Shown: piece by piece, positions 1 to 51,597 of the stretch
How the letters are laid out: each line of letters begins with the position of its first letter
Numbering within the stretch: the stretch's first letter is position 1
DNA from: Sphingobacteriaceae bacterium
GTDB lineage: Bacteria; Bacteroidota; Bacteroidia; Sphingobacteriales; Sphingobacteriaceae
Reading direction: 5' to 3'
Assembly (NCBI GenBank): GCA_947460875.1
Contig: CANHGR010000014.1
Location: 1 to 51,597, forward strand
DNA length: 51,597 nucleotides
The notes under the pieces: model-generated
Seen by the model: the letters and a program-made list of their open reading frames with translations, nothing else
Database searches by the model: none
What the model was told of the DNA's origin: nothing
Program-made: the position numbers and the translations under genes

Positions 1-711
1 CCATCTAATATTACTGATGATGCCAGCAAAGGTGGTATTTGGATAGAGGGTGGCAAAGTGTATGATGTAGATGGTGCATTTGTTAAAAATTTGGCTACAT
101 TTTACAATGACGCTACATGGAAGATGTACAATACAAGTACAGGTGTTATTACAAAAACGCAGACTTATGCAGATTGCCAGGCTGCAGCTAATCCAAATGT
201 GGGTGCAGCTTATAAAAATTACTGTGTAGAGTGTTTACCTTCTTATGTATCTTCTTTAACACAAACAATTTATATTCCTGTTACGCCTGTGAAATTGACT
301 TCGCCAGTTAGTTTTGGAAATGGTCCAAGGGCTACACCAACCATTAGAGGGATTGCTTTTAATGGTGTAATGTTTGACCCACCTGCTCCAACAAGTATCA
401 TATTGGCTGCATATACATTAGCCCCATTTGACGATGCTGGTGGACATATCAACTTGGGGGCGGGCTATCATTATCACGCTGCAACGGGAATGTCAACAAA
501 AATTGCACAGTCAGATGGACATAGTGCCATGATTGGCTATGCCCTCGACGGTTTCGGGATTTACGAAAGACTTAGTGCCAGTGGTGCAGAATACACAGAT
601 TTAGATGCAAGTCGTGGACATTATGATGCTACGAGAGGCTATCATTACCATGTAGATAAGGCAGGTTCAAATAACTTCATCAATAGTTTAGCGGGTGCAT
701 ACGTCAAATAA
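1..711 (+). CDS. YHYH domain-containing protein (3' part, N-terminus outside window)
   Basis: The reading frame is open from the first base of the window, so this is the last 236 codons of a longer gene. The GTG at 58 lies inside the open frame and is not a convincing start. The fragment carries two copies of the Tyr-His-Tyr-His motif that names the YHYH domain, at 466-477 (Gly before, Ala after) and 640-651 (Gly before, Val-Asp after). These repeated histidines suggest metal binding, but the biochemical role of the family is not established. YHYH proteins are usually exported; the signal peptide, if any, lies upstream of the window. The next gene begins 18 bases after the stop, so the two are probably co-transcribed. 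The family call is firm; the function is unknown. Confidence 0.82.
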   Translation, partial: PSNITDDASKGGIWIEGGKVYDVDGAFVKNLATFYNDATWKMYNTSTGVITKTQTYADCQAAANPNVGAAYKNYCVECLPSYVSSLTQTIYIPVTPVKLTSPVSFGNGPRATPTIRGIAFNGVMFDPPAPTSIILAAYTLAPFDDAGGHINLGAGYHYHAATGMSTKIAQSDGHSAMIGYALDGFGIYERLSASGAEYTDLDASRGHYDATRGYHYHVDKAGSNNFINSLAGAYVK

Positions 712-729
712 CTATAATAAATCTTGATA

Positions 730-1338
730 ATGAAGCCAATTTATTTCATTGTTTTAATGCTACTTGCAAAAGTTGTTCATGCTCATCAACCCGATTTGTC
801 AAATTTGATGATTTACGAACAAAATGGAAAATATTTGTTGTTAATAAAAACTTCGTTTTCAGCTTTTGAAGGCGAAGTTGATCTTCAATATAATAAAAAT
901 GCCTATAAAAATGCCGAGGAATTTAAGCAATTGGTAACAAAACATTTTCAAAAGAAATGTTTTGTTATCATGAATAATGATACCGTTAAATTTATCAATC
1001 CTTATGTTATTCTTGGACACGAAACGACCATTTTTGCTGAATTAAGAAATGTCCCCCAAAATATTACTACGATTTATACTGAAAATCATGTTTTTAAAGA
1101 TATTCATGGTAGTCAGAGTGAATTAATTGTACTGTTAAATGGATTGCCCAAAAAACAATACATTTTAAATGAAGAAAATAATTATACCGTAAACCTGACA
1201 TTAGAAAATAAGAACTGGATAGTTGGAGAAACAACCAACGTAGTTTTTGGCAATTCCAAATTTATTTTGTGGGGATTATTTGTCATATCTATTTTCAGTA
1301 TTGGATTTATGATGATTAATCAAAAAAACATCAGCTAA
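730..1338 (+). CDS. Exported protein with C-terminal membrane anchor, unknown function
   Basis: The ATG at 730 is chosen over the TTG at 724 because it starts directly with a signal peptide (Met-Lys-Pro, hydrophobic core, cleavage after Val-His-Ala near residue 18). The mature part is a beta-rich, Lys/Asn-rich domain of about 155 residues, followed by a single hydrophobic segment (about residues 177-197) and a short basic tail. This suggests a periplasmic domain anchored in the inner membrane. The domain recalls the extracytoplasmic N-terminal part of HupE/UreJ-like Bacteroidota proteins, but without the multi-spanning part, so this is only a resemblance. It follows the YHYH gene closely and both are AT-rich. 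Its stop codon lies 3 bases before the left arm of the hairpin at 1342-1452. Confidence 0.6.
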   Translation: MKPIYFIVLMLLAKVVHAHQPDLSNLMIYEQNGKYLLLIKTSFSAFEGEVDLQYNKNAYKNAEEFKQLVTKHFQKKCFVIMNNDTVKFINPYVILGHETTIFAELRNVPQNITTIYTENHVFKDIHGSQSELIVLLNGLPKKQYILNEENNYTVNLTLENKNWIVGETTNVVFGNSKFILWGLFVISIFSIGFMMINQKNIS

Positions 1339-1341
1339 CAT

Positions 1342-1452
1342 GGGTTTGGCAAAAGTGCGGCTTTAGTACTAGGCTGAACAATTGAACTTCCTATTAGCTT
1401 TTGTACTAAATTTGAACTTTCGTACTTTCTAAACCCCACCTTCGCCAAGCCC
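1342..1452. repeat. Long imperfect inverted repeat (about 111 bp) directly after a stop codon
   Basis: The outer arms GGGTTTGGC (1342-1350) and GCCAAGCCC (1444-1452) pair over 9 positions with one G-T wobble. Pairing continues inward, interrupted, through the GTG of 1355-1357 and the CAC near 1437-1439. The interior carries the near-repeats ATTGAACTTC (1381-1390) and TTTGAACTTT (about 1411-1420), and GTACT occurs three times. The layout (gene stop, a few bases, long imperfect hairpin) resembles a recombination site or a dispersed REP-like element more than a simple terminator, since no T-tract follows. The classic integron attC core motifs are not clearly present, so the class is open. Confidence 0.5.
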
Positions 1453-1579
1453 AAAAACGATGTGAGAGATAGGCACACTGCCATAAGACCGAAATCATGT
1501 GTTATCGTCTTGCATGCACGTTGTTTTATGCCCTATAACGCTCTGTGTTCTATGCGTGCGTCTCATATCTCATAGGTTT

Positions 1580-4500
1580 TTAATACCCCAAATTCGGACT
1601 CAACCATCTCTCAGCCACTTCCAAATCTATTCCTTTTCGCCTGGCGTATTCTTTAACTTGATCTTTTTCAATTTTGCCTAAGCCGAAATAACGAGATTGT
1701 GGGTGAGCAAAATAGAATCCGCTTACCGCTGCCGTAGGATACATGGCGAAGCTTTCTGTCAATTTAATTTCGGTTGATTTTTCGGCGTCCAGAATGTGAA
1801 AAAGCGTTTCTTTTTCGGTATGATCCGGACAGGCAGGATAGCCTGGTGCGGGACGAATGCCTTTGTAGCCTTCCTTAATCAGTTCTTCATTGCTTAGGTC
1901 CTCATCCTGCGCATAACCCCAATAGTCTTTGCGCACCAGCTCGTGCATCCGCTCTGCGAAAGCTTCCGCCAGACGGTCTGCAATAGCCTTGGTCATGATG
2001 CTGTTATAGTCATCATGGTCTTTTTCAAATTTGGCAACCAGTTCATCACAACCTAAGCCTGTTGTAACTGCAAATCCACCCCAATAATCGGGGATACCAC
2101 TTTCTTTCGTAGCGATAAAATCTGAAAGTGCATAGTACGGTTCATCCTTGGCTTTTTCTGCTTGTTGACGTAAGGTGTGAATCGTGGTTAGAATAGTATT
2201 GCGACTCTCATCTGTGTACAGTTCAATATCATCGCCTACGGCATTGGCAGGCCAGAAGCCAATTACGCCTTTTGCTGTTAAAAGTTTTTCACTTACTATT
2301 TTGCTGAGTAAGGTCTGAGCATCATTAAAAAGCTTTTTTGCTTCGGCCCCAACAAATTTATCTTCGAAGATCTTCGGGTAGCTACCACGAAGCTCCCAGG
2401 TATGGAAGAACGGTGTCCAGTCGATATAAGGTACAAGCTCTGCCAATGAGAAATCTTCTAACACTTTAGTGCCGATAAATTTTGGAGCCTTGGGTATCGA
2501 ACCATTCAGATCAATTCGGAAACGCTGAGCTCGGGCATCTGCAATAGTTTTATACCGTTTATCAGATTGCTTGCTCAAGTGCACTTCGCGTGCTTTATCA
2601 TATTCGTCCCGAATATTCTTCATGAAAGCATCCTTGTTTTCGTCGTTAAGAAGGTTTGTACAAACACCGACACTACGAGATGCATCCAACACATGCACTG
2701 TTGAACCGGAATAGCCGGGTGCAACTTTTACTGCAGCATGAATACGTGACGTAGTTGCGCCACCAATCAACAATGGTATTTTCAACCCTTCGCGTTCCAT
2801 TTCTTTAGCAAAATGAACCATTTCATCCAATGAAGGAGTGATTAATCCGCTAAGGCCAATAATATCAACATCATGCTTTTTGGCTTCTTCTAGAATTCGT
2901 TGAGCTGGAACCATGACGCCAAGATCAATCACCTCAAAATTATTACACGCCAGAACTACGCCCACAATGTTTTTACCAATATCATGCACATCACCTTTTA
3001 CCGTAGCCATTAATACCTTGCCGGCATTTTTACGTTGGTTAGCATCGACATTTCTCAGCTTTTCTTCTTCTATGAATGGTAGGAGATAAGCTACGGCTTT
3101 CTTCATTACCCGGGCAGATTTAACTACCTGTGGAAGAAACATTTTACCGGCACCAAACAGATCGCCGACTACGTTCATCCCATCCATTAGAGGCCCTTCG
3201 ATTACCTCAATTGGTTTATCAAGCTTTTGACGCGCTTCTTCAACATCATCATCCAAGTATTCGATAATTCCTTTTACAAGAGCATGAGTTAGACGTTCTT
3301 CGACTGTTCCTTTGCGCCATTCTTCGTCTCTAACGATTTCTTTGCCTTTTGTTTTGATTGTATCGGCAAATTCTACTAATCGCTCGGTAGCATCTGCTCG
3401 ACGGTTTAACAAAACATCTTCAACAAGATCAAGCAGATCTTTTGGAATTTGCTCGTAAATTTCAAGCATTCCGGCGTTTACAATTCCCATATCGAGACCA
3501 GCCTGTATGGCGTGATAAAGAAACGCAGAATGCATCGCTTCGCGCACGGTATTGTTTCCCCGAAAAGAGAAAGATATATTGGAAACACCACCGCTCACTT
3601 TTGCATGAGGTAGGTTTTCTTTAATCCAGCGAGTTGCGTTGATAAAATCAACAGCATAGTTGTTATGCTCCTCTAATCCCGTGGCAACGGTCAAAATATT
3701 GGGGTCAAAAATGATGTCTTCTGGCGGGAAACCGACTTCATTAACCAAGATGTCATAGGACCTTTTACAGATCTCTATTCTTCTTTGAAAATTATCTGCT
3801 TGACCGGTTTCATCAAAAGCCATCACTACAACAGCAGCGCCATATTGATGTACTTTCTGTGCAGATTCTCTAAATTTTTCTTCGCCCTCCTTTAGAGATA
3901 TAGAGTTTACAATGCCTTTTCCTTGTAGGCATTTCAAACCGGCTTCGATGACGGTCCATTTAGAAGAATCGACCATGATTGGCAGGCGTGCGATATCCGG
4001 TTCTGAAGCAATCAGGTTCAAAAATTTCGTCATCGCAGCTTCAGAATCAATCATTCCTTCGTCCATGTTCACATCGATTATCTGAGCACCCCCTTCGACT
4101 TGTTGGCGAGCTACGGTAAGAGCACCATCGAAATCTCCACCTAAAATGAGTTTAGAAAATTTCGGAGAACCAGTAATGTTGGTACGTTCGCCGATATTGA
4201 CAAAGATTGATTCCGGTGTAATAGTTACAGGCTCTAAACCACTTAGCCTCATATGTGGCTCAGGATGAGCAACTTGCCGAGGTGGAAATTTTGCAGCCTT
4301 TTCTGCAATACATTTTATATGTTCTGGCGTAGTACCACAACAGCCACCAACGATGTTGACAAAGCCATGGCTCATGAAATCTTCAACCAGGTGGGCTGTT
4401 TCATGCGGCACTTCATCATAAGCACCAAATTCGTTTGGAAGGCCCGCATTTGGGTATGCCGAAATATAACATTGAGCCTTTTTAGATAATTCTTCAATAT

Positions 4501-5254
4501 GCGGACGCATTTCTTTGGCTCCGAGAGCACAGTTAAATCCGATCGAAAGAGGATCGGCGTGTCGCAAGGAATTATAGAAAGCTTCTGCCGTCTGACCGGA
4601 TAAGGTTCTCCCGCTGGCATCGGTAATCGTGCCTGAGATCATAATTTCGATCTTTCGGCCGATTTCGATTTCGTATCGTTTTACAGCAAAAATACCTGCT
4701 TTGGTAATTAGCGTATCAGTAATGGTTTCAAACAATAGAAGATCGGAACCGCCATCGATCAGACCGCGAACCTGTTCATAAAATGCTTCAACCAGTTCAT
4801 CAAAGTTGGTAGCGCGATATCCCGGATCATTAACGTCTGGAGACATAGACGCCATTTTAGTTGTGGGTCCCATCGAGCCGGCTACAAAACGCGGCTTTTC
4901 AGGATTTTTGACATTGTATTCTGCTGTAACTTCTTTGGCAATTTTTGCTCCTTCAAAGCTCATTTCGTAGCAGAATGCCTCAAGCTGATAATCAGCCATT
5001 GAGATGCTTTGAGTACTAAACGTGTTTGTTTCAATTATATCTGCACCTGCGTCTAAGTATTCTCGATGAATAGCTTTGATGATATCGGGACGGACGATAT
5101 TAAGCATATCGTTATTGCCCCTTAGGTCGCATGGGTGATCTTTAAAACGCTCTCCGCGGAAATCTTCTTCCGTTAGGCCGTAACGTTGAATCATGGTGCC
5201 CATCGCCCCGTCTATAACAAGGATGCGGTTTTTTAGTTCTTCTCTAATATTCAT
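1580..5254 (-). CDS. metH: Cobalamin-dependent methionine synthase
   Basis: MetH transfers the methyl group of 5-methyltetrahydrofolate to homocysteine through a cobalamin cofactor in the cytoplasm. The 1224 residues match the full-length enzyme. The order is: homocysteine-binding barrel (about 1-325) with the zinc cysteines at Cys242 (NCALG) and Cys305/Cys306 (GGCCGTT); pterin-binding barrel (about 345-620); cobalamin cap and binding domain (about 645-890) with DVHDIG, where His757 is the expected lower cobalt ligand; and C-terminal S-adenosylmethionine reactivation domain (about 890-1224, with [12 protein letters not shown]). All key residues seen are intact. A SAM-I riboswitch lies 165 bases upstream of the start and a good promoter precedes it, so expression should fall when SAM is plentiful. 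No metF is in the window. Confidence 0.97.
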
Positions 5255-5347
5255 TTTGCAGTATCAGGTATTCACGTATAATATCAAGATAAGAGCATCA
5301 AAATGAACAGTCAAGTACTAGGAAATCTGTCCGAATAACAGAGGGGG

Positions 5348-5376
5348 CTTGCTACTTGCTACTTTTACTTGCTACT
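5348..5376. repeat. Iterated words (TTGCTACT) between riboswitch and metH
   Basis: The word TTGCTACT is repeated in a short degenerate array: CTTGCTACTTGCTACTTTTA followed by CTTGCTACT. It lies in the metH leader, downstream of the riboswitch aptamer in the sense of transcription (GTAGCAAGTA-type words on the minus strand). Similar word arrays occur in other spacers of this window (8549-8634, 9744-9822, 49390-49475). Confidence 0.6.
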
Positions 5377-5418
5377 CTTTCTGCTTATGTCTGAAAAGTC
5401 CGATGTGGATGACTTCTA

Positions 5419-5516
5419 CTTATCTGTTCCCAGCTAATCGGGATAGAATTTAGCACCTTGTCAGCACAGGTTGCTAAGACATCGCAGGGTCTAATCCCTC
5501 CGTCTTTCTTAATAAG
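5419..5516 (-). promoter_or_regulatory. SAM-I riboswitch (S-box aptamer) of metH
   Basis: Read on the minus strand, the segment opens with CTTATTAAG and closes with CAGATAAG, which pair as P1. Between them are the conserved core elements of the SAM-I aptamer: ACGGAGGGATTAGACCC, TTAGCAACC, and AAGGTGCTAAATTC, in the right order and spacing. The aptamer starts a few bases after the predicted promoter and ends 165 bases before the metH start codon, so it is a leader element of metH. Binding of S-adenosylmethionine should lower expression. I do not see a clear intrinsic terminator between aptamer and start codon, so the expression platform (termination or translation) is undetermined. Confidence 0.92.
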
Positions 5517-5521
5517 CCAGT

Positions 5522-5553
5522 CAAAGGTACGGAATTGCAACAATTTTATCAAA
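5522..5553 (-). promoter_or_regulatory. Bacteroidota-type promoter of the riboswitch-metH transcript
   Basis: On the minus strand TTTG (5553-5550) is followed after 20 bases by TACCTTTG (5529-5522). This fits the Bacteroidota primary sigma consensus TTTG / TAnnTTTG exactly. Transcription would begin within a few bases of the first riboswitch nucleotide (5516). The promoter lies just downstream of the stop codon of the preceding gene (5567). Confidence 0.75.
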
Positions 5554-5566
5554 TTGACCGGACGTT

Positions 5567-6133
5567 TCAGCCTAGTCGCTTGTTTAGCTGTTCTTCAACA
5601 TTCTTAAATACTTGGGGTGGTTTTAGGTTGCGCCAGACCATGTCATCTAAAACACCTCCAAAGTTGATATAAAAATCGATATTACTTCGTTTAAATTCTT
5701 CTATTACGTGCTCTCTGAAATTAACTCCAGCAATCCAGCCGTCTTCCACATCTTGAAACCATTCTTCATAATAGCAATCGTCTGATGAGTGAAAGTTCAG
5801 AATATTTTCTCCAATGAGTATGAATTTATTGATACCTTGATCCATTATCAACTCGAGTATTTCGCGTTTCATGAGCATGATGTCATTGTAAAGCGCGTCG
5901 TTCCATTCGCCTATCAGCTCAATAATTGCATAGTTGAGTTCATAGTCTGCGAACAGCACTTTCATATACATCGTTTGTGATCCGAATGAGTCCCATTGGG
6001 GATGGATATAATAGTTATAGACCATTTTATCGAACTCAAATTCGTTGTATAAGGTTTGATAAAAAGGGGAATATTCATCTTCTGCGGCTATGTATTCATC
6101 CCTCCAGTTATAATATGGTTCAATCTCGTGCAT
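5567..6133 (-). CDS. Conserved-looking hypothetical acidic protein
   Basis: This 188-residue cytoplasmic protein has no signal peptide or membrane segment. It is rich in Tyr, Trp, Asp and Glu and has an aromatic N-terminal third. A central segment (LMKREILELIMDQGINKFILIGENIL, positions about 5800-5880 on the DNA) looks like a helix followed by a beta strand. I do not recognise a family. It lies 34 bases after murQ on the same strand and probably shares its transcript. It is a credible gene because it is long, begins with ATG and has normal codon use. Confidence 0.7.
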   Translation of the reverse strand: MHEIEPYYNWRDEYIAAEDEYSPFYQTLYNEFEFDKMVYNYYIHPQWDSFGSQTMYMKVLFADYELNYAIIELIGEWNDALYNDIMLMKREILELIMDQGINKFILIGENILNFHSSDDCYYEEWFQDVEDGWIAGVNFREHVIEEFKRSNIDFYINFGGVLDDMVWRNLKPPQVFKNVEEQLNKRLG

Positions 6134-6167
6134 AGCCCTTCAGCGGTACTTAAAAAAAAGAGAAATT

Positions 6168-6971
6168 TTATTTTTTATAATTGTTAACGGCATTTCGCAC
6201 ACTTCCGTATTGCTCCAGAAGGGAGGCGGCAGTTTCTTCGTCAACCTGAATTTCTTTCATCACCATTTGGCGTGCTCGATCAACCAGCTTGTGATTAGTT
6301 AACTGCATATCAACCATTTTATTTCCCTTTACGCGACCAAGACGGATCATTACTGCAGTGCTGATCATGTTAAGAACGAGTTTCTGGGCAGTGCCGGATT
6401 TCATGCGGGTTGATCCGGTTACAAATTCTGGTCCAACAATAACTTCGATAGGAAATTTTGATTGTGCTGCCACCGGACTGCCTTCGTTGCAAACTATACA
6501 AGCGGTTGTCACGCCAAATTCGTTTGCCTTGTTGAGTCCGCCAATAACATAGGGAGTTGTTCCGGATGCGGCAATCCCGACAAGGACATCTTTTTTGGTA
6601 ATGCTATATTGAGCAAGATCTGGCCATGCTTGTTCAGCATCGTCTTCGGCAAATTCTACAGCTTTTCGGATGGCGCCGTCGCCTCCTGCGATAATTCCAA
6701 TCACTTGATCGAACGGTACTCCAAAAGTGGGAGGGCATTCGGACGCATCTACAACACCTAAGCGACCGCTGGTACCGGCTCCAATGTAGAATAATCTGCC
6801 GCCGGCTTTCATCTGCTTAACGATAGCATTGATCAGCGCTTCAATTTGGGGGATGGCTTTTTCTACAGCGAATGGCACAGTCTTATCTTCGGCGTTAATT
6901 CCGCTTAGGAGATCTGTGACCGATAAGTTTTCGAGATTTGTATAATGGGAGTCCTGTTCAGTAGTTCTCAT
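6168..6971 (-). CDS. murQ: N-acetylmuramic acid 6-phosphate etherase
   Basis: MurQ cleaves the lactyl ether of N-acetylmuramate 6-phosphate, giving N-acetylglucosamine 6-phosphate and lactate in cytoplasmic cell-wall recycling. The 267 residues form the expected SIS fold. GAGTSGRLGVVDASECPPTF near residues 62-81 is the substrate-phosphate loop, and the family signature GSTRMKSGTAQK lies near residues 187-198. The C-terminal region has the usual short helical subdomain. The length is close to that of other MurQ proteins. It sits between a small lipoprotein gene and a hypothetical gene on the same strand. No muropeptide transporter or kinase is in the window. Confidence 0.95.
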   Translation of the reverse strand: MRTTEQDSHYTNLENLSVTDLLSGINAEDKTVPFAVEKAIPQIEALINAIVKQMKAGGRLFYIGAGTSGRLGVVDASECPPTFGVPFDQVIGIIAGGDGAIRKAVEFAEDDAEQAWPDLAQYSITKKDVLVGIAASGTTPYVIGGLNKANEFGVTTACIVCNEGSPVAAQSKFPIEVIVGPEFVTGSTRMKSGTAQKLVLNMISTAVMIRLGRVKGNKMVDMQLTNHKLVDRARQMVMKEIQVDEETAASLLEQYGSVRNAVNNYKK

Positions 6972-7018
6972 CGTCCATTTTCTTCGACCAGAGGCCTTGG
7001 GCTTATAAATTTTCTTAA

Positions 7019-7222
7019 TTAATGAACGGGGCGTGCAAGGCTATCTACGGCGGCAGAATCTAAAGCTGTTGTATCTGCATTCAATGCGGCCTGTAACATT
7101 GAGTCTGCTGTTGCAGCAGCATCTGCGGAGTCTTGTCTTTCTTTTTCGACTGTAGAGTCAGTTGACGAGCAAGCAGCAAAAAACAAAAATGGAATTAGGG
7201 ATAGTAAGACGAGCTTTTTCAT
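7019..7222 (-). CDS. Small lipoprotein
   Basis: This 67-residue protein has a lipoprotein signal: Met-Lys-Lys, a hydrophobic core, and the lipobox FFAAC with the lipidated Cys near residue 18. The mature part is only about 50 residues, rich in Asp, Ala, Ser and Thr and without Cys or aromatic residues. It looks largely disordered. It starts 21 bases after the der stop and precedes murQ, all on one strand. Function is unknown, but the clean lipobox and position make it a likely real gene. Confidence 0.75.
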   Translation of the reverse strand: MKKLVLLSLIPFLFFAACSSTDSTVEKERQDSADAAATADSMLQAALNADTTALDSAAVDSLARPVH

Positions 7223-7243
7223 ATTATTTAGTTTGATTTAAGG

Positions 7244-8545
7244 TCATTTTTGTCTGAAATATATCTGAATAGGAGCCCCGGTGAAATCAAAATTCTCTCG
7301 CAGTTTGTTTTCCACAAAGCGCATATATGGTTCTTTAATATATTGAGGTAAGTTACAAAAGAAAGCAAACATTGGAGAACTGCCACTGATTTGAGTAATG
7401 TATTTAATTTTCACATACTTGCCTTTTACCGCAGGAGGGGGAAAGTTTTCGATAATCGGAAGCATCACATCGTTCAGTTTTGAAGTTGGGATTTTCTTAC
7501 TTCTGTTTTCATAAACTTTTGCTGCTACCTCAATGGTCTTGAAGATCCGTTGTTTGTCGAGTACAGAAGTGAAAACAATTGGCACATCTGTAAATGGTGA
7601 TATCCTTTCTCGGATGGTTTCTTCGAATTTCTTGGTGGTTTTGTGATCTTTTTCGATCAGATCCCATTTGTTGACTACAACAACAATTCCCTTTTTATTC
7701 TTTTCTGCGAGATGGAAGATATTGATATCCTGCGATTCAATTCCCTCTACGGCGTCGATCATTAGAATAATCACATCTGCTTCCTCTAGAGCTCTGATGG
7801 TACGCATCACAGAATAGAACTCGATATTCTCTTTGACTTTTGTCTTTTTGCGAAGTCCGGCGGTATCTATCAGCATAAACTCTTGCCCGAAGCGATTGTA
7901 TTTTGTGTAAATTGAGTCTCGGGTTGTTCCGGCCACAGGTGTAACAATGTTTCGTTCTGTACCGGTTAAAACATTGATCATAGAGGATTTTCCAACGTTT
8001 GGCCGTCCAACGATAGCATATTTAGGAAGTGCGTGCTCTTCTAATTCCTCCTCCTCGAAGTGTTTGATAACATCGTCTAGCAATTCGCCCGATCCGGATC
8101 CGGTCATCGACGAAATTAGATAAAGTTCGCCTAGTCCGAGGCTATAAAAAACACTTGCTTCAGCGCGTAGTTGATTGTTGTCTATCTTGTTAACGACAAC
8201 AAAGACAGGCTTCTTGCTTTTGCGGAGTACCTGTGCGATGTCATCGTCGAGGTCGGTTATACCGGTAGTTACATCCACGATAAACAGGATCACAGTTGCT
8301 TCTTCAATGGCAATCATCACTTGCTCGCGTATGGCAGCTTCGAACACGTCTTCAGAGTGCGCTACATAGCCGCCGGTATCAACTACAGTAAACGATTTGC
8401 CTATCCACTCTGCCACGCCATAATGGCGATCTCGGGTAACTCCGCTTTGATCATCAACGATTGCTTTACGACTTTCTGTAAGTCGATTGAATAATGTTGA
8501 TTTTCCTACGTTGGGGCGGCCAACTATTGCTATGATGTTGCTCAT
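7244..8545 (-). CDS. der: Ribosome biogenesis GTPase Der (EngA)
   Basis: Der is a double-GTPase needed for maturation of the 50S ribosomal subunit. The 433 residues carry two GTPase domains, each with the Walker A sequence GRPNVGKS (residues about 8-15 and 181-188), a DTGG or DTAG G3 motif, and NKID or NKWD G4 motifs. A C-terminal KH-like domain (about 350-433) follows. This is the standard architecture and length. The start ATG lies directly before the Rossmann-like first strand. It lies downstream of era, separated by an 82-base spacer made of iterated words. Confidence 0.97.
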
Positions 8546-8548
8546 TCT

Positions 8549-8634
8549 AGTATTGCGTATTGCGTACTGAGTATTGCGAAATCTAACATTGGACTTCTTC
8601 CCAGACTTATGACTTAAAACTTATGACTTAAGAT
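8549..8634. repeat. Two iterated-word arrays between der and era
   Basis: At 8549-8577 the word GTATTGCG/GTACTGA repeats (AGTATTGCGTATTGCGTACT and onward). At 8604-8634 the block GACTTATGACTTAAAACTTA, repeating ACTTATGACTTAA, runs over the stop codon of era, so era's terminal TAA (8630-8628 on the minus strand) lies inside the repeat. The arrays are not coding. They are of the same style as those at 5348-5376 and 49390-49475, which suggests a common mechanism of spacer growth. Confidence 0.6.
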
Positions 8635-9506
8635 TCGTATCCGAAATTTTTTAGATAATTTTTCTTATTCCGCCAGTCGGCGATGACCTTGACAAATATT
8701 TCAAGGAAGACTTTCTTTTGTAAGAATTCTTCGATGTCCTTGCGGGCATATGTGCCAACTTTCTTCATCATTTCACCCCCCTTGCCGATCAGTATATTTT
8801 TTTGAGAATCGCGCTCGACGATGATTTCTGCGCTGATTCTAGTAATTTTTTCTTCTTCTTTGAAGGCTTTTATAATTACTTCAGTGCTGTAAGGAATTTC
8901 CTTTTCATAGAGCTTAAAGATCTTTTCTCTAAGGATTTCAGAAACGAAGAAGCGCTCTGAACGGTCAGTAAGTGTGTCTTTTTCATAATAGGCAGGATGC
9001 TCTGGCAATTGATCTAAGATAAATTGCATTACAGCCTGCACGTTGTGATCATGTAAGGCAGAGACCGCAAAAACCGCTTTAGGGTTAAGTGTTTCTTGCC
9101 AGTATTCAATCTTAGCTTTTACATACTCTTCTGCCGATTTATCGATTTTATTTACAATTACTGCGACAGGATTTTCGATATTTTTTAATTTTTCGATCAC
9201 ATCGCTCTCATCATATTTTTCATTGATGTCTGTTACGAAAAGAATGATATCGGCATCAACTAAAGAGCCCTTGACTGAACTCATCATCGACTCTTGAAGA
9301 CCGTAAACCGGTTTGATAACTCCTGGGGTGTCTGAGAAAACAATCTGATAATCAGGCTCATTGACAATCCCCATGATCCGATGTCTGGTGGTCTGTGCTT
9401 TAGGCGTAATGATCGAAATCTTCTCCCCAACAAGAGCATTCATCAAGGTCGATTTCCCAACATTTGGCTTACCAACTAAACTAACGAAACCGGCTTTGTG
9501 AGGCAT
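8628..9506 (-). CDS. era: GTPase Era
   Basis: Era binds 16S rRNA near its 3' end and acts in 30S subunit assembly. The 292-residue protein has GKPNVGKS (residues 12-19), the switch region with TTRHRIMG, DTPGV (G3), NKID (G4), and a C-terminal KH domain with the RNA-contacting loop GKGGEMMKKVG near residues 240-250. Length and order are standard. It heads the minus-strand block era-der-lipoprotein-murQ. The palindromic promoter region at 9528-9568 starts 22 bases upstream of its ATG. Confidence 0.97.
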   Translation of the reverse strand: MPHKAGFVSLVGKPNVGKSTLMNALVGEKISIITPKAQTTRHRIMGIVNEPDYQIVFSDTPGVIKPVYGLQESMMSSVKGSLVDADIILFVTDINEKYDESDVIEKLKNIENPVAVIVNKIDKSAEEYVKAKIEYWQETLNPKAVFAVSALHDHNVQAVMQFILDQLPEHPAYYEKDTLTDRSERFFVSEILREKIFKLYEKEIPYSTEVIIKAFKEEEKITRISAEIIVERDSQKNILIGKGGEMMKKVGTYARKDIEEFLQKKVFLEIFVKVIADWRNKKNYLKNFGYES

Positions 9507-9527
9507 TTAGAATTTTTTCAAAAAAGA

Positions 9528-9568
9528 TTTGGACTGCAAAGAAACGAAATATATCTTTGCAGTCCAAT
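9528..9568. promoter_or_regulatory. Palindromic region with back-to-back promoters (era / tRNA operon)
   Basis: TTGGACTGCAAAG (9529-9541) and CTTTGCAGTCCAA (9555-9567) form a perfect 13-bp inverted repeat with a 13-base centre. On the plus strand TTTG (9528-9531) and TATCTTTG (9552-9559) are 20 bases apart, matching the Bacteroidota promoter, and point to the tRNA genes. The mirror image on the minus strand gives ATTG and TTTCTTTG, also 20 bases apart with one mismatch in the -7 box, and points to era. The symmetry therefore places both promoters on one palindrome. It could also act as an operator or form a hairpin. Confidence 0.6.
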
Positions 9569-9658
9569 TTAAGAAGCCAAAACACATCTGTTAAAGCGGA
9601 AAAATTGTCAGTTGTGGGCTTGCCCGCCGGGAACATAGCCCGTTAAATTATGTCACAG

Positions 9659-9731
<73 letters not shown>

Positions 9732-9743
9732 CCTACGAATTGT

Positions 9744-9822
9744 ATGATTTAGAGATGTACGATTTACGATTTGTTTTCCAAAGCGTCTAAATCGTACATC
9801 TAAAATCAAAGATCGTAAATCA
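9744..9822. repeat. Inverted and iterated words between two tRNA genes
   Basis: AGATGTACGATTTA (9753-9766) and TAAATCGTACATCT (9788-9801) are a perfect 14-bp inverted repeat. Words of the type GATTTACGAT, GATGTACGAT and GATCGTAAATC recur on both sides. The hairpin sits in the spacer of the tRNA transcript and has no T-tract, so it is more likely a processing structure or a mutational word expansion than a terminator. Confidence 0.6.
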
Positions 9823-9825
9823 ATT

Positions 9826-9897
9826 GGCCCGTTCGTCTAGGGGTTAGGACGCCAGGTTTTCATCCTGGTAACAGGGGTTCGATTCCCCTACGGGCTA
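9826..9897 (+). tRNA. tRNA-Glu (TTC)
   Basis: The acceptor GGCCCGT (9826-9832) pairs with ACGGGCT (9890-9896) with a G-T wobble at the end. The anticodon stem-loop CCAGG-TTTTCAT-CCTGG gives anticodon TTC, and the T arm is AGGGG-TTCGATT-CCCCT. CCA is not encoded. An intrinsic terminator follows at 9912-9948. The last 12 bases (CCCTACGGGCTA) recur at 11427-11438, which is a possible integration scar. Confidence 0.95.
9886..9897 (+). repeat. Candidate att repeat, left copy (3' end of tRNA-Glu)
   Basis: CCCTACGGGCTA is exactly the last 12 bases of tRNA-Glu and is repeated in the same orientation at 11427-11438, 1541 bases away. Duplication of a tRNA 3' end is what site-specific integration into a tRNA gene leaves behind. 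No integrase is present between the copies, so only a remnant could be involved. Confidence 0.4.
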
Positions 9898-9911
9898 CTT
9901 CAATTAAATTT

Positions 9912-9948
9912 AAAACCCCTGTAATTCAATAGATTACAGGGGTTTTTT
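9912..9948 (+). terminator. Intrinsic terminator of the tRNA-Met/tRNA-Glu transcript
   Basis: AAAACCCCTGTAAT (9912-9925) and ATTACAGGGGTTTT (9933-9946) form a perfect 14-bp stem with a 7-base loop, ending in a run of six T. It starts 15 bases after the tRNA-Glu gene. Confidence 0.9.
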
Positions 9949-10415
9949 AATTGGCGGGTAACAAATAACTAACACAATTCGTCCTTTAATGCAAAAAAGA
10001 GATCAAAATTTTATACAATCGGGCAGGAAGGCAGGCATTAATCGCCTCCGCTCCCCTTCTCGTTTTTAAGTGCTTGCAATGATGATAAACGTTTGAATCC
10101 ATTGCTCAAATTTCATGGTTCTGTTTCTTCTCCGGCTTGGTTTGTGTCTCCACGAACCAAGCATAACTCTTAACTTAAATCTTTCAGAAACGAAAATTAA
10201 TTATTTCTGCCTTCATAGTAAGTCGCTGAAGAATATGGGTAGTAGTCTACACTACAACTTGGTTAATGCCTTCACGAACCTCAAAATTCCTCCCGTAAAT
10301 CTATTACACCGAACAGAAAGGCTTGCTTGAGATGGATTTCGTATGAGCGAGTCGGAGACTCTTTTTTATCTGGGAATCCGTAGAGCCCAGCGGAACTCTA
10401 CGGATAGTGAGGTCT
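9949..10415. other. Gene-free stretch with hairpins
   Basis: No convincing gene is seen. A 71-codon plus-strand frame (10115-10330) has no family resemblance and overlaps hairpin repeats, so it is not called. The stretch holds two related 20-base hairpin units (10139-10158 and 10261-10280). A short hairpin, GAGTC-GGA-GACTC (10349-10361), runs into six T and would be a weak plus-strand terminator. A perfect 10-bp inverted repeat (10376-10385 with 10396-10405) lies just after the stop of the minus-strand gene at 10416 and may close that transcript, although no T-tract follows on the minus strand. Confidence 0.5.
10139..10280. repeat. Pair of dispersed hairpin units
   Basis: GGTTTGTGTCTCCACGAACC (10139-10158) and GGTTAATGCCTTCACGAACC (10261-10280) agree at 16 of 20 positions. 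The first unit is a good hairpin whose stem extends outward to GCTTGG / CCAAGC (10135-10162). Units of this shape look like a dispersed intergenic repeat family; only two copies are visible here. Confidence 0.5.
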
Positions 10416-11084
10416 TCACTTCAACTCGAAAATATACGTCCGGTCCGCGCCGGAGGTTTCCTTCCCTTGGTCCGTGGTGCCACGCGGAACGAACGTGATC
10501 CTTGGTTTCTGGCCTGTGAAGGAGACGACCACAGCATCCTTTTCATGCTGGTGCGCCGGTGGCTGAGTACCCTGCGCGGCAATGTCCTCCCAAATGATCA
10601 GGCGGTTGCTTTCGCGGACCTGCTTGCCGAGCCCTGTGGAAGCGGTGTTTGCGCCGCCCACCGCCGTCGTGGGTTCCTTAAGCTCAAGGAACACCGCCCG
10701 CAGCACATCCGTGCCTACCCCTTCTTCACTGTGGGTGACGCCACTGCGGAAGAAGAAAGTATCCCAGGCGGTGGTGTGGGTTGGCGAACGCTGGCCTTGC
10801 GGAGACACAATTACCCGATCGCCGCTGGTGTAATAAACGCCGGCATAGTCGTAGAGATGGCGGTGTGTGGGATAGGCGCGTTGCAGCCAAGAAACGTCCC
10901 AAACGATAACACGATCGTTCTCAAGCACTTTGGTTGCGCCTTCACGGTCAAACGGCTGGGGATAAGTCTGGGCAGTTTGGGGCGAAGTCTGAGCGGGCTG
11001 GGGCATCTGGGCCATGAGAGCTGCACTGTTGAAAAAGAGTCCTATCGCTAAGGCGATGGATTGAAAGTTTTTTTTCTTGTTCAT
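10416..11084 (-). CDS. GC-rich secreted protein with two cupin-like repeats
   Basis: This 222-residue protein starts with a signal peptide (Met-Asn-Lys-Lys-Lys, hydrophobic core, cleavage after Leu-Met-Ala near residue 25) and a Pro/Gln/Thr-rich linker. Two similar halves follow. Near residues 50-100 is VLENDRVIVWDVSW then PTHRH; near residues 155-205 is VRESNRLIIWEDI then PPAHQHEKD. The pattern (strand, strand, then Pro with clustered His) resembles the cupin metal-binding motif, so a tandem bicupin in the periplasm is likely, of unknown substrate. The codons are very GC-rich: bases 10441-10500 contain 40 G+C of 60, against 13 of 60 at 11281-11340. This suggests acquisition from a GC-rich donor. 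An opposite-strand frame is also long but lacks a signal peptide. Confidence 0.72.
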   Translation of the reverse strand: MNKKKNFQSIALAIGLFFNSAALMAQMPQPAQTSPQTAQTYPQPFDREGATKVLENDRVIVWDVSWLQRAYPTHRHLYDYAGVYYTSGDRVIVSPQGQRSPTHTTAWDTFFFRSGVTHSEEGVGTDVLRAVFLELKEPTTAVGGANTASTGLGKQVRESNRLIIWEDIAAQGTQPPAHQHEKDAVVVSFTGQKPRITFVPRGTTDQGKETSGADRTYIFELK

Positions 11085-11745
11085 GAATTATATTTTAAAG
11101 TAGGATTATAATAACGTAATCTAAGATATAAATCTTAGTTGAAACTAAGCCTATCTCCTTACTCGTAAAATGTATTATAGTTGATCGATTGTAAATTGAA
11201 GCTAATGAAAGTACATCACTTGGGTTCGTGTACATCGATTTATAAAGCCAAACGCTGAAGATTCGTTAACGTTAAATCGCATACAATTTTTCATACAATA
11301 TTTTCACTCACCATTTTTTAATCAATTGAACGAATGAATAAGAGATCTTAAAGATTCAAGCTTTGTTTATATAGTTCAAGTATTACTTTGCACAACTTTG
11401 CACAAATGAAACATGGGAAAGGGGAGCCCTACGGGCTATGAAAAACCTCATTTTTAATATCAGAAGTAGGGTTTTTTATTTTCGGGCCCTAGCTATCTTG
11501 ATTTACTCTTTTGATTAATGAGGAACATTAAATAATCTAAATCTAGGAAGTAATTATACTAAATGGGTTATGGATTAGGTATTTGATTTATAAGGTGTCC
11601 CTAAGTATTGAATTCGTTCGGTCGTCCCCTTTAATTCAAGATAAAGCATATACATCTTAGTTAAATATCTACCTAGCATAGATTAAGATTCCCCGGTTTG
11701 TATTATTAAAGGATTATGATTTCTTAGAAACGCGAAATCTAGCTC
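11085..11745. other. AT-rich gene-free stretch with promoter-like and att-like sites
   Basis: No gene is recognised in either strand. A promoter-like TTTG (in GCTTTGTTT near 11370) with TTACTTTG about 17 bases later is followed by the 12-base tRNA-Glu end copy at 11427-11438. After it comes an imperfect terminator-like hairpin, AAAAACCT (11441-11448) with AGGGTTTTTT (11468-11477). Together these look like the tail of a tRNA locus without the tRNA body. The rest, including the 260 bases before the M28 peptidase gene, shows nothing recognisable. Confidence 0.5.
11427..11438 (+). repeat. Candidate att repeat, right copy
   Basis: CCCTACGGGCTA is identical to the tRNA-Glu 3' end at 9886-9897. Flanking bases differ on both sides (GGAG before and TGAA after, against GATTC and CTTC), so the identity is limited to the 12 bases. 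A terminator-like hairpin follows at once (11441-11477), as expected for a displaced tRNA 3' end. Alternatively it is what remains of a deleted second tRNA-Glu gene. Confidence 0.4.
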
Positions 11746-11793
11746 TTGTTAATCTCAATTAATTTCTTGATATTAACAGTTAAACTGATTGAC

Positions 11794-13374
11794 ATGAAAA
11801 CACCACGTATTCGCTCTGCGGCAATAGCTGCATTCCAATTGTTAATTCTATTAAATTTTCTCTCGCTAGCGTCTCAAGCTCAAACGGCTCAGAATGCAGT
11901 AATCGATGCCATCATTAAAGAAGCGAACGAGAACTCACAGCTTGAAAAGATGGCACATGAGTTAATGGACGGTATCGGTCCGAGGTTGGTCGGCACGCCA
12001 CAAATGAAGCAGGCGAATGATTGGGCTGTTGCAACGTATCAGACGTGGGGGATCTCTGCAAAGAACGAAAAATGGGGAGAATGGCGTGGCTGGGAACGCG
12101 GCATATCACACATCGATATGATTTCTCCCAGAGTGCGTTCGATTGAAGGCACACAGCTGGCCTGGAGTCCGGCTACTGGTCCAAGAGGCGTAATAGCAGA
12201 GTTGATTATTCTCGCTGATTTGGTTGATTCTAATGCTTTTAAAGCATGGTTACCAAACGTAAAAGGCAAATTTGTTCTAATCTCCATGAACCAGCCAACA
12301 GGCAGACCAGATTATAATTGGACAGAATTTGCTACTAAGGAAAGCGCAGATAAGATGCGCGCCGATCGTGCCGCACAAACCACGGCATGGACACGCCGCA
12401 TCCAAAAAACCGGGCTAAATGCCCGCACACTCGCTATTACACTCGAAAAGGCAGGCGCGGCGGGGATAATCGCGAGCAACTGGTCGGCAGGATTTGGTGT
12501 AAATAAAATTTTTAGTGCTTACACGAAGAACATTCCAACAGTTGATATTGCGTTAGAAGATTATGGTCTACTTTATCGCTTGACAGAATCAGGAACTAGC
12601 CCGAAAATTAGCATCCGCACAGAATCGAAAGAGCTCGGGGTCGTTCCAACCTACAATACCATTGCAGAAATAAAAGGCAGTGAAAAACCTGAGGAGTACG
12701 TCATGCTTTCGGCTCACTTTGATTCCTGGGATGGTGGCACAGGTGCTACCGATAATGGGACGGGTACGCTGACGATGATGGAGGCAATGCGCCTGCTAAA
12801 GAAGTTTTATCCTAATCCTAAACGAACAATTTTAGTAGGTCATTGGGCAAGTGAGGAGCAAGGGTTAAACGGTTCAAGAGCATTTGTGGAGGATCATCCG
12901 GAGGTTGTAAGCAACTTACAAGCTTTGTTTAATCAAGACAATGGTACTGGGAGAGTTGTTAATCTTTCCGGACAAGGTTTCTTAAATTCTTATGATTATT
13001 TGAGTCGATGGCTAACCCAAGTTCCGGCAAATATTCGCTCGCAGGTTGTGACTTCTTTTCCGGGGACTCCGGGTGCGGGAGGTTCTGATTTTGCTTCCTT
13101 CGTAGCTGCCGGTGCACCAGCATTTAATTTAAGCTCGTTGAACTGGTCTTATAGCAATTATACTTGGCATACTAACCGCGATACTTACGACAAGATTGTC
13201 TTTGATGATGTAAGAAATAATGCGATTTTAACAGCTATATTGGTTTATATGGCATGCGAAGATCCATTAAAAACATCTAGAGATAAAAGTGTATTGCCTA
13301 TTAGTGTTCAAACGGGTCAGCCTGCGAATTGGCCGTCTATGGTGAAACCGACACGAAGGGGCGGCCTGGATTAA
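11794..13374 (+). CDS. Secreted M28-family zinc metallopeptidase with PA domain
   Basis: This is a periplasmic or secreted aminopeptidase/carboxypeptidase-type enzyme. I place the start at ATG 11794, where a signal peptide begins (Met-Lys-Thr-Pro-Arg-Ile-Arg, hydrophobic core, Ser-Gln-Ala-Gln). The 16 upstream codons in frame look like leader. The protein of 526 residues has a PA-type insertion (about 130-280) and then the catalytic domain. Zinc ligands are visible: His308 in SAHFDSWDGG, Asp320 in GATDNGTG, the Glu354-Glu355 pair in ASEEQG, the Asp in FNQDNGTG, and a late His in WHTNRDTYD. All expected residues are present. The nucleoside phosphorylase gene follows 10 bases after the stop, so the two are probably one transcript. 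Confidence 0.92.
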   Translation: MKTPRIRSAAIAAFQLLILLNFLSLASQAQTAQNAVIDAIIKEANENSQLEKMAHELMDGIGPRLVGTPQMKQANDWAVATYQTWGISAKNEKWGEWRGWERGISHIDMISPRVRSIEGTQLAWSPATGPRGVIAELIILADLVDSNAFKAWLPNVKGKFVLISMNQPTGRPDYNWTEFATKESADKMRADRAAQTTAWTRRIQKTGLNARTLAITLEKAGAAGIIASNWSAGFGVNKIFSAYTKNIPTVDIALEDYGLLYRLTESGTSPKISIRTESKELGVVPTYNTIAEIKGSEKPEEYVMLSAHFDSWDGGTGATDNGTGTLTMMEAMRLLKKFYPNPKRTILVGHWASEEQGLNGSRAFVEDHPEVVSNLQALFNQDNGTGRVVNLSGQGFLNSYDYLSRWLTQVPANIRSQVVTSFPGTPGAGGSDFASFVAAGAPAFNLSSLNWSYSNYTWHTNRDTYDKIVFDDVRNNAILTAILVYMACEDPLKTSRDKSVLPISVQTGQPANWPSMVKPTRRGGLD

Positions 13375-13384
13375 CAGAAGTAAA

Positions 13385-14257
13385 ATGGCTCTGCGTCAAA
13401 TTAAATCTACAGACCTAATCCTAAACGACGATGGTAGCGTCTATCATCTGAATCTGCTTCCAGAAGATATTGCTAACACGATCATCACGGTAGGAGACCC
13501 TGATAGAGTTGCTGAACTGAGTAAGTATTTCGATGAGATTGAGCTGAAAAAAAGCAAACGGGAATTTATTACGCATACCGGTCGGATCGGCAAACATCGT
13601 ATCAGCGTGATATCAACCGGGATTGGGACGGGGAATATCGATATTGTTCTGAATGAGCTGGATGCTTTAAAAAACGTCGATTTAAAAACAAGATTCATTA
13701 AGCCCGATTTTCAAAAACTGAATATTATCAGAATTGGAACTTCCGGTGCGATACAAAAAGAGATTCCAGTTAATAGCATTTTAATTTCTTCGGCGGCTTT
13801 TGGATTGGATAATGTGATTCAGTTTTACCAACATCAACCATCAAGTGAAGAGCGGGCCTGCCTGTCTGCATTTGAACAATTATTGCCATCAGGATATACG
13901 ATCAAGCCTTACTATATTTCGGCAGGGAAGGAATTATTTGAAAGGTTTTCTAAAGACTTTATGCAGGGTATCACCATAACCGCCCCAGGTTTTTATGCGC
14001 CACAAGGGCGCACTGTAAGAGCGCTGCATTCAATGCCCTTGTTGATGGATTTAATCTCGGCGTTTAATTTTGACGGTAAGAAAATTACTAACCTTGAAAT
14101 GGAGACGGCCGGAATATACGGTCTGGCTTCGGTTTTGGGGCATCAGGCGATCTCGTTCAACGTGATATTAGCGAACAGGGCTACAGATGAATTTAGCAAG
14201 GATCCCGCGGGGGTGATGGATAGGGGGATAAAAGAGATTTTGGGGAGCTTGTTTTGA
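13385..14257 (+). CDS. Nucleoside phosphorylase (uridine phosphorylase-like)
   Basis: The enzyme belongs to the PNP/UDP phosphorylase family, which splits nucleosides with phosphate to base and ribose 1-phosphate in the cytoplasm. The 290 residues show the phosphate-binding N-terminal pattern (VGDPDRVAELSKYF near residues 36-49), STGIGTGNIDIVLNEL, IRIGTSGAI near residue 117, and the family active-site sequence NLEMETAGIYG near residues 237-247. The Met-Glu-Thr core is the part that contacts the ribose. Substrate preference (uridine or purine) cannot be read from the sequence. It follows the M28 peptidase gene by 10 bases. Confidence 0.88.
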   Translation: MALRQIKSTDLILNDDGSVYHLNLLPEDIANTIITVGDPDRVAELSKYFDEIELKKSKREFITHTGRIGKHRISVISTGIGTGNIDIVLNELDALKNVDLKTRFIKPDFQKLNIIRIGTSGAIQKEIPVNSILISSAAFGLDNVIQFYQHQPSSEERACLSAFEQLLPSGYTIKPYYISAGKELFERFSKDFMQGITITAPGFYAPQGRTVRALHSMPLLMDLISAFNFDGKKITNLEMETAGIYGLASVLGHQAISFNVILANRATDEFSKDPAGVMDRGIKEILGSLF

Positions 14258-14340
14258 GAAGGGCAAGGAACTGAATAGTTCTTTAAAGCTTGCTGCATTG
14301 GGCTTAGGCTGAAACGAGTTAGCACCAATAAACCCAATAA

Positions 14341-14373
14341 AAAACAAAAAAGGCCGTCGTTTTAGACGGCCTT
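14341..14373 (-). terminator. Intrinsic terminator (minus strand)
   Basis: AAGGCCGTC (14350-14358) and GACGGCCTT (14365-14373) form a 9-bp stem with a 6-base loop. On the minus strand it is followed by TTTTTGTTTT, so it ends the transcript of the lipoprotein gene at 14396-15901. Confidence 0.85.
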
Positions 14374-14395
14374 CACGATTTAATAACTCTAAATT

Positions 14396-15901
14396 TTAAA
14401 ACGTTGCCGGACTGTAAACCTTTACAACACCATCATTTTCACTGCTTACGATCAATAAACTTTTTTTCGTTGGGCTATCCTTTGCCGGAACAAACATCAC
14501 GCCTTCGGGCGCATCACCGGTTTTCAATATTTGCAAGAATACCGGTGCTGCAGGATTGCTAATATCATAAACCGCAACTGCATCTACTCTTTCCATCGCT
14601 ACAAAAGCAATCTGTTTTGAGCCTACAGTACCGATGGTTATTCCTTCCGGTTCAACTGATTTATCATCACTTCTGGTGTCATCGTAGTAGCCAGCGGCGA
14701 TCACTTTTACATCCAGTTCATTTTTGCTGTCGAATAGTTGCGTTCCATCATTTCCATTCCATACGCTGAACGATCTTGATCCTAATGAATATAGAGCATC
14801 AAAATCACCGTCATTATCGGTATCACCAAGAGTGCTGGTTATATTCAGGCGTCCAAGCTGCGTATCTCCTTTAAGTACGCTTCCGGTAGGGAAAGCAGTC
14901 GGATCCAGGCTTACGTCTTTTACTCGCTTTACTTCCACAAAATTGGTATACTCGCGCGCATCGCCTTCATTAGCAGTAAATAGATAAGGAATACCTAATT
15001 TTTCTGTTACCGCAATCGCATCAGGCATATACACTCCTTTTACATTCCATTTTGCAAGGGTCATAGCGTTATCTCTGTCGCTAGGGTCAATTGAATTTCC
15101 ATCAACATTATAATCTTTGAAACCAAGTGGGAAGATGTTTGTAATTGTTTTTGTAGCGAGATTAACTTTTGCAATTCCGTTATTTTCTTGAAGAGTTACC
15201 CATGCAGTTTTCGAATCTGCCGATACCGTAACATATTCAGGTTCGATGTCTTTAACAAAGTTACTGTTAGGGCCAAAGATTCTGAAGCCTTTTGCTTTTA
15301 ACGCTGCTTCTTGACCGCTTAACGACGAAAAATTTACAGTTGTAACAGCATAATTGTCATTTACGGAAATGATTGAAACTGTTCCTTCCGGATCCTTTAG
15401 GTAGTCGGCACTTGGCTCTCCTTCATTTGCTGTGATAATGAATTTGCCATCGGGCGAAAACGTAACCATGTCTGGTAATGCGCCTACGTTTATAGATTTG
15501 ATTTCAGAATAGTCGCTGGTTTTGAATACGACAACCTTTCCATTGGCTTGTTTATCAAGCGACTCAATTGCCGCAGCAAGTTTTCCGCCATGCACACTAA
15601 CACTGTTTACTGTTCCACCGTATGGCGCCATGCTGATGGAACTTATTACGGTCATCGAGGCCGGATTTTTAAGGTCGACAACGTCTATTTTGTTAACTGT
15701 TCCATTGTTTACTACAAATAAGCGGTTTGTCTGAGGGTCGAAGGCACTGATTTCGGCGGCTCCAATATCGCCGATGTCTATCGATCCTACTTCCGCGAAC
15801 GAAGCTGGATTTTCATTTACAAAAAAATCTTCTTCTTTGTCTTTTTTACAAGATGATAAGGCTAACGCCAGGATGAAAAATGGTAGAGCTTTTTTAAACA
15901 T
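14396..15901 (-). CDS. Choice-of-anchor I family lipoprotein (beta-propeller)
   Basis: I place the start at ATG 15901, giving a clean lipoprotein signal (Met-Phe-Lys-Lys, hydrophobic core, lipobox ALSSC with Cys near residue 18). The longer frame to 16081 would put a non-hydrophobic stretch before it. The mature protein of about 480 residues is a WD/YVTN-like propeller with VTFSPDGKFIITANEGEPS and FTANEGDAREY, the repeated NEG sequences typical of the choice-of-anchor I domain, which is found in exported proteins with varied anchors. Acidic loops such as GDTDNDGDFDALY look calcium-binding. In other genomes this domain often accompanies extracellular nucleases or phosphatases. Here a DNase-I-fold enzyme is encoded divergently, 217 bases away. 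The exact role is unknown. Confidence 0.85.
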   Translation of the reverse strand: MFKKALPFFILALALSSCKKDKEEDFFVNENPASFAEVGSIDIGDIGAAEISAFDPQTNRLFVVNNGTVNKIDVVDLKNPASMTVISSISMAPYGGTVNSVSVHGGKLAAAIESLDKQANGKVVVFKTSDYSEIKSINVGALPDMVTFSPDGKFIITANEGEPSADYLKDPEGTVSIISVNDNYAVTTVNFSSLSGQEAALKAKGFRIFGPNSNFVKDIEPEYVTVSADSKTAWVTLQENNGIAKVNLATKTITNIFPLGFKDYNVDGNSIDPSDRDNAMTLAKWNVKGVYMPDAIAVTEKLGIPYLFTANEGDAREYTNFVEVKRVKDVSLDPTAFPTGSVLKGDTQLGRLNITSTLGDTDNDGDFDALYSLGSRSFSVWNGNDGTQLFDSKNELDVKVIAAGYYDDTRSDDKSVEPEGITIGTVGSKQIAFVAMERVDAVAVYDISNPAAPVFLQILKTGDAPEGVMFVPAKDSPTKKSLLIVSSENDGVVKVYSPATF

Positions 15902-16089
15902 ATGATTTGGTTTTTTCTCCAAAGCTATCGGTGAGTTGTTAACAGCGATTGCGGAAGATATTAAGTTTGTGTTAAGAGTTTTAGGGGAAGTAAAAGGTGG
16001 AGGGTTTAGGGAATGGTCGCAGGCGAGGATTGAAGAAGTAATACGAGGCATGCATAGGTTTATTTCTATATTATCTTTCAAAAACGGGC

Positions 16090-16097
16090 TATATTTG
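16090..16097 (+). promoter_or_regulatory. Promoter -7 box before the exported nuclease-fold gene
   Basis: TATATTTG fits TAnnTTTG and lies 21 bases before the ATG at 16119. A clear TTTG at -33 is not seen (a TTTC lies at 16063-16066), so this is a half-supported promoter. Confidence 0.35.
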
Positions 16098-16118
16098 CCT
16101 CTGCTTTAAACTACTTTA

Positions 16119-16928
16119 ATGCGCTCTCTACTCTCTGTTTTTTTTCTATCTATTTCTCTAAGCCTTGCCGCACAAACCGTCAGTATTTGTTCTTGGAATA
16201 TTCAAAATTTCGGACAACGTAAGAGTGATGCTGAGATCTTATTTATCGCTAATACAGTTTGTTCTTATGATGTAATTGCGATTCAAGAAGTTGTTGCAGG
16301 ATTAAGTGGGCCGCCGGCGGTGGCCAAACTGTGGATGCTGTTAAATAAGATAGGAGGGGGTAAATGGCAGTATGAGATCAGTCATGGTACGTCAAGCGAT
16401 CGTTACAGTAAGGAGCGATATGCATTTATTTGGAATAATGCGAAAGTTAAACTTCAGGGCGAAGCTTGGCTGGATAGTAAATACAACTTACAGATAGACA
16501 GGGAACCTTATTTTGCTCGTTTTGTTGTAGGTGGCAAGATATTTACAATTGCAAGTTTCCATGCTGTTCCAAAAGCTAAACAACCTGAAACGGAGATCAA
16601 ATATTTTAAATTTTTTCCGGAGCGTTATCCAACCGATAAGCTCATTTTTTGCGGGGATTTCAATCTTCCACAATTTCATTCAGTTTTTAATCCTTTAAAA
16701 TCAATGGGTTTTTTGCCAGCGTTAAGAAACCAGAAAACTACTCTCAGACAGGACTGCATAAACGGCGACTGCCTGGCATCTGAATATGATAATTTCTTTT
16801 ATAATCGCGGAATGTTCAGGGTGGTCAAGGCAGGGATAATACCATTTTATACCAAGTTCAAGAATATGAGAGAAGCTAGATTAATATCAGATCATCTCCC
16901 GGTGTTTTTGGAAGTCGATTTGCGATAA
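16119..16928 (+). CDS. Secreted endonuclease/exonuclease/phosphatase-family protein
   Basis: The 269-residue protein begins with a signal peptide (Met-Arg-Ser-Leu-Leu, cleaved after Ala-Ala-Gln near residue 19) and has the DNase-I fold motifs in order: CSWNIQNFG near residue 25, AIQEVV near 52 (metal-binding Glu), YAFIWNN near 102, SFHAVPK near 146 (catalytic His), FCGDFNLP near 175 (Asp and Asn), and SDHLPVFLE at the end (catalytic Asp-His). All key residues are present, so an active metal-dependent hydrolase of the periplasm or outside is expected. DNA is a likely substrate, but phosphodiester lipids or other phosphates are possible. Confidence 0.88.
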   Translation: MRSLLSVFFLSISLSLAAQTVSICSWNIQNFGQRKSDAEILFIANTVCSYDVIAIQEVVAGLSGPPAVAKLWMLLNKIGGGKWQYEISHGTSSDRYSKERYAFIWNNAKVKLQGEAWLDSKYNLQIDREPYFARFVVGGKIFTIASFHAVPKAKQPETEIKYFKFFPERYPTDKLIFCGDFNLPQFHSVFNPLKSMGFLPALRNQKTTLRQDCINGDCLASEYDNFFYNRGMFRVVKAGIIPFYTKFKNMREARLISDHLPVFLEVDLR

Positions 16929-16955
16929 GAATAATCCTCACCCTAACTCTCTCCC

Positions 16956-16997
16956 AGAAGGTCATAGACTTCTGCGAGCTCGGGAATAGATTCCCGA
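16956..16997. repeat. Two adjacent small hairpins
   Basis: AGAAG ... CTTCT (within 16956-16973) and the perfect TCGGGAAT-AG-ATTCCCGA (16980-16997) lie between convergent genes. They may stop transcription from the plus strand, although the T-run after the second is short and late. Confidence 0.4.
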
Positions 16998-17088
16998 CTT
17001 GGAAAAGTGTTTTTCTAAGCCAGTTAATGTGTGTCAGGCAGGGATGAGGCGTAGCAAAAAATCTTTTGGAGCAGTGTTCTTTTCAAAT

Positions 17089-17766
17089 TCAATACAAACT
17101 CGTTACAGCGTCTCGTAGAGCGATAATTTCCTGATCTTCAATGCTGGGACTTCTCGAAAAAATTTCCGACGCAGGCGCATCATTCTTATAATAGGCCTTA
17201 TTTAATCGAGCATCCACTGCCAGTTTCGAGCCGTTGATGGTAATGCCCGCAAAAAGTCCTTTGCTGCGCGAATAGGAGTAGACTTCAGCATTAAATCTAG
17301 TATCAGTGCTTGCAGATGAGCTTCTTCCAAGGGGGCCGGCCGTTACTGCAGCGCTTCCCCCGAAATTAAATTGTCCTGTTTCAAGGCTTGTAAGGATGCT
17401 TCCTTTTGTGAAAACTAGCACAAGATCTGTTGCCTGCAAACCAAATTGAAAACCAACACTTCCGCCTGTGAGACTCACAAAAACAGGGTCGCTCCATGTT
17501 CCGTCGGCGCGTTTCACCATCGCTAAGCCCCTGCCGCGCTGACCGCCAACACCTGCCAGGCCGGCATTTATGAGAGTCGGAATAATTACTACTCCCTCCG
17601 CTTTTCGCATCAGAATGGCTGGAATGTTTTCCTCAAGGCCGGCAAATTCCTTTATTACTTCTGTAGAACGTTTAATTTTTTCGTCTTGTTTTTCCTGCGC
17701 GTGTAGCGCTATTGTACTAAAAAAAAGGAATACCCGAAATAAAGTTTTTATGATTTTCATCGTCAT
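17089..17766 (-). CDS. SYLF (Ysc84-like) domain protein, exported
   Basis: SYLF domains bind lipids, mainly phosphoinositides in eukaryotes; the bacterial role is unknown. The 225-residue protein has a signal peptide (about 22 residues, ending Leu-His-Ala-Gln). The family core is visible: EGVVIIPTLINAG near residue 58, GVGGQRGRGLAMV, SDPVFVSLTGGSVGFQFG near residue 90, and GLFAGITINGSKLAVDAR near residue 168. Two ATG codons (17766, 17760) are equally possible starts. It stands alone between convergent and divergent neighbours. Confidence 0.9.
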   Translation of the reverse strand: MTMKIIKTLFRVFLFFSTIALHAQEKQDEKIKRSTEVIKEFAGLEENIPAILMRKAEGVVIIPTLINAGLAGVGGQRGRGLAMVKRADGTWSDPVFVSLTGGSVGFQFGLQATDLVLVFTKGSILTSLETGQFNFGGSAAVTAGPLGRSSSASTDTRFNAEVYSYSRSKGLFAGITINGSKLAVDARLNKAYYKNDAPASEIFSRSPSIEDQEIIALRDAVTSLY

Positions 17767-18029
17767 CGTTTTAATGTTTATTGCAATTGTTGTTCCAAAA
17801 TACGACTTGATAGTAAAATTTCGATTCTTTTCAGTTCTTTACTCGACGCTTGCTCTGGTTCAAAAGTACTATGAATCTAGGTAATCTTTTATATAAACCG
17901 TTTCTTAAAACACGATGAAATGCTGGAGAGGGAAGCATGCCCTCGAAAATTATCAAGAGTATTGAAGGCTATCCACAGAGACACACGTAATAGTAGATAG
18001 TTTTGGAACGCTGTAACTAAGAAATGATT

Positions 18030-18503
18030 TTAAGCTGATAGGTTCATCGCTCCAAAAAGGTTTTCCAAAACCTTATATCGGTAGTCGAAAATTGATTTTA
18101 GTTGACGTTTTACAAATAAGCTATTGGCGATCTTGCCTATTGGACCGAGCGGAACTTGATAAGTAACAATATCTTCCATCTCAACACCACCTTCAATTTC
18201 TTTAAAGCGATGTTCATGCCGCCAGTAGGCATATGGTCCTTTCAATTGTTCATCAGCGAAAAAATGCGGTTGCTCTACATCGGAGATTAGCGTTACCCAG
18301 GTAAGTGGAATTGATAACATAGGTTTTACTTTGTACGAAATACGCATTCCTTTTCTCATCTTTTCTCCTGTATTGTATCCCCCGGTGATTACGAAACCCA
18401 TATAGGCCGGAGTAATAGTTTGTAAGCTTGAGGGTGTTGAAAAGAATTCCCATGCTTGTTCAATCGAGATGGGTAATTGTTGGATGGTTTTAAAAGTGTG
18501 CAT
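18030..18503 (-). CDS. SRPBCC (START-like) ligand-binding protein
   Basis: The 157-residue cytoplasmic protein has the SRPBCC hallmark opening (HTFKTIQQLPISIEQAWEFF) and a hydrophobic-cavity beta-sheet pattern: WVTLISDVEQPHFFADEQ, the characteristic GPYAYWRHEHRF near residue 90, and DIVTYQVPLGPIG. The C-terminal helix (residues about 130-150) is amphipathic. The ATG at 18503 shares its A with the photolyase stop (TGATG), so the two are translationally coupled. Relatives of this type are often found next to photolyase genes and are sometimes annotated as cell-division inhibitors. Its ligand is unknown. Confidence 0.85.
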   Translation of the reverse strand: MHTFKTIQQLPISIEQAWEFFSTPSSLQTITPAYMGFVITGGYNTGEKMRKGMRISYKVKPMLSIPLTWVTLISDVEQPHFFADEQLKGPYAYWRHEHRFKEIEGGVEMEDIVTYQVPLGPIGKIANSLFVKRQLKSIFDYRYKVLENLFGAMNLSA

Positions 18504-19819
18504 CAAATTTGATTTTTAAGTGCCTTTTTGTAAGCTGCAAGCGTTCGTTCCCGCGCAAACTTGTGGTCAACCATTGGCTGTGGATAACTAAAGTCATTTA
18601 CGTTAGAAATCCATTTACGGATGTATTTAAATTCCGAATCAAACTTTTTTGTTTGTTCGGTTGGGTTGAAGATTCTAAAATATGGAGCGGCATCGCAACC
18701 CGAACCCGCCGCCCATTGCCAGCCTCCATTATTTGATGCAAGTTCAAAATCGTTCAGCTTTTTCGCAAAATAGGCTTCACCCCAACGCCAATCAATCAAT
18801 AAATCTTTTACAAGAAAACTCGCTGTAATCATTCGTACACGGTTATGCATAAACCCGGTTTCGTTCAGTTCGCGCATGCCTGCATCGACGATAGGAAATC
18901 CGGTGGTCCCATCGCACCATCGTTTAAACTCTTCGTCATTATTTCTCCACTCTATTAGATTATAGGCCGGTTTAAATGCACTATTTACCACATGAGGAAA
19001 ATGGTATAGGATCATCATATAAAACTCTCGCCATATCAATTCGTTGAACCATGTGCCGTTAAGTTCAGATGCTTTCTTTGCAAGTTGACGGATACTTACT
19101 GTACCAAATCGAAGATGAATGCTAACACGAGTGGTGCCATTGATAGCCGGGTAATCTCTTTGTTCCGTGTAATTTTTGATAAGGTCTTCTTCAGCCACCG
19201 CCGGAGTAAGCAACATATCTGTTGGTTTGAAACCAATGTCTTCGATGCTAGGTAGACGAGAAGCGGTTATCTTCATTAAAGAAGATAGCAAGCTCTCTGA
19301 GGGATAGGGCTCAACAGATAAAGTTGCCAGCCGGCTTTTCCACTTACGCATATAGGGTGTGAAAATGGTATAAGGCTTGCCGTCTTCTTTCAAGACTTCA
19401 TCTTTCTCAAAAATTACTTGATCTTTGTAGGTATGAAATGTGGCTCCACTTTTTGTCAGTAAAGCTTCGACTTGCTTATCGCGAATAATAGCCTCTGGCT
19501 CATAATCATGATTTGCATAAACCCTGTCAATGGTGTACTGTTGAAGTAAATCATTAAAGATGTTCGCACATGATCCATGTTTCACTAGCAATGTACTCCC
19601 TAGTCCGGTTAAGCGATTTTGTATACTTTCAAGTGCAAGCAGAATAAAATGCACACGTCTGTCTGTTTTATTTTCTAGTTTATTGAGGATACTTTCGTCG
19701 AAAATAAAGAGTGGGAGCACGTTACTATTTTCGCGGAGACAATGATAAAGTGCTGTATTATCATCCAATCTTAGATCCCTTCTAAACCAGAATATACTGA
19801 TTGCTTTTTCTTGGCCCAT
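18503..19819 (-). CDS. phrB: Deoxyribodipyrimidine photolyase
   Basis: The enzyme repairs UV pyrimidine dimers with FADH and blue light. The 438-residue protein has the N-terminal antenna domain (FWFRRDLRLDDNTAL near residue 10) and the FAD-binding C-terminal half: WNELIWREFYM near residue 255, GTTGFPIVDAGMREL near residue 305, FMHNRVRMITASFL near 325, DWRWGEAYF near 347, and NNGGWQWAAGSGCDAAPYFR near 367. These are the conserved contacts of class I CPD photolyases; a 6-4 enzyme is less likely. The SRPBCC gene overlaps its stop codon. The lipid genes often co-regulated with photolyase in other bacteria lie just upstream on the same strand. Confidence 0.95.
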   Translation of the reverse strand: MGQEKAISIFWFRRDLRLDDNTALYHCLRENSNVLPLFIFDESILNKLENKTDRRVHFILLALESIQNRLTGLGSTLLVKHGSCANIFNDLLQQYTIDRVYANHDYEPEAIIRDKQVEALLTKSGATFHTYKDQVIFEKDEVLKEDGKPYTIFTPYMRKWKSRLATLSVEPYPSESLLSSLMKITASRLPSIEDIGFKPTDMLLTPAVAEEDLIKNYTEQRDYPAINGTTRVSIHLRFGTVSIRQLAKKASELNGTWFNELIWREFYMMILYHFPHVVNSAFKPAYNLIEWRNNDEEFKRWCDGTTGFPIVDAGMRELNETGFMHNRVRMITASFLVKDLLIDWRWGEAYFAKKLNDFELASNNGGWQWAAGSGCDAAPYFRIFNPTEQTKKFDSEFKYIRKWISNVNDFSYPQPMVDHKFARERTLAAYKKALKNQI

Positions 19820-19870
19820 CTTTAAATGCCTTAAATCGTGTTTTCTATTACTTCTAGTGAAGTAGATAAC

Positions 19871-20104
19871 TTAAATATACTTCCAAGACCGGGTGCTTCT
19901 CATTGTAGGCGCACAGCATAAAAGGTCGCCAAGCTGTTTTGAAATCGTGACACCGAGACCGTTTCCGCGATAAGTTTGGAAATTAAGAGGTTCCATTTTT
20001 TGGATAAATTTTCCTCGGTAATCCCTAAGCCGGTATTCTTTGCAGAAATTCCTAAATCCAAAGCTACAGATCTTTTTTTCATGCAATATAGTTAATTGCA
20101 ACAT
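19871..20104 (-). pseudogene. Fragment of a histidine kinase ATPase domain, frameshifted
   Basis: Two overlapping minus-strand frames together read like part of a histidine-kinase ATP-binding domain. The first frame gives ISAKNTGLGITEENLSKK, an N-to-G1 region. The second continues with MEPLNFQTYRGNGLGVTISK, a G2 region of the GTGLGLTI type, then QLGDLL. The switch falls at a run of six T (19996-20001, six A on the minus strand), a common frameshift site. The 3' end is also degraded. The fragment lacks the rest of a kinase on both sides, so it is a relic whatever the cause of the shift. Confidence 0.55.
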
Positions 20105-20236
20105 TAAGAAATTAATAAACAGGATAATTTCAAGGTGAAACAGGACTAGCCTTTACCGAGCTTAAATTTTACCTTGCCCTCTTCTTCAATCGTGCCAAAG
20201 ATTACAGACGAAGGCTATTCATTATTTGAGATAGTT

Positions 20237-20812
20237 ATGTTACACGAAAGTAAGATCTTTTTATTTGATGTTTCAAACCAAGTAAAAAGGGAGCTTCTAT
20301 TTGACAAAACAAAGGACGCATTATATAAGTTATCCGCTACACTTTCTGTTATTGATGATGCAATGGAAGCGACTCGTAAAATTGAAGCAGAACTTAGGTT
20401 TCATATCATCGATGATTTGGGTCTTTTTGCGGCGCTCGAATGGAAATCGGGAGAGTTCAAAAAAAGCACAGGTATTAGTTGTAAAATACAATTTATTTTC
20501 GCCGAATTGGCGTTTTCTAAATTTGTTGCAGTAAGCATAGTTAGGATTTATGGAGAGATATTATCTAATATCGCTTTGCATGCAGAGGCTTCTGTCGTGA
20601 AAGGTAATCTCGCTTATACCGACGGCAACATTACATTTACTGTCGAAGATAATGGGCAAGGATTTGATTCTGAAGATGAAAATCACTTTAAAAAAGTGGG
20701 ACTTGGAATTCTAAAAGCTAGGGTAGCTTCGATGAACGGAACAGCCTCAATTGTATCGGAGGCAGAAAAGGGTGCTAAACTTGAATTAACAAACCCTTTT
20801 TTAATAGAATAG
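20237..20812 (+). pseudogene. N-terminally truncated histidine kinase (ATPase end only)
   Basis: The frame resembles the C-terminal part of a Bacteroidota NarL-type (HisKA_3) sensor kinase. A helix DKTKDALYKLSATLSVIDDA is followed by RKIEAELRFHIIDDLGLFAA, normally ELRP.ILDDLGL..ALEW. An ATPase domain follows with EILSNIALHAEAS (N box), VEDNGQGF (G1) and GLGILKARVASMNGT (G2). The upstream phospho-acceptor helix of the HD.LGQ type and any sensor domain are missing. The N box has Ala where such kinases usually have Arg (NI.RHA). I prefer the ATG at 20237 to the TTG at 20174. It may still be translated, but it should not autophosphorylate; a decayed gene is most likely. Confidence 0.6.
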
Positions 20813-22060
20813 TTATCTTTTTGTATTGTTTGGCCTAACGTATACCAACTGCATCACATTTATATTCCGCATAGCAAATGCCGCTTCGCAATAGCATAGA
20901 TAGTAATTCCACTTACGGATAAAAGTGTCATCAAATCCTAATGCTTTAACCTCCAAAATATTCGAATTGAAACGATTACACCAAGTTTTTAAAGTCGTTG
21001 CATAATGCAGACCGATATCCTTTAAGTCGACCAGCGTTAGATCGCCGGTTTGATTAACGGCGTCGTTTATGGCACCTACCGAGGGTAGTAATGAACCCGG
21101 GAAGATATGTTTCTGGATCCAATCAACACCCTTCCGCAGATTTTCATATCTTGAATCCGGACAAGTAATTACCTGAATTCCGAGAATCCCGTCCTTCTTT
21201 AGCAAGGCACTACATTTTTCAAAGTACGACGTAAGGTATTTATGGCCAACAGCCTCTAACATTTCAATTGAGACTATCTTATCGAATGTACCATCCACTT
21301 CACGATAATCTTGAAGTCGAACTTCTATTTTGTGAGATAATCCTGCTTCTTCTATCCGCTCTGTAGCTAACTTCTGTTGCTCGGCAGATAACGTAAGGGA
21401 TGTTACCTTGCATCCATAGTGCTTAGCGATGTATATTGCATTTCCTCCCCAACCACTTCCTATTTCGAGCACATGATCTGAGGGTTGAAGATGTAATTCC
21501 GTGCACAATCGCTTATATTTTTCAAGTTGAGCCTCTTCTAGCGACATATTTTCTCTGCTGAAATAGGCACCTGAGTAAGTCATTGTGGGATCAAGGAAAA
21601 GCTGAAAAAAGTCATTATTTAGATCATAATGCTCAGAAATATTTTTTCTAGATCCCTTGAGGGTATTTGAACGTTTGATATGATAGAGTTCATTGAACCA
21701 CTTCATGATATTCAATGCGAAAGCCTTTGCATTTCCTCCGGATACCAGTGCTGAACGCTCAACATTCAATAGCACCCAGCTGATTACTTGTGTGACATTA
21801 TCGGTATCCCAAAGCCCATCGGTATAAGCTTCGCCGAAGCCGATATCTCCGTATAAAACAAGACGTCTGAAAAAATCCGGATGGTTAATCGTTATCGTTG
21901 CCGCAATTGTTCCGCTTCCATCACCGAATAAAACTTGTTCTCCATTAGGTAATTTAACGGTTAAAGATCCGGCATTCATTTTAGATAATTGACTGAAAAC
22001 TAATTGCTGGAATAAGCTTCCTTTTCGGTCTATTGCAACGGTATTATACATATTGTTCAT
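20813..22060 (-). CDS. Cyclopropane-fatty-acyl-phospholipid synthase
   Basis: The enzyme adds a methylene group from S-adenosylmethionine to double bonds of membrane acyl chains. The 415-residue protein has an N-terminal lipid-associated domain (about 1-130) and a C-terminal methyltransferase domain with VLEIGSGWGGNAIYIAKHYG near residues 196-215. The following family segments are EHYDLNNDFFQLFLDPTMTY near residue 144, DKIVSIEMLEAVGHKY near 262, and QKHIFPGSLLPS near 317. All look intact. It is the last gene of the lipid operon, 40 bases after the DUF1365 gene. A related methylation (methyl or methylene branch) instead of a cyclopropane cannot be excluded. Confidence 0.92.
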   Translation of the reverse strand: MNNMYNTVAIDRKGSLFQQLVFSQLSKMNAGSLTVKLPNGEQVLFGDGSGTIAATITINHPDFFRRLVLYGDIGFGEAYTDGLWDTDNVTQVISWVLLNVERSALVSGGNAKAFALNIMKWFNELYHIKRSNTLKGSRKNISEHYDLNNDFFQLFLDPTMTYSGAYFSRENMSLEEAQLEKYKRLCTELHLQPSDHVLEIGSGWGGNAIYIAKHYGCKVTSLTLSAEQQKLATERIEEAGLSHKIEVRLQDYREVDGTFDKIVSIEMLEAVGHKYLTSYFEKCSALLKKDGILGIQVITCPDSRYENLRKGVDWIQKHIFPGSLLPSVGAINDAVNQTGDLTLVDLKDIGLHYATTLKTWCNRFNSNILEVKALGFDDTFIRKWNYYLCYCEAAFAMRNINVMQLVYVRPNNTKR

Positions 22061-22100
22061 AATTAGAAGCCTAATTTACGAGGAATATACGAGCTTAGTT

Positions 22101-22913
22101 TTAAGATTGATAGGGTCTAAAGACATTTTTTTGTAATTCAGGGTTCGCCGCTTTCTTGTTGTAATTAACATTTTTGAGCCATAATTTGAAGGCCTGCCAA
22201 TGAATCATCGAAATTACTTTTAATGTGATCAAAGGAAAACTGAAAAAATAATAAAGCAAATTCCTGTCGCTAAGAGGCTTTTTTTGACCATTTAACGTGC
22301 TGATAAAAAATCGCTTTCCTTCCTTATCGTAGTCGTCGATATTGATTTTTAGCCGTTGATCAGGAATCCCGATGCTAAAATCAAAAACAGTGTCAAGATC
22401 GATGAATGGAGACACATAGAAGTCTTTCGATGTATTAAGATGGAATCTGCCATCACTATAGTTTTCTGCTGATATAAAATAGGGTTTCATCTCTCTATAG
22501 GTATTGCATATTTCTACAATACAACCCAATGGCTGCTCATTTTTATCAAAACAAAAATAAAAAGAAACGGGATTAAACTGATAGCCTAGTGTGCTTAGAT
22601 TAGTAAGTAGCATAATGCGGCCATCGCCTATCTCGATTCCGTTTTCTCGTAGATAGAGGCTGATTTGTTCTTTAACAGCTTTGCTGGTGTCCGGATTTTC
22701 TTTCGGAAGCTGTAGATGGTCTTTGTCTCTAAAATTGAAGAGGTTAAAACGGTTGCAACTCATCCAGCGAAGTTTACTATTCAGCATTTCCAATTCATCC
22801 AGATCAAGATAGAACATGAATATATCATAATAGAAATTATGCTGCTTGGGCGCTAGCCGATTATGCATCACACGTGCCTTGTATAAACATGAACGAAAAC
22901 TGTTGGCCAGCAT
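22101..22913 (-). CDS. DUF1365 domain protein
   Basis: The 270-residue cytoplasmic or membrane-associated protein matches DUF1365 in its opening (SCLYKARVMHNRLAPKQHNF near residue 9), the central LSTLGYQFNPVSFYFCFD near residue 108, and KDFYVSPFID near residue 162. A hydrophobic stretch (LLYYFFSFPLITLKVISMI, about 220-238) suggests contact with the membrane. The molecular role is not settled, but DUF1365 genes nearly always lie between an FAD-dependent oxidoreductase and a CFA synthase, as here, so a step in fatty-acid modification is inferred. The spacing to the oxidoreductase is 78 bases. Confidence 0.9.
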   Translation of the reverse strand: MLANSFRSCLYKARVMHNRLAPKQHNFYYDIFMFYLDLDELEMLNSKLRWMSCNRFNLFNFRDKDHLQLPKENPDTSKAVKEQISLYLRENGIEIGDGRIMLLTNLSTLGYQFNPVSFYFCFDKNEQPLGCIVEICNTYREMKPYFISAENYSDGRFHLNTSKDFYVSPFIDLDTVFDFSIGIPDQRLKINIDDYDKEGKRFFISTLNGQKKPLSDRNLLYYFFSFPLITLKVISMIHWQAFKLWLKNVNYNKKAANPELQKNVFRPYQS

Positions 22914-22991
22914 GATGTAAGGGGCGTGTTAAAGTTAGTAGCTGTTAACGATGTTTAAATATAGATGAATATCGCGAAATATTATATGGTG

Positions 22992-24248
22992 CTACAGGAC
23001 AGGTTTTTTTAATAGATTACTGCACAGTTTTACGGAACTTGCAAATGCATCTTCATGAAATCCATATTTAAAATAGCTTCCGCAGAAATAGATAGGACCG
23101 TTTAGGTTTAAAGTGTCTAACTCATTTTGGGCCTTTATTGCCGGGACATCAAAAAGGGGATGTTCATAATCGAGTTCCATCAGAATCTTTTTTTCGTCGA
23201 GATCATCATGTGGGTTGATCGAAACGAAATAGTTTCTTTTGTCAGATACCTGCTGCAACTTGTTCATCCAGTAAATAGTACTTGGCTGCAGACTGCCATT
23301 TTGTTCTTTTATACGATAGTTCCAGCTGCTCCAGGTCAGTTTTGTTTTCGGCATTATACGTTCATCCGTGTGCAGAACCGCTTTATTATACTGATATCTA
23401 AAATTGGGCAATAGCTTTTGTTCTTCGTCGCTAGGGTTTTCGAGCATTGCATATGCTTGATCGGCATGGCATGCAAGAATGACTCTGTCAAAAATCTCTT
23501 GCGATCCGTCCGAAGCGCAGACTTTAACTTTTCCGTTTTCACACGATATTTTTGCTGCCTTTCTATTGACATGGATACTTTCTTTGAAAGGTTTGATTAA
23601 TATTTCACGATAGGCCTGACTTCCATTATGCAGTGTATACCATTGATGCTGAGTGTCTAAGCCAAGAAAGCCGTGATTTTTAAAAAATCGAATTAGTGCA
23701 ACAGCCGGAAAATCTAGCATTTGCTCCATCGGCGTAGACCAAACCGCAGAGCTCATTGGCACCAAATATTTCCATAGCATATCATCGCTGTAGCCGAATT
23801 CTTTTACATATCTACCGAGCGAATGATCCGCATACTTCGGATCATCAAGGATCATAATGCTCTCTTTATTAAAACGTGCAATCTGAGCAAGCATTTTTAA
23901 ATAAGAAACATTAAAAATATTTTTTCGTTGAGCAAATAAATGATTCAAACTTGAGCCACTATATTCTAATCCGCTTGGCTCGTGCTGAACACTAAAAGAC
24001 ATATCAGTTTTCTTTACCGGAGCCTTTATCTGATCAAAAAGTTTGCAAAGATTTGGGTAAGTCTCTTTATTAAAAACCATAAACCCGGTATCGACATAAA
24101 CTGGCTTACCATCTTCATCAACTGTTATCGTATTAGTATGACCACCAACATAAGCGTTTTGTTCATAAAAGGTAAGGTCGTCTTCAAGGTGCAGAAAATG
24201 ACCACAGCCCATACCGGCAATACCGGTTCCAATAATAGCGGTTTTCAA
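22992..24248 (-). CDS. FAD-dependent oxidoreductase of the lipid operon
   Basis: The 418-residue protein belongs to the amine-oxidase/desaturase-like flavoproteins. The FAD-binding Rossmann motif GTGIAGMGCG is at residues 7-16, followed by YEQNAYVGGHTNT near residue 28 (the GG doublet of the family), DTGFMVFNKETYPNL near residue 53, and FCGSYFKYGFHEDAF near the C-terminus. The start is TTG at 24248: no ATG precedes the Rossmann strand, and the TTG overlaps the TGA of the upstream gene (TTGA), indicating coupling. Its usual neighbours are DUF1365 and CFA synthase, as here. Oxidation or saturation of a modified acyl chain is inferred; the substrate is unproven. Confidence 0.9.
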   Translation of the reverse strand: MKTAIIGTGIAGMGCGHFLHLEDDLTFYEQNAYVGGHTNTITVDEDGKPVYVDTGFMVFNKETYPNLCKLFDQIKAPVKKTDMSFSVQHEPSGLEYSGSSLNHLFAQRKNIFNVSYLKMLAQIARFNKESIMILDDPKYADHSLGRYVKEFGYSDDMLWKYLVPMSSAVWSTPMEQMLDFPAVALIRFFKNHGFLGLDTQHQWYTLHNGSQAYREILIKPFKESIHVNRKAAKISCENGKVKVCASDGSQEIFDRVILACHADQAYAMLENPSDEEQKLLPNFRYQYNKAVLHTDERIMPKTKLTWSSWNYRIKEQNGSLQPSTIYWMNKLQQVSDKRNYFVSINPHDDLDEKKILMELDYEHPLFDVPAIKAQNELDTLNLNGPIYFCGSYFKYGFHEDAFASSVKLCSNLLKKPVL

Positions 24249-25360
24249 TTGATAACAGTTTTTATAAAATAAGTTACAGCATAAGTTGATAATTGTCCAC
24301 CCGGACCTTTCAAATTATAATCAAATCCATGAACCGCCCAAGGCAATTGGAGCAGATAGTTTTTTACTCCATTTTGTTGCAGCTTATCTCTTAGTTTGAG
24401 ACTGTGTTTTGGAGAAACCAACACATCGTTATCCCCATGAATCATTAGCGTTGGTGGCGATTTTTTACCTACGAAATATATCGGGGAGCTCGATTCATAA
24501 TTCTTCGCTACCTCTTTATAAGTTCCTCCGAGATAGTTCTCCATCACGCCTCTAGAATCCATCACCAAGGGGTTAGAAGGAATAGAATATCCCCACACCA
24601 TATCTGCGGGACCATAAAAATCAATCACACCTTTGATCTTTAGATCACTAAGAGTATAGGCGGCTAACAAAGCGATCTGGCCACCGGCAGATCGTCCAAG
24701 CAAGATAAAATTTTCAGAATCTATCTGCAATTCATTGGAGTTTCCGTTCAGAAATTCAATTGCATCTTTGACGTCTTCTACGGGGGCCGGATGTTTATAC
24801 TCAGGTACTTTTCGATAATTCAGCGCGGCTACATGGTATCCTTGCTCAGTTAGCGCGCTATTTAGTTCAGGCAGCTGTTTACTATCCCCGCTGCTCCATG
24901 ATCCTCCATGTATTACCAACACACAAGGTCTTTTACCTGCAAGTTTTGACTTATAGAAGTCAAACGTAAGTATTTTACTTCCAGCTTTTTTGTATTCAAT
25001 TGGCTTATAGTCACTAATATCGACAGCTTTCAGCATTGAAAAGGCCGAAAAGGGCTTAAAAGATGGGGCTTTTCCTCCAAAAGTAGAACGTAACTCGGAC
25101 TCCATCGTAGAAGCGATCATCGTTGCGCGAATAATGGGGGAAAGGAAAAGGGTCAATGAGCAAATTCCTATAATCGTTGTCAACAACGGATAATTGAAAA
25201 ATGCTAATCCCAAGATTAAAACGATGACAGTGACAATAATAAACACCCACGGATACTCTGTCACGCCAACAGCGAGCAGCCATGTGTGATATGTTGGGGC
25301 AGGAAACACGCTTAACAGTGAAATCAGAAAAAGAATAATTACCGGTATCGATTTAAGCAT
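24245..25360 (-). CDS. Membrane-anchored alpha/beta hydrolase (HSL/esterase type)
   Basis: The N-terminal 90 residues hold three to four hydrophobic segments (for example residues 4-18, 36-55, 58-75). A hydrolase domain follows with the oxyanion motif IHGGSWSSGD near residue 148, the nucleophile elbow LGRSAGGQIAL near residue 218, an Asp in HGDNDVLVSP near residue 308, and the His of WAVHGFDY near residue 343. The triad is therefore complete. The ATG at 25360 overlaps the stop of the upstream methyltransferase gene (TGATG). An esterase or lipase of the inner membrane is likely. Its presence inside a CFA/DUF1365 operon is unusual and suggests acyl-chain release or exchange, which is inference. 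Confidence 0.85.
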   Translation of the reverse strand: MLKSIPVIILFLISLLSVFPAPTYHTWLLAVGVTEYPWVFIIVTVIVLILGLAFFNYPLLTTIIGICSLTLFLSPIIRATMIASTMESELRSTFGGKAPSFKPFSAFSMLKAVDISDYKPIEYKKAGSKILTFDFYKSKLAGKRPCVLVIHGGSWSSGDSKQLPELNSALTEQGYHVAALNYRKVPEYKHPAPVEDVKDAIEFLNGNSNELQIDSENFILLGRSAGGQIALLAAYTLSDLKIKGVIDFYGPADMVWGYSIPSNPLVMDSRGVMENYLGGTYKEVAKNYESSSPIYFVGKKSPPTLMIHGDNDVLVSPKHSLKLRDKLQQNGVKNYLLQLPWAVHGFDYNLKGPGGQLSTYAVTYFIKTVIN

Positions 25361-26391
25361 CAACTGGTCTTTTTAAATAGATAATGACTTACTATCCATT
25401 CATTTCCTTCGTTGTAATTCCAAAGCTCGGCACAGGCCATATAGAAAAGTCGCCAATAGACCCACCATTTCACTGCCTGATCTATGCCATACGTTTTTTC
25501 AAACAATGGCATGATCTCAGCTTTGTGGTTATCCATATTGGTTAGCCAGGCCTCGGAAGTTTTAGCGTAATGAGTGCCGTTTACATGCCAGTGTTTTTCA
25601 ACTTGAAGATCATTATTGAAATAAAACAGCAGATCGTCACTCGGCATGATGCCACCCGTAAAAAAGTATTTGCTCATCCAGTCCGTTTCGTCTTTGACTT
25701 CAAAAAGGTAAGCATACTCTTTATGTGTGAAAATATGGATAAAAAGGCGGCCATCTTCTTTCAAAAAGGAGGATACTTTGTTCATTAGTAGCTCATAGTT
25801 GCGCATGTGTTCAAACATCTCAACAGAAACAATTCTGTCAAAAGTTTCAAGTGTCTGAAAGCTGTTCATGTCTGCCGTAATCACGCTAAGATTGTCCAGC
25901 TTTCGTTCGCGCGCTTGCTGATCAATATGTTCTTTTTGAGTCCGAGAATTTGAAACTACCGTGAATTTGCTTTGAGGATAATTGGTGGCCATAAAAAGCG
26001 ATAGCGATCCCCAGCCACAACCAAGTTCCAACACCTGCTGTCCATTTCGCAAATCAGCCCTTTCGCATGTTATCTGGAGCATGTCGCGCTCCGACGTATC
26101 AATGTCTGTCACTCCCGGTTGCCAGTAACCGCATGAATATTTTAGATGCTTCCCTAAGCAGTACTTATAGAACGTAGTTGGCACCTCATAATGCTGCTCA
26201 TTTGCATCCATTGTATTCACAGCTATCGGCGATTCTTTGAGCTGCGCAATTAAGCCCATCAAATGTGCTTGTTGTTTTTCTACGTCGCCCCTATTTTCGT
26301 CTTTAAGCCTTTGTTTTAATAAATCCCGAATACCTCTTCTAAGGAGGAAGTCCGGAATTTTGTTCTGTTCCAATAATTTATCGTACCACAT
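25360..26391 (-). CDS. CFA-like SAM-dependent methyltransferase
   Basis: I choose ATG 26391 (start Met-Trp-Tyr-Asp-Lys-Leu-Leu), giving 343 residues; the longer frame to 26463 would overlap the DUF1295 gene by 29 bases. The methyltransferase motif is VLELGCGWGSLSLFMA near residue 118 of the short form. Further family segments are KYSCGYWQPGVTDID, IVSVEMFEHMRNYE and KYFFTGGIMPSDDLL. It belongs to the CFA/coclaurine N-methyltransferase-like group and lacks the N-terminal domain of the 415-residue CFA synthase at 20813. It may methylate an acyl double bond to a branched chain, as in the methyl-vaccenate route of furan fatty acids, but this is only analogy. Confidence 0.85.
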   Translation of the reverse strand: MWYDKLLEQNKIPDFLLRRGIRDLLKQRLKDENRGDVEKQQAHLMGLIAQLKESPIAVNTMDANEQHYEVPTTFYKYCLGKHLKYSCGYWQPGVTDIDTSERDMLQITCERADLRNGQQVLELGCGWGSLSLFMATNYPQSKFTVVSNSRTQKEHIDQQARERKLDNLSVITADMNSFQTLETFDRIVSVEMFEHMRNYELLMNKVSSFLKEDGRLFIHIFTHKEYAYLFEVKDETDWMSKYFFTGGIMPSDDLLFYFNNDLQVEKHWHVNGTHYAKTSEAWLTNMDNHKAEIMPLFEKTYGIDQAVKWWVYWRLFYMACAELWNYNEGNEWIVSHYLFKKTS

Positions 26392-26434
26392 ACTATTTGA
26401 GAAGAATTTGTTTTGATATCTGATCGAACGACGC

Positions 26435-27229
26435 TCAGAGTTTTTTAGGTAACCAAGGTGCAAAAACGCTTGTAGTTCGTTGATATTCTCTATATAAATC
26501 GCCTTTTGAGCGGACTGCCTGTTCTTCGTTTAAGGGGATGCCTGTCACTCTCAGTAACAGGTATAGAATTATCGCGGGACTGATTATTGCTAAGTATCCA
26601 TAAGGTGATGAGAGTGCAAAAATGAAGTAGCCGACCCAAATTAACCACTCGAAAAAATAATTAGGATGCCTTGAATAGTGCCACAATCCCACATTACAGA
26701 TCTTCCCTTTGTTGTTTTGATCTTTTTTAAACCGAGCTAATTGTTCGTCGGCAATTGCTTCACCACAAAGTGCAAAAAGCCATAATGCCAAACCTGCATA
26801 TTCTAAAGCGCTTATTTCTGGGTCTGGGTTTACGCTGATTATAAAAAAGGGAACGGCCAATAACACGTTTGACAAGGCTTGCATTTGGAAAAACCCGAAA
26901 AATCGTTTGTCGGGATTAGGAGCCCAGTCTTTACGTAATTGCTTGTAGCGTCCTTCTTCTTCATCAATATGACCAAGCACGCGTAAAGCCAGATGGGTTC
27001 CCAACCGTAATCCCCAAAGAATGACCATTCCGCATATGAGCATCACTCGCGTTTCAAACCCTTCCGCGTAAGCGAAAACGATCAAGGCGATCACCGGAAA
27101 ATTAAACGACCAGAAAATATCTACCACGCCCGCATTTTTCAGTTTTACCGCCCAAAGCCAGACAATAAACATAATTGTGCAGCAGGCAATCAAAGAATAA
27201 ATCACCAGCATTGTTAAATTCTCAACCAT
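26435..27229 (-). CDS. DUF1295 membrane protein (steroid 5-alpha-reductase-like)
   Basis: The 264-residue protein has about six membrane segments and the DUF1295 signature at the C-terminus: CNVGLWHYSRHPNYFFEWLIW near residues 178-198 (NVGLWHYSRHPNYFFEW), then GIPLNEEQAVRSKGD near residue 229. DUF1295 belongs to the superfamily of steroid 5-alpha-reductases and isoprenylcysteine methyltransferases, which bind NADPH or SAM at the membrane. A reduction or methylation of a membrane lipid is inferred from this and from the operon. It overlaps the DUF1475 gene by 8 bases. Confidence 0.9.
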   Translation of the reverse strand: MVENLTMLVIYSLIACCTIMFIVWLWAVKLKNAGVVDIFWSFNFPVIALIVFAYAEGFETRVMLICGMVILWGLRLGTHLALRVLGHIDEEEGRYKQLRKDWAPNPDKRFFGFFQMQALSNVLLAVPFFIISVNPDPEISALEYAGLALWLFALCGEAIADEQLARFKKDQNNKGKICNVGLWHYSRHPNYFFEWLIWVGYFIFALSSPYGYLAIISPAIILYLLLRVTGIPLNEEQAVRSKGDLYREYQRTTSVFAPWLPKKL

Positions 27230-27557
27230 TTCTTTTGATTAGTAAATCCTTGATTCCTTCATTAGGCTTAAGTCTAAAAAGCTCAATTATCACATATGCA
27301 CAGCTAGCGATGCTTCCAAGGCAAAACATTAAAATAAGCCATAAGATTTTCCTAACTACTCCCGATTCTTTATAGCACATCCAGAGATAGATTACAAATG
27401 CATTTGCATAGAAATCCCACAAAGTTGCGCGCATCCAAGGGATCGAAGCCAGAAAATCCCATTCAGTGAAAAGATTGCTTTCAATGCTTGTGCTAATCAC
27501 AATATAGCACATCCATACAAAAAGTATGCTGAAAATTATTTTTAAAACAGTAATCAT
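27222..27557 (-). CDS. DUF1475 family small membrane protein
   Basis: The 111-residue protein has three hydrophobic segments (about residues 5-22, 50-66 and 70-92) and the conserved-looking core WDFLASIPWMRATLWDFYAN near residues 33-52. It resembles the DUF1475 family, of unknown function. It is the first gene of the lipid operon and overlaps the DUF1295 gene. Position suggests a small partner of the membrane enzymes. Confidence 0.75.
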   Translation of the reverse strand: MITVLKIIFSILFVWMCYIVISTSIESNLFTEWDFLASIPWMRATLWDFYANAFVIYLWMCYKESGVVRKILWLILMFCLGSIASCAYVIIELFRLKPNEGIKDLLIKRNG

Positions 27558-27678
27558 AAATGTCTAATTTCCACAAATTACGAAAAATGAAGGGATGTGG
27601 ATTGAATTTTTAGTGTTCATCTTAAATTTAGCTAGTTTAAATACTTTTCCTTTTTGTTAGGAGATTCCGTATATTTAT

Positions 27679-28065
27679 ATGATGTTTAGGAATATAGCTA
27701 TATCGACCCTCTTGCTGGTCTACCTTACGGTTACGACGGGCTTTAGTATGGCTACCCATTTCTGTAACAATAAGGTAGTAGAAGTATCATTTAACAAAGC
27801 GGAAAATCCTAACTGCGGCGAGACGCAGAAGCAGAGGAACTGCTGCGAGGATAAACACATCACCGTTAAAGTTTCTGATAATCAGGAAGTCATTAGCAGT
27901 AATATCAATCTACAGGCTAAGAGTCTTATGCTCTTTTTGGCCCGATATCACCAACTGGTTGCTCCCGAGTATTTGACAACTCAGACTAATTTAGTTTCAT
28001 ATCACAGTCCGCCCATACGTCAGGGCATTCCTCTTACTATAGTTTATTCAGTTTTTCGTATTTGA
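27679..28065 (+). CDS. HYC_CC_PP family protein
   Basis: The 128-residue protein has an N-terminal signal segment (residues about 5-25) and the features that name the family: His-Phe-Cys near residue 32 (HYC position), a Cys-Cys pair in NCCEDKHI near residue 56, and a C-terminal Pro-Pro in YHSPPIRQGIPL near residue 111. Cys and His positions suggest metal handling at the membrane or periplasm. The next two genes on the strand encode a secreted heavy-metal-associated domain and an outer-membrane barrel, so a small metal (probably copper) cluster is inferred. The operon has no visible metal-responsive regulator. Confidence 0.82.
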   Translation: MMFRNIAISTLLLVYLTVTTGFSMATHFCNNKVVEVSFNKAENPNCGETQKQRNCCEDKHITVKVSDNQEVISSNINLQAKSLMLFLARYHQLVAPEYLTTQTNLVSYHSPPIRQGIPLTIVYSVFRI

Positions 28066-28182
28066 TTTTTGTTTTTTTTGATCGCTTAGCATGCAATGCT
28101 ATCCGGTAAATTATAATGCGGTTCTGCCATATTTGGCAAAATCCTGTACTAAACAAATCGTTATAATCAAAAATGCAAAAAC

Positions 28183-28704
28183 ATGAAAACTCTAAAATTA
28201 ATAGCGCTAACAGCATTCATTTTTATTTCTTTTAAATCCTCTGCGCAATTTGAAAAGGCCGAGGTACAGGTTAGTGGTTTAACATGCTCTATGTGTCAGT
28301 TAGCTACACAGAAAGCCCTTAAATCGCTCGACTTCGTAGAATATATAAAACCTGATCTGAACAAGAATATTTATGTGTTGACATTCAAAAAAGACAAGTC
28401 CGTCAATCTGGATTTAATCAGAAAGAAAGTAAAAGACGCTGGATTTTCTGTAAGTAAACTTGTTGCCACATTTAATTTCGACAGAGTAGCTGTCAGCAAC
28501 GATTTTCATTATAACTACGCTGCAAATGTCTTCCATTTTATGAACGTGCCTGATAAAACCCTTGATGGCAGTGTACGTTTAACGGTAATCGGCAATGGTT
28601 TTATCCCTGCTGCTGCTTTCAAGAAATATGCTGCGGAAACCACTTATCCTTGCTATAAAACAGGTGTGATGGGTAACAAAGCTGTAGTCCACGTCACTAT
28701 ATAG
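28183..28704 (+). CDS. Secreted heavy-metal-associated (HMA) domain protein
   Basis: The 173-residue protein has a signal peptide (ending Ser-Ser-Ala-Gln near residue 22) and an HMA fold with the metal-binding loop GLTCSMCQLA near residue 33 (CxxC), then IRKKVKDAGFSVSKL near residue 78. A second half of about 85 residues (beta-rich, YNYAANVFHFMNV, GNGFIPAAAF) is not recognised. A periplasmic soft-metal chaperone is likely, with copper the usual ion for such CxxC loops. The next gene begins 7 bases after the stop. Confidence 0.87.
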   Translation: MKTLKLIALTAFIFISFKSSAQFEKAEVQVSGLTCSMCQLATQKALKSLDFVEYIKPDLNKNIYVLTFKKDKSVNLDLIRKKVKDAGFSVSKLVATFNFDRVAVSNDFHYNYAANVFHFMNVPDKTLDGSVRLTVIGNGFIPAAAFKKYAAETTYPCYKTGVMGNKAVVHVTI

Positions 28705-28711
28705 GTCGTCG

Positions 28712-29512
28712 ATGAGGTTCTTCTTTTTTTTAAGTGTGGCTGTTGTATATACAGCCACACTTCATGCTCAGGAGCTATACGTAGCGACCGAACCTGCTAG
28801 CAATATGCCCAGACATTCAATCGGGATTCGCCTTGCCAATGAGGGCATGTTTCAATCAGATTTTAAACATCGAACTAATCTTGAAGTGATGGTTGGTGCA
28901 AACAAGAATCTCATGCTACACGGCAGCGCATATCTTTCTGATTTTTATCAAACAGACCAAAAATTTGAAGGTCTTTCATTTTATGGGAAATATCGCTTTT
29001 TAAGTATTGACGGCATTCAACGCCATTTCAGGGGAGCGGTTTTCACTAGGTATTCTTCGGTGAGTAATCCCTTGATTAATGAAGAAATTAACCTTGAAGG
29101 AGATAATTCGGGCATTCAAGCCGGACTAGTACTCACCCAGTTGATACATAAATTAGGACTATCAGGATCAGTTAGTTATACCAAAGCGTCTGACAATAGA
29201 GATTTTGACCTGTTGTCGTCGCAAGCTGACGAAAGCATCGGCTACACTTTTTCATCGGGCTATCTGCTTTTCCCTAAGGTTTATAAAGATTATGGCCAGA
29301 CGAACCTAAATTTATATTTAGAATTTTTAGGAAAATCTAATCCAAGTAGGGGAGAAAATATGATGGATATAGCACCAGCAATTCAATTTATTTTCAACAG
29401 TAAAATAAGGCTCGATGTTTCGCAACGTTTCCAGCTATGGGGTAACTTGAACCGGACAGTCGAGAATATGTATTTACTAAGGCTCGAGTATAATATATTT
29501 AACGCTCTTTAG
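28712..29512 (+). CDS. Outer-membrane beta-barrel protein of the metal cluster
   Basis: The 266-residue protein has a signal peptide (about 19 residues, ending Leu-His-Ala-Gln) and then alternating beta strands typical of an outer-membrane barrel, for example LEVMVGANKNLMLHGSAYLS, GLSFYGKYRFLS and GIQAGLVLTQLIHKLGLSG. It ends LYLL-type (NMYLLRLEYNIFNAL) without a strict C-terminal Phe. Its position after the HMA gene suggests transport or surface exposure related to metals. No sequence family is claimed. Confidence 0.75.
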   Translation: MRFFFFLSVAVVYTATLHAQELYVATEPASNMPRHSIGIRLANEGMFQSDFKHRTNLEVMVGANKNLMLHGSAYLSDFYQTDQKFEGLSFYGKYRFLSIDGIQRHFRGAVFTRYSSVSNPLINEEINLEGDNSGIQAGLVLTQLIHKLGLSGSVSYTKASDNRDFDLLSSQADESIGYTFSSGYLLFPKVYKDYGQTNLNLYLEFLGKSNPSRGENMMDIAPAIQFIFNSKIRLDVSQRFQLWGNLNRTVENMYLLRLEYNIFNAL

Positions 29513-29516
29513 CCGG

Positions 29517-29943
29517 CTATCCCTCATAGTTGATATGCGTCCCACCGCAATAGGGCCTGTTGGAGGATGCTTCACAGCGGCAAAATGTCGTCACTTTATT
29601 CTTTTGAATTCACTTTCCTAAGTGATCCTTGACGGTGATATTTCCGTTTACCATTAGCGGCCCTTCGGCATTACTTCAACAATGCTTTCTGCGGCAGTTT
29701 CGATTGGCGGGTTTGGTTCATTATTCATGTAATAAGTCAACACTCCTAAGGGGCATTTCTTAACATGATAAATGGTTTTTTCGGTAATTACTTCCATAGG
29801 CTTTATTCATGGACGATCGCGCCGATTGAAAACCTCACGCAAACTGTCTTTGACTTTCCAGCATAGAATTGAGTGGATACAAATATTGGGTTTCTAAACA
29901 ATTGCAACTTCACTGTTGTCGTATTTTTGGTTATTTCTTTCAT
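29517..29943 (-). pseudogene. Decayed divergent 4Fe-4S / CDGSH iron-sulfur protein
   Basis: Reading across frames, the minus strand gives a nearly complete protein of about 142 codons. It begins at ATG 29943 with MKEITK, shifts frame at the A-run to YDNSEVAIV, has TAG for an expected Trp, then KPNICIHSILCWK (Cys-rich 4Fe-4S motif) and EVFNRRDRP with TGA for Trp. It continues IKPMEVITEKTIYHVKKCPL and VEVMPKG, shifts frame again (one base missing) to PLMVNGNITVKDHLGK, has a further TGA, and ends in FCRCEASSNRPYCGGTHI, a CDGSH motif with Gly for the usual Asp. Two frameshifts and three stops show that the gene is dead. Intact homologues are small Fe-S proteins in Bacteroidota. Confidence 0.85.
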
Positions 29944-29972
29944 TAAATCGAAGCATCAATGCCTAAATTTAA

Positions 29973-30371
29973 TTATTTTCTTATTAAATCCTTTGTCCTT
30001 TCAGGCTCGTACCTCAATCCCTGAGTGAGCCAATACAACAAAATAATCCTTGAATACCTGAAATTAAACGGTGAAAAAACGAGTATCCCCCCAATGATCA
30101 CAGCAACATACAAATATGGACTATCCATATTCCCCGTGACGACATAAGTTAACATACCTACAGTGAGCATTTCGGCCACATTCATCGCGTAACTTACAAA
30201 CATTGCAACATAGAAATATCCAAGTTCGCGTTCAAATTTCAAACCACAATGTGGACAGTTTATGTGCATGTCTTGCGACTTAAAACTGAATAGCGGGTTA
30301 ATAAACATATTGCCTCTACGGCACCTCGGGCACTTTCCTTTCAAAGCCGCCGTTCCTTCAGATAATTGCAT
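29973..30371 (-). CDS. DUF983 family zinc-ribbon membrane protein
   Basis: The 132-residue protein opens with a zinc-ribbon pattern: Cys-Pro-Arg-Cys near residue 14 and Cys-Pro-His-Cys near residue 39. Two hydrophobic segments follow (about residues 52-78 and 86-115). This is the layout of DUF983 proteins, small membrane proteins of unknown function conserved in Bacteroidota and alphaproteobacteria. Both metal-ligand pairs are intact. Confidence 0.88.
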   Translation of the reverse strand: MQLSEGTAALKGKCPRCRRGNMFINPLFSFKSQDMHINCPHCGLKFERELGYFYVAMFVSYAMNVAEMLTVGMLTYVVTGNMDSPYLYVAVIIGGILVFSPFNFRYSRIILLYWLTQGLRYEPERTKDLIRK

Positions 30372-30504
30372 AGTACTAGGGTTTTAATTAGGCCGATTCC
30401 GTTAATCGCAAAATAGATCGGAAAATTTCATCGTTTTTATTGCAAATGTACGCAGTTAATGAATAGATCGCGGAAAATTTTGTGGATACTGCGTACTGCT
30501 TGAG

Positions 30505-30689
30505 ATTTTTATAGTTGTTTAAACGGTCTTAGTGCTACGTAAACTGCAGTAACAGAAAAAATAATCGATGTCGGACCAATTCAGATTTCGGCAGACAAGC
30601 AGGAAACAGTTAACTTGCCCCCGTACGTCGAAGCAATATTGCTAATCGTTGGACTAGTTGTCTAGGTAGCTACATCTAAAAAACCATAG
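30505..30689 (+). pseudogene. Relic of a small two-segment membrane protein
   Basis: In one frame this reads GLSAT, TAA, then TAVTEKIIDVGPIQISADKQ, ETVNLPPYVEAILLIVGLVV, TAG, VATSKKP and TAG (30687-30689). The pattern (hydrophobic segment, TEKIIDVGPI loop, PPYV, second hydrophobic segment, short basic tail) matches small conserved inner-membrane proteins of unknown function common in bacteria. The two in-frame stops and a probable shift upstream of 30520 indicate decay. The rest of the 30372-30839 gap shows nothing recognisable except AT-rich bases before the next gene. Confidence 0.6.
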
Positions 30690-30839
30690 CGTTAATTTCG
30701 TCATGATTCAACTGATCTGTAAGATGTTTATTATCAGGTATTTGTGAAAATTATCAAGATTTTCACTGATTAATGATATAAATTATTAAAATTTGAAATC
30801 ATAAATAGCTAAAAGCTATAGACCAACATTATTATAAGG

Positions 30840-31997
30840 ATGAACCGAAAACTTAAAATGGGCATTATTGGCGGTGGTAAAAACGCCTTTATTGGTGCTG
30901 TGCACCGCATTGCCGCTAACATGGACGGATTAATTGAGCTTGTTTGCGGCGCACTTAGTACTGACCCAGACAATGCACGCGAAAGCGGTAGAATGCTGTT
31001 TCTTCCGGAAGACCGCATCTACCTTAATTTCGAAGAAATGATTGAAAAGGAAAGCAAACTACCTGCCGATGTACGCATGGATTTTGTTACGATAGTTACC
31101 CCCAATCATGCGCACTTTGCTCCCGCGATGCTCGCATTGGAAAGCGGTTTCAATGTTGTTCTGGAAAAGCCGATGACGTTCACATTGGCTGAAGCAAAAA
31201 TGCTAAAAAAGAAGGTCGAAGAAACCGGACTCTTATTGCTCCTTACGCATACTTATTCGGGGTACCCAATGGTAAAACAGGCAAAGCAAATGGTTAAGGA
31301 AGGTGCTTTCGGTAAGATTAGAAAGGTCTATGTAGAGTATCCACAAGGTTGGTTAAGCGGCCTTACCGAAAAAGAAAATAACCCTCAAGCAGCTTGGCGT
31401 ACAGATCCAGCCCGCTCGGGGATATCGGGCTGTATGGGTGATATCGGAACTCATGCAGCACACCTTGCTGAATATATCTCCGGGCTGAAGATATCTAAGC
31501 TATGTGCAGATCTCAACATCATGGTTAAAGGACGTGCGCTCGATGATGATGGAAATGTTTTACTGAGATTTGACAATGGTGCAACAGGAGTTTTGATGGC
31601 TTCGCAGGTGGCTGCCGGTGAGGAAAATGCTCTAAAAATTCGTATTTATGGCGAAAAAGGTGGCTTAGAATGGGCGCAGCAAGAACCAAACACGCTATTG
31701 TTAAAGTGGCACGAACAACCTGCACAAATACTTCGTACTGGTACCGGCTCGCTTTCTAGTTACGCTACACATAATACGCGTACTCCCGGGGGGCATCCCG
31801 AAGGATATTTGGAGGCCTTTGGTAATCTATACAGAAATTTTGCCATCGTTCTTTCATCAACAATGGAAGGGACAAAACCACCTATCGAGGCATTAGATTA
31901 TCCTTCAGTGGAGGAAGGTGTCAGAGGGATGGCCTTTATCGAAATGGTAGTTAAAAGTAGTGCCAGCAATGAAAAGTGGACAAACTTTGAAGTTTAA
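30840..31997 (+). CDS. Gfo/Idh/MocA family oxidoreductase
   Basis: The 385-residue cytoplasmic protein has the NAD(P)-binding Rossmann start MGIIGGGKNAFIGAVHR (residues 7-23), PNHAHF near residue 86, and the family signature VLEKPMTFTLAEA near residue 103, in which the Lys of EKP is catalytic. A C-terminal beta-sheet domain follows, with GDIGTHAAHLAEY near residue 200 (active-site His). Such enzymes oxidise or reduce sugar hydroxyls. Its 3' end overlaps that of the convergent AraC gene by 4 bases. The neighbouring isomerase, ThuA and haem dehydrogenase genes support a role in sugar oxidation. Confidence 0.92.
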   Translation: MNRKLKMGIIGGGKNAFIGAVHRIAANMDGLIELVCGALSTDPDNARESGRMLFLPEDRIYLNFEEMIEKESKLPADVRMDFVTIVTPNHAHFAPAMLALESGFNVVLEKPMTFTLAEAKMLKKKVEETGLLLLLTHTYSGYPMVKQAKQMVKEGAFGKIRKVYVEYPQGWLSGLTEKENNPQAAWRTDPARSGISGCMGDIGTHAAHLAEYISGLKISKLCADLNIMVKGRALDDDGNVLLRFDNGATGVLMASQVAAGEENALKIRIYGEKGGLEWAQQEPNTLLLKWHEQPAQILRTGTGSLSSYATHNTRTPGGHPEGYLEAFGNLYRNFAIVLSSTMEGTKPPIEALDYPSVEEGVRGMAFIEMVVKSSASNEKWTNFEV

Positions 31998-33016
31998 CTA
32001 GTAGAAAGATGACTTTGGCGATAATCGCTCGGAGCACATCCAAATTTCTTTCTAAAGACAGTAGCGAAATATTCGCTTGAGGAAAAACCACATTCATAGC
32101 ATATCGCTTTGATGTTACGACAAGGTTCATCTAACAATAGACGTGTTGACGCGTCCAATCGGACGCTCGTGAGATATTGCATCGGGGATTGGTTGGCAAT
32201 TTGCTTGAAGTAGAATACGAAACGTGTTGGCTTTAAATTGCAATGGGAAGCCATAGACTCAAGTGTCCAGGGCTCAATATAATGGTTGTTCAGATCTGCC
32301 ATAAACAACTCAACAGTTCTTTTGCTTTCAGTCAACGCTTGACTTAGGTTGATTTCACCGGTTCTGAAAATATCCAATAGGTGTAGTAGAATTTCGTTAA
32401 CGCATACAGCCATCCAGGATTTACTACTTTTCGATGAATCCTTTTTAAGGATGGAGCCGATCTTCTGAAAGCATTTGCGTATTTCAGCATTGATGTTCCA
32501 TACGTGCTGTTCGTTTTGTCGGAGCATTTTTGTTAGCTCTTCCAAATCTTCTTTCGAGAGTATAATCCATTCCGGCCAGACCCATTCCTGATGAGGATGC
32601 CTTACACCTACATCAATTATTAGCCAGTAGAACTTTCCAGCACTTACATTTGGATTTCCAACCCGGTGCATTTGCCATGGTCGTGTAATGGTTAAATTAT
32701 TGGTTGAAAGGATATAATCAGTTTTGTTTACAGAAAAAGGAATTTTACCGTTTTCGATGAACGCAATTTCAATTCCTTCGTTTTGATGCCATTTCAATCC
32801 CCAATTTTGTTGAAAAGCCGCATCCCAAAAACCAACACTGTTAATGCCCGGCAATTCATTCTCTTCCATCTTTCTGCCAGGATAATTAAATCGCCCCCAG
32901 GCTTCCATATGCAGCAAGTTTTTCCGTGCAGCCTCTTTGAGAGGCCTACAGTTATCGGCAAAGCTTACTTTTCCGTTATTCTCAATATGAGGATGATTAT
33001 TTTTCGCTGCTATCAT
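31994..33016 (-). CDS. AraC-family transcriptional regulator
   Basis: The 340-residue protein has an N-terminal sensor region that resembles a cupin (about residues 60-170) and two C-terminal helix-turn-helix units: LESMASHCNLKPTRFVFYFK near residue 252 and IKAICYECGFSSSEYFATVF near residue 302, followed by FGCAPSDYR. It is divergent from the isomerase-ThuA-dehydrogenase operon (268-base spacer) and convergent with the Gfo/Idh/MocA gene. It is therefore the likely local regulator of both, responding to a sugar. Confidence 0.92.
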   Translation of the reverse strand: MIAAKNNHPHIENNGKVSFADNCRPLKEAARKNLLHMEAWGRFNYPGRKMEENELPGINSVGFWDAAFQQNWGLKWHQNEGIEIAFIENGKIPFSVNKTDYILSTNNLTITRPWQMHRVGNPNVSAGKFYWLIIDVGVRHPHQEWVWPEWIILSKEDLEELTKMLRQNEQHVWNINAEIRKCFQKIGSILKKDSSKSSKSWMAVCVNEILLHLLDIFRTGEINLSQALTESKRTVELFMADLNNHYIEPWTLESMASHCNLKPTRFVFYFKQIANQSPMQYLTSVRLDASTRLLLDEPCRNIKAICYECGFSSSEYFATVFRKKFGCAPSDYRQSHLSTS

Positions 33017-33284
33017 AAACTACTTCACCCTAAATTTAGCAATTAGAATAGATTTAGGTGTATGAAAACGTATTAAAAATTAAACACTGAGCTAATTTAA
33101 ATAAAAATATTGGGCGTTAAGCGTATGATTGAATCGAAAAGAATCGATCTAAATTTATTCTTTAATTTACCTGTAATTTTTCTAAATTGATACGTAATTT
33201 AGGACTTATAAACCAAGCTTAAAAAGTCATGATTATTGTGGCGCGTAAAGCTATTTTTTAAACAGGTAAGCAGAAAACTTATTT

Positions 33285-34340
33285 ATGCAAACACTTAAAG
33301 GGCCGGGAATTTTTTTAGCGCAATTTCTAGGGGATGACGCCCCATTTAACACTCTCGAATCAATATGTAAGTGGGCAAAGGATATTGGTTTTGTAGGTGT
33401 ACAAATACCTTCATGGGATAGCCGCTGCATTGATCTTCAGAAAGCTGCTGAAAGCAAAACATATGCGGATGAAATTAAGGGCATTGTTAATTCAGCAGGG
33501 TTAGAAATAACAGAGTTATCTACCCATTTACAAGGGCAATTAATTGCTGTTCATCCAGCATATGATACTATGTTTGATGGTTTTGCACCACCACAGTATC
33601 ATAATAACCCTAAGGCAAGAACTGAATGGGCTGTGCAACAATTAAAATATGCCGCGAAGGCTTCTAGGAACCTTGGTCTAGATGCACATGCAACTTTTAG
33701 TGGGTCTTTGTTGTGGCACACCGTATATCCATGGCCGCAACGTCCGGTGGGTCTAGTGGAAACGGGTTTTAAAGAACTCGCAAATCGTTGGCTACCAATA
33801 TTAAATGCCTTCGATGAGTCTGGCGTAGATGTCTGTTATGAAATTCACCCGGGTGAAGATCTGCATGATGGGATCAGCTATGAGATGTTCCTCGAAAAAG
33901 TTGACAATCATCCAAGAGCATGCCTTTTGTATGACCCCTCTCACTTTGTTTTACAATGTCTTGACTACCTTTCGTATATTGATCATTATCATGAGCGCAT
34001 CAAAATGTTTCATGCGAAGGATGCCGAATTTAATCCTAGTGGGAAACAAGGCGTGTATGGTGGTTTTCAAAGTTGGGTTGACAGAGCCGGAAGATTCCGA
34101 TCGCTTGGCGACGGTCAAGTGGATTTCAAAGCCATTTTCAGTAAATTGGCAGCATATGATTACAAAGGATGGGCAGTGCTCGAATGGGAATGCGCCATTA
34201 AGCATCCGGAAGACGGCGCGAAAGAAGGCGCAGTCTTTATAAAAGACCATATCATCCGAGTGACTGAAAAGGCTTTCGATGATTTTGCTTCTACCGGAAG
34301 TAACGAGGCCTACAATAGAAAAGTATTAGGTATTTATTAA
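33285..34340 (+). CDS. Sugar phosphate isomerase/epimerase (xylose-isomerase-like TIM barrel)
   Basis: The 351-residue protein has the AP-endonuclease-2/xylose-isomerase-like TIM barrel. Metal-binding residues sit at strand ends: CYEIHPGEDL near residue 184 (Glu and His), LLYDPSHF near residue 215 (Asp, His), KMFHAKDAEF near residue 244 (His, Asp), and VLEWECAI near residue 298 (Glu). No signal peptide is present. It is the first gene of a three-gene operon whose other members encode exported proteins. A substrate cannot be read; an isomerisation or hydration of an oxidised sugar is inferred. Confidence 0.88.
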   Translation: MQTLKGPGIFLAQFLGDDAPFNTLESICKWAKDIGFVGVQIPSWDSRCIDLQKAAESKTYADEIKGIVNSAGLEITELSTHLQGQLIAVHPAYDTMFDGFAPPQYHNNPKARTEWAVQQLKYAAKASRNLGLDAHATFSGSLLWHTVYPWPQRPVGLVETGFKELANRWLPILNAFDESGVDVCYEIHPGEDLHDGISYEMFLEKVDNHPRACLLYDPSHFVLQCLDYLSYIDHYHERIKMFHAKDAEFNPSGKQGVYGGFQSWVDRAGRFRSLGDGQVDFKAIFSKLAAYDYKGWAVLEWECAIKHPEDGAKEGAVFIKDHIIRVTEKAFDDFASTGSNEAYNRKVLGIY

Positions 34341-34359
34341 CTTATTATTAAACCAAAAA

Positions 34360-35145
34360 ATGAAAAAAGTCCTTCAATTTTTCCTTCTATGCTTTACGGT
34401 ACTGATGATTTCAGATGCCGAGGCATCTTCAGCCAAACCAAAGAAAATTTTAGTGTTTACTAAAACGGGGACAACTCCTAGTGGCGGAAGAGCTTACCGC
34501 CACAATTCAGCAATCAATTCCGGCACAAAAGCTATTCAGCAATTGGGCTTGGAAAACAATTTTATAGTAGATACAACTGAAAATTCCACAAAATTTAATA
34601 TCGAGAATTTAAAGCAATATCGTGCAATCGTTTTCTTGTGTCCAACGGGTAACGTACTTAATGAACAAGAACAGCGCGCATTTCAGCAATATATACAAGC
34701 TGGCGGTGGTTTTGTAGGCATCCACGCTGCTGCAGATGCAGAATATGAGTGGCCTTGGTATGGGGAATTAGTAGGCGCATATTTTGGTGATCATCCACAA
34801 ATCCAAGAAGCTGTTTTTAACGTAATTGATGCGAGTAATATTGCAACTAAACATTTACCTCAAGTTTGGAAGAGAAAAGATGAGTTGTACAATTTCAAAT
34901 GGCTATATAGCGGCATTAATGTACTTATAACAATTGATGAAAACAGTTATAAAGGCGGTAAGAACGGAGAATACCATCCAATGAGTTGGTATCATGAGTA
35001 TGATGGCGGAAGATCGTTCTACACAGAAATGGGGCATGACAATACTTCGTACGCCGATCCTGTCTACATGCAACATATTTTGGGTGGAATTAAATATGCA
35101 ATGGGAGCAAAGCCACAAGACGCATTATCTGTGGTACTTAAATAA
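34360..35145 (+). CDS. ThuA-like domain protein, exported
   Basis: The 261-residue protein has a signal peptide (about 22 residues, Glu-Ala-Ser-Ser-Ala) and the ThuA domain, a glutamine-amidotransferase-like fold without a catalytic Cys. Visible core: ILVFTKTGTTPSGGRAYRHN near residue 29, FLCPTGNVLNEQE near residue 92, GFVGIHAAADAEYEWPWYGE near residue 114, GAYFGDHP, and a C-terminal SWYHEYDGGRSFYTEMGH near residue 207. ThuA proteins act in trehalose and related disaccharide use, apparently on 3-keto sugars. It follows the isomerase by 20 bases. Confidence 0.9.
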   Translation: MKKVLQFFLLCFTVLMISDAEASSAKPKKILVFTKTGTTPSGGRAYRHNSAINSGTKAIQQLGLENNFIVDTTENSTKFNIENLKQYRAIVFLCPTGNVLNEQEQRAFQQYIQAGGGFVGIHAAADAEYEWPWYGELVGAYFGDHPQIQEAVFNVIDASNIATKHLPQVWKRKDELYNFKWLYSGINVLITIDENSYKGGKNGEYHPMSWYHEYDGGRSFYTEMGHDNTSYADPVYMQHILGGIKYAMGAKPQDALSVVLK

Positions 35146-35170
35146 TTAAAGACTAAAAATTGAAATAACC

Positions 35171-37576
35171 ATGAAAACTAAATTTAAGGTTTTAGCTGTT
35201 CTGAGTTTATCCATGTTCATATACATGTGTAAAGCGCCTCAGCAAGCTGCCTGGACGCCTGTAAATTCTCGTCCCACTTTTGATCCAAATCCTTCAACGG
35301 CTTATTTATCGCCTGAAGAGAGTATGAAAAAGATTTATTTACCAAAAGGCTATCATCTTGAATTAGTAGCAAGTGAGCCAATGATTTCGGAACCTGTAGT
35401 TATCGCTTGGGACGGTAATGCAAGAATGTACGTAGCAGAAATGAACACTTACATGCAAGATGCCGACGCCACAGGCGAGCAAGAGGCGAAAAGTAGAATT
35501 TTGCTTCTTGAAGACACTAATAACGATGGAAAGATGGATAAAAGTTCTGTTTTTATAGATAATCTTTTGCTTCCGCGGATGATGGTTTGTATCAACAATG
35601 AATTATTAGTTAACGAAACAAACACAATTACCATCCATAGCTACAAAGACACAAACGGCGATGGAAAAGCCGATCAGAAAAAGGTAGTTTATGAAGATGC
35701 AAAATATCGCGTAAATGATGCGAATATGGAGCATCAGCGCACCGGGCTTGATTGGAACTTAGATAATTGGATGTACATTACTTATGACGCCGTACGGTTC
35801 CGTTATAAAGATGGAATGCTCAAGGCAGACTCTATCCCGAGTGGTTCAGGTGGTCAGTGGGGCTTAACTCATGATAATTATGGACGTTTATTTTATTCTA
35901 ATGCGGGAGCTGAAAACCCGGCTGTCCGCTTTCAGTTAAATCCGATGTACGGAGCACTTGATTTTAATGACCAATATACAACTGAGTTTGCAGAAGTTTT
36001 TCCAATTATCGCAACTCCTGATGTTCAGGGAGGATTGATAAGACTTCGTCCGGATAGTACTTTAAACCACTTTACAGCTTCGAGCGGTCAATCAATTTAT
36101 CGTGGTAACACCTACCCGGAAGATATGCAGGGCGATCTTGTTATTTGTGAGCCTGTTGGACGACTTATCAGAAGAGCTAAAGTGCTTAACGTAAAAGGAA
36201 AGACTACTTTGCAAAATGCTTATTACAGACAAGAATTCATTTCTTCGTCCGATGTAAACTTCCGTCCTATGAACTCCTATACCGGTCCGGATGGAAACCT
36301 ATACATTGTTGATATGCATCGCGGTATTATTCAACAAGGAAATTGGACTAGACCGGGATCTTTTTTACGGAAGGCAATTGATCAAAAAGGACTAGCAAAG
36401 AATATCGGTCATGGACGTATTTATAGAGTAGTTTACGATGGATACAAGGAGTCACCTAAGCCGAATATGTTAAACGAGCCGGCTTCTAAGCTAGTTACAT
36501 ATCTTGATCATCCAAATGGTTGGTGGCGTGATAATGCTCAAAAGCAGATTGTTGCTTTAAATGACAAGTCTGTGGTTTCTGATTTAAAACAAATAGCATC
36601 AGGAAAACAAGCTACGCTGTCTAAGACTCCGTCGGCACTTGCAAAGATTCATGCAATGTGGACACTTGAAGGACTCGAAGCAACTGATAAGAATGTATTA
36701 TTTAGTGCTTTGAAAGACGCTAATGCTCAAGTAAGAAAAACAGCAGTATGGATCAGCGAACCATTCATCAAAAATAATGATGAACAAATGATAGCGGCCC
36801 TTGGTCTGTTGAAAGATGACCCAAGTTACGACGTGCGGGTACAACTTATGCTGTCTCTAAACTATAGCAAATCGGATCAGGCAAAGAATTTCGTGAAAAG
36901 TATTGTTGATAACAACAAGGACAATCCGATGATATCGACAAGCTATGCGACTTTAGAAAGAAACGAGAATGTTAAAACATACGGTAGCAGACTGGGAACC
37001 TTAACCGCAGAAAATCGTAAAGTTATCTTGGAAGGCGCCACCACATTTAGGTCGCTTTGCGGTAGCTGTCATGGTACTGATGGTAAAGGAATAACTTTAG
37101 CCGGCACCAACACTTTTACTGCTCCTCCATTAGTAGGTTCAAGGCGTCTTACCGACAAAAACACAGTTATACGGGTTCTACTACATGGACTTACTGGGCC
37201 AGTAGATGGCAAAACATACGCCAGTAATCTAATGCCTTCAATGGCCGCCAATAACGACGAATGGATCGCATCAGTATTAAGTTATGTTCGATTCGAGTTT
37301 GGTAATATGCGTGGTGGTGGCGGTGCAGCGACTATTGCCGGTGTAGGCGCACCAAATACTAGAAATGCAGTTCCTACTATTGCTGCTCCGCAGGCTCCGA
37401 GAGGAGGTGGTGCGCCAGGAGGTCCTGGAGGAGCTCGCGGTGGTGCTCCTGCAGGTGCAGCAGCATTCCAAAATTCACCTTTTGTAACGGCAGACGACAT
37501 AAAGGCAATAAGAGCTTCAAATACTAGCAGGACTACCCCTTGGACGATAGAGGAACTTGAAAAAGTCGCTAACTAA
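35171..37576 (+). CDS. Haem-c-containing membrane-bound dehydrogenase with HEAT-like repeats
   Basis: The 801-residue protein has a lipoprotein-like signal (lipobox FIYMC, Cys20). The order is: PQQ/sugar-dehydrogenase-like beta-propeller (about 45-425, with LVASEPMISEPVVIAWD near 60 and DMHRGIIQQ near 378), a helical HEAT-like region (about 430-600, LMLSLNYSKSD), a cytochrome c domain with CGSCH at 630-634 and probable Met ligand in NLMPSMA, and a Gly/Ala/Pro-rich stretch (about 713-765). This is the architecture of the membrane-bound PVC-type dehydrogenases of Planctomycetes and Bacteroidota. It is likely to oxidise a sugar in the periplasm and pass electrons to the respiratory chain. It follows ThuA by 25 bases. 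Confidence 0.9.
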   Translation: MKTKFKVLAVLSLSMFIYMCKAPQQAAWTPVNSRPTFDPNPSTAYLSPEESMKKIYLPKGYHLELVASEPMISEPVVIAWDGNARMYVAEMNTYMQDADATGEQEAKSRILLLEDTNNDGKMDKSSVFIDNLLLPRMMVCINNELLVNETNTITIHSYKDTNGDGKADQKKVVYEDAKYRVNDANMEHQRTGLDWNLDNWMYITYDAVRFRYKDGMLKADSIPSGSGGQWGLTHDNYGRLFYSNAGAENPAVRFQLNPMYGALDFNDQYTTEFAEVFPIIATPDVQGGLIRLRPDSTLNHFTASSGQSIYRGNTYPEDMQGDLVICEPVGRLIRRAKVLNVKGKTTLQNAYYRQEFISSSDVNFRPMNSYTGPDGNLYIVDMHRGIIQQGNWTRPGSFLRKAIDQKGLAKNIGHGRIYRVVYDGYKESPKPNMLNEPASKLVTYLDHPNGWWRDNAQKQIVALNDKSVVSDLKQIASGKQATLSKTPSALAKIHAMWTLEGLEATDKNVLFSALKDANAQVRKTAVWISEPFIKNNDEQMIAALGLLKDDPSYDVRVQLMLSLNYSKSDQAKNFVKSIVDNNKDNPMISTSYATLERNENVKTYGSRLGTLTAENRKVILEGATTFRSLCGSCHGTDGKGITLAGTNTFTAPPLVGSRRLTDKNTVIRVLLHGLTGPVDGKTYASNLMPSMAANNDEWIASVLSYVRFEFGNMRGGGGAATIAGVGAPNTRNAVPTIAAPQAPRGGGAPGGPGGARGGAPAGAAAFQNSPFVTADDIKAIRASNTSRTTPWTIEELEKVAN

Positions 37577-37722
37577 AATTTATATCTGCTAGGCAAACAA
37601 AGACTAGCAGGTTTTTGAACGTAAGTTGTCAATTTATCAACGATAGTATATCTGAAAGACTACTATTAGTGAGCACTTAAAGTTGATAATTTGATTTAGA
37701 TTCCATTTAAATGAACTTTTAC

Positions 37723-37755
37723 AAGTCTTCGCGAGATAATCGCGAAGACTTTTTT
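37723..37755 (+). terminator. Intrinsic terminator of the sugar-oxidation operon
   Basis: AAGTCTTCGCG (37723-37733) and CGCGAAGACTT (37741-37751) form an 11-bp perfect stem with a 7-base loop and then T residues to 37755. It lies 147 bases after the stop codon of the dehydrogenase gene. Confidence 0.9.
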
Positions 37756-38148
37756 ATTATAATGCCTACATCGAAGGCTACCTATCTATATGTTCTATTA
37801 GATAGGTATAAGCGGTTAAGTTAATAGTATTTAACCTGCTCCATATTTAAAGCATCGTCATGACAACAAAAAGTGTAGCTAAAATCAAACTTCGTATCAA
37901 GAGCATGGGATTTACACTTTTGAAATCGCATCTCGTAATAATCGTATTAGAAGAAAAAAGTACTATACCTTCGGCAACTTTGGCGTATACGATGAACGGA
38001 ATATTTTTAAGAGCGTGAGTAGTAGACAAGCAGAGTAGAAATTTATTTCTGGGATGCCATGGGGCGAAGGTATCGAGATTAATTCTGGTAGAGAACTCAG
38101 CGCTGCTTGTGAGGACATTCAGTAATACAACCCTATTAATGTTTTAAG
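37756..38148. other. Gene-free stretch, no recognised feature
   Basis: Short frames exist on both strands (for example 60 codons on the minus strand at 37847-38029, with Met-Ser-Thr-Thr-His at its start). None has a recognisable domain or signal. A plus-strand stretch near 38050-38124 (PWGEGIEINSGRELSAACED) reads like coding sequence and could be a relic, but its ends cannot be placed. An inverted repeat, ACCTATCTATATG / ...TAGATAGGT, lies at about 37780-37808. Confidence 0.4.
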
Positions 38149-38538
38149 TTAAATTTCTTTGAAGATCTCGTTTGTGAGTGGTTTGCATAAAAAAGCTGAA
38201 ACCAGCTTGTTTTGTCTAATTTCTTTAAAATCTTGAGGATTTAGGGACGAGGACAAAACATAGATTTTGATTTTGCTCTCTTCAAAGCCTACAATTTGAT
38301 CAAGGGCACTCAAAAAATCAAACCCATCCATTATAGGCATACGGATATCCAAGAATAGTACTTCAGGGAGATTATTTTTTAGAATTGATTCTTTGATATA
38401 TTCAATCGCCTCAACTGGAGGTTGAACGATGATGGTTTCTGCATAATTATTGCTCTCCAGTACTCGAATATTTATCTGATTGTCGATGTAGCTATCATCA
38501 ACTAACAGAGCGGTTTTGTATCGGTATGAATATCCCAT
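38149..38538 (-). CDS. Single-domain response regulator
   Basis: The 129-residue protein is a receiver domain alone. The acidic pair is in LLVDDSYID (residues about 12-16), the phospho-acceptor Asp in VLFLDIRMPIMDG near residue 63, the Ser/Thr position in VLSSSLN near residue 96, and the Lys in FLCKPLTNE near residue 119. No output domain follows. It is of the type that acts with hybrid kinases or phosphorelays. It lies 39 bases downstream of the efflux operon's last gene on the same strand, which may be coincidental. No partner kinase is in the window except the truncated ones at 19.9-20.8 kb. Confidence 0.9.
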   Translation of the reverse strand: MGYSYRYKTALLVDDSYIDNQINIRVLESNNYAETIIVQPPVEAIEYIKESILKNNLPEVLFLDIRMPIMDGFDFLSALDQIVGFEESKIKIYVLSSSLNPQDFKEIRQNKLVSAFLCKPLTNEIFKEI

Positions 38539-38577
38539 AATCGCAATGGAAATGCTTCAATTTAAGTGTTGGAATAT

Positions 38578-39894
38578 TTAATTTAGATTCAATGTGCCCG
38601 CTAATTCTTTTAAAGATATCTCGGCGAGTTTAGCAAGGTATTGCGCATTGGTGTATCGCACACTTGCATCCACATAGTTCCGTTGCGCAACTCTAAAATC
38701 AACCGGTGCTATACTCCCTAATCTAAATCTTTCTAATGTTATATCTAGATTCTGCTTAGCAATGGCAGTATTAGATTCTTCTAATTTTACAAGTTCAAGG
38801 TTTGCTAGGTATGTCTGATAGAGCGCTGAAAGCTGTGCAATAATACTTTGATTTTGTCGCTCATAATCAAGTTTTGCACTCTCAATTTGAACAGCTGCAT
38901 TTCTTTCATTTCTTTTTTGAAGGAACCCATTAAAGACGTTAACAGAAGCGTTTAAGCCGTATGAAAACCCCTGCCCACTTGATTTTGTCGCAAAACCTAA
39001 AGCGGATCGAGAACTCGTGATGATGTAACCGGTCGTCAAGTTAATATCAGGATATCGATTAGCTTTCACTTGTTTGAAGTTGAGTTCTGCAAGTCTTCTA
39101 TTAATAACTGCGGTTTGTAATATTGGATTTTGATCTGACGCTAAAGAAATTAAGTTACCTAGTGTTAAGGAGCTATCAATTACTACTGTGGGCGTAACCG
39201 TGAATTCAGTATTAACGTCGCGTGCAAGTAGTTGATTCAGAGAAATTTGAGTATTGCGATATAATGCGCGTTGCCTCAATAAGTTCGTTGTATCTGTGTT
39301 TAAATCTACATTTGCTGCCAGCACTTCAAGCTTCGCTGCCTTACCGATTTCAAATCTGCTCTGTGCAGTTTGCATTCGCAACCTTGATATCTTAATAGCA
39401 GTATCCGTAGCACTTAGTTGTTGTTGCTGTTGTACAAGGTCATAATAGGTACTGATTACATCAGCAACTGTGTTGAGTACTGTAAGCTTTAAGTTCGTCT
39501 CCCCAAGGTTTTGGAACTCTTTCAGTTGTTCGTAACGTACAAACATCTCAAATCCGTCAAATACACGCCAGCTAAGGTTTGTACCGTAATTAAAGTTTGA
39601 ATTCTTTGCCCCCCTTCGGTCTGTTGTTACTCCAGTTGCTGTCGTTTGCGAGCTATTCTGTATACTATTGTTATTTGTAAGAGTTGCCCCTACTACTGGA
39701 AGCATCCCTGCATTTGCCCGACTTACATTGGTTTTAGCAATAGTTAAATCATTGGACGTTAATTTGATATCGTAGTTGTTGTTAAGGGCAATACTTACGG
39801 CCTGTTCAAGTGTTAACCTTTCCTGGGCATTCAGTATCGAAAAAGACGAAAAAAATATTGTTAAGATATATATATATGCTATTTTTTGTTTCAT
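38578..39894 (-). CDS. TolC-family outer-membrane efflux protein
   Basis: The 438-residue protein has a signal peptide (cleaved after Leu-Asn-Ala-Gln near residue 23) and two repeats of long amphipathic helices and short strands, as in the trimeric efflux duct. Visible elements include LTLEQAVSIALNNNYDIKL near residue 27, GTNLSWRVFDGFE near residue 97, GLNASVNVFNGFLQK near residue 308, and LERFRLGSIAPVDFRVAQRN near residue 386. It forms the outer-membrane channel of the RND pump encoded 3 bases upstream. All three components are present in one operon, in the order adaptor, pump, channel. Confidence 0.93.
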   Translation of the reverse strand: MKQKIAYIYILTIFFSSFSILNAQERLTLEQAVSIALNNNYDIKLTSNDLTIAKTNVSRANAGMLPVVGATLTNNNSIQNSSQTTATGVTTDRRGAKNSNFNYGTNLSWRVFDGFEMFVRYEQLKEFQNLGETNLKLTVLNTVADVISTYYDLVQQQQQLSATDTAIKISRLRMQTAQSRFEIGKAAKLEVLAANVDLNTDTTNLLRQRALYRNTQISLNQLLARDVNTEFTVTPTVVIDSSLTLGNLISLASDQNPILQTAVINRRLAELNFKQVKANRYPDINLTTGYIITSSRSALGFATKSSGQGFSYGLNASVNVFNGFLQKRNERNAAVQIESAKLDYERQNQSIIAQLSALYQTYLANLELVKLEESNTAIAKQNLDITLERFRLGSIAPVDFRVAQRNYVDASVRYTNAQYLAKLAEISLKELAGTLNLN

Positions 39895-39897
39895 AAA

Positions 39898-42800
39898 TTA
39901 AGCCTTGGTTAATTCTAATTTCTCCTTTTTCATTTTGTCTTCTGCATCCTTAAAATCAGAATTATCTTTCATGTCTTTCGACCACATTCCGTAAATAGCC
40001 GGAATGACGAATAAAGTAAGGATAAGTGAGAACAGGGTTCCGCCGATAATTACGATACCCATGCTCATTCTGCTTTTTGCGGCCGCTCCCAATGCCATTG
40101 CAATTGGCAAGGCTCCTAGAGCAATAGTGATACTGGTCATTAAGATGGGTCTTAAACGAGCCTCCGCAGCCTCTTGAATAGCCACTTTCACCGGCCTCCC
40201 TTGTTCTTTTAAATGATTGGCGAATTCTACTATCAAAATACCGTTTTTCGTTACCAGCCCGATGAGCATGATTGTTCCTATCTGACTAAAGATATTCCAG
40301 CTTTGGCCGAATAACCATAGGGATAAAAAGGCACCCGCAACCGCCATAGGGACTGTTAAAATGATAATCATCGGATCAACAAAACTCTCAAACTGTGCGG
40401 CAAGTATTAGATAAACTAATAATAGTGCCAAGCCGAATGCAAAAGCAGTGTTAGAGGAGCTTTCTTGAAAATCTCTCGATTCGCCACTCAAGTCTGTTGA
40501 AAATGTATCATCAAGTGTTTTAGCTTTTGCTCTATCCATTGCGGCAATTCCGTCTGCAATACTCTTTCCAGGAGCTAAGCCGGCAGAAACTGTAGCGGAC
40601 ATGAAGCGATTATTGTGGTAAAGTTGCGGCGGACTGCTTCTCTCTTCAATGTTAACTAAGTTGTCTAATTGAACAAGCTCCCCCCTGTTGTTCCGTACAA
40701 AAAGTGACGTTACATCAAGAGGGTCATTCCGGTCTGCGCGATCGTATTGTCCAATTACCTGATATTGTTTTCCGTTCATGATAAAGTAAGCAAAACGTTG
40801 TCCGCTTAACGCAAATTGAAGCGTTTGAGCAACATCCAGTACAGAAACGCCAAGATTTTTTGCTTTGTCTCTATCTAAAGAGATATTAATTTCCGGCTTG
40901 CTGAACTTTAAATTTGCGTCTACGTTTACAAGGGTTGGATCGGCACTTGCTTCTTCTACGAATAAGGGTAATTTCTCCCTCAATTTTTCGAAATTTGGTG
41001 CTTGAATAATATAGGAAATTGGCTGTCCTCCTCTTCGATTTACAGATATAGTTGGTTGTTGAGAAACAGACATCCTCGCTTCACTATAACGACGAGTAAT
41101 TCTCGTTAAGTGATCTGCGACATCTTTTTGTGATCTTTTGCGATTTTCTGGTTCCACTAAGCGAATCCGAAGCGAGCCACTATTCGTCGACCCACCGCCA
41201 CCGCCACCGCCACCGCCCATACCACCGACCATTGTCAAATTAATATTCTTTTCAGGAATCGAGTCGTTGATCATTTCGCTTAACCTAGAAACAAGATCTT
41301 CTGTGTAGTCGTATGACGCTCCTTCCGGTCCTGTCACGTTTAGACTGACATAACTTCTATCATCATAAGGTGCTGTCTCTTTTTGGATATTCATCCATAT
41401 AAGTGCCGTTAATCCTAAACAAGAAAGAAGAATTGGGTAAGCAACCCATTTCTTCTGCAGAAATCCCGACAGCGATTCAGCATAGCTCGTTGTCATTTTC
41501 ACAAAATAGGGCTCAGTAATCCTATAGAACTTAGATTTCTTTTCGTTATCCTTGCCCTTCATCAGGAAGGCGTTTAACATAGGAGTAAGCGTCAATGAAA
41601 CGAAGGCAGATATTAGTACGGCTGCTGCAATCACGACCCCAAATTCTCGGAACAAACGACCGACAAAACCCTCCAAGAAAATTACCGGCAGGAATACTGC
41701 CGCAAGGGTTACAGAGATTGAAATTACCGCAACAAAGATTTCATTAGAACCGCGAATAGCGGCCTCCACCGGACTAAATCCTTCTTCTAGTTTTTTGAAT
41801 ATATTTTCTGTTACCACGATTCCATCATCGACCACCAATCCGGTTGCCAATACAATTGCTAAAAGTGTTAACACGTTTATCGAGAACCCAAATAGGTACA
41901 TGATAAAAAATGTTGTGATCAAAGAAACTGGTATATCAATCAGCGGACGGAAAGCTATACTCCAATCGCGGAAGAATAAATATATTACTAGAATAACAAG
42001 AATCAGGGATATTAAGATTGTTTCTGCAACCTCCGTTACCGATCTTCTTACAAACAAAGTGTTATCTAGGGCAATGTTTAGTTTTAGATCCTTTGGAAGA
42101 TCTTTTTCCACTTCTGCATAGCGTTGATAGAATGCGTCAGAAATGTCCAAATAATTTGCTCCGGGTTGGGGCACTATCGCAAGTCCCACCATAGTCGTTC
42201 CAGACTCGCGCAAGGAAGTCTCTTCATTTTCCGGACCAAGTACAGCAGTCCCAATATCGCGAAGCTTTACGATGTTGTCGCCCGAGGACTGGATGATCAG
42301 ATTATTGAATTCTTCTTCTGTAGTTAAGTTGCCAACTGTTTTTACGGTAAGTTCCGTTGCGTCGCCCGATAATTTCCCCGAAGGTAATTCGACATTTTCT
42401 CTGTCAAGCGCATTTCTTACATCTAAAGCGGTCAGGCGATACGATGCCAACTTGCCCGGATCGATCCAAATACGCATCGCATATCTTTTTTGCCCCCATA
42501 TTGTTACACCGCTTACTCCCGGAATGGTTTGTAGTTTCTGCGAAATGACATTTTCTGCGTAATCGCTTAGTTCCAAGGCATTGCGAGTTTCACTCGACAA
42601 AGTCATGGTCATAATCGGCTGGGAGTCTGCATCAGCTTTACTTACAGTGGGCAATCCGTTAAGATCTCTCGGAAGGGAACCGCTGGCTTGCGAAACTTTG
42701 TCTCGCACATCATTAGCCGCTTCTTCTAAATTTTTATCTAAATTAAATTCTACTGTAATATTACTCGATCCTTGATTGCTCGAAGAAGAAATGTTTCTGA

Positions 42801-43029
42801 TACCATCGATACCGTTGAGGGCTTTTTCTAATGGTTCTGTGATCTGCGATTCGATAACGTCAGAGTTAGCGCCAGGGTATGAGGCTCTTACTGAAATTAT
42901 CGGAGGATCAATGGAGGGGTACTCACGAATGCCTAAATAACTAAATCCAATAATTCCAAAGAGTACCAAGGTTAGATTCATGACTATCGCTAGAACCGGC
43001 CGTTTTATACTAATCGACGATAAACTCAT
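39898..43029 (-). CDS. RND-family efflux pump inner-membrane transporter
   Basis: The 1043-residue protein has the HAE-1/AcrB layout: membrane segment 1, large periplasmic loop, six segments, second large loop, five more segments. The proton-relay Asp pair is in GLVVDDGIVVTEN near residue 400. PGANSDVIESQITEPLEKAL near residue 49 and RLRPILMTSITIALGALPIA near residue 950 are conserved. A tract of ten Gly interrupted by Met and Ser/Thr (around residue 605, DNA about 41190-41225) lies in the second periplasmic loop and is unusual for the family. Substrates are unknown; organic compounds such as dyes or antibiotics are typical. Confidence 0.95.
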   Translation of the reverse strand: MSLSSISIKRPVLAIVMNLTLVLFGIIGFSYLGIREYPSIDPPIISVRASYPGANSDVIESQITEPLEKALNGIDGIRNISSSSNQGSSNITVEFNLDKNLEEAANDVRDKVSQASGSLPRDLNGLPTVSKADADSQPIMTMTLSSETRNALELSDYAENVISQKLQTIPGVSGVTIWGQKRYAMRIWIDPGKLASYRLTALDVRNALDRENVELPSGKLSGDATELTVKTVGNLTTEEEFNNLIIQSSGDNIVKLRDIGTAVLGPENEETSLRESGTTMVGLAIVPQPGANYLDISDAFYQRYAEVEKDLPKDLKLNIALDNTLFVRRSVTEVAETILISLILVILVIYLFFRDWSIAFRPLIDIPVSLITTFFIMYLFGFSINVLTLLAIVLATGLVVDDGIVVTENIFKKLEEGFSPVEAAIRGSNEIFVAVISISVTLAAVFLPVIFLEGFVGRLFREFGVVIAAAVLISAFVSLTLTPMLNAFLMKGKDNEKKSKFYRITEPYFVKMTTSYAESLSGFLQKKWVAYPILLSCLGLTALIWMNIQKETAPYDDRSYVSLNVTGPEGASYDYTEDLVSRLSEMINDSIPEKNINLTMVGGMGGGGGGGGGSTNSGSLRIRLVEPENRKRSQKDVADHLTRITRRYSEARMSVSQQPTISVNRRGGQPISYIIQAPNFEKLREKLPLFVEEASADPTLVNVDANLKFSKPEINISLDRDKAKNLGVSVLDVAQTLQFALSGQRFAYFIMNGKQYQVIGQYDRADRNDPLDVTSLFVRNNRGELVQLDNLVNIEERSSPPQLYHNNRFMSATVSAGLAPGKSIADGIAAMDRAKAKTLDDTFSTDLSGESRDFQESSSNTAFAFGLALLLVYLILAAQFESFVDPMIIILTVPMAVAGAFLSLWLFGQSWNIFSQIGTIMLIGLVTKNGILIVEFANHLKEQGRPVKVAIQEAAEARLRPILMTSITIALGALPIAMALGAAAKSRMSMGIVIIGGTLFSLILTLFVIPAIYGMWSKDMKDNSDFKDAEDKMKKEKLELTKA

Positions 43030-43042
43030 ACCTCAGAGAAAT

Positions 43043-44230
43043 TTAATTTTTAACAATTTTTGTTCTAACCGACGCGTCGGATTTTAAAGACATCATTCCT
43101 GTTGTTAAAACGGTGTCTCCAACTTTTAACCCTGAAGTCACTAGAATTTCTTTTTCAGTTCTAGTATCAGTTTCAACCATTACTTCTTTTGCCTTACCGT
43201 TCTTACTTATAAACACTTTTTTACCCTTTAACACAGGCACGATCGCTTCAGTTGGAATTAAGATAGCATTTGAAATTGTTGACAATGGCAGGTCTATTTT
43301 TGCAAATAAGCCAGGAAGCAGTTCTCCGTTCGGATTAGATGCTCTCGCGCGCAATTGTAAGGTTCGGGTGGAAGCTTCTATCGATGGTTCGACTGCAAAT
43401 ACCGCTGCTTTATAAGTCTTGTTTGAACCTGCAACTGAAAAAGTAAATGACGTGTTCACTTTAACTTGTCCGGAATATTTTTCAGGAACAGAGAATGTGA
43501 GCTTCACAGGATTAATGCTGACTAGATTCGCAATGATTGTTGCAGGAGTAATATAGCCCCCGTTTGAAATAGAGCGTAATCCTATTTTTCCACTGAAAGG
43601 AGCACGAACTTGAGTTTTAGCAATTTGAGCACGTATTAATTGAGTCTGAGCTTGTAACGCTCTTAAATCCGCTAAGGCAACATCATATTCTTCTTGACTA
43701 ATTGCTTCCTTCTTTAAAAGGAGGCCTGCCCGGTTGGAAGTTTCTTCGGCCAGTTTCTGTCTTGTATTCGCCTGGGCAAGTTGTGCCTGCAACTCAGAAT
43801 CGTCTATTTTTAATAATAGCTGCCCTTTGCTAACATTTGCACCTTCTTGAAAATACAATCCTCTGACCAAACCAGAAACTTCAGTACGTATTTGAACTTG
43901 TTCATTTGCTTCAATTGAACCCGAAACTAAGATTGAGTTTGAAAATGAAACTGCTTTGACCACAATTGCATTTACACTTACCGGAGGGCCACCACCGCCT
44001 GGTCCGCCATTTCTTGCGCCGCCGCTTGGTCCGCCGCCTCTTTGACCACCTCCTGCCGCGCTACCACCGCCACCTGCCGCAGCACTTCCGCCTGCACCAC
44101 CACCACCGCCGGGTCTACCACCGCCACCTGCTCCGCCTTGCCCGGTTGAACTATTTTGTGAAAGACGATAGCCTGCCAGTGCACCAAAACCCACAAGAAG
44201 TACTGAGTAAAAAATATATTTGAATTTCAT
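43043..44230 (-). CDS. RND efflux periplasmic adaptor (membrane fusion protein)
   Basis: The 395-residue protein starts with a membrane anchor (about residues 4-22) and then a 50-residue Gly/Ala/Ser tract (about 31-82) before the adaptor core. The core has the lipoyl halves (SGLVRGLYFQEGANVSKGQL near 119 and RAPFSGKIGLRSISNG near 209), an alpha-helical hairpin (about 145-205), and beta-barrel and membrane-proximal domains. The Gly tract is longer than in most adaptors and would be a flexible spacer to the membrane. It is the first gene of the operon, 13 bases before the pump gene. Confidence 0.93.
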   Translation of the reverse strand: MKFKYIFYSVLLVGFGALAGYRLSQNSSTGQGGAGGGGRPGGGGGAGGSAAAGGGGSAAGGGQRGGGPSGGARNGGPGGGGPPVSVNAIVVKAVSFSNSILVSGSIEANEQVQIRTEVSGLVRGLYFQEGANVSKGQLLLKIDDSELQAQLAQANTRQKLAEETSNRAGLLLKKEAISQEEYDVALADLRALQAQTQLIRAQIAKTQVRAPFSGKIGLRSISNGGYITPATIIANLVSINPVKLTFSVPEKYSGQVKVNTSFTFSVAGSNKTYKAAVFAVEPSIEASTRTLQLRARASNPNGELLPGLFAKIDLPLSTISNAILIPTEAIVPVLKGKKVFISKNGKAKEVMVETDTRTEKEILVTSGLKVGDTVLTTGMMSLKSDASVRTKIVKN

Positions 44231-44840
44231 GTCTTATTTATAGCTCTACTAAAATTTAATTCTGTGTAAATATATCGATTGATTAGAAGGTTTTCTAGAT
44301 CTTGAAAACGTCGGAAGATGATCTTCCGCTAGTGACAATCTTATATGGAGTAATTATTGTTGGGTAAAGGTGATCGGAATATTGGCAAAGATTCTTCATG
44401 CTGCTAAATCCATCGTTTTTATAATTATTTTAATTCTTTAACGTTTTCGTTCGTGGTTAGACGGTATGTTCGAGCTAAAGTTTAATTGCTTTTTTAAGGT
44501 TCTTATAAAGATTTATCAATGCATGCTAAACATAGCGTCGAAGAATCTGAAAAGTACTCTGAAGGCCTTTTTTAGCTCATTTTTGACGAATTGTCAATGT
44601 CTAAAAAGCGCCTGACACTTTGGTAAAGTTAAAAAGAAATGCCTAAACACTACTAAAAATAAAAAGTAGCAATCAAATGTAATTCACGATGCCAAAAAAA
44701 AGCTCTTATGCCAAATTTAAATTCTTAATAATTAGCTATTTACTTGTATCAACTATTTTACAGCTCAGTAAATCTCTTATTGATGCATTAAACCGAATTA
44801 AATTATAAAAACTTATTTTTGTTGAAATAATTCTGGCATC
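44231..44840. other. Intergenic region between divergent genes
   Basis: This 610-base region holds the start of the efflux operon (minus) and of the M61 peptidase gene (plus). A perfect dyad is at 44312-44328, described separately. TTGAC-GAATT-GTCAA (44583-44597) is a second small dyad. TATTTTTG (44814-44821) fits the -7 promoter box before the M61 gene (ATG at 44841), but no TTTG is found at the right distance. No small gene is recognised. Confidence 0.5.
44312..44328. promoter_or_regulatory. Perfect dyad upstream of the efflux operon
   Basis: CGGAAGAT (44312-44319), one central G, and ATCTTCCG (44321-44328) form a perfect 8-bp dyad. It lies 82 bases upstream of the adaptor start codon. A single-base centre cannot form a hairpin loop, so a protein operator is more plausible, for example for a TetR-type repressor. 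No such regulator gene is adjacent. Confidence 0.35.
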
Positions 44841-46640
44841 ATGAGAGCGCGGCTATTTCTTAAACTTTTTTTTCTTCTTTTTTCTATGACTCAGTCTGTT
44901 ATTGCAATAGCCCAAAATAAAATTGCTTTTGACGTTTCCTTTTCTGAACCTCAGGCTCATTATGCAGATATTAAAATGGAGATATCTGGTCTGAAGCGAG
45001 ACTTCGTCGATATTAAGATGCCGGTATGGGCACCGGGGTCCTACCTTGTCAGAGAGTTTTCGAAGAATGTTGAAAATGTGGCTGCTGTGAACCAATCTGG
45101 CGACCAAGTTTCAGTAAAAAAAATCAACAAAAATACCTGGCGTATCAATTCTGCCAAATCTGAAAAAATTACGGTCAGTTACAAAATATACGCATTTGAG
45201 ATTTCAGTTCGCACAAGCTTCGTAGATGCCGCGCATGCATTCTTATCTCCAACCGGTGTATTTATGTATGTGGATGGCTTAATAAAAAATCCAGTTACGG
45301 TTACCATCAAACCCTATTCTACCTGGAGTAAGATATCTACCGGAATGGAGCCTCAATTAGGATTGGCTAATACATTTTATGCACCCGACTTTGATATCCT
45401 TTATGACTCGCCAATAGAGATAGGCAATCAGGATATTTTTGAGTTCGATGCTGCCGGCGTAAAGCACGAAGTTGCAATGTATGGAGGCGGTAATTATGAC
45501 AAAGAACGTCTGAAAATTGATATGGCAAAAATCGCCGAAGAGGAAACAAAAATTTTCGGCGAAAATCCTAATAAAAGATACGTGTTTATCATACATAATT
45601 TTACTGCCGGCGGAGGAGGAATAGAGCATTTAAATTCAACTGTTTTAGGGGCTTCGCGATTTGCATACGGAAGTGAAGCCGGATACAAAGGATTTCTCGG
45701 ACTGGTGGCTCATGAGTATTTTCATTTATGGAATGTAAAAAGACTGCGTCCGAAAGCTTTAGGGCCTTTTGATTACGATCAAGAAAACTATACCACCAAC
45801 CTCTGGATAGCAGAGGGCTTCACGTCATATTTCGATAATATGGTTCTTCAACGCGCCGGCTTTAATTCTCCAGATCAATATCTTGCCAATATGGCAAATA
45901 CGATTAGCGCCGTCGAAAATCAACCTGGTGGAAGGGTGCTCCCTGTGAGCGAAGCAAGTTTTGATGCATGGATTCGCTATTATCGGCCCAACGAGAATTC
46001 TGGCAACTCGGGCATCTCTTATTACGATAAGGGGGAAGTATTAGGGATGCTATTTGACCTCGAAATTTTGAACGCTACCAAAGGAGAAAAAGGCTTAGAT
46101 GATGTGATGAAGGCGATGTATGATGAATATTATAAGAAACTTAAGCGCGGATATACCGACGAAGAATTCAGGGCGATGGCCGAAAAGATTGCTGGCAAAT
46201 CTTTAGATAAAATTTACAATGAGTATGTCAACGGAACACAGCTTATTGATTTAAATACCTATGCTAGTTATGCTGGTTTAAGGGCGATAAACGACAATGC
46301 CGGCAAAAGTGAACCCTATTTTGGAATCGCCGCTATTGCAAGGGAGGGTAAAATATTTGTGTCGAATGTGTCGAGGGGAAGCGCTGCTTGGAAATTCGGA
46401 CTAAATACCAATGATGAGCTAATCGCCATAAATAATCAAAGAATATCATCCGTAAATGATCCAGCGTCAATAATTTCTACAAAAAAAGTAGGTGATAAGA
46501 TCAATGTGACCGTGGCTCGAGATGGAATTTTACAAACATTGGAATTGACTTTAGGGGCCAATCCAAATGTAAAATATCGGTTCGAAGCCCTTCGTAATGC
46601 ATCTGCAGAACAGTTGGCCGTAAGAAAAAACTGGCTTTAG
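44841..46640 (+). CDS. M61-family metallopeptidase with PDZ domain
   Basis: The 599-residue protein has a signal peptide (about 25 residues, Ile-Ala-Ile-Ala-Gln) and an N-terminal beta domain (about 28-180). The zinc-binding HEYFHLWNVKRLRP has its His residues at 291 and 295 and Glu at 292, and the third ligand Glu is probably in LWIAEGFTSYFDN near residue 330. A C-terminal PDZ domain (about 490-575, YFGIAAIAREGKIFVSNV) follows. It is a periplasmic or secreted aminopeptidase; the family prototype prefers Gly or Ala at the N-terminus. All zinc residues are intact. Nothing suggests an operon. Confidence 0.93.
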   Translation: MRARLFLKLFFLLFSMTQSVIAIAQNKIAFDVSFSEPQAHYADIKMEISGLKRDFVDIKMPVWAPGSYLVREFSKNVENVAAVNQSGDQVSVKKINKNTWRINSAKSEKITVSYKIYAFEISVRTSFVDAAHAFLSPTGVFMYVDGLIKNPVTVTIKPYSTWSKISTGMEPQLGLANTFYAPDFDILYDSPIEIGNQDIFEFDAAGVKHEVAMYGGGNYDKERLKIDMAKIAEEETKIFGENPNKRYVFIIHNFTAGGGGIEHLNSTVLGASRFAYGSEAGYKGFLGLVAHEYFHLWNVKRLRPKALGPFDYDQENYTTNLWIAEGFTSYFDNMVLQRAGFNSPDQYLANMANTISAVENQPGGRVLPVSEASFDAWIRYYRPNENSGNSGISYYDKGEVLGMLFDLEILNATKGEKGLDDVMKAMYDEYYKKLKRGYTDEEFRAMAEKIAGKSLDKIYNEYVNGTQLIDLNTYASYAGLRAINDNAGKSEPYFGIAAIAREGKIFVSNVSRGSAAWKFGLNTNDELIAINNQRISSVNDPASIISTKKVGDKINVTVARDGILQTLELTLGANPNVKYRFEALRNASAEQLAVRKNWL

Positions 46641-46662
46641 ATATAATCCTATTTTAGCGAGC

Positions 46663-47145
46663 TTAGAAGGTATAGCGTAAAGACATGCCGAGTCCTTCGC
46701 CTTCGAATCCTGTATCTGGAGTTAGGTCGATTGCCGGTTTCCAGTCCAAGGATATATTAATAGGAGCATCAGTGAATTTATAATCCAGTCCCAACGCTCC
46801 GTCTATCTTAAACTTGAAATCACATTCGTCGGTTGCTTTGTCTTTGTGTGATCCAATAGAACCGCCAGCGCCATAATACCAGCTAAGGCCATCTACATTA
46901 GGAAAACTCGTAATCGGCGCATGTACTTCGTATAATCCCGTTAGAACAAAAGTTGAGTAGCTCTTTGTAGAACGTAAGTTTAAAATTGCATCAATTGCAT
47001 GCCTATTGGTAAAGTAAGTTTTGAACGTAATTCCGTTGCTTGCGCCAAATCGTCCGCCAATTGCGCTTTTATATTGCTGAGCGTTTGCATCAATTGAAGC
47101 AAATAGGAATAACGTACCAAAACAGATAAAAACGTATTTTTTCAT
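46663..47145 (-). CDS. Small outer-membrane beta-barrel protein
   Basis: The 160-residue protein has a signal peptide (cleaved near Asn-Ala-Gln, residue 23) and about eight alternating beta strands, such as GGRFGASNGITFKTYFT, YYGAGGSIGSH and GMSLRYTF. It ends in Tyr-Thr-Phe, the expected C-terminal aromatic for outer-membrane insertion. Its size fits an eight-stranded barrel of the OmpA/OmpX type. The function is unknown. Confidence 0.82.
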   Translation of the reverse strand: MKKYVFICFGTLFLFASIDANAQQYKSAIGGRFGASNGITFKTYFTNRHAIDAILNLRSTKSYSTFVLTGLYEVHAPITSFPNVDGLSWYYGAGGSIGSHKDKATDECDFKFKIDGALGLDYKFTDAPINISLDWKPAIDLTPDTGFEGEGLGMSLRYTF

Positions 47146-47279
47146 GCTATGTGTTGTAAAAGGTTCAAAAAGTAGAACCGGAAATTTTATTTGAACAATT
47201 AAACGTTTTGAAAGTTTAGTTGACGAGGTATCTTTAACGATATTAATAGTTGTTTCTGTGAAACTAATTTAAAACGCTT

Positions 47280-49079
47280 TTGTTAAATTTGAGAAAGACC
47301 CCTAATTGGATGTTACCTATAATCCGAATATTCGATCTTCTTCCTATCAGCAAATCTACTTACCCTAAAGACGATTTAGTCTGTGGAAAAGTTGCAGGTA
47401 AATGGAAGTTGTACTCAACAGAAGAATTTGTCACACTTGCAGATGCGTTAAGTAGGGGCCTGCTTTTATTTGGGATCGCCAAGGGAGATACTGTTGCAAT
47501 TATGTCTGCAAACAGACCGGAGTGGAATATTGCCGACTTCGGTATCATGCAGACGGGTGCGGTTGTTGTTCCGATGTATCCCACCTTAGCAGAAAATGAT
47601 ATTAGGTTTATTCTGAAAGATGCTGCAATTAAAACGATTTTTGTAGCTGATAAACTTCTATTCGACAAATTAAATGCGATCAAAAAAGAGTTAGATTCCG
47701 ATCTGAACATCTTCACCTTTGATAAAGTTGATGGGGCTAAAAGCTGGCAAGAGATGCTGGATGCCGGGATGGCAAATGGACAGATTGAGCTAGAAGAATA
47801 TCGAGAAAAGGTTGCTCCCGAAGATACCCTAACGCTGATTTACACATCAGGCACGACCGGAACACCAAAGGGCGTAATGTTGACACATCAAAATCTAGTA
47901 AGCAACGTCGTTTCTTCTTCAGTAATGTATCCAGACGGATTTAAGAAAGCGTTAAGCTTTTTACCTATTTCGCACATCTTTGAACGGATGGTTATCTACA
48001 TGTATTTCTACCGTGGGATTTCCTTGTATTATGCCGAAAGTATGGAAACTATTGTTGCAGATATTGGGGAAGTGAAGCCTGATGGATTTACAACGGTTCC
48101 AAGGCTCCTGGAAAAGGTTTATGATCGAATTGTTGCAAAAGGATCTGAGTTATCTGGAATAAAACGTAAACTATTTTATTGGGCATTAAATCTGGGGTTG
48201 AGATATGAATTAAATGGCCGAAATGGTTGGTGGTATGAGTTGCAGCTCTTTTTTGCAAACAGATTAATTTTTAATAAATGGCGGGCCGCTCTAGGCGGGA
48301 ATATTTTAGCCTTGGTATCGGGTGGAGCAGCATTGCAGCCCCGTTTGGCACGTGTCTTTTGGGCGGCTCAAATACCTGTTTTAGAAGGGTATGGATTGAC
48401 CGAGACTTCGCCTGTTATTGCCGTTAACGGACTTGGAAAAGATGAAGCTTCGTTTGGATCTGTAGGAAAGCCGATAAAAGATGTGGAAGTCAAAATTGCA
48501 GAAGATGGTGAGATACTTTGTAAAGGACCTAACGTAATGAGTGGTTATTTTAACAGGCCCGATCTAACCGCTGAGGTGATTGACTTGGATGGTTTTTTCC
48601 ATACAGGTGATATCGGCATACTAACAGCTGAGGGATTTCTGCGTATTACTGATCGGAAAAAGGAAGTATTTAAAACCGCAGGAGGTAAATATGTTGCCCC
48701 TCAAGCACTTGAAAATAAGTTTAAGGAATCTATATTTATCGAACAGATTATGGTTATTGGTGAGAACCGCCGCTTCCCGGCTGCACTCATTGTGCCTTCA
48801 TTTGATACAGTAAAAGAATGGTGCAAGCGAAAGAATATTCCTTTTACCACTCGAGAAGAAATTTTAGCTAATCCTCAGGTTATAGCTAAGTTTCAAGGCG
48901 AAGTGGATCGGCATAATAAGGATTTCGGACATTGGGAACAGATCAAAAAATTTGCCCTTTTACCTAAAGAATGGACTATAGAGGGAGGAGAGCTTACGCC
49001 GAAGCTTAGTTTCAGAAGAAAAGTAATTCTTGAAAAAAATGCTGTTGTCATCGAGGGGTTGTACGCCTTTCAATCCTAA
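47280..49079 (+). CDS. Long-chain fatty-acid--CoA ligase (AMP-binding)
   Basis: The enzyme activates fatty acids to acyl-CoA via an acyl-adenylate. Motifs in the 599-residue frame are in order: LIYTSGTTGTPKGVMLTH near residue 191 (ATP loop), GYGLTETSPV near residue 371, FFHTGDIG near residue 440, ITDRKKEVFKTAGGKYVAP near residue 457, and GELTPKLSFRRK near the C-terminus, where the last conserved Lys is catalytic. The frame starts with TTG at 47280; an ATG at 47310 in frame (start Met-Leu-Pro-Ile-Ile) is equally plausible and would remove 10 residues. It stands alone and may serve lipid turnover. Confidence 0.92.
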   Translation: MLNLRKTPNWMLPIIRIFDLLPISKSTYPKDDLVCGKVAGKWKLYSTEEFVTLADALSRGLLLFGIAKGDTVAIMSANRPEWNIADFGIMQTGAVVVPMYPTLAENDIRFILKDAAIKTIFVADKLLFDKLNAIKKELDSDLNIFTFDKVDGAKSWQEMLDAGMANGQIELEEYREKVAPEDTLTLIYTSGTTGTPKGVMLTHQNLVSNVVSSSVMYPDGFKKALSFLPISHIFERMVIYMYFYRGISLYYAESMETIVADIGEVKPDGFTTVPRLLEKVYDRIVAKGSELSGIKRKLFYWALNLGLRYELNGRNGWWYELQLFFANRLIFNKWRAALGGNILALVSGGAALQPRLARVFWAAQIPVLEGYGLTETSPVIAVNGLGKDEASFGSVGKPIKDVEVKIAEDGEILCKGPNVMSGYFNRPDLTAEVIDLDGFFHTGDIGILTAEGFLRITDRKKEVFKTAGGKYVAPQALENKFKESIFIEQIMVIGENRRFPAALIVPSFDTVKEWCKRKNIPFTTREEILANPQVIAKFQGEVDRHNKDFGHWEQIKKFALLPKEWTIEGGELTPKLSFRRKVILEKNAVVIEGLYAFQS

Positions 49080-49341
49080 TTCTCTGTTAGATCAACCACA
49101 AACCCGCTGGAAGAAACCCGCGGTTGATCAATGCTATTGACCATTAGCGTTGCTGATCCGTTGTCAGAAACATCTAAAATCAGGTTGCTTACTTTCCTTT
49201 ACGTCTTTTGGCGTAATAATTACTTGCCATCTATTTTTCTTCCGCGCTGTTCAAGTTCTAAGCAAAGGCAGGGGAGATAGATAGCATTAAAATAGCGAAT
49301 ACGACGGCGCCGATTTTGGGCTTTGCTTTAAATCGTCCCAT
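49076..49341 (-). pseudogene. Decayed signal-peptide protein (DUF4251-like end)
   Basis: The minus strand from ATG 49341 reads MGRFKAKPKIGAVVFA then LMLSISPAFA, a clear signal peptide, and then a TAG. After further frame switches come VIITPKDVKESKQPD and, in another frame, LILDVSDNGSATLMVNSIDQ, ending PRVSSSGFVVDLTEN and TAG at 49078-49076. The last part recalls the DUF4251 family of exported Bacteroidota proteins (DNGSA..V.S..R..SYSG). The middle of about 100 codons is missing. At least two shifts and stops make this a relic. It overlaps the stop of the acyl-CoA ligase gene. Confidence 0.6.
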
Positions 49342-49389
49342 GTCTTTTTTATATAGAACGTTCAAATTCTATACGATTGTGTGTGGATG

Positions 49390-49525
49390 GAAATATTGGG
49401 GAATGAAGACGGAAGTGTGAGGACTGAGAACAGAAGTAGGGGTCTGAGAGCTAATACACAAAATCCTTAAACCATTTTCCATAGACCTTTTGCAGACCCT
49501 TTATGCGTTTCGCATAGCGAAACGC
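49390..49525. repeat. Iterated-word spacer and hairpin after the PfkB kinase gene
   Basis: About 49390-49475 is built of words such as GAAGACGGAAGTGTGAGGAC, GGACTGAGAAC and GGGGTCTGAGAGC. GCGTTTCGC (49505-49513) and GCGAAACGC (49517-49525) form a perfect 9-bp hairpin with a 3-base loop, 9 bases after the stop of the minus-strand kinase gene (49534). No T-tract follows on the minus strand, so it may be a 3'-end stabilising structure rather than a classical terminator. Confidence 0.5.
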
Positions 49526-49533
49526 AATACTCG

Positions 49534-50454
49534 CTACTGCTCAATCACAAAGCTGCTAAGCGTGATGAATTGCTTAACGCGAGCTTCAACTTCTTCGTCT
49601 TTCAGACTTTTGATCCTTTCGGTGCCAAATTTTTCAACGCAGAACGAAGCAAGTGCCGAACCGTAAATAATCGCATTCTTCATGTTATTGAAGTTGATAG
49701 TCCCAACTTTAGCCAGGTAGCCGATAAAGCCGCCTGCAAATGTATCGCCCGCACCGGTTGGATCGAACACTTCTGCAAGTGGCAAAGCCGGTGCAGAAAA
49801 GATCAGATCTTCATGGAAAAGGAGAGCTCCATGTTCGCCTTTTTTTATGATAAGGTAGTTTGGGCCCATTTGAAGAATCTTTTTTGCAGCTTTTACAAGC
49901 GAGTACTCACCGGATAGCTGACGGGCTTCTTCGTCATTAATAGTCAGTACATCAACCAGCTTCAATGTTTCAAGAAGATCATTTAGCGCAATGTCCATCC
50001 AAAAGTTCATGGTGTCCATTACAATGAGTTTTGGGCGTTTTGTTAAACGTCCGATAGTAGTTTTTTGGACCTGTGGAGTAAGGTTGCCAAGCATTAGGAA
50101 CTCGCAGTCCTGATAAGAAGCTGGAATAATCGGATCAAATTCAGCCAAAACGTTTAGTTCAGTTGCAAGGGTATCGCGACTGTTCATATCATTATGATAT
50201 TTGCCCGACCAGAAAAAAGACTTCTCTCCATTTTTCACTTGAAGACCTTCGACATCGATACCATGGTCTTTAAATGCCTGAATATCTTCCGAATGGAAAT
50301 CATCGCCCACTACTCCAACAATCTTCACCTTATCATAAAAGTATGAGGCGGCCAAGCTTGCATAGGTGGCGGCACCTCCAACAATTTTGTCTGTTTTTCC
50401 AAAAGGCGTTTCGATGGCATCGAAAGCAACGGTGCCAATAATAACTAAACTCAT
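49534..50454 (-). CDS. PfkB-family carbohydrate kinase
   Basis: The 306-residue cytoplasmic protein has the PfkB ribokinase-like fold. An N-terminal GGAATYASLAASYF near residue 26 binds substrate, TINDEEARQLSG near residue 171 is a family segment, and the signature DPTGAGDTFAGGFIGYLAK near residue 236 contains the catalytic Asp and anion hole. The sugar (adenosine, ribose, fructose or other) cannot be read. It is preceded by tRNA-Asn on the other strand. Confidence 0.92.
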   Translation of the reverse strand: MSLVIIGTVAFDAIETPFGKTDKIVGGAATYASLAASYFYDKVKIVGVVGDDFHSEDIQAFKDHGIDVEGLQVKNGEKSFFWSGKYHNDMNSRDTLATELNVLAEFDPIIPASYQDCEFLMLGNLTPQVQKTTIGRLTKRPKLIVMDTMNFWMDIALNDLLETLKLVDVLTINDEEARQLSGEYSLVKAAKKILQMGPNYLIIKKGEHGALLFHEDLIFSAPALPLAEVFDPTGAGDTFAGGFIGYLAKVGTINFNNMKNAIIYGSALASFCVEKFGTERIKSLKDEEVEARVKQFITLSSFVIEQ

Positions 50455-50559
50455 AAATTCTTACAAATAATGCGCGCAAATATTGGATAAATAATTTAAA
50501 ATCCCGAATATTGCAACCTCGTAAGGGAGAAAGCCTTTAAAAGCTTTCTAAACCGGAAT

Positions 50560-50633
50560 TCCTAAGTAGCTCAGCTGGTTAGAGCATCTGACTGTTAATC
50601 AGAGGGTCCCTGGTTCGAGCCCAGGCTTGGGAG
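50560..50633 (+). tRNA. tRNA-Asn (GTT)
   Basis: The acceptor TCCTAAG (50560-50566) pairs with CTTGGGA (50626-50632). The anticodon stem-loop TCTGA-CTGTTAA-TCAGA gives anticodon GTT, and the T arm is CCTGG-TTCGAGC-CCAGG. CCA is not encoded. A terminator follows at once. Confidence 0.95.
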
Positions 50634-50640
50634 CTAGATT

Positions 50641-50670
50641 AAAAAAGAGGTCATTTCGACCTCTTTTTTT
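50641..50670 (+). terminator. Intrinsic terminator after tRNA-Asn
   Basis: AAAAAAGAGGTC (50641-50652) and GACCTCTTTTTT (50658-50669) form a 12-bp stem with loop ATTTC and a T-run. Confidence 0.9.
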
Positions 50671-50788
50671 GTTTAAAAACCATCATATCTTTCTGTAAAG
50701 AGACATTTTTTGTGGTTGCATCTTTTTATACTTTTTAATCATAGGTTTAAGGTAAAGTTGCAACCCTAAGTCATTTTTAGCTTAGATT

Positions 50789-51469
50789 TTAATGAAGGCC
50801 TAATTTTTCAATTCTATTTCCAACGGTCATTTGTTTCATTTCCGTTTCTAGCGATTGAAAGTCTTCTCTTTGAACTGATTTTAAAATACTTCCTTCACTT
50901 AGCAAATGGATTTCGTCGCACGTATCACTTAGGGTGGAGAAAATATGAGATGATATAATAACAGTCTTTCCGAGCTTTTTTAAGGTATGAATAATCTCTG
51001 TTAAGAGGATGTTACTTTCTATGTCAACTCCGTTAAAAGGCTCGTCAAGTATAAAGTATTCATTACGCTGTAATAAAATGGCTGTTAATGCTAACTTCTT
51101 CTTCATTCCTGTTGAATATGTCGTTGCATATTGGTTTAATGGTAAGTCAAAGATGTTTCTACTTTCAATATCATTTATTGGCATCTTCCTCGCATTACAA
51201 AGCAATTGGATATACTCTTTCCCTGTAATTTTTTCAAAAAAGAACGGCTCTGTAAGCAATAAACCAAGATAATTTTTTAGTGGATTGTGGCTAGAATTTA
51301 TAATCCCGTCATACTTTTCTAATCCTGCTATACACCGAAAAAGAGATGTTTTTCCAGCCCCATTTTTACCTACAATCCCATAAACTTTTCCTTCATCAAA
51401 TTCGATATTGATATTTTTTAGAATCGTATGATTTCCATAACTCATCGTTAAATCTTGAATTGTTATCAT
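50789..51469 (-). CDS. ABC transporter ATP-binding protein
   Basis: The 226-residue protein has Walker A (GIVGKNGAGKTSLF near residue 33), a Q-loop region (LLLTEPFFFEKITG near 72), the signature YSTGMKKKLALTA near residue 119, Walker B (YFILDEPFNGVD near 137), and the switch His (ISSHIFSTL near 172). It drives an integral-membrane permease. Its ATG overlaps the stop of the upstream gene (ATGA at 51469-51466), whose product ends in membrane segments. The family type suggests export of a lipid, peptide or drug. Confidence 0.93.
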   Translation of the reverse strand: MITIQDLTMSYGNHTILKNINIEFDEGKVYGIVGKNGAGKTSLFRCIAGLEKYDGIINSSHNPLKNYLGLLLTEPFFFEKITGKEYIQLLCNARKMPINDIESRNIFDLPLNQYATTYSTGMKKKLALTAILLQRNEYFILDEPFNGVDIESNILLTEIIHTLKKLGKTVIISSHIFSTLSDTCDEIHLLSEGSILKSVQREDFQSLETEMKQMTVGNRIEKLGLH

Positions 51470-51597
51470 TTCAATATGTTTTTAAGACGTTTTTCGGCTT
51501 TATAAAATAAGATAGGAGTTAAAATTATAAGCATTGGGGGGAGCGTTAAGCAAAGTGCTAGAAGTATGCCATTGGGGATATTTATTTCATTTGGGTA
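51466..51597 (-). CDS. Membrane protein, C-terminal fragment (probable ABC permease)
   Basis: The minus-strand frame is open from the window edge for 43 codons and ends in TGA, sharing ATGA with the ATP-binding gene. The fragment contains one long hydrophobic segment (ILLALCLTLPPMLIILTPIL) and a basic tail (KAEKRLKNILK), as expected for the last membrane helix of a permease. The partner relation is inferred from overlap and order. Confidence 0.7.
   Translation of the reverse strand, partial: YPNEINIPNGILLALCLTLPPMLIILTPILFYKAEKRLKNILK

Follow-up and report, generated by a model that had tools for sequence, protein, structure and literature searches.

The locus considered here raises the question of why a bacterial genome should carry the end of one tRNA gene twice, with a gene of unusual composition between the two copies. 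A duplicated tRNA end around mobile DNA is the ordinary scar of insertion at a tRNA gene, a textbook mechanism, and tRNA-targeted elements are already well known in Bacteroidota. The window (the whole stretch of DNA analysed, 51,597 nucleotides of a Sphingobacteriaceae genome) very probably holds a decayed, integrase-less remnant of site-specific integration at the 3′ end of tRNA-Glu, resembling a cis-mobilizable element (CIME) and lying in a tandem site.

Two tRNA genes are present on the plus strand, tRNA-Met (CAT; 9659-9733) and an intact tRNA-Glu (TTC; 9826-9897); both were recognised by ARAGORN and were the only matches above gathering score in an Rfam search. The last 12 bases of tRNA-Glu, CCCTACGGGCTA (9886-9897), recur as an exact copy on the same strand at 11427-11438, in agreement with the original prediction, and identity ends after exactly 12 nt. 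With the tRNA 3′ end duplicated in the same orientation and the tRNA intact at one end, the segment has the anatomy of a tRNA-targeted integrated element, in which the first core copy would be the tRNA-proximal junction, the second the distal junction, and the tRNA-Glu gene would have been rebuilt upon integration. The unit between the cores measures 1,541 bp and comprises, in order, an element-end-like sequence, a spacer with REP-like repeats, a minus-strand gene for a 222-aa product, an AT-rich stretch and the second core. A search for a third, degenerate core farther right in the window found none.

The 12-mer is rare, whereas a very common one would have spoken against an integration scar. 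A scan of the whole genome (2,212,309 bases) found two copies of CCCTACGGGCTA, both at the tRNA-Glu locus, where a composition model leads one to expect 0.10 copies genome-wide and 3.4e-5 on the same strand within 1,541 nt. Among 20 related genomes (~77 Mb), three copies lie inside unrelated genes, and all others are tRNA-Glu genes or tail copies. Because of this copy number, the tiny expectation and the three stray copies in relatives, the match is not attributed to chance; although AGCCC-TAC-GGGCT makes a small hairpin by itself, coincidence is extremely improbable.

The same tRNA gene is an integration hotspot across this Bacteroidota family. The order der-era-tRNA-Met-tRNA-Glu is preserved in most of the 40 loci examined, and in six genomes (G161, G146, G131, G136, G172 and G167) a tyrosine integrase lies directly behind tRNA-Glu. 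The integrases of G161, G146, G131 and G172 were checked against Pfam, those of G136 and G167 being assigned by similarity: PF00589 was found in G161, G146 and G131, PF13102 in G146, G131 and G172, and PF17293 in all four, but below the cut-off in G161. In two of the six integrase genomes, G131 and G146, the same core, 13-14 bases long, also marks the distant downstream end of the element. G131 has it at the tRNA, with the integrase behind it (C45:28691), and again 113 kb downstream (C45:141666). In G146 it occurs at C2:457947, returns 25.5 kb downstream at 483454, where a second integrase follows, and appears again 175 kb further on at 658534. Since the core recurs twice and an integrase lies behind each of the first two copies, one tRNA-Glu seems to host a tandem of two integrase-bearing elements, 25.5 kb and 175 kb long (G146:C2:457947-658545; L080, L158, L167). 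At the last G146 end the identical stretch spans 13-14 bases (CCCTACGGGCTAC), in agreement with the 12-base repeat of the window; the core is also present in G167. The original reading of a 1.5-kb integrated remnant thereby gains a counterpart, as its repeat matches the core used by integrases at the same tRNA in G131 and G146. The tRNA-Glu gene behind era is thus documented as a shared hotspot in the family.

A deleted second tRNA-Glu gene had also been proposed; on this view the body of that gene was removed, or replaced, and only its tail survives as the second core. Duplicated genes are indeed available in the family: tandem Met-Glu pairs are common (for example in G147, G034 and G001), pairs 5-17 kb apart occur in G083, G103, G110 and G116, and partial tRNA-Glu tails lie behind the gene in several genomes of genus g22. 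However, the 60 nt before 11427 resemble the tRNA-Glu body no better than shuffled sequences do (p ~0.5), identity ends at about the core length of the integrase-borne junctions, and a foreign gene lies exactly between the two copies. With no tRNA body ahead of the second copy, a deleted tRNA-Glu gene is the less likely explanation, and quite an improbable one. An impression, gained by eye, of longer tRNA homology ahead of the second core was ruled out by shuffling.

Empty and filled versions of the site could be compared in the sister genus g6, one genus away from the window's lineage, by means of the genomes G029 and G069. In G029, tRNA-Glu is joined directly to the flank, as expected of an empty site. 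As far as the tRNA-Glu 3′ end, G069 is 96.6% identical to G029; 7.2 kb of additional DNA follows, and at another copy of the core (L128:11593) the alignment to the flank of G029 takes up again, with 74.5% identity over 7.4 kb. The direct join that an alignment with close relatives was expected to reveal is therefore seen in the sister genus. At the start of the insert, next to the tRNA, lies a large serine recombinase with Resolvase, Recombinase and Zn-ribbon domains. An intermediate copy of the tail (L128:10823) splits the insert, and behind it comes a unit of 770 bp containing a single minus-strand ORF. In G069, tRNA-Glu is thus followed by two units in tandem (L128, 4402-11604), the large serine recombinase element and the one-ORF unit. 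The G069 core differs little from the one used by the tyrosine integrases, such that two unrelated recombinase families converge on one tRNA tail. An M28 peptidase was dropped as a reference point for locating the empty site, since it is not beside tRNA-Glu in 29 relatives and therefore provides no synteny.

Both cores in the window are followed by hairpins. The one behind tRNA-Glu (9912-9946) is strong (z -6.4) and falls within 9899-9972 on the plus strand, which scores 16.1 bits against a profile of integrase-bearing element ends, a modest likeness that nevertheless exceeds the best of 1,240 shuffled sequences (9.1 bits). This hairpin, part of a probable element end, would now end tRNA-Glu transcription. 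The hairpin after the second core (feature 11438-11480, plus strand; fold 11438-11479) is a weaker one, with z -2.7, but genuine, and the second terminator-like structure of the original prediction is thus borne out. It is 92% identical over 50 nt (E 1.5e-14) to a sequence that lies in G161 between tRNA-Glu and the tyrosine integrase, and 83% identical over 58 nt (E 7e-10) to a sequence that follows the extra tail copy between the two inserted segments of G069. Because homologous sequence follows tRNA-Glu tails in two further genera, a coincidental 12-base match is strongly disfavoured.

Hairpins behind tRNA-Glu vary widely among relatives, and in G069 the native hairpin is situated farther out. 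The hairpin at 11438 is for these reasons taken as the probable end of another, older inserted element and not as the native terminator moved outwards, although it may instead be an inherited terminator common to the window genome and G161. The earlier view that the original tRNA end was displaced to the far side consequently fits the core, which appears to have been pushed out, but probably not the hairpin. Since the far hairpin matches the ends of other elements, two insertions are likely, the remnant probably lying ahead of an older stub. The sequence to the right of 11480 shows no synteny with any relative examined. Close to the distal end, on its inner side, the AT-rich stretch holds two directly adjoining copies of ACTTTGCACA (11385-11404, plus strand), which are possible arm-type integrase sites.

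The gene between the cores (10416-11084, minus strand) is compositionally unlike its flanks, as had been claimed, with 57% GC overall and 59% in its 3′ part versus 40% for the window. It encodes a 222-aa secreted cupin-like protein in which an HxH motif is conserved; the match to Cupin_2 is weak (E 0.087, under the cut-off), and an AlphaFold model is too poor for use (pLDDT 51.5). None of 394 other Bacteroidota genomes contains the gene. Across 84,980 scanned genomes, its nearest relatives were found in a Mucilaginibacter metagenome-assembled genome (MAG) and in two Alphaproteobacteria MAGs. A contig of the Mucilaginibacter MAG aligns at 87% DNA identity over 10380-11255 (minus strand), promoter region included, thereby defining a horizontally shared module; the two Alphaproteobacteria MAGs align at 86% DNA identity over the GC-rich coding part only. 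A Vicinamibacterales MAG follows at 57% protein identity. By these relationships, the gene is a horizontal acquisition from outside the family. Near 11005 the GC-rich part (59%) gives way to a low-GC part, which comprises signal peptide and upstream sequence and is shared with Mucilaginibacter. This arrangement suggests a chimera, in which a coding part of proteobacterial type would have been joined to a Bacteroidota leader before arrival at the tRNA-Glu site. Comparison of the unit, the cargo protein and the hairpin with phages, plasmids and viral contigs gave nothing useful beyond one 25% identical Bosea plasmid protein.

The spacer next to this gene carries a dispersed repeat (10301-10412, plus strand), in which the 3′-terminal 14 codons of a RAYT/IS200-like transposase gene (YYTEQKGLLEMDFV*) are combined with its REP palindrome. 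Of the matches in 46 other genomes of the family, most fall on 10301-10412, some in tandem, and the Mucilaginibacter contig terminates within the same palindrome.

No convincing trace of an integrase was found in 9899-11800 (best E 0.077). Elsewhere in the genome, one PF13102 match is a 298-aa XerD-like protein, no other element-type integrase is present, and no resolvase-family protein was found. The loss of the integrase, part of the original prediction, is in keeping with these searches. Because there is no convincing integrase inside, the segment is classed as a remnant and not as an intact tRNA-targeted element, and with no machinery left the unit is therefore probably inert.

A different account of the missing integrase would make the unit an autonomous minimal cassette rather than a product of decay, single genes being regularly loaded at tRNA-Glu by an integrase acting in trans. 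On this account tRNA-Glu would be a loading dock for tiny single-gene units, each with a 12-13-base tail and a hairpin, and integrases from neighbouring elements would build a tRNA-based cassette array. The 770-bp unit of G069, with its one minus-strand ORF between tail copies, is comparable to the window unit with its one minus-strand gene. The two are however the only examples and their contents are unrelated, the window genome lacks an element-type integrase, and ordinary decay accounts for both. The cassette is accordingly an unlikely reading, and so is the array.

A decayed remnant of integration can be placed among known systems. CIMEs, as described in Streptococcus salivarius and cited there for tRNA-Lys in S. 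agalactiae, are defined in a size class of 1.2-13 kb (PMC7563491). As a class, CIMEs arise from ICEs or IMEs (integrative conjugative or mobilizable elements) by deletion, and accretion allows their mobilization in cis. The window unit, at 1,541 bp, fits this class; like CIMEs it has two attachment cores, cargo and a tandem array at the integration site, recombination and conjugative transfer genes are absent, and the cupin-like cargo gene is the one complete gene that it contains. It differs in its Bacteroidota host and in the use of tRNA-Glu as integration gene, and the likeness is one of anatomy, which may or may not extend to descent from an ICE or IME. Within Bacteroidota, NBU1, NBU2 and Tn6031 are inserted at the 3′ ends of tRNA-Leu, tRNA-Ser and tRNA-Pro, respectively (PMC5704250), and the Riemerella 10K island at tRNA-Arg (PMC6764341). 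All four share site-specific integrase insertion into a tRNA gene, but they are larger and have their own integrase, whereas the window unit is at tRNA-Glu and has none left. The large serine recombinase element of G069 uses the same tRNA-Glu tail at the sister-genus locus, but its recombinase is still present and it measures 6.4 kb. An intact relative of the window unit was searched for and none was found.

The proposed origin is as follows. An element whose attachment site bore the last 12-13 bases of tRNA-Glu would have recombined into the tRNA gene through an integrase, keeping the tRNA sequence, supplying its own hairpin as the new terminator and displacing the old core to 11427-11438. 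It would have brought in the cupin-like gene, picked up outside the family, and would afterwards have shed the integrase along with most of its remaining content, so that a unit flanked by the two cores was left. The remnant probably sits before the stub of an older insertion, by tandem accretion. A gene shared across phyla can thus stay behind after the decay of its vehicle.

Two further arrangements were observed at tRNA-Glu in relatives. The loci with two separated tRNA-Met/tRNA-Glu pairs (L091, L085, L086 and L076, in G083, G103, G110 and G116, respectively) suggest insertions between tandem pairs. In genus g22, extra tRNA-Glu tails have the T loop replaced by a palindrome, for example CCCGATAGGTATCGGG (L079:2780-2822, L084:945-987, L161:200-237); those in L079 and L084 lie 80-100 bp behind tRNA-Glu and are gene-less, resembling either a microCIME or palindrome-invaded pseudogenes.
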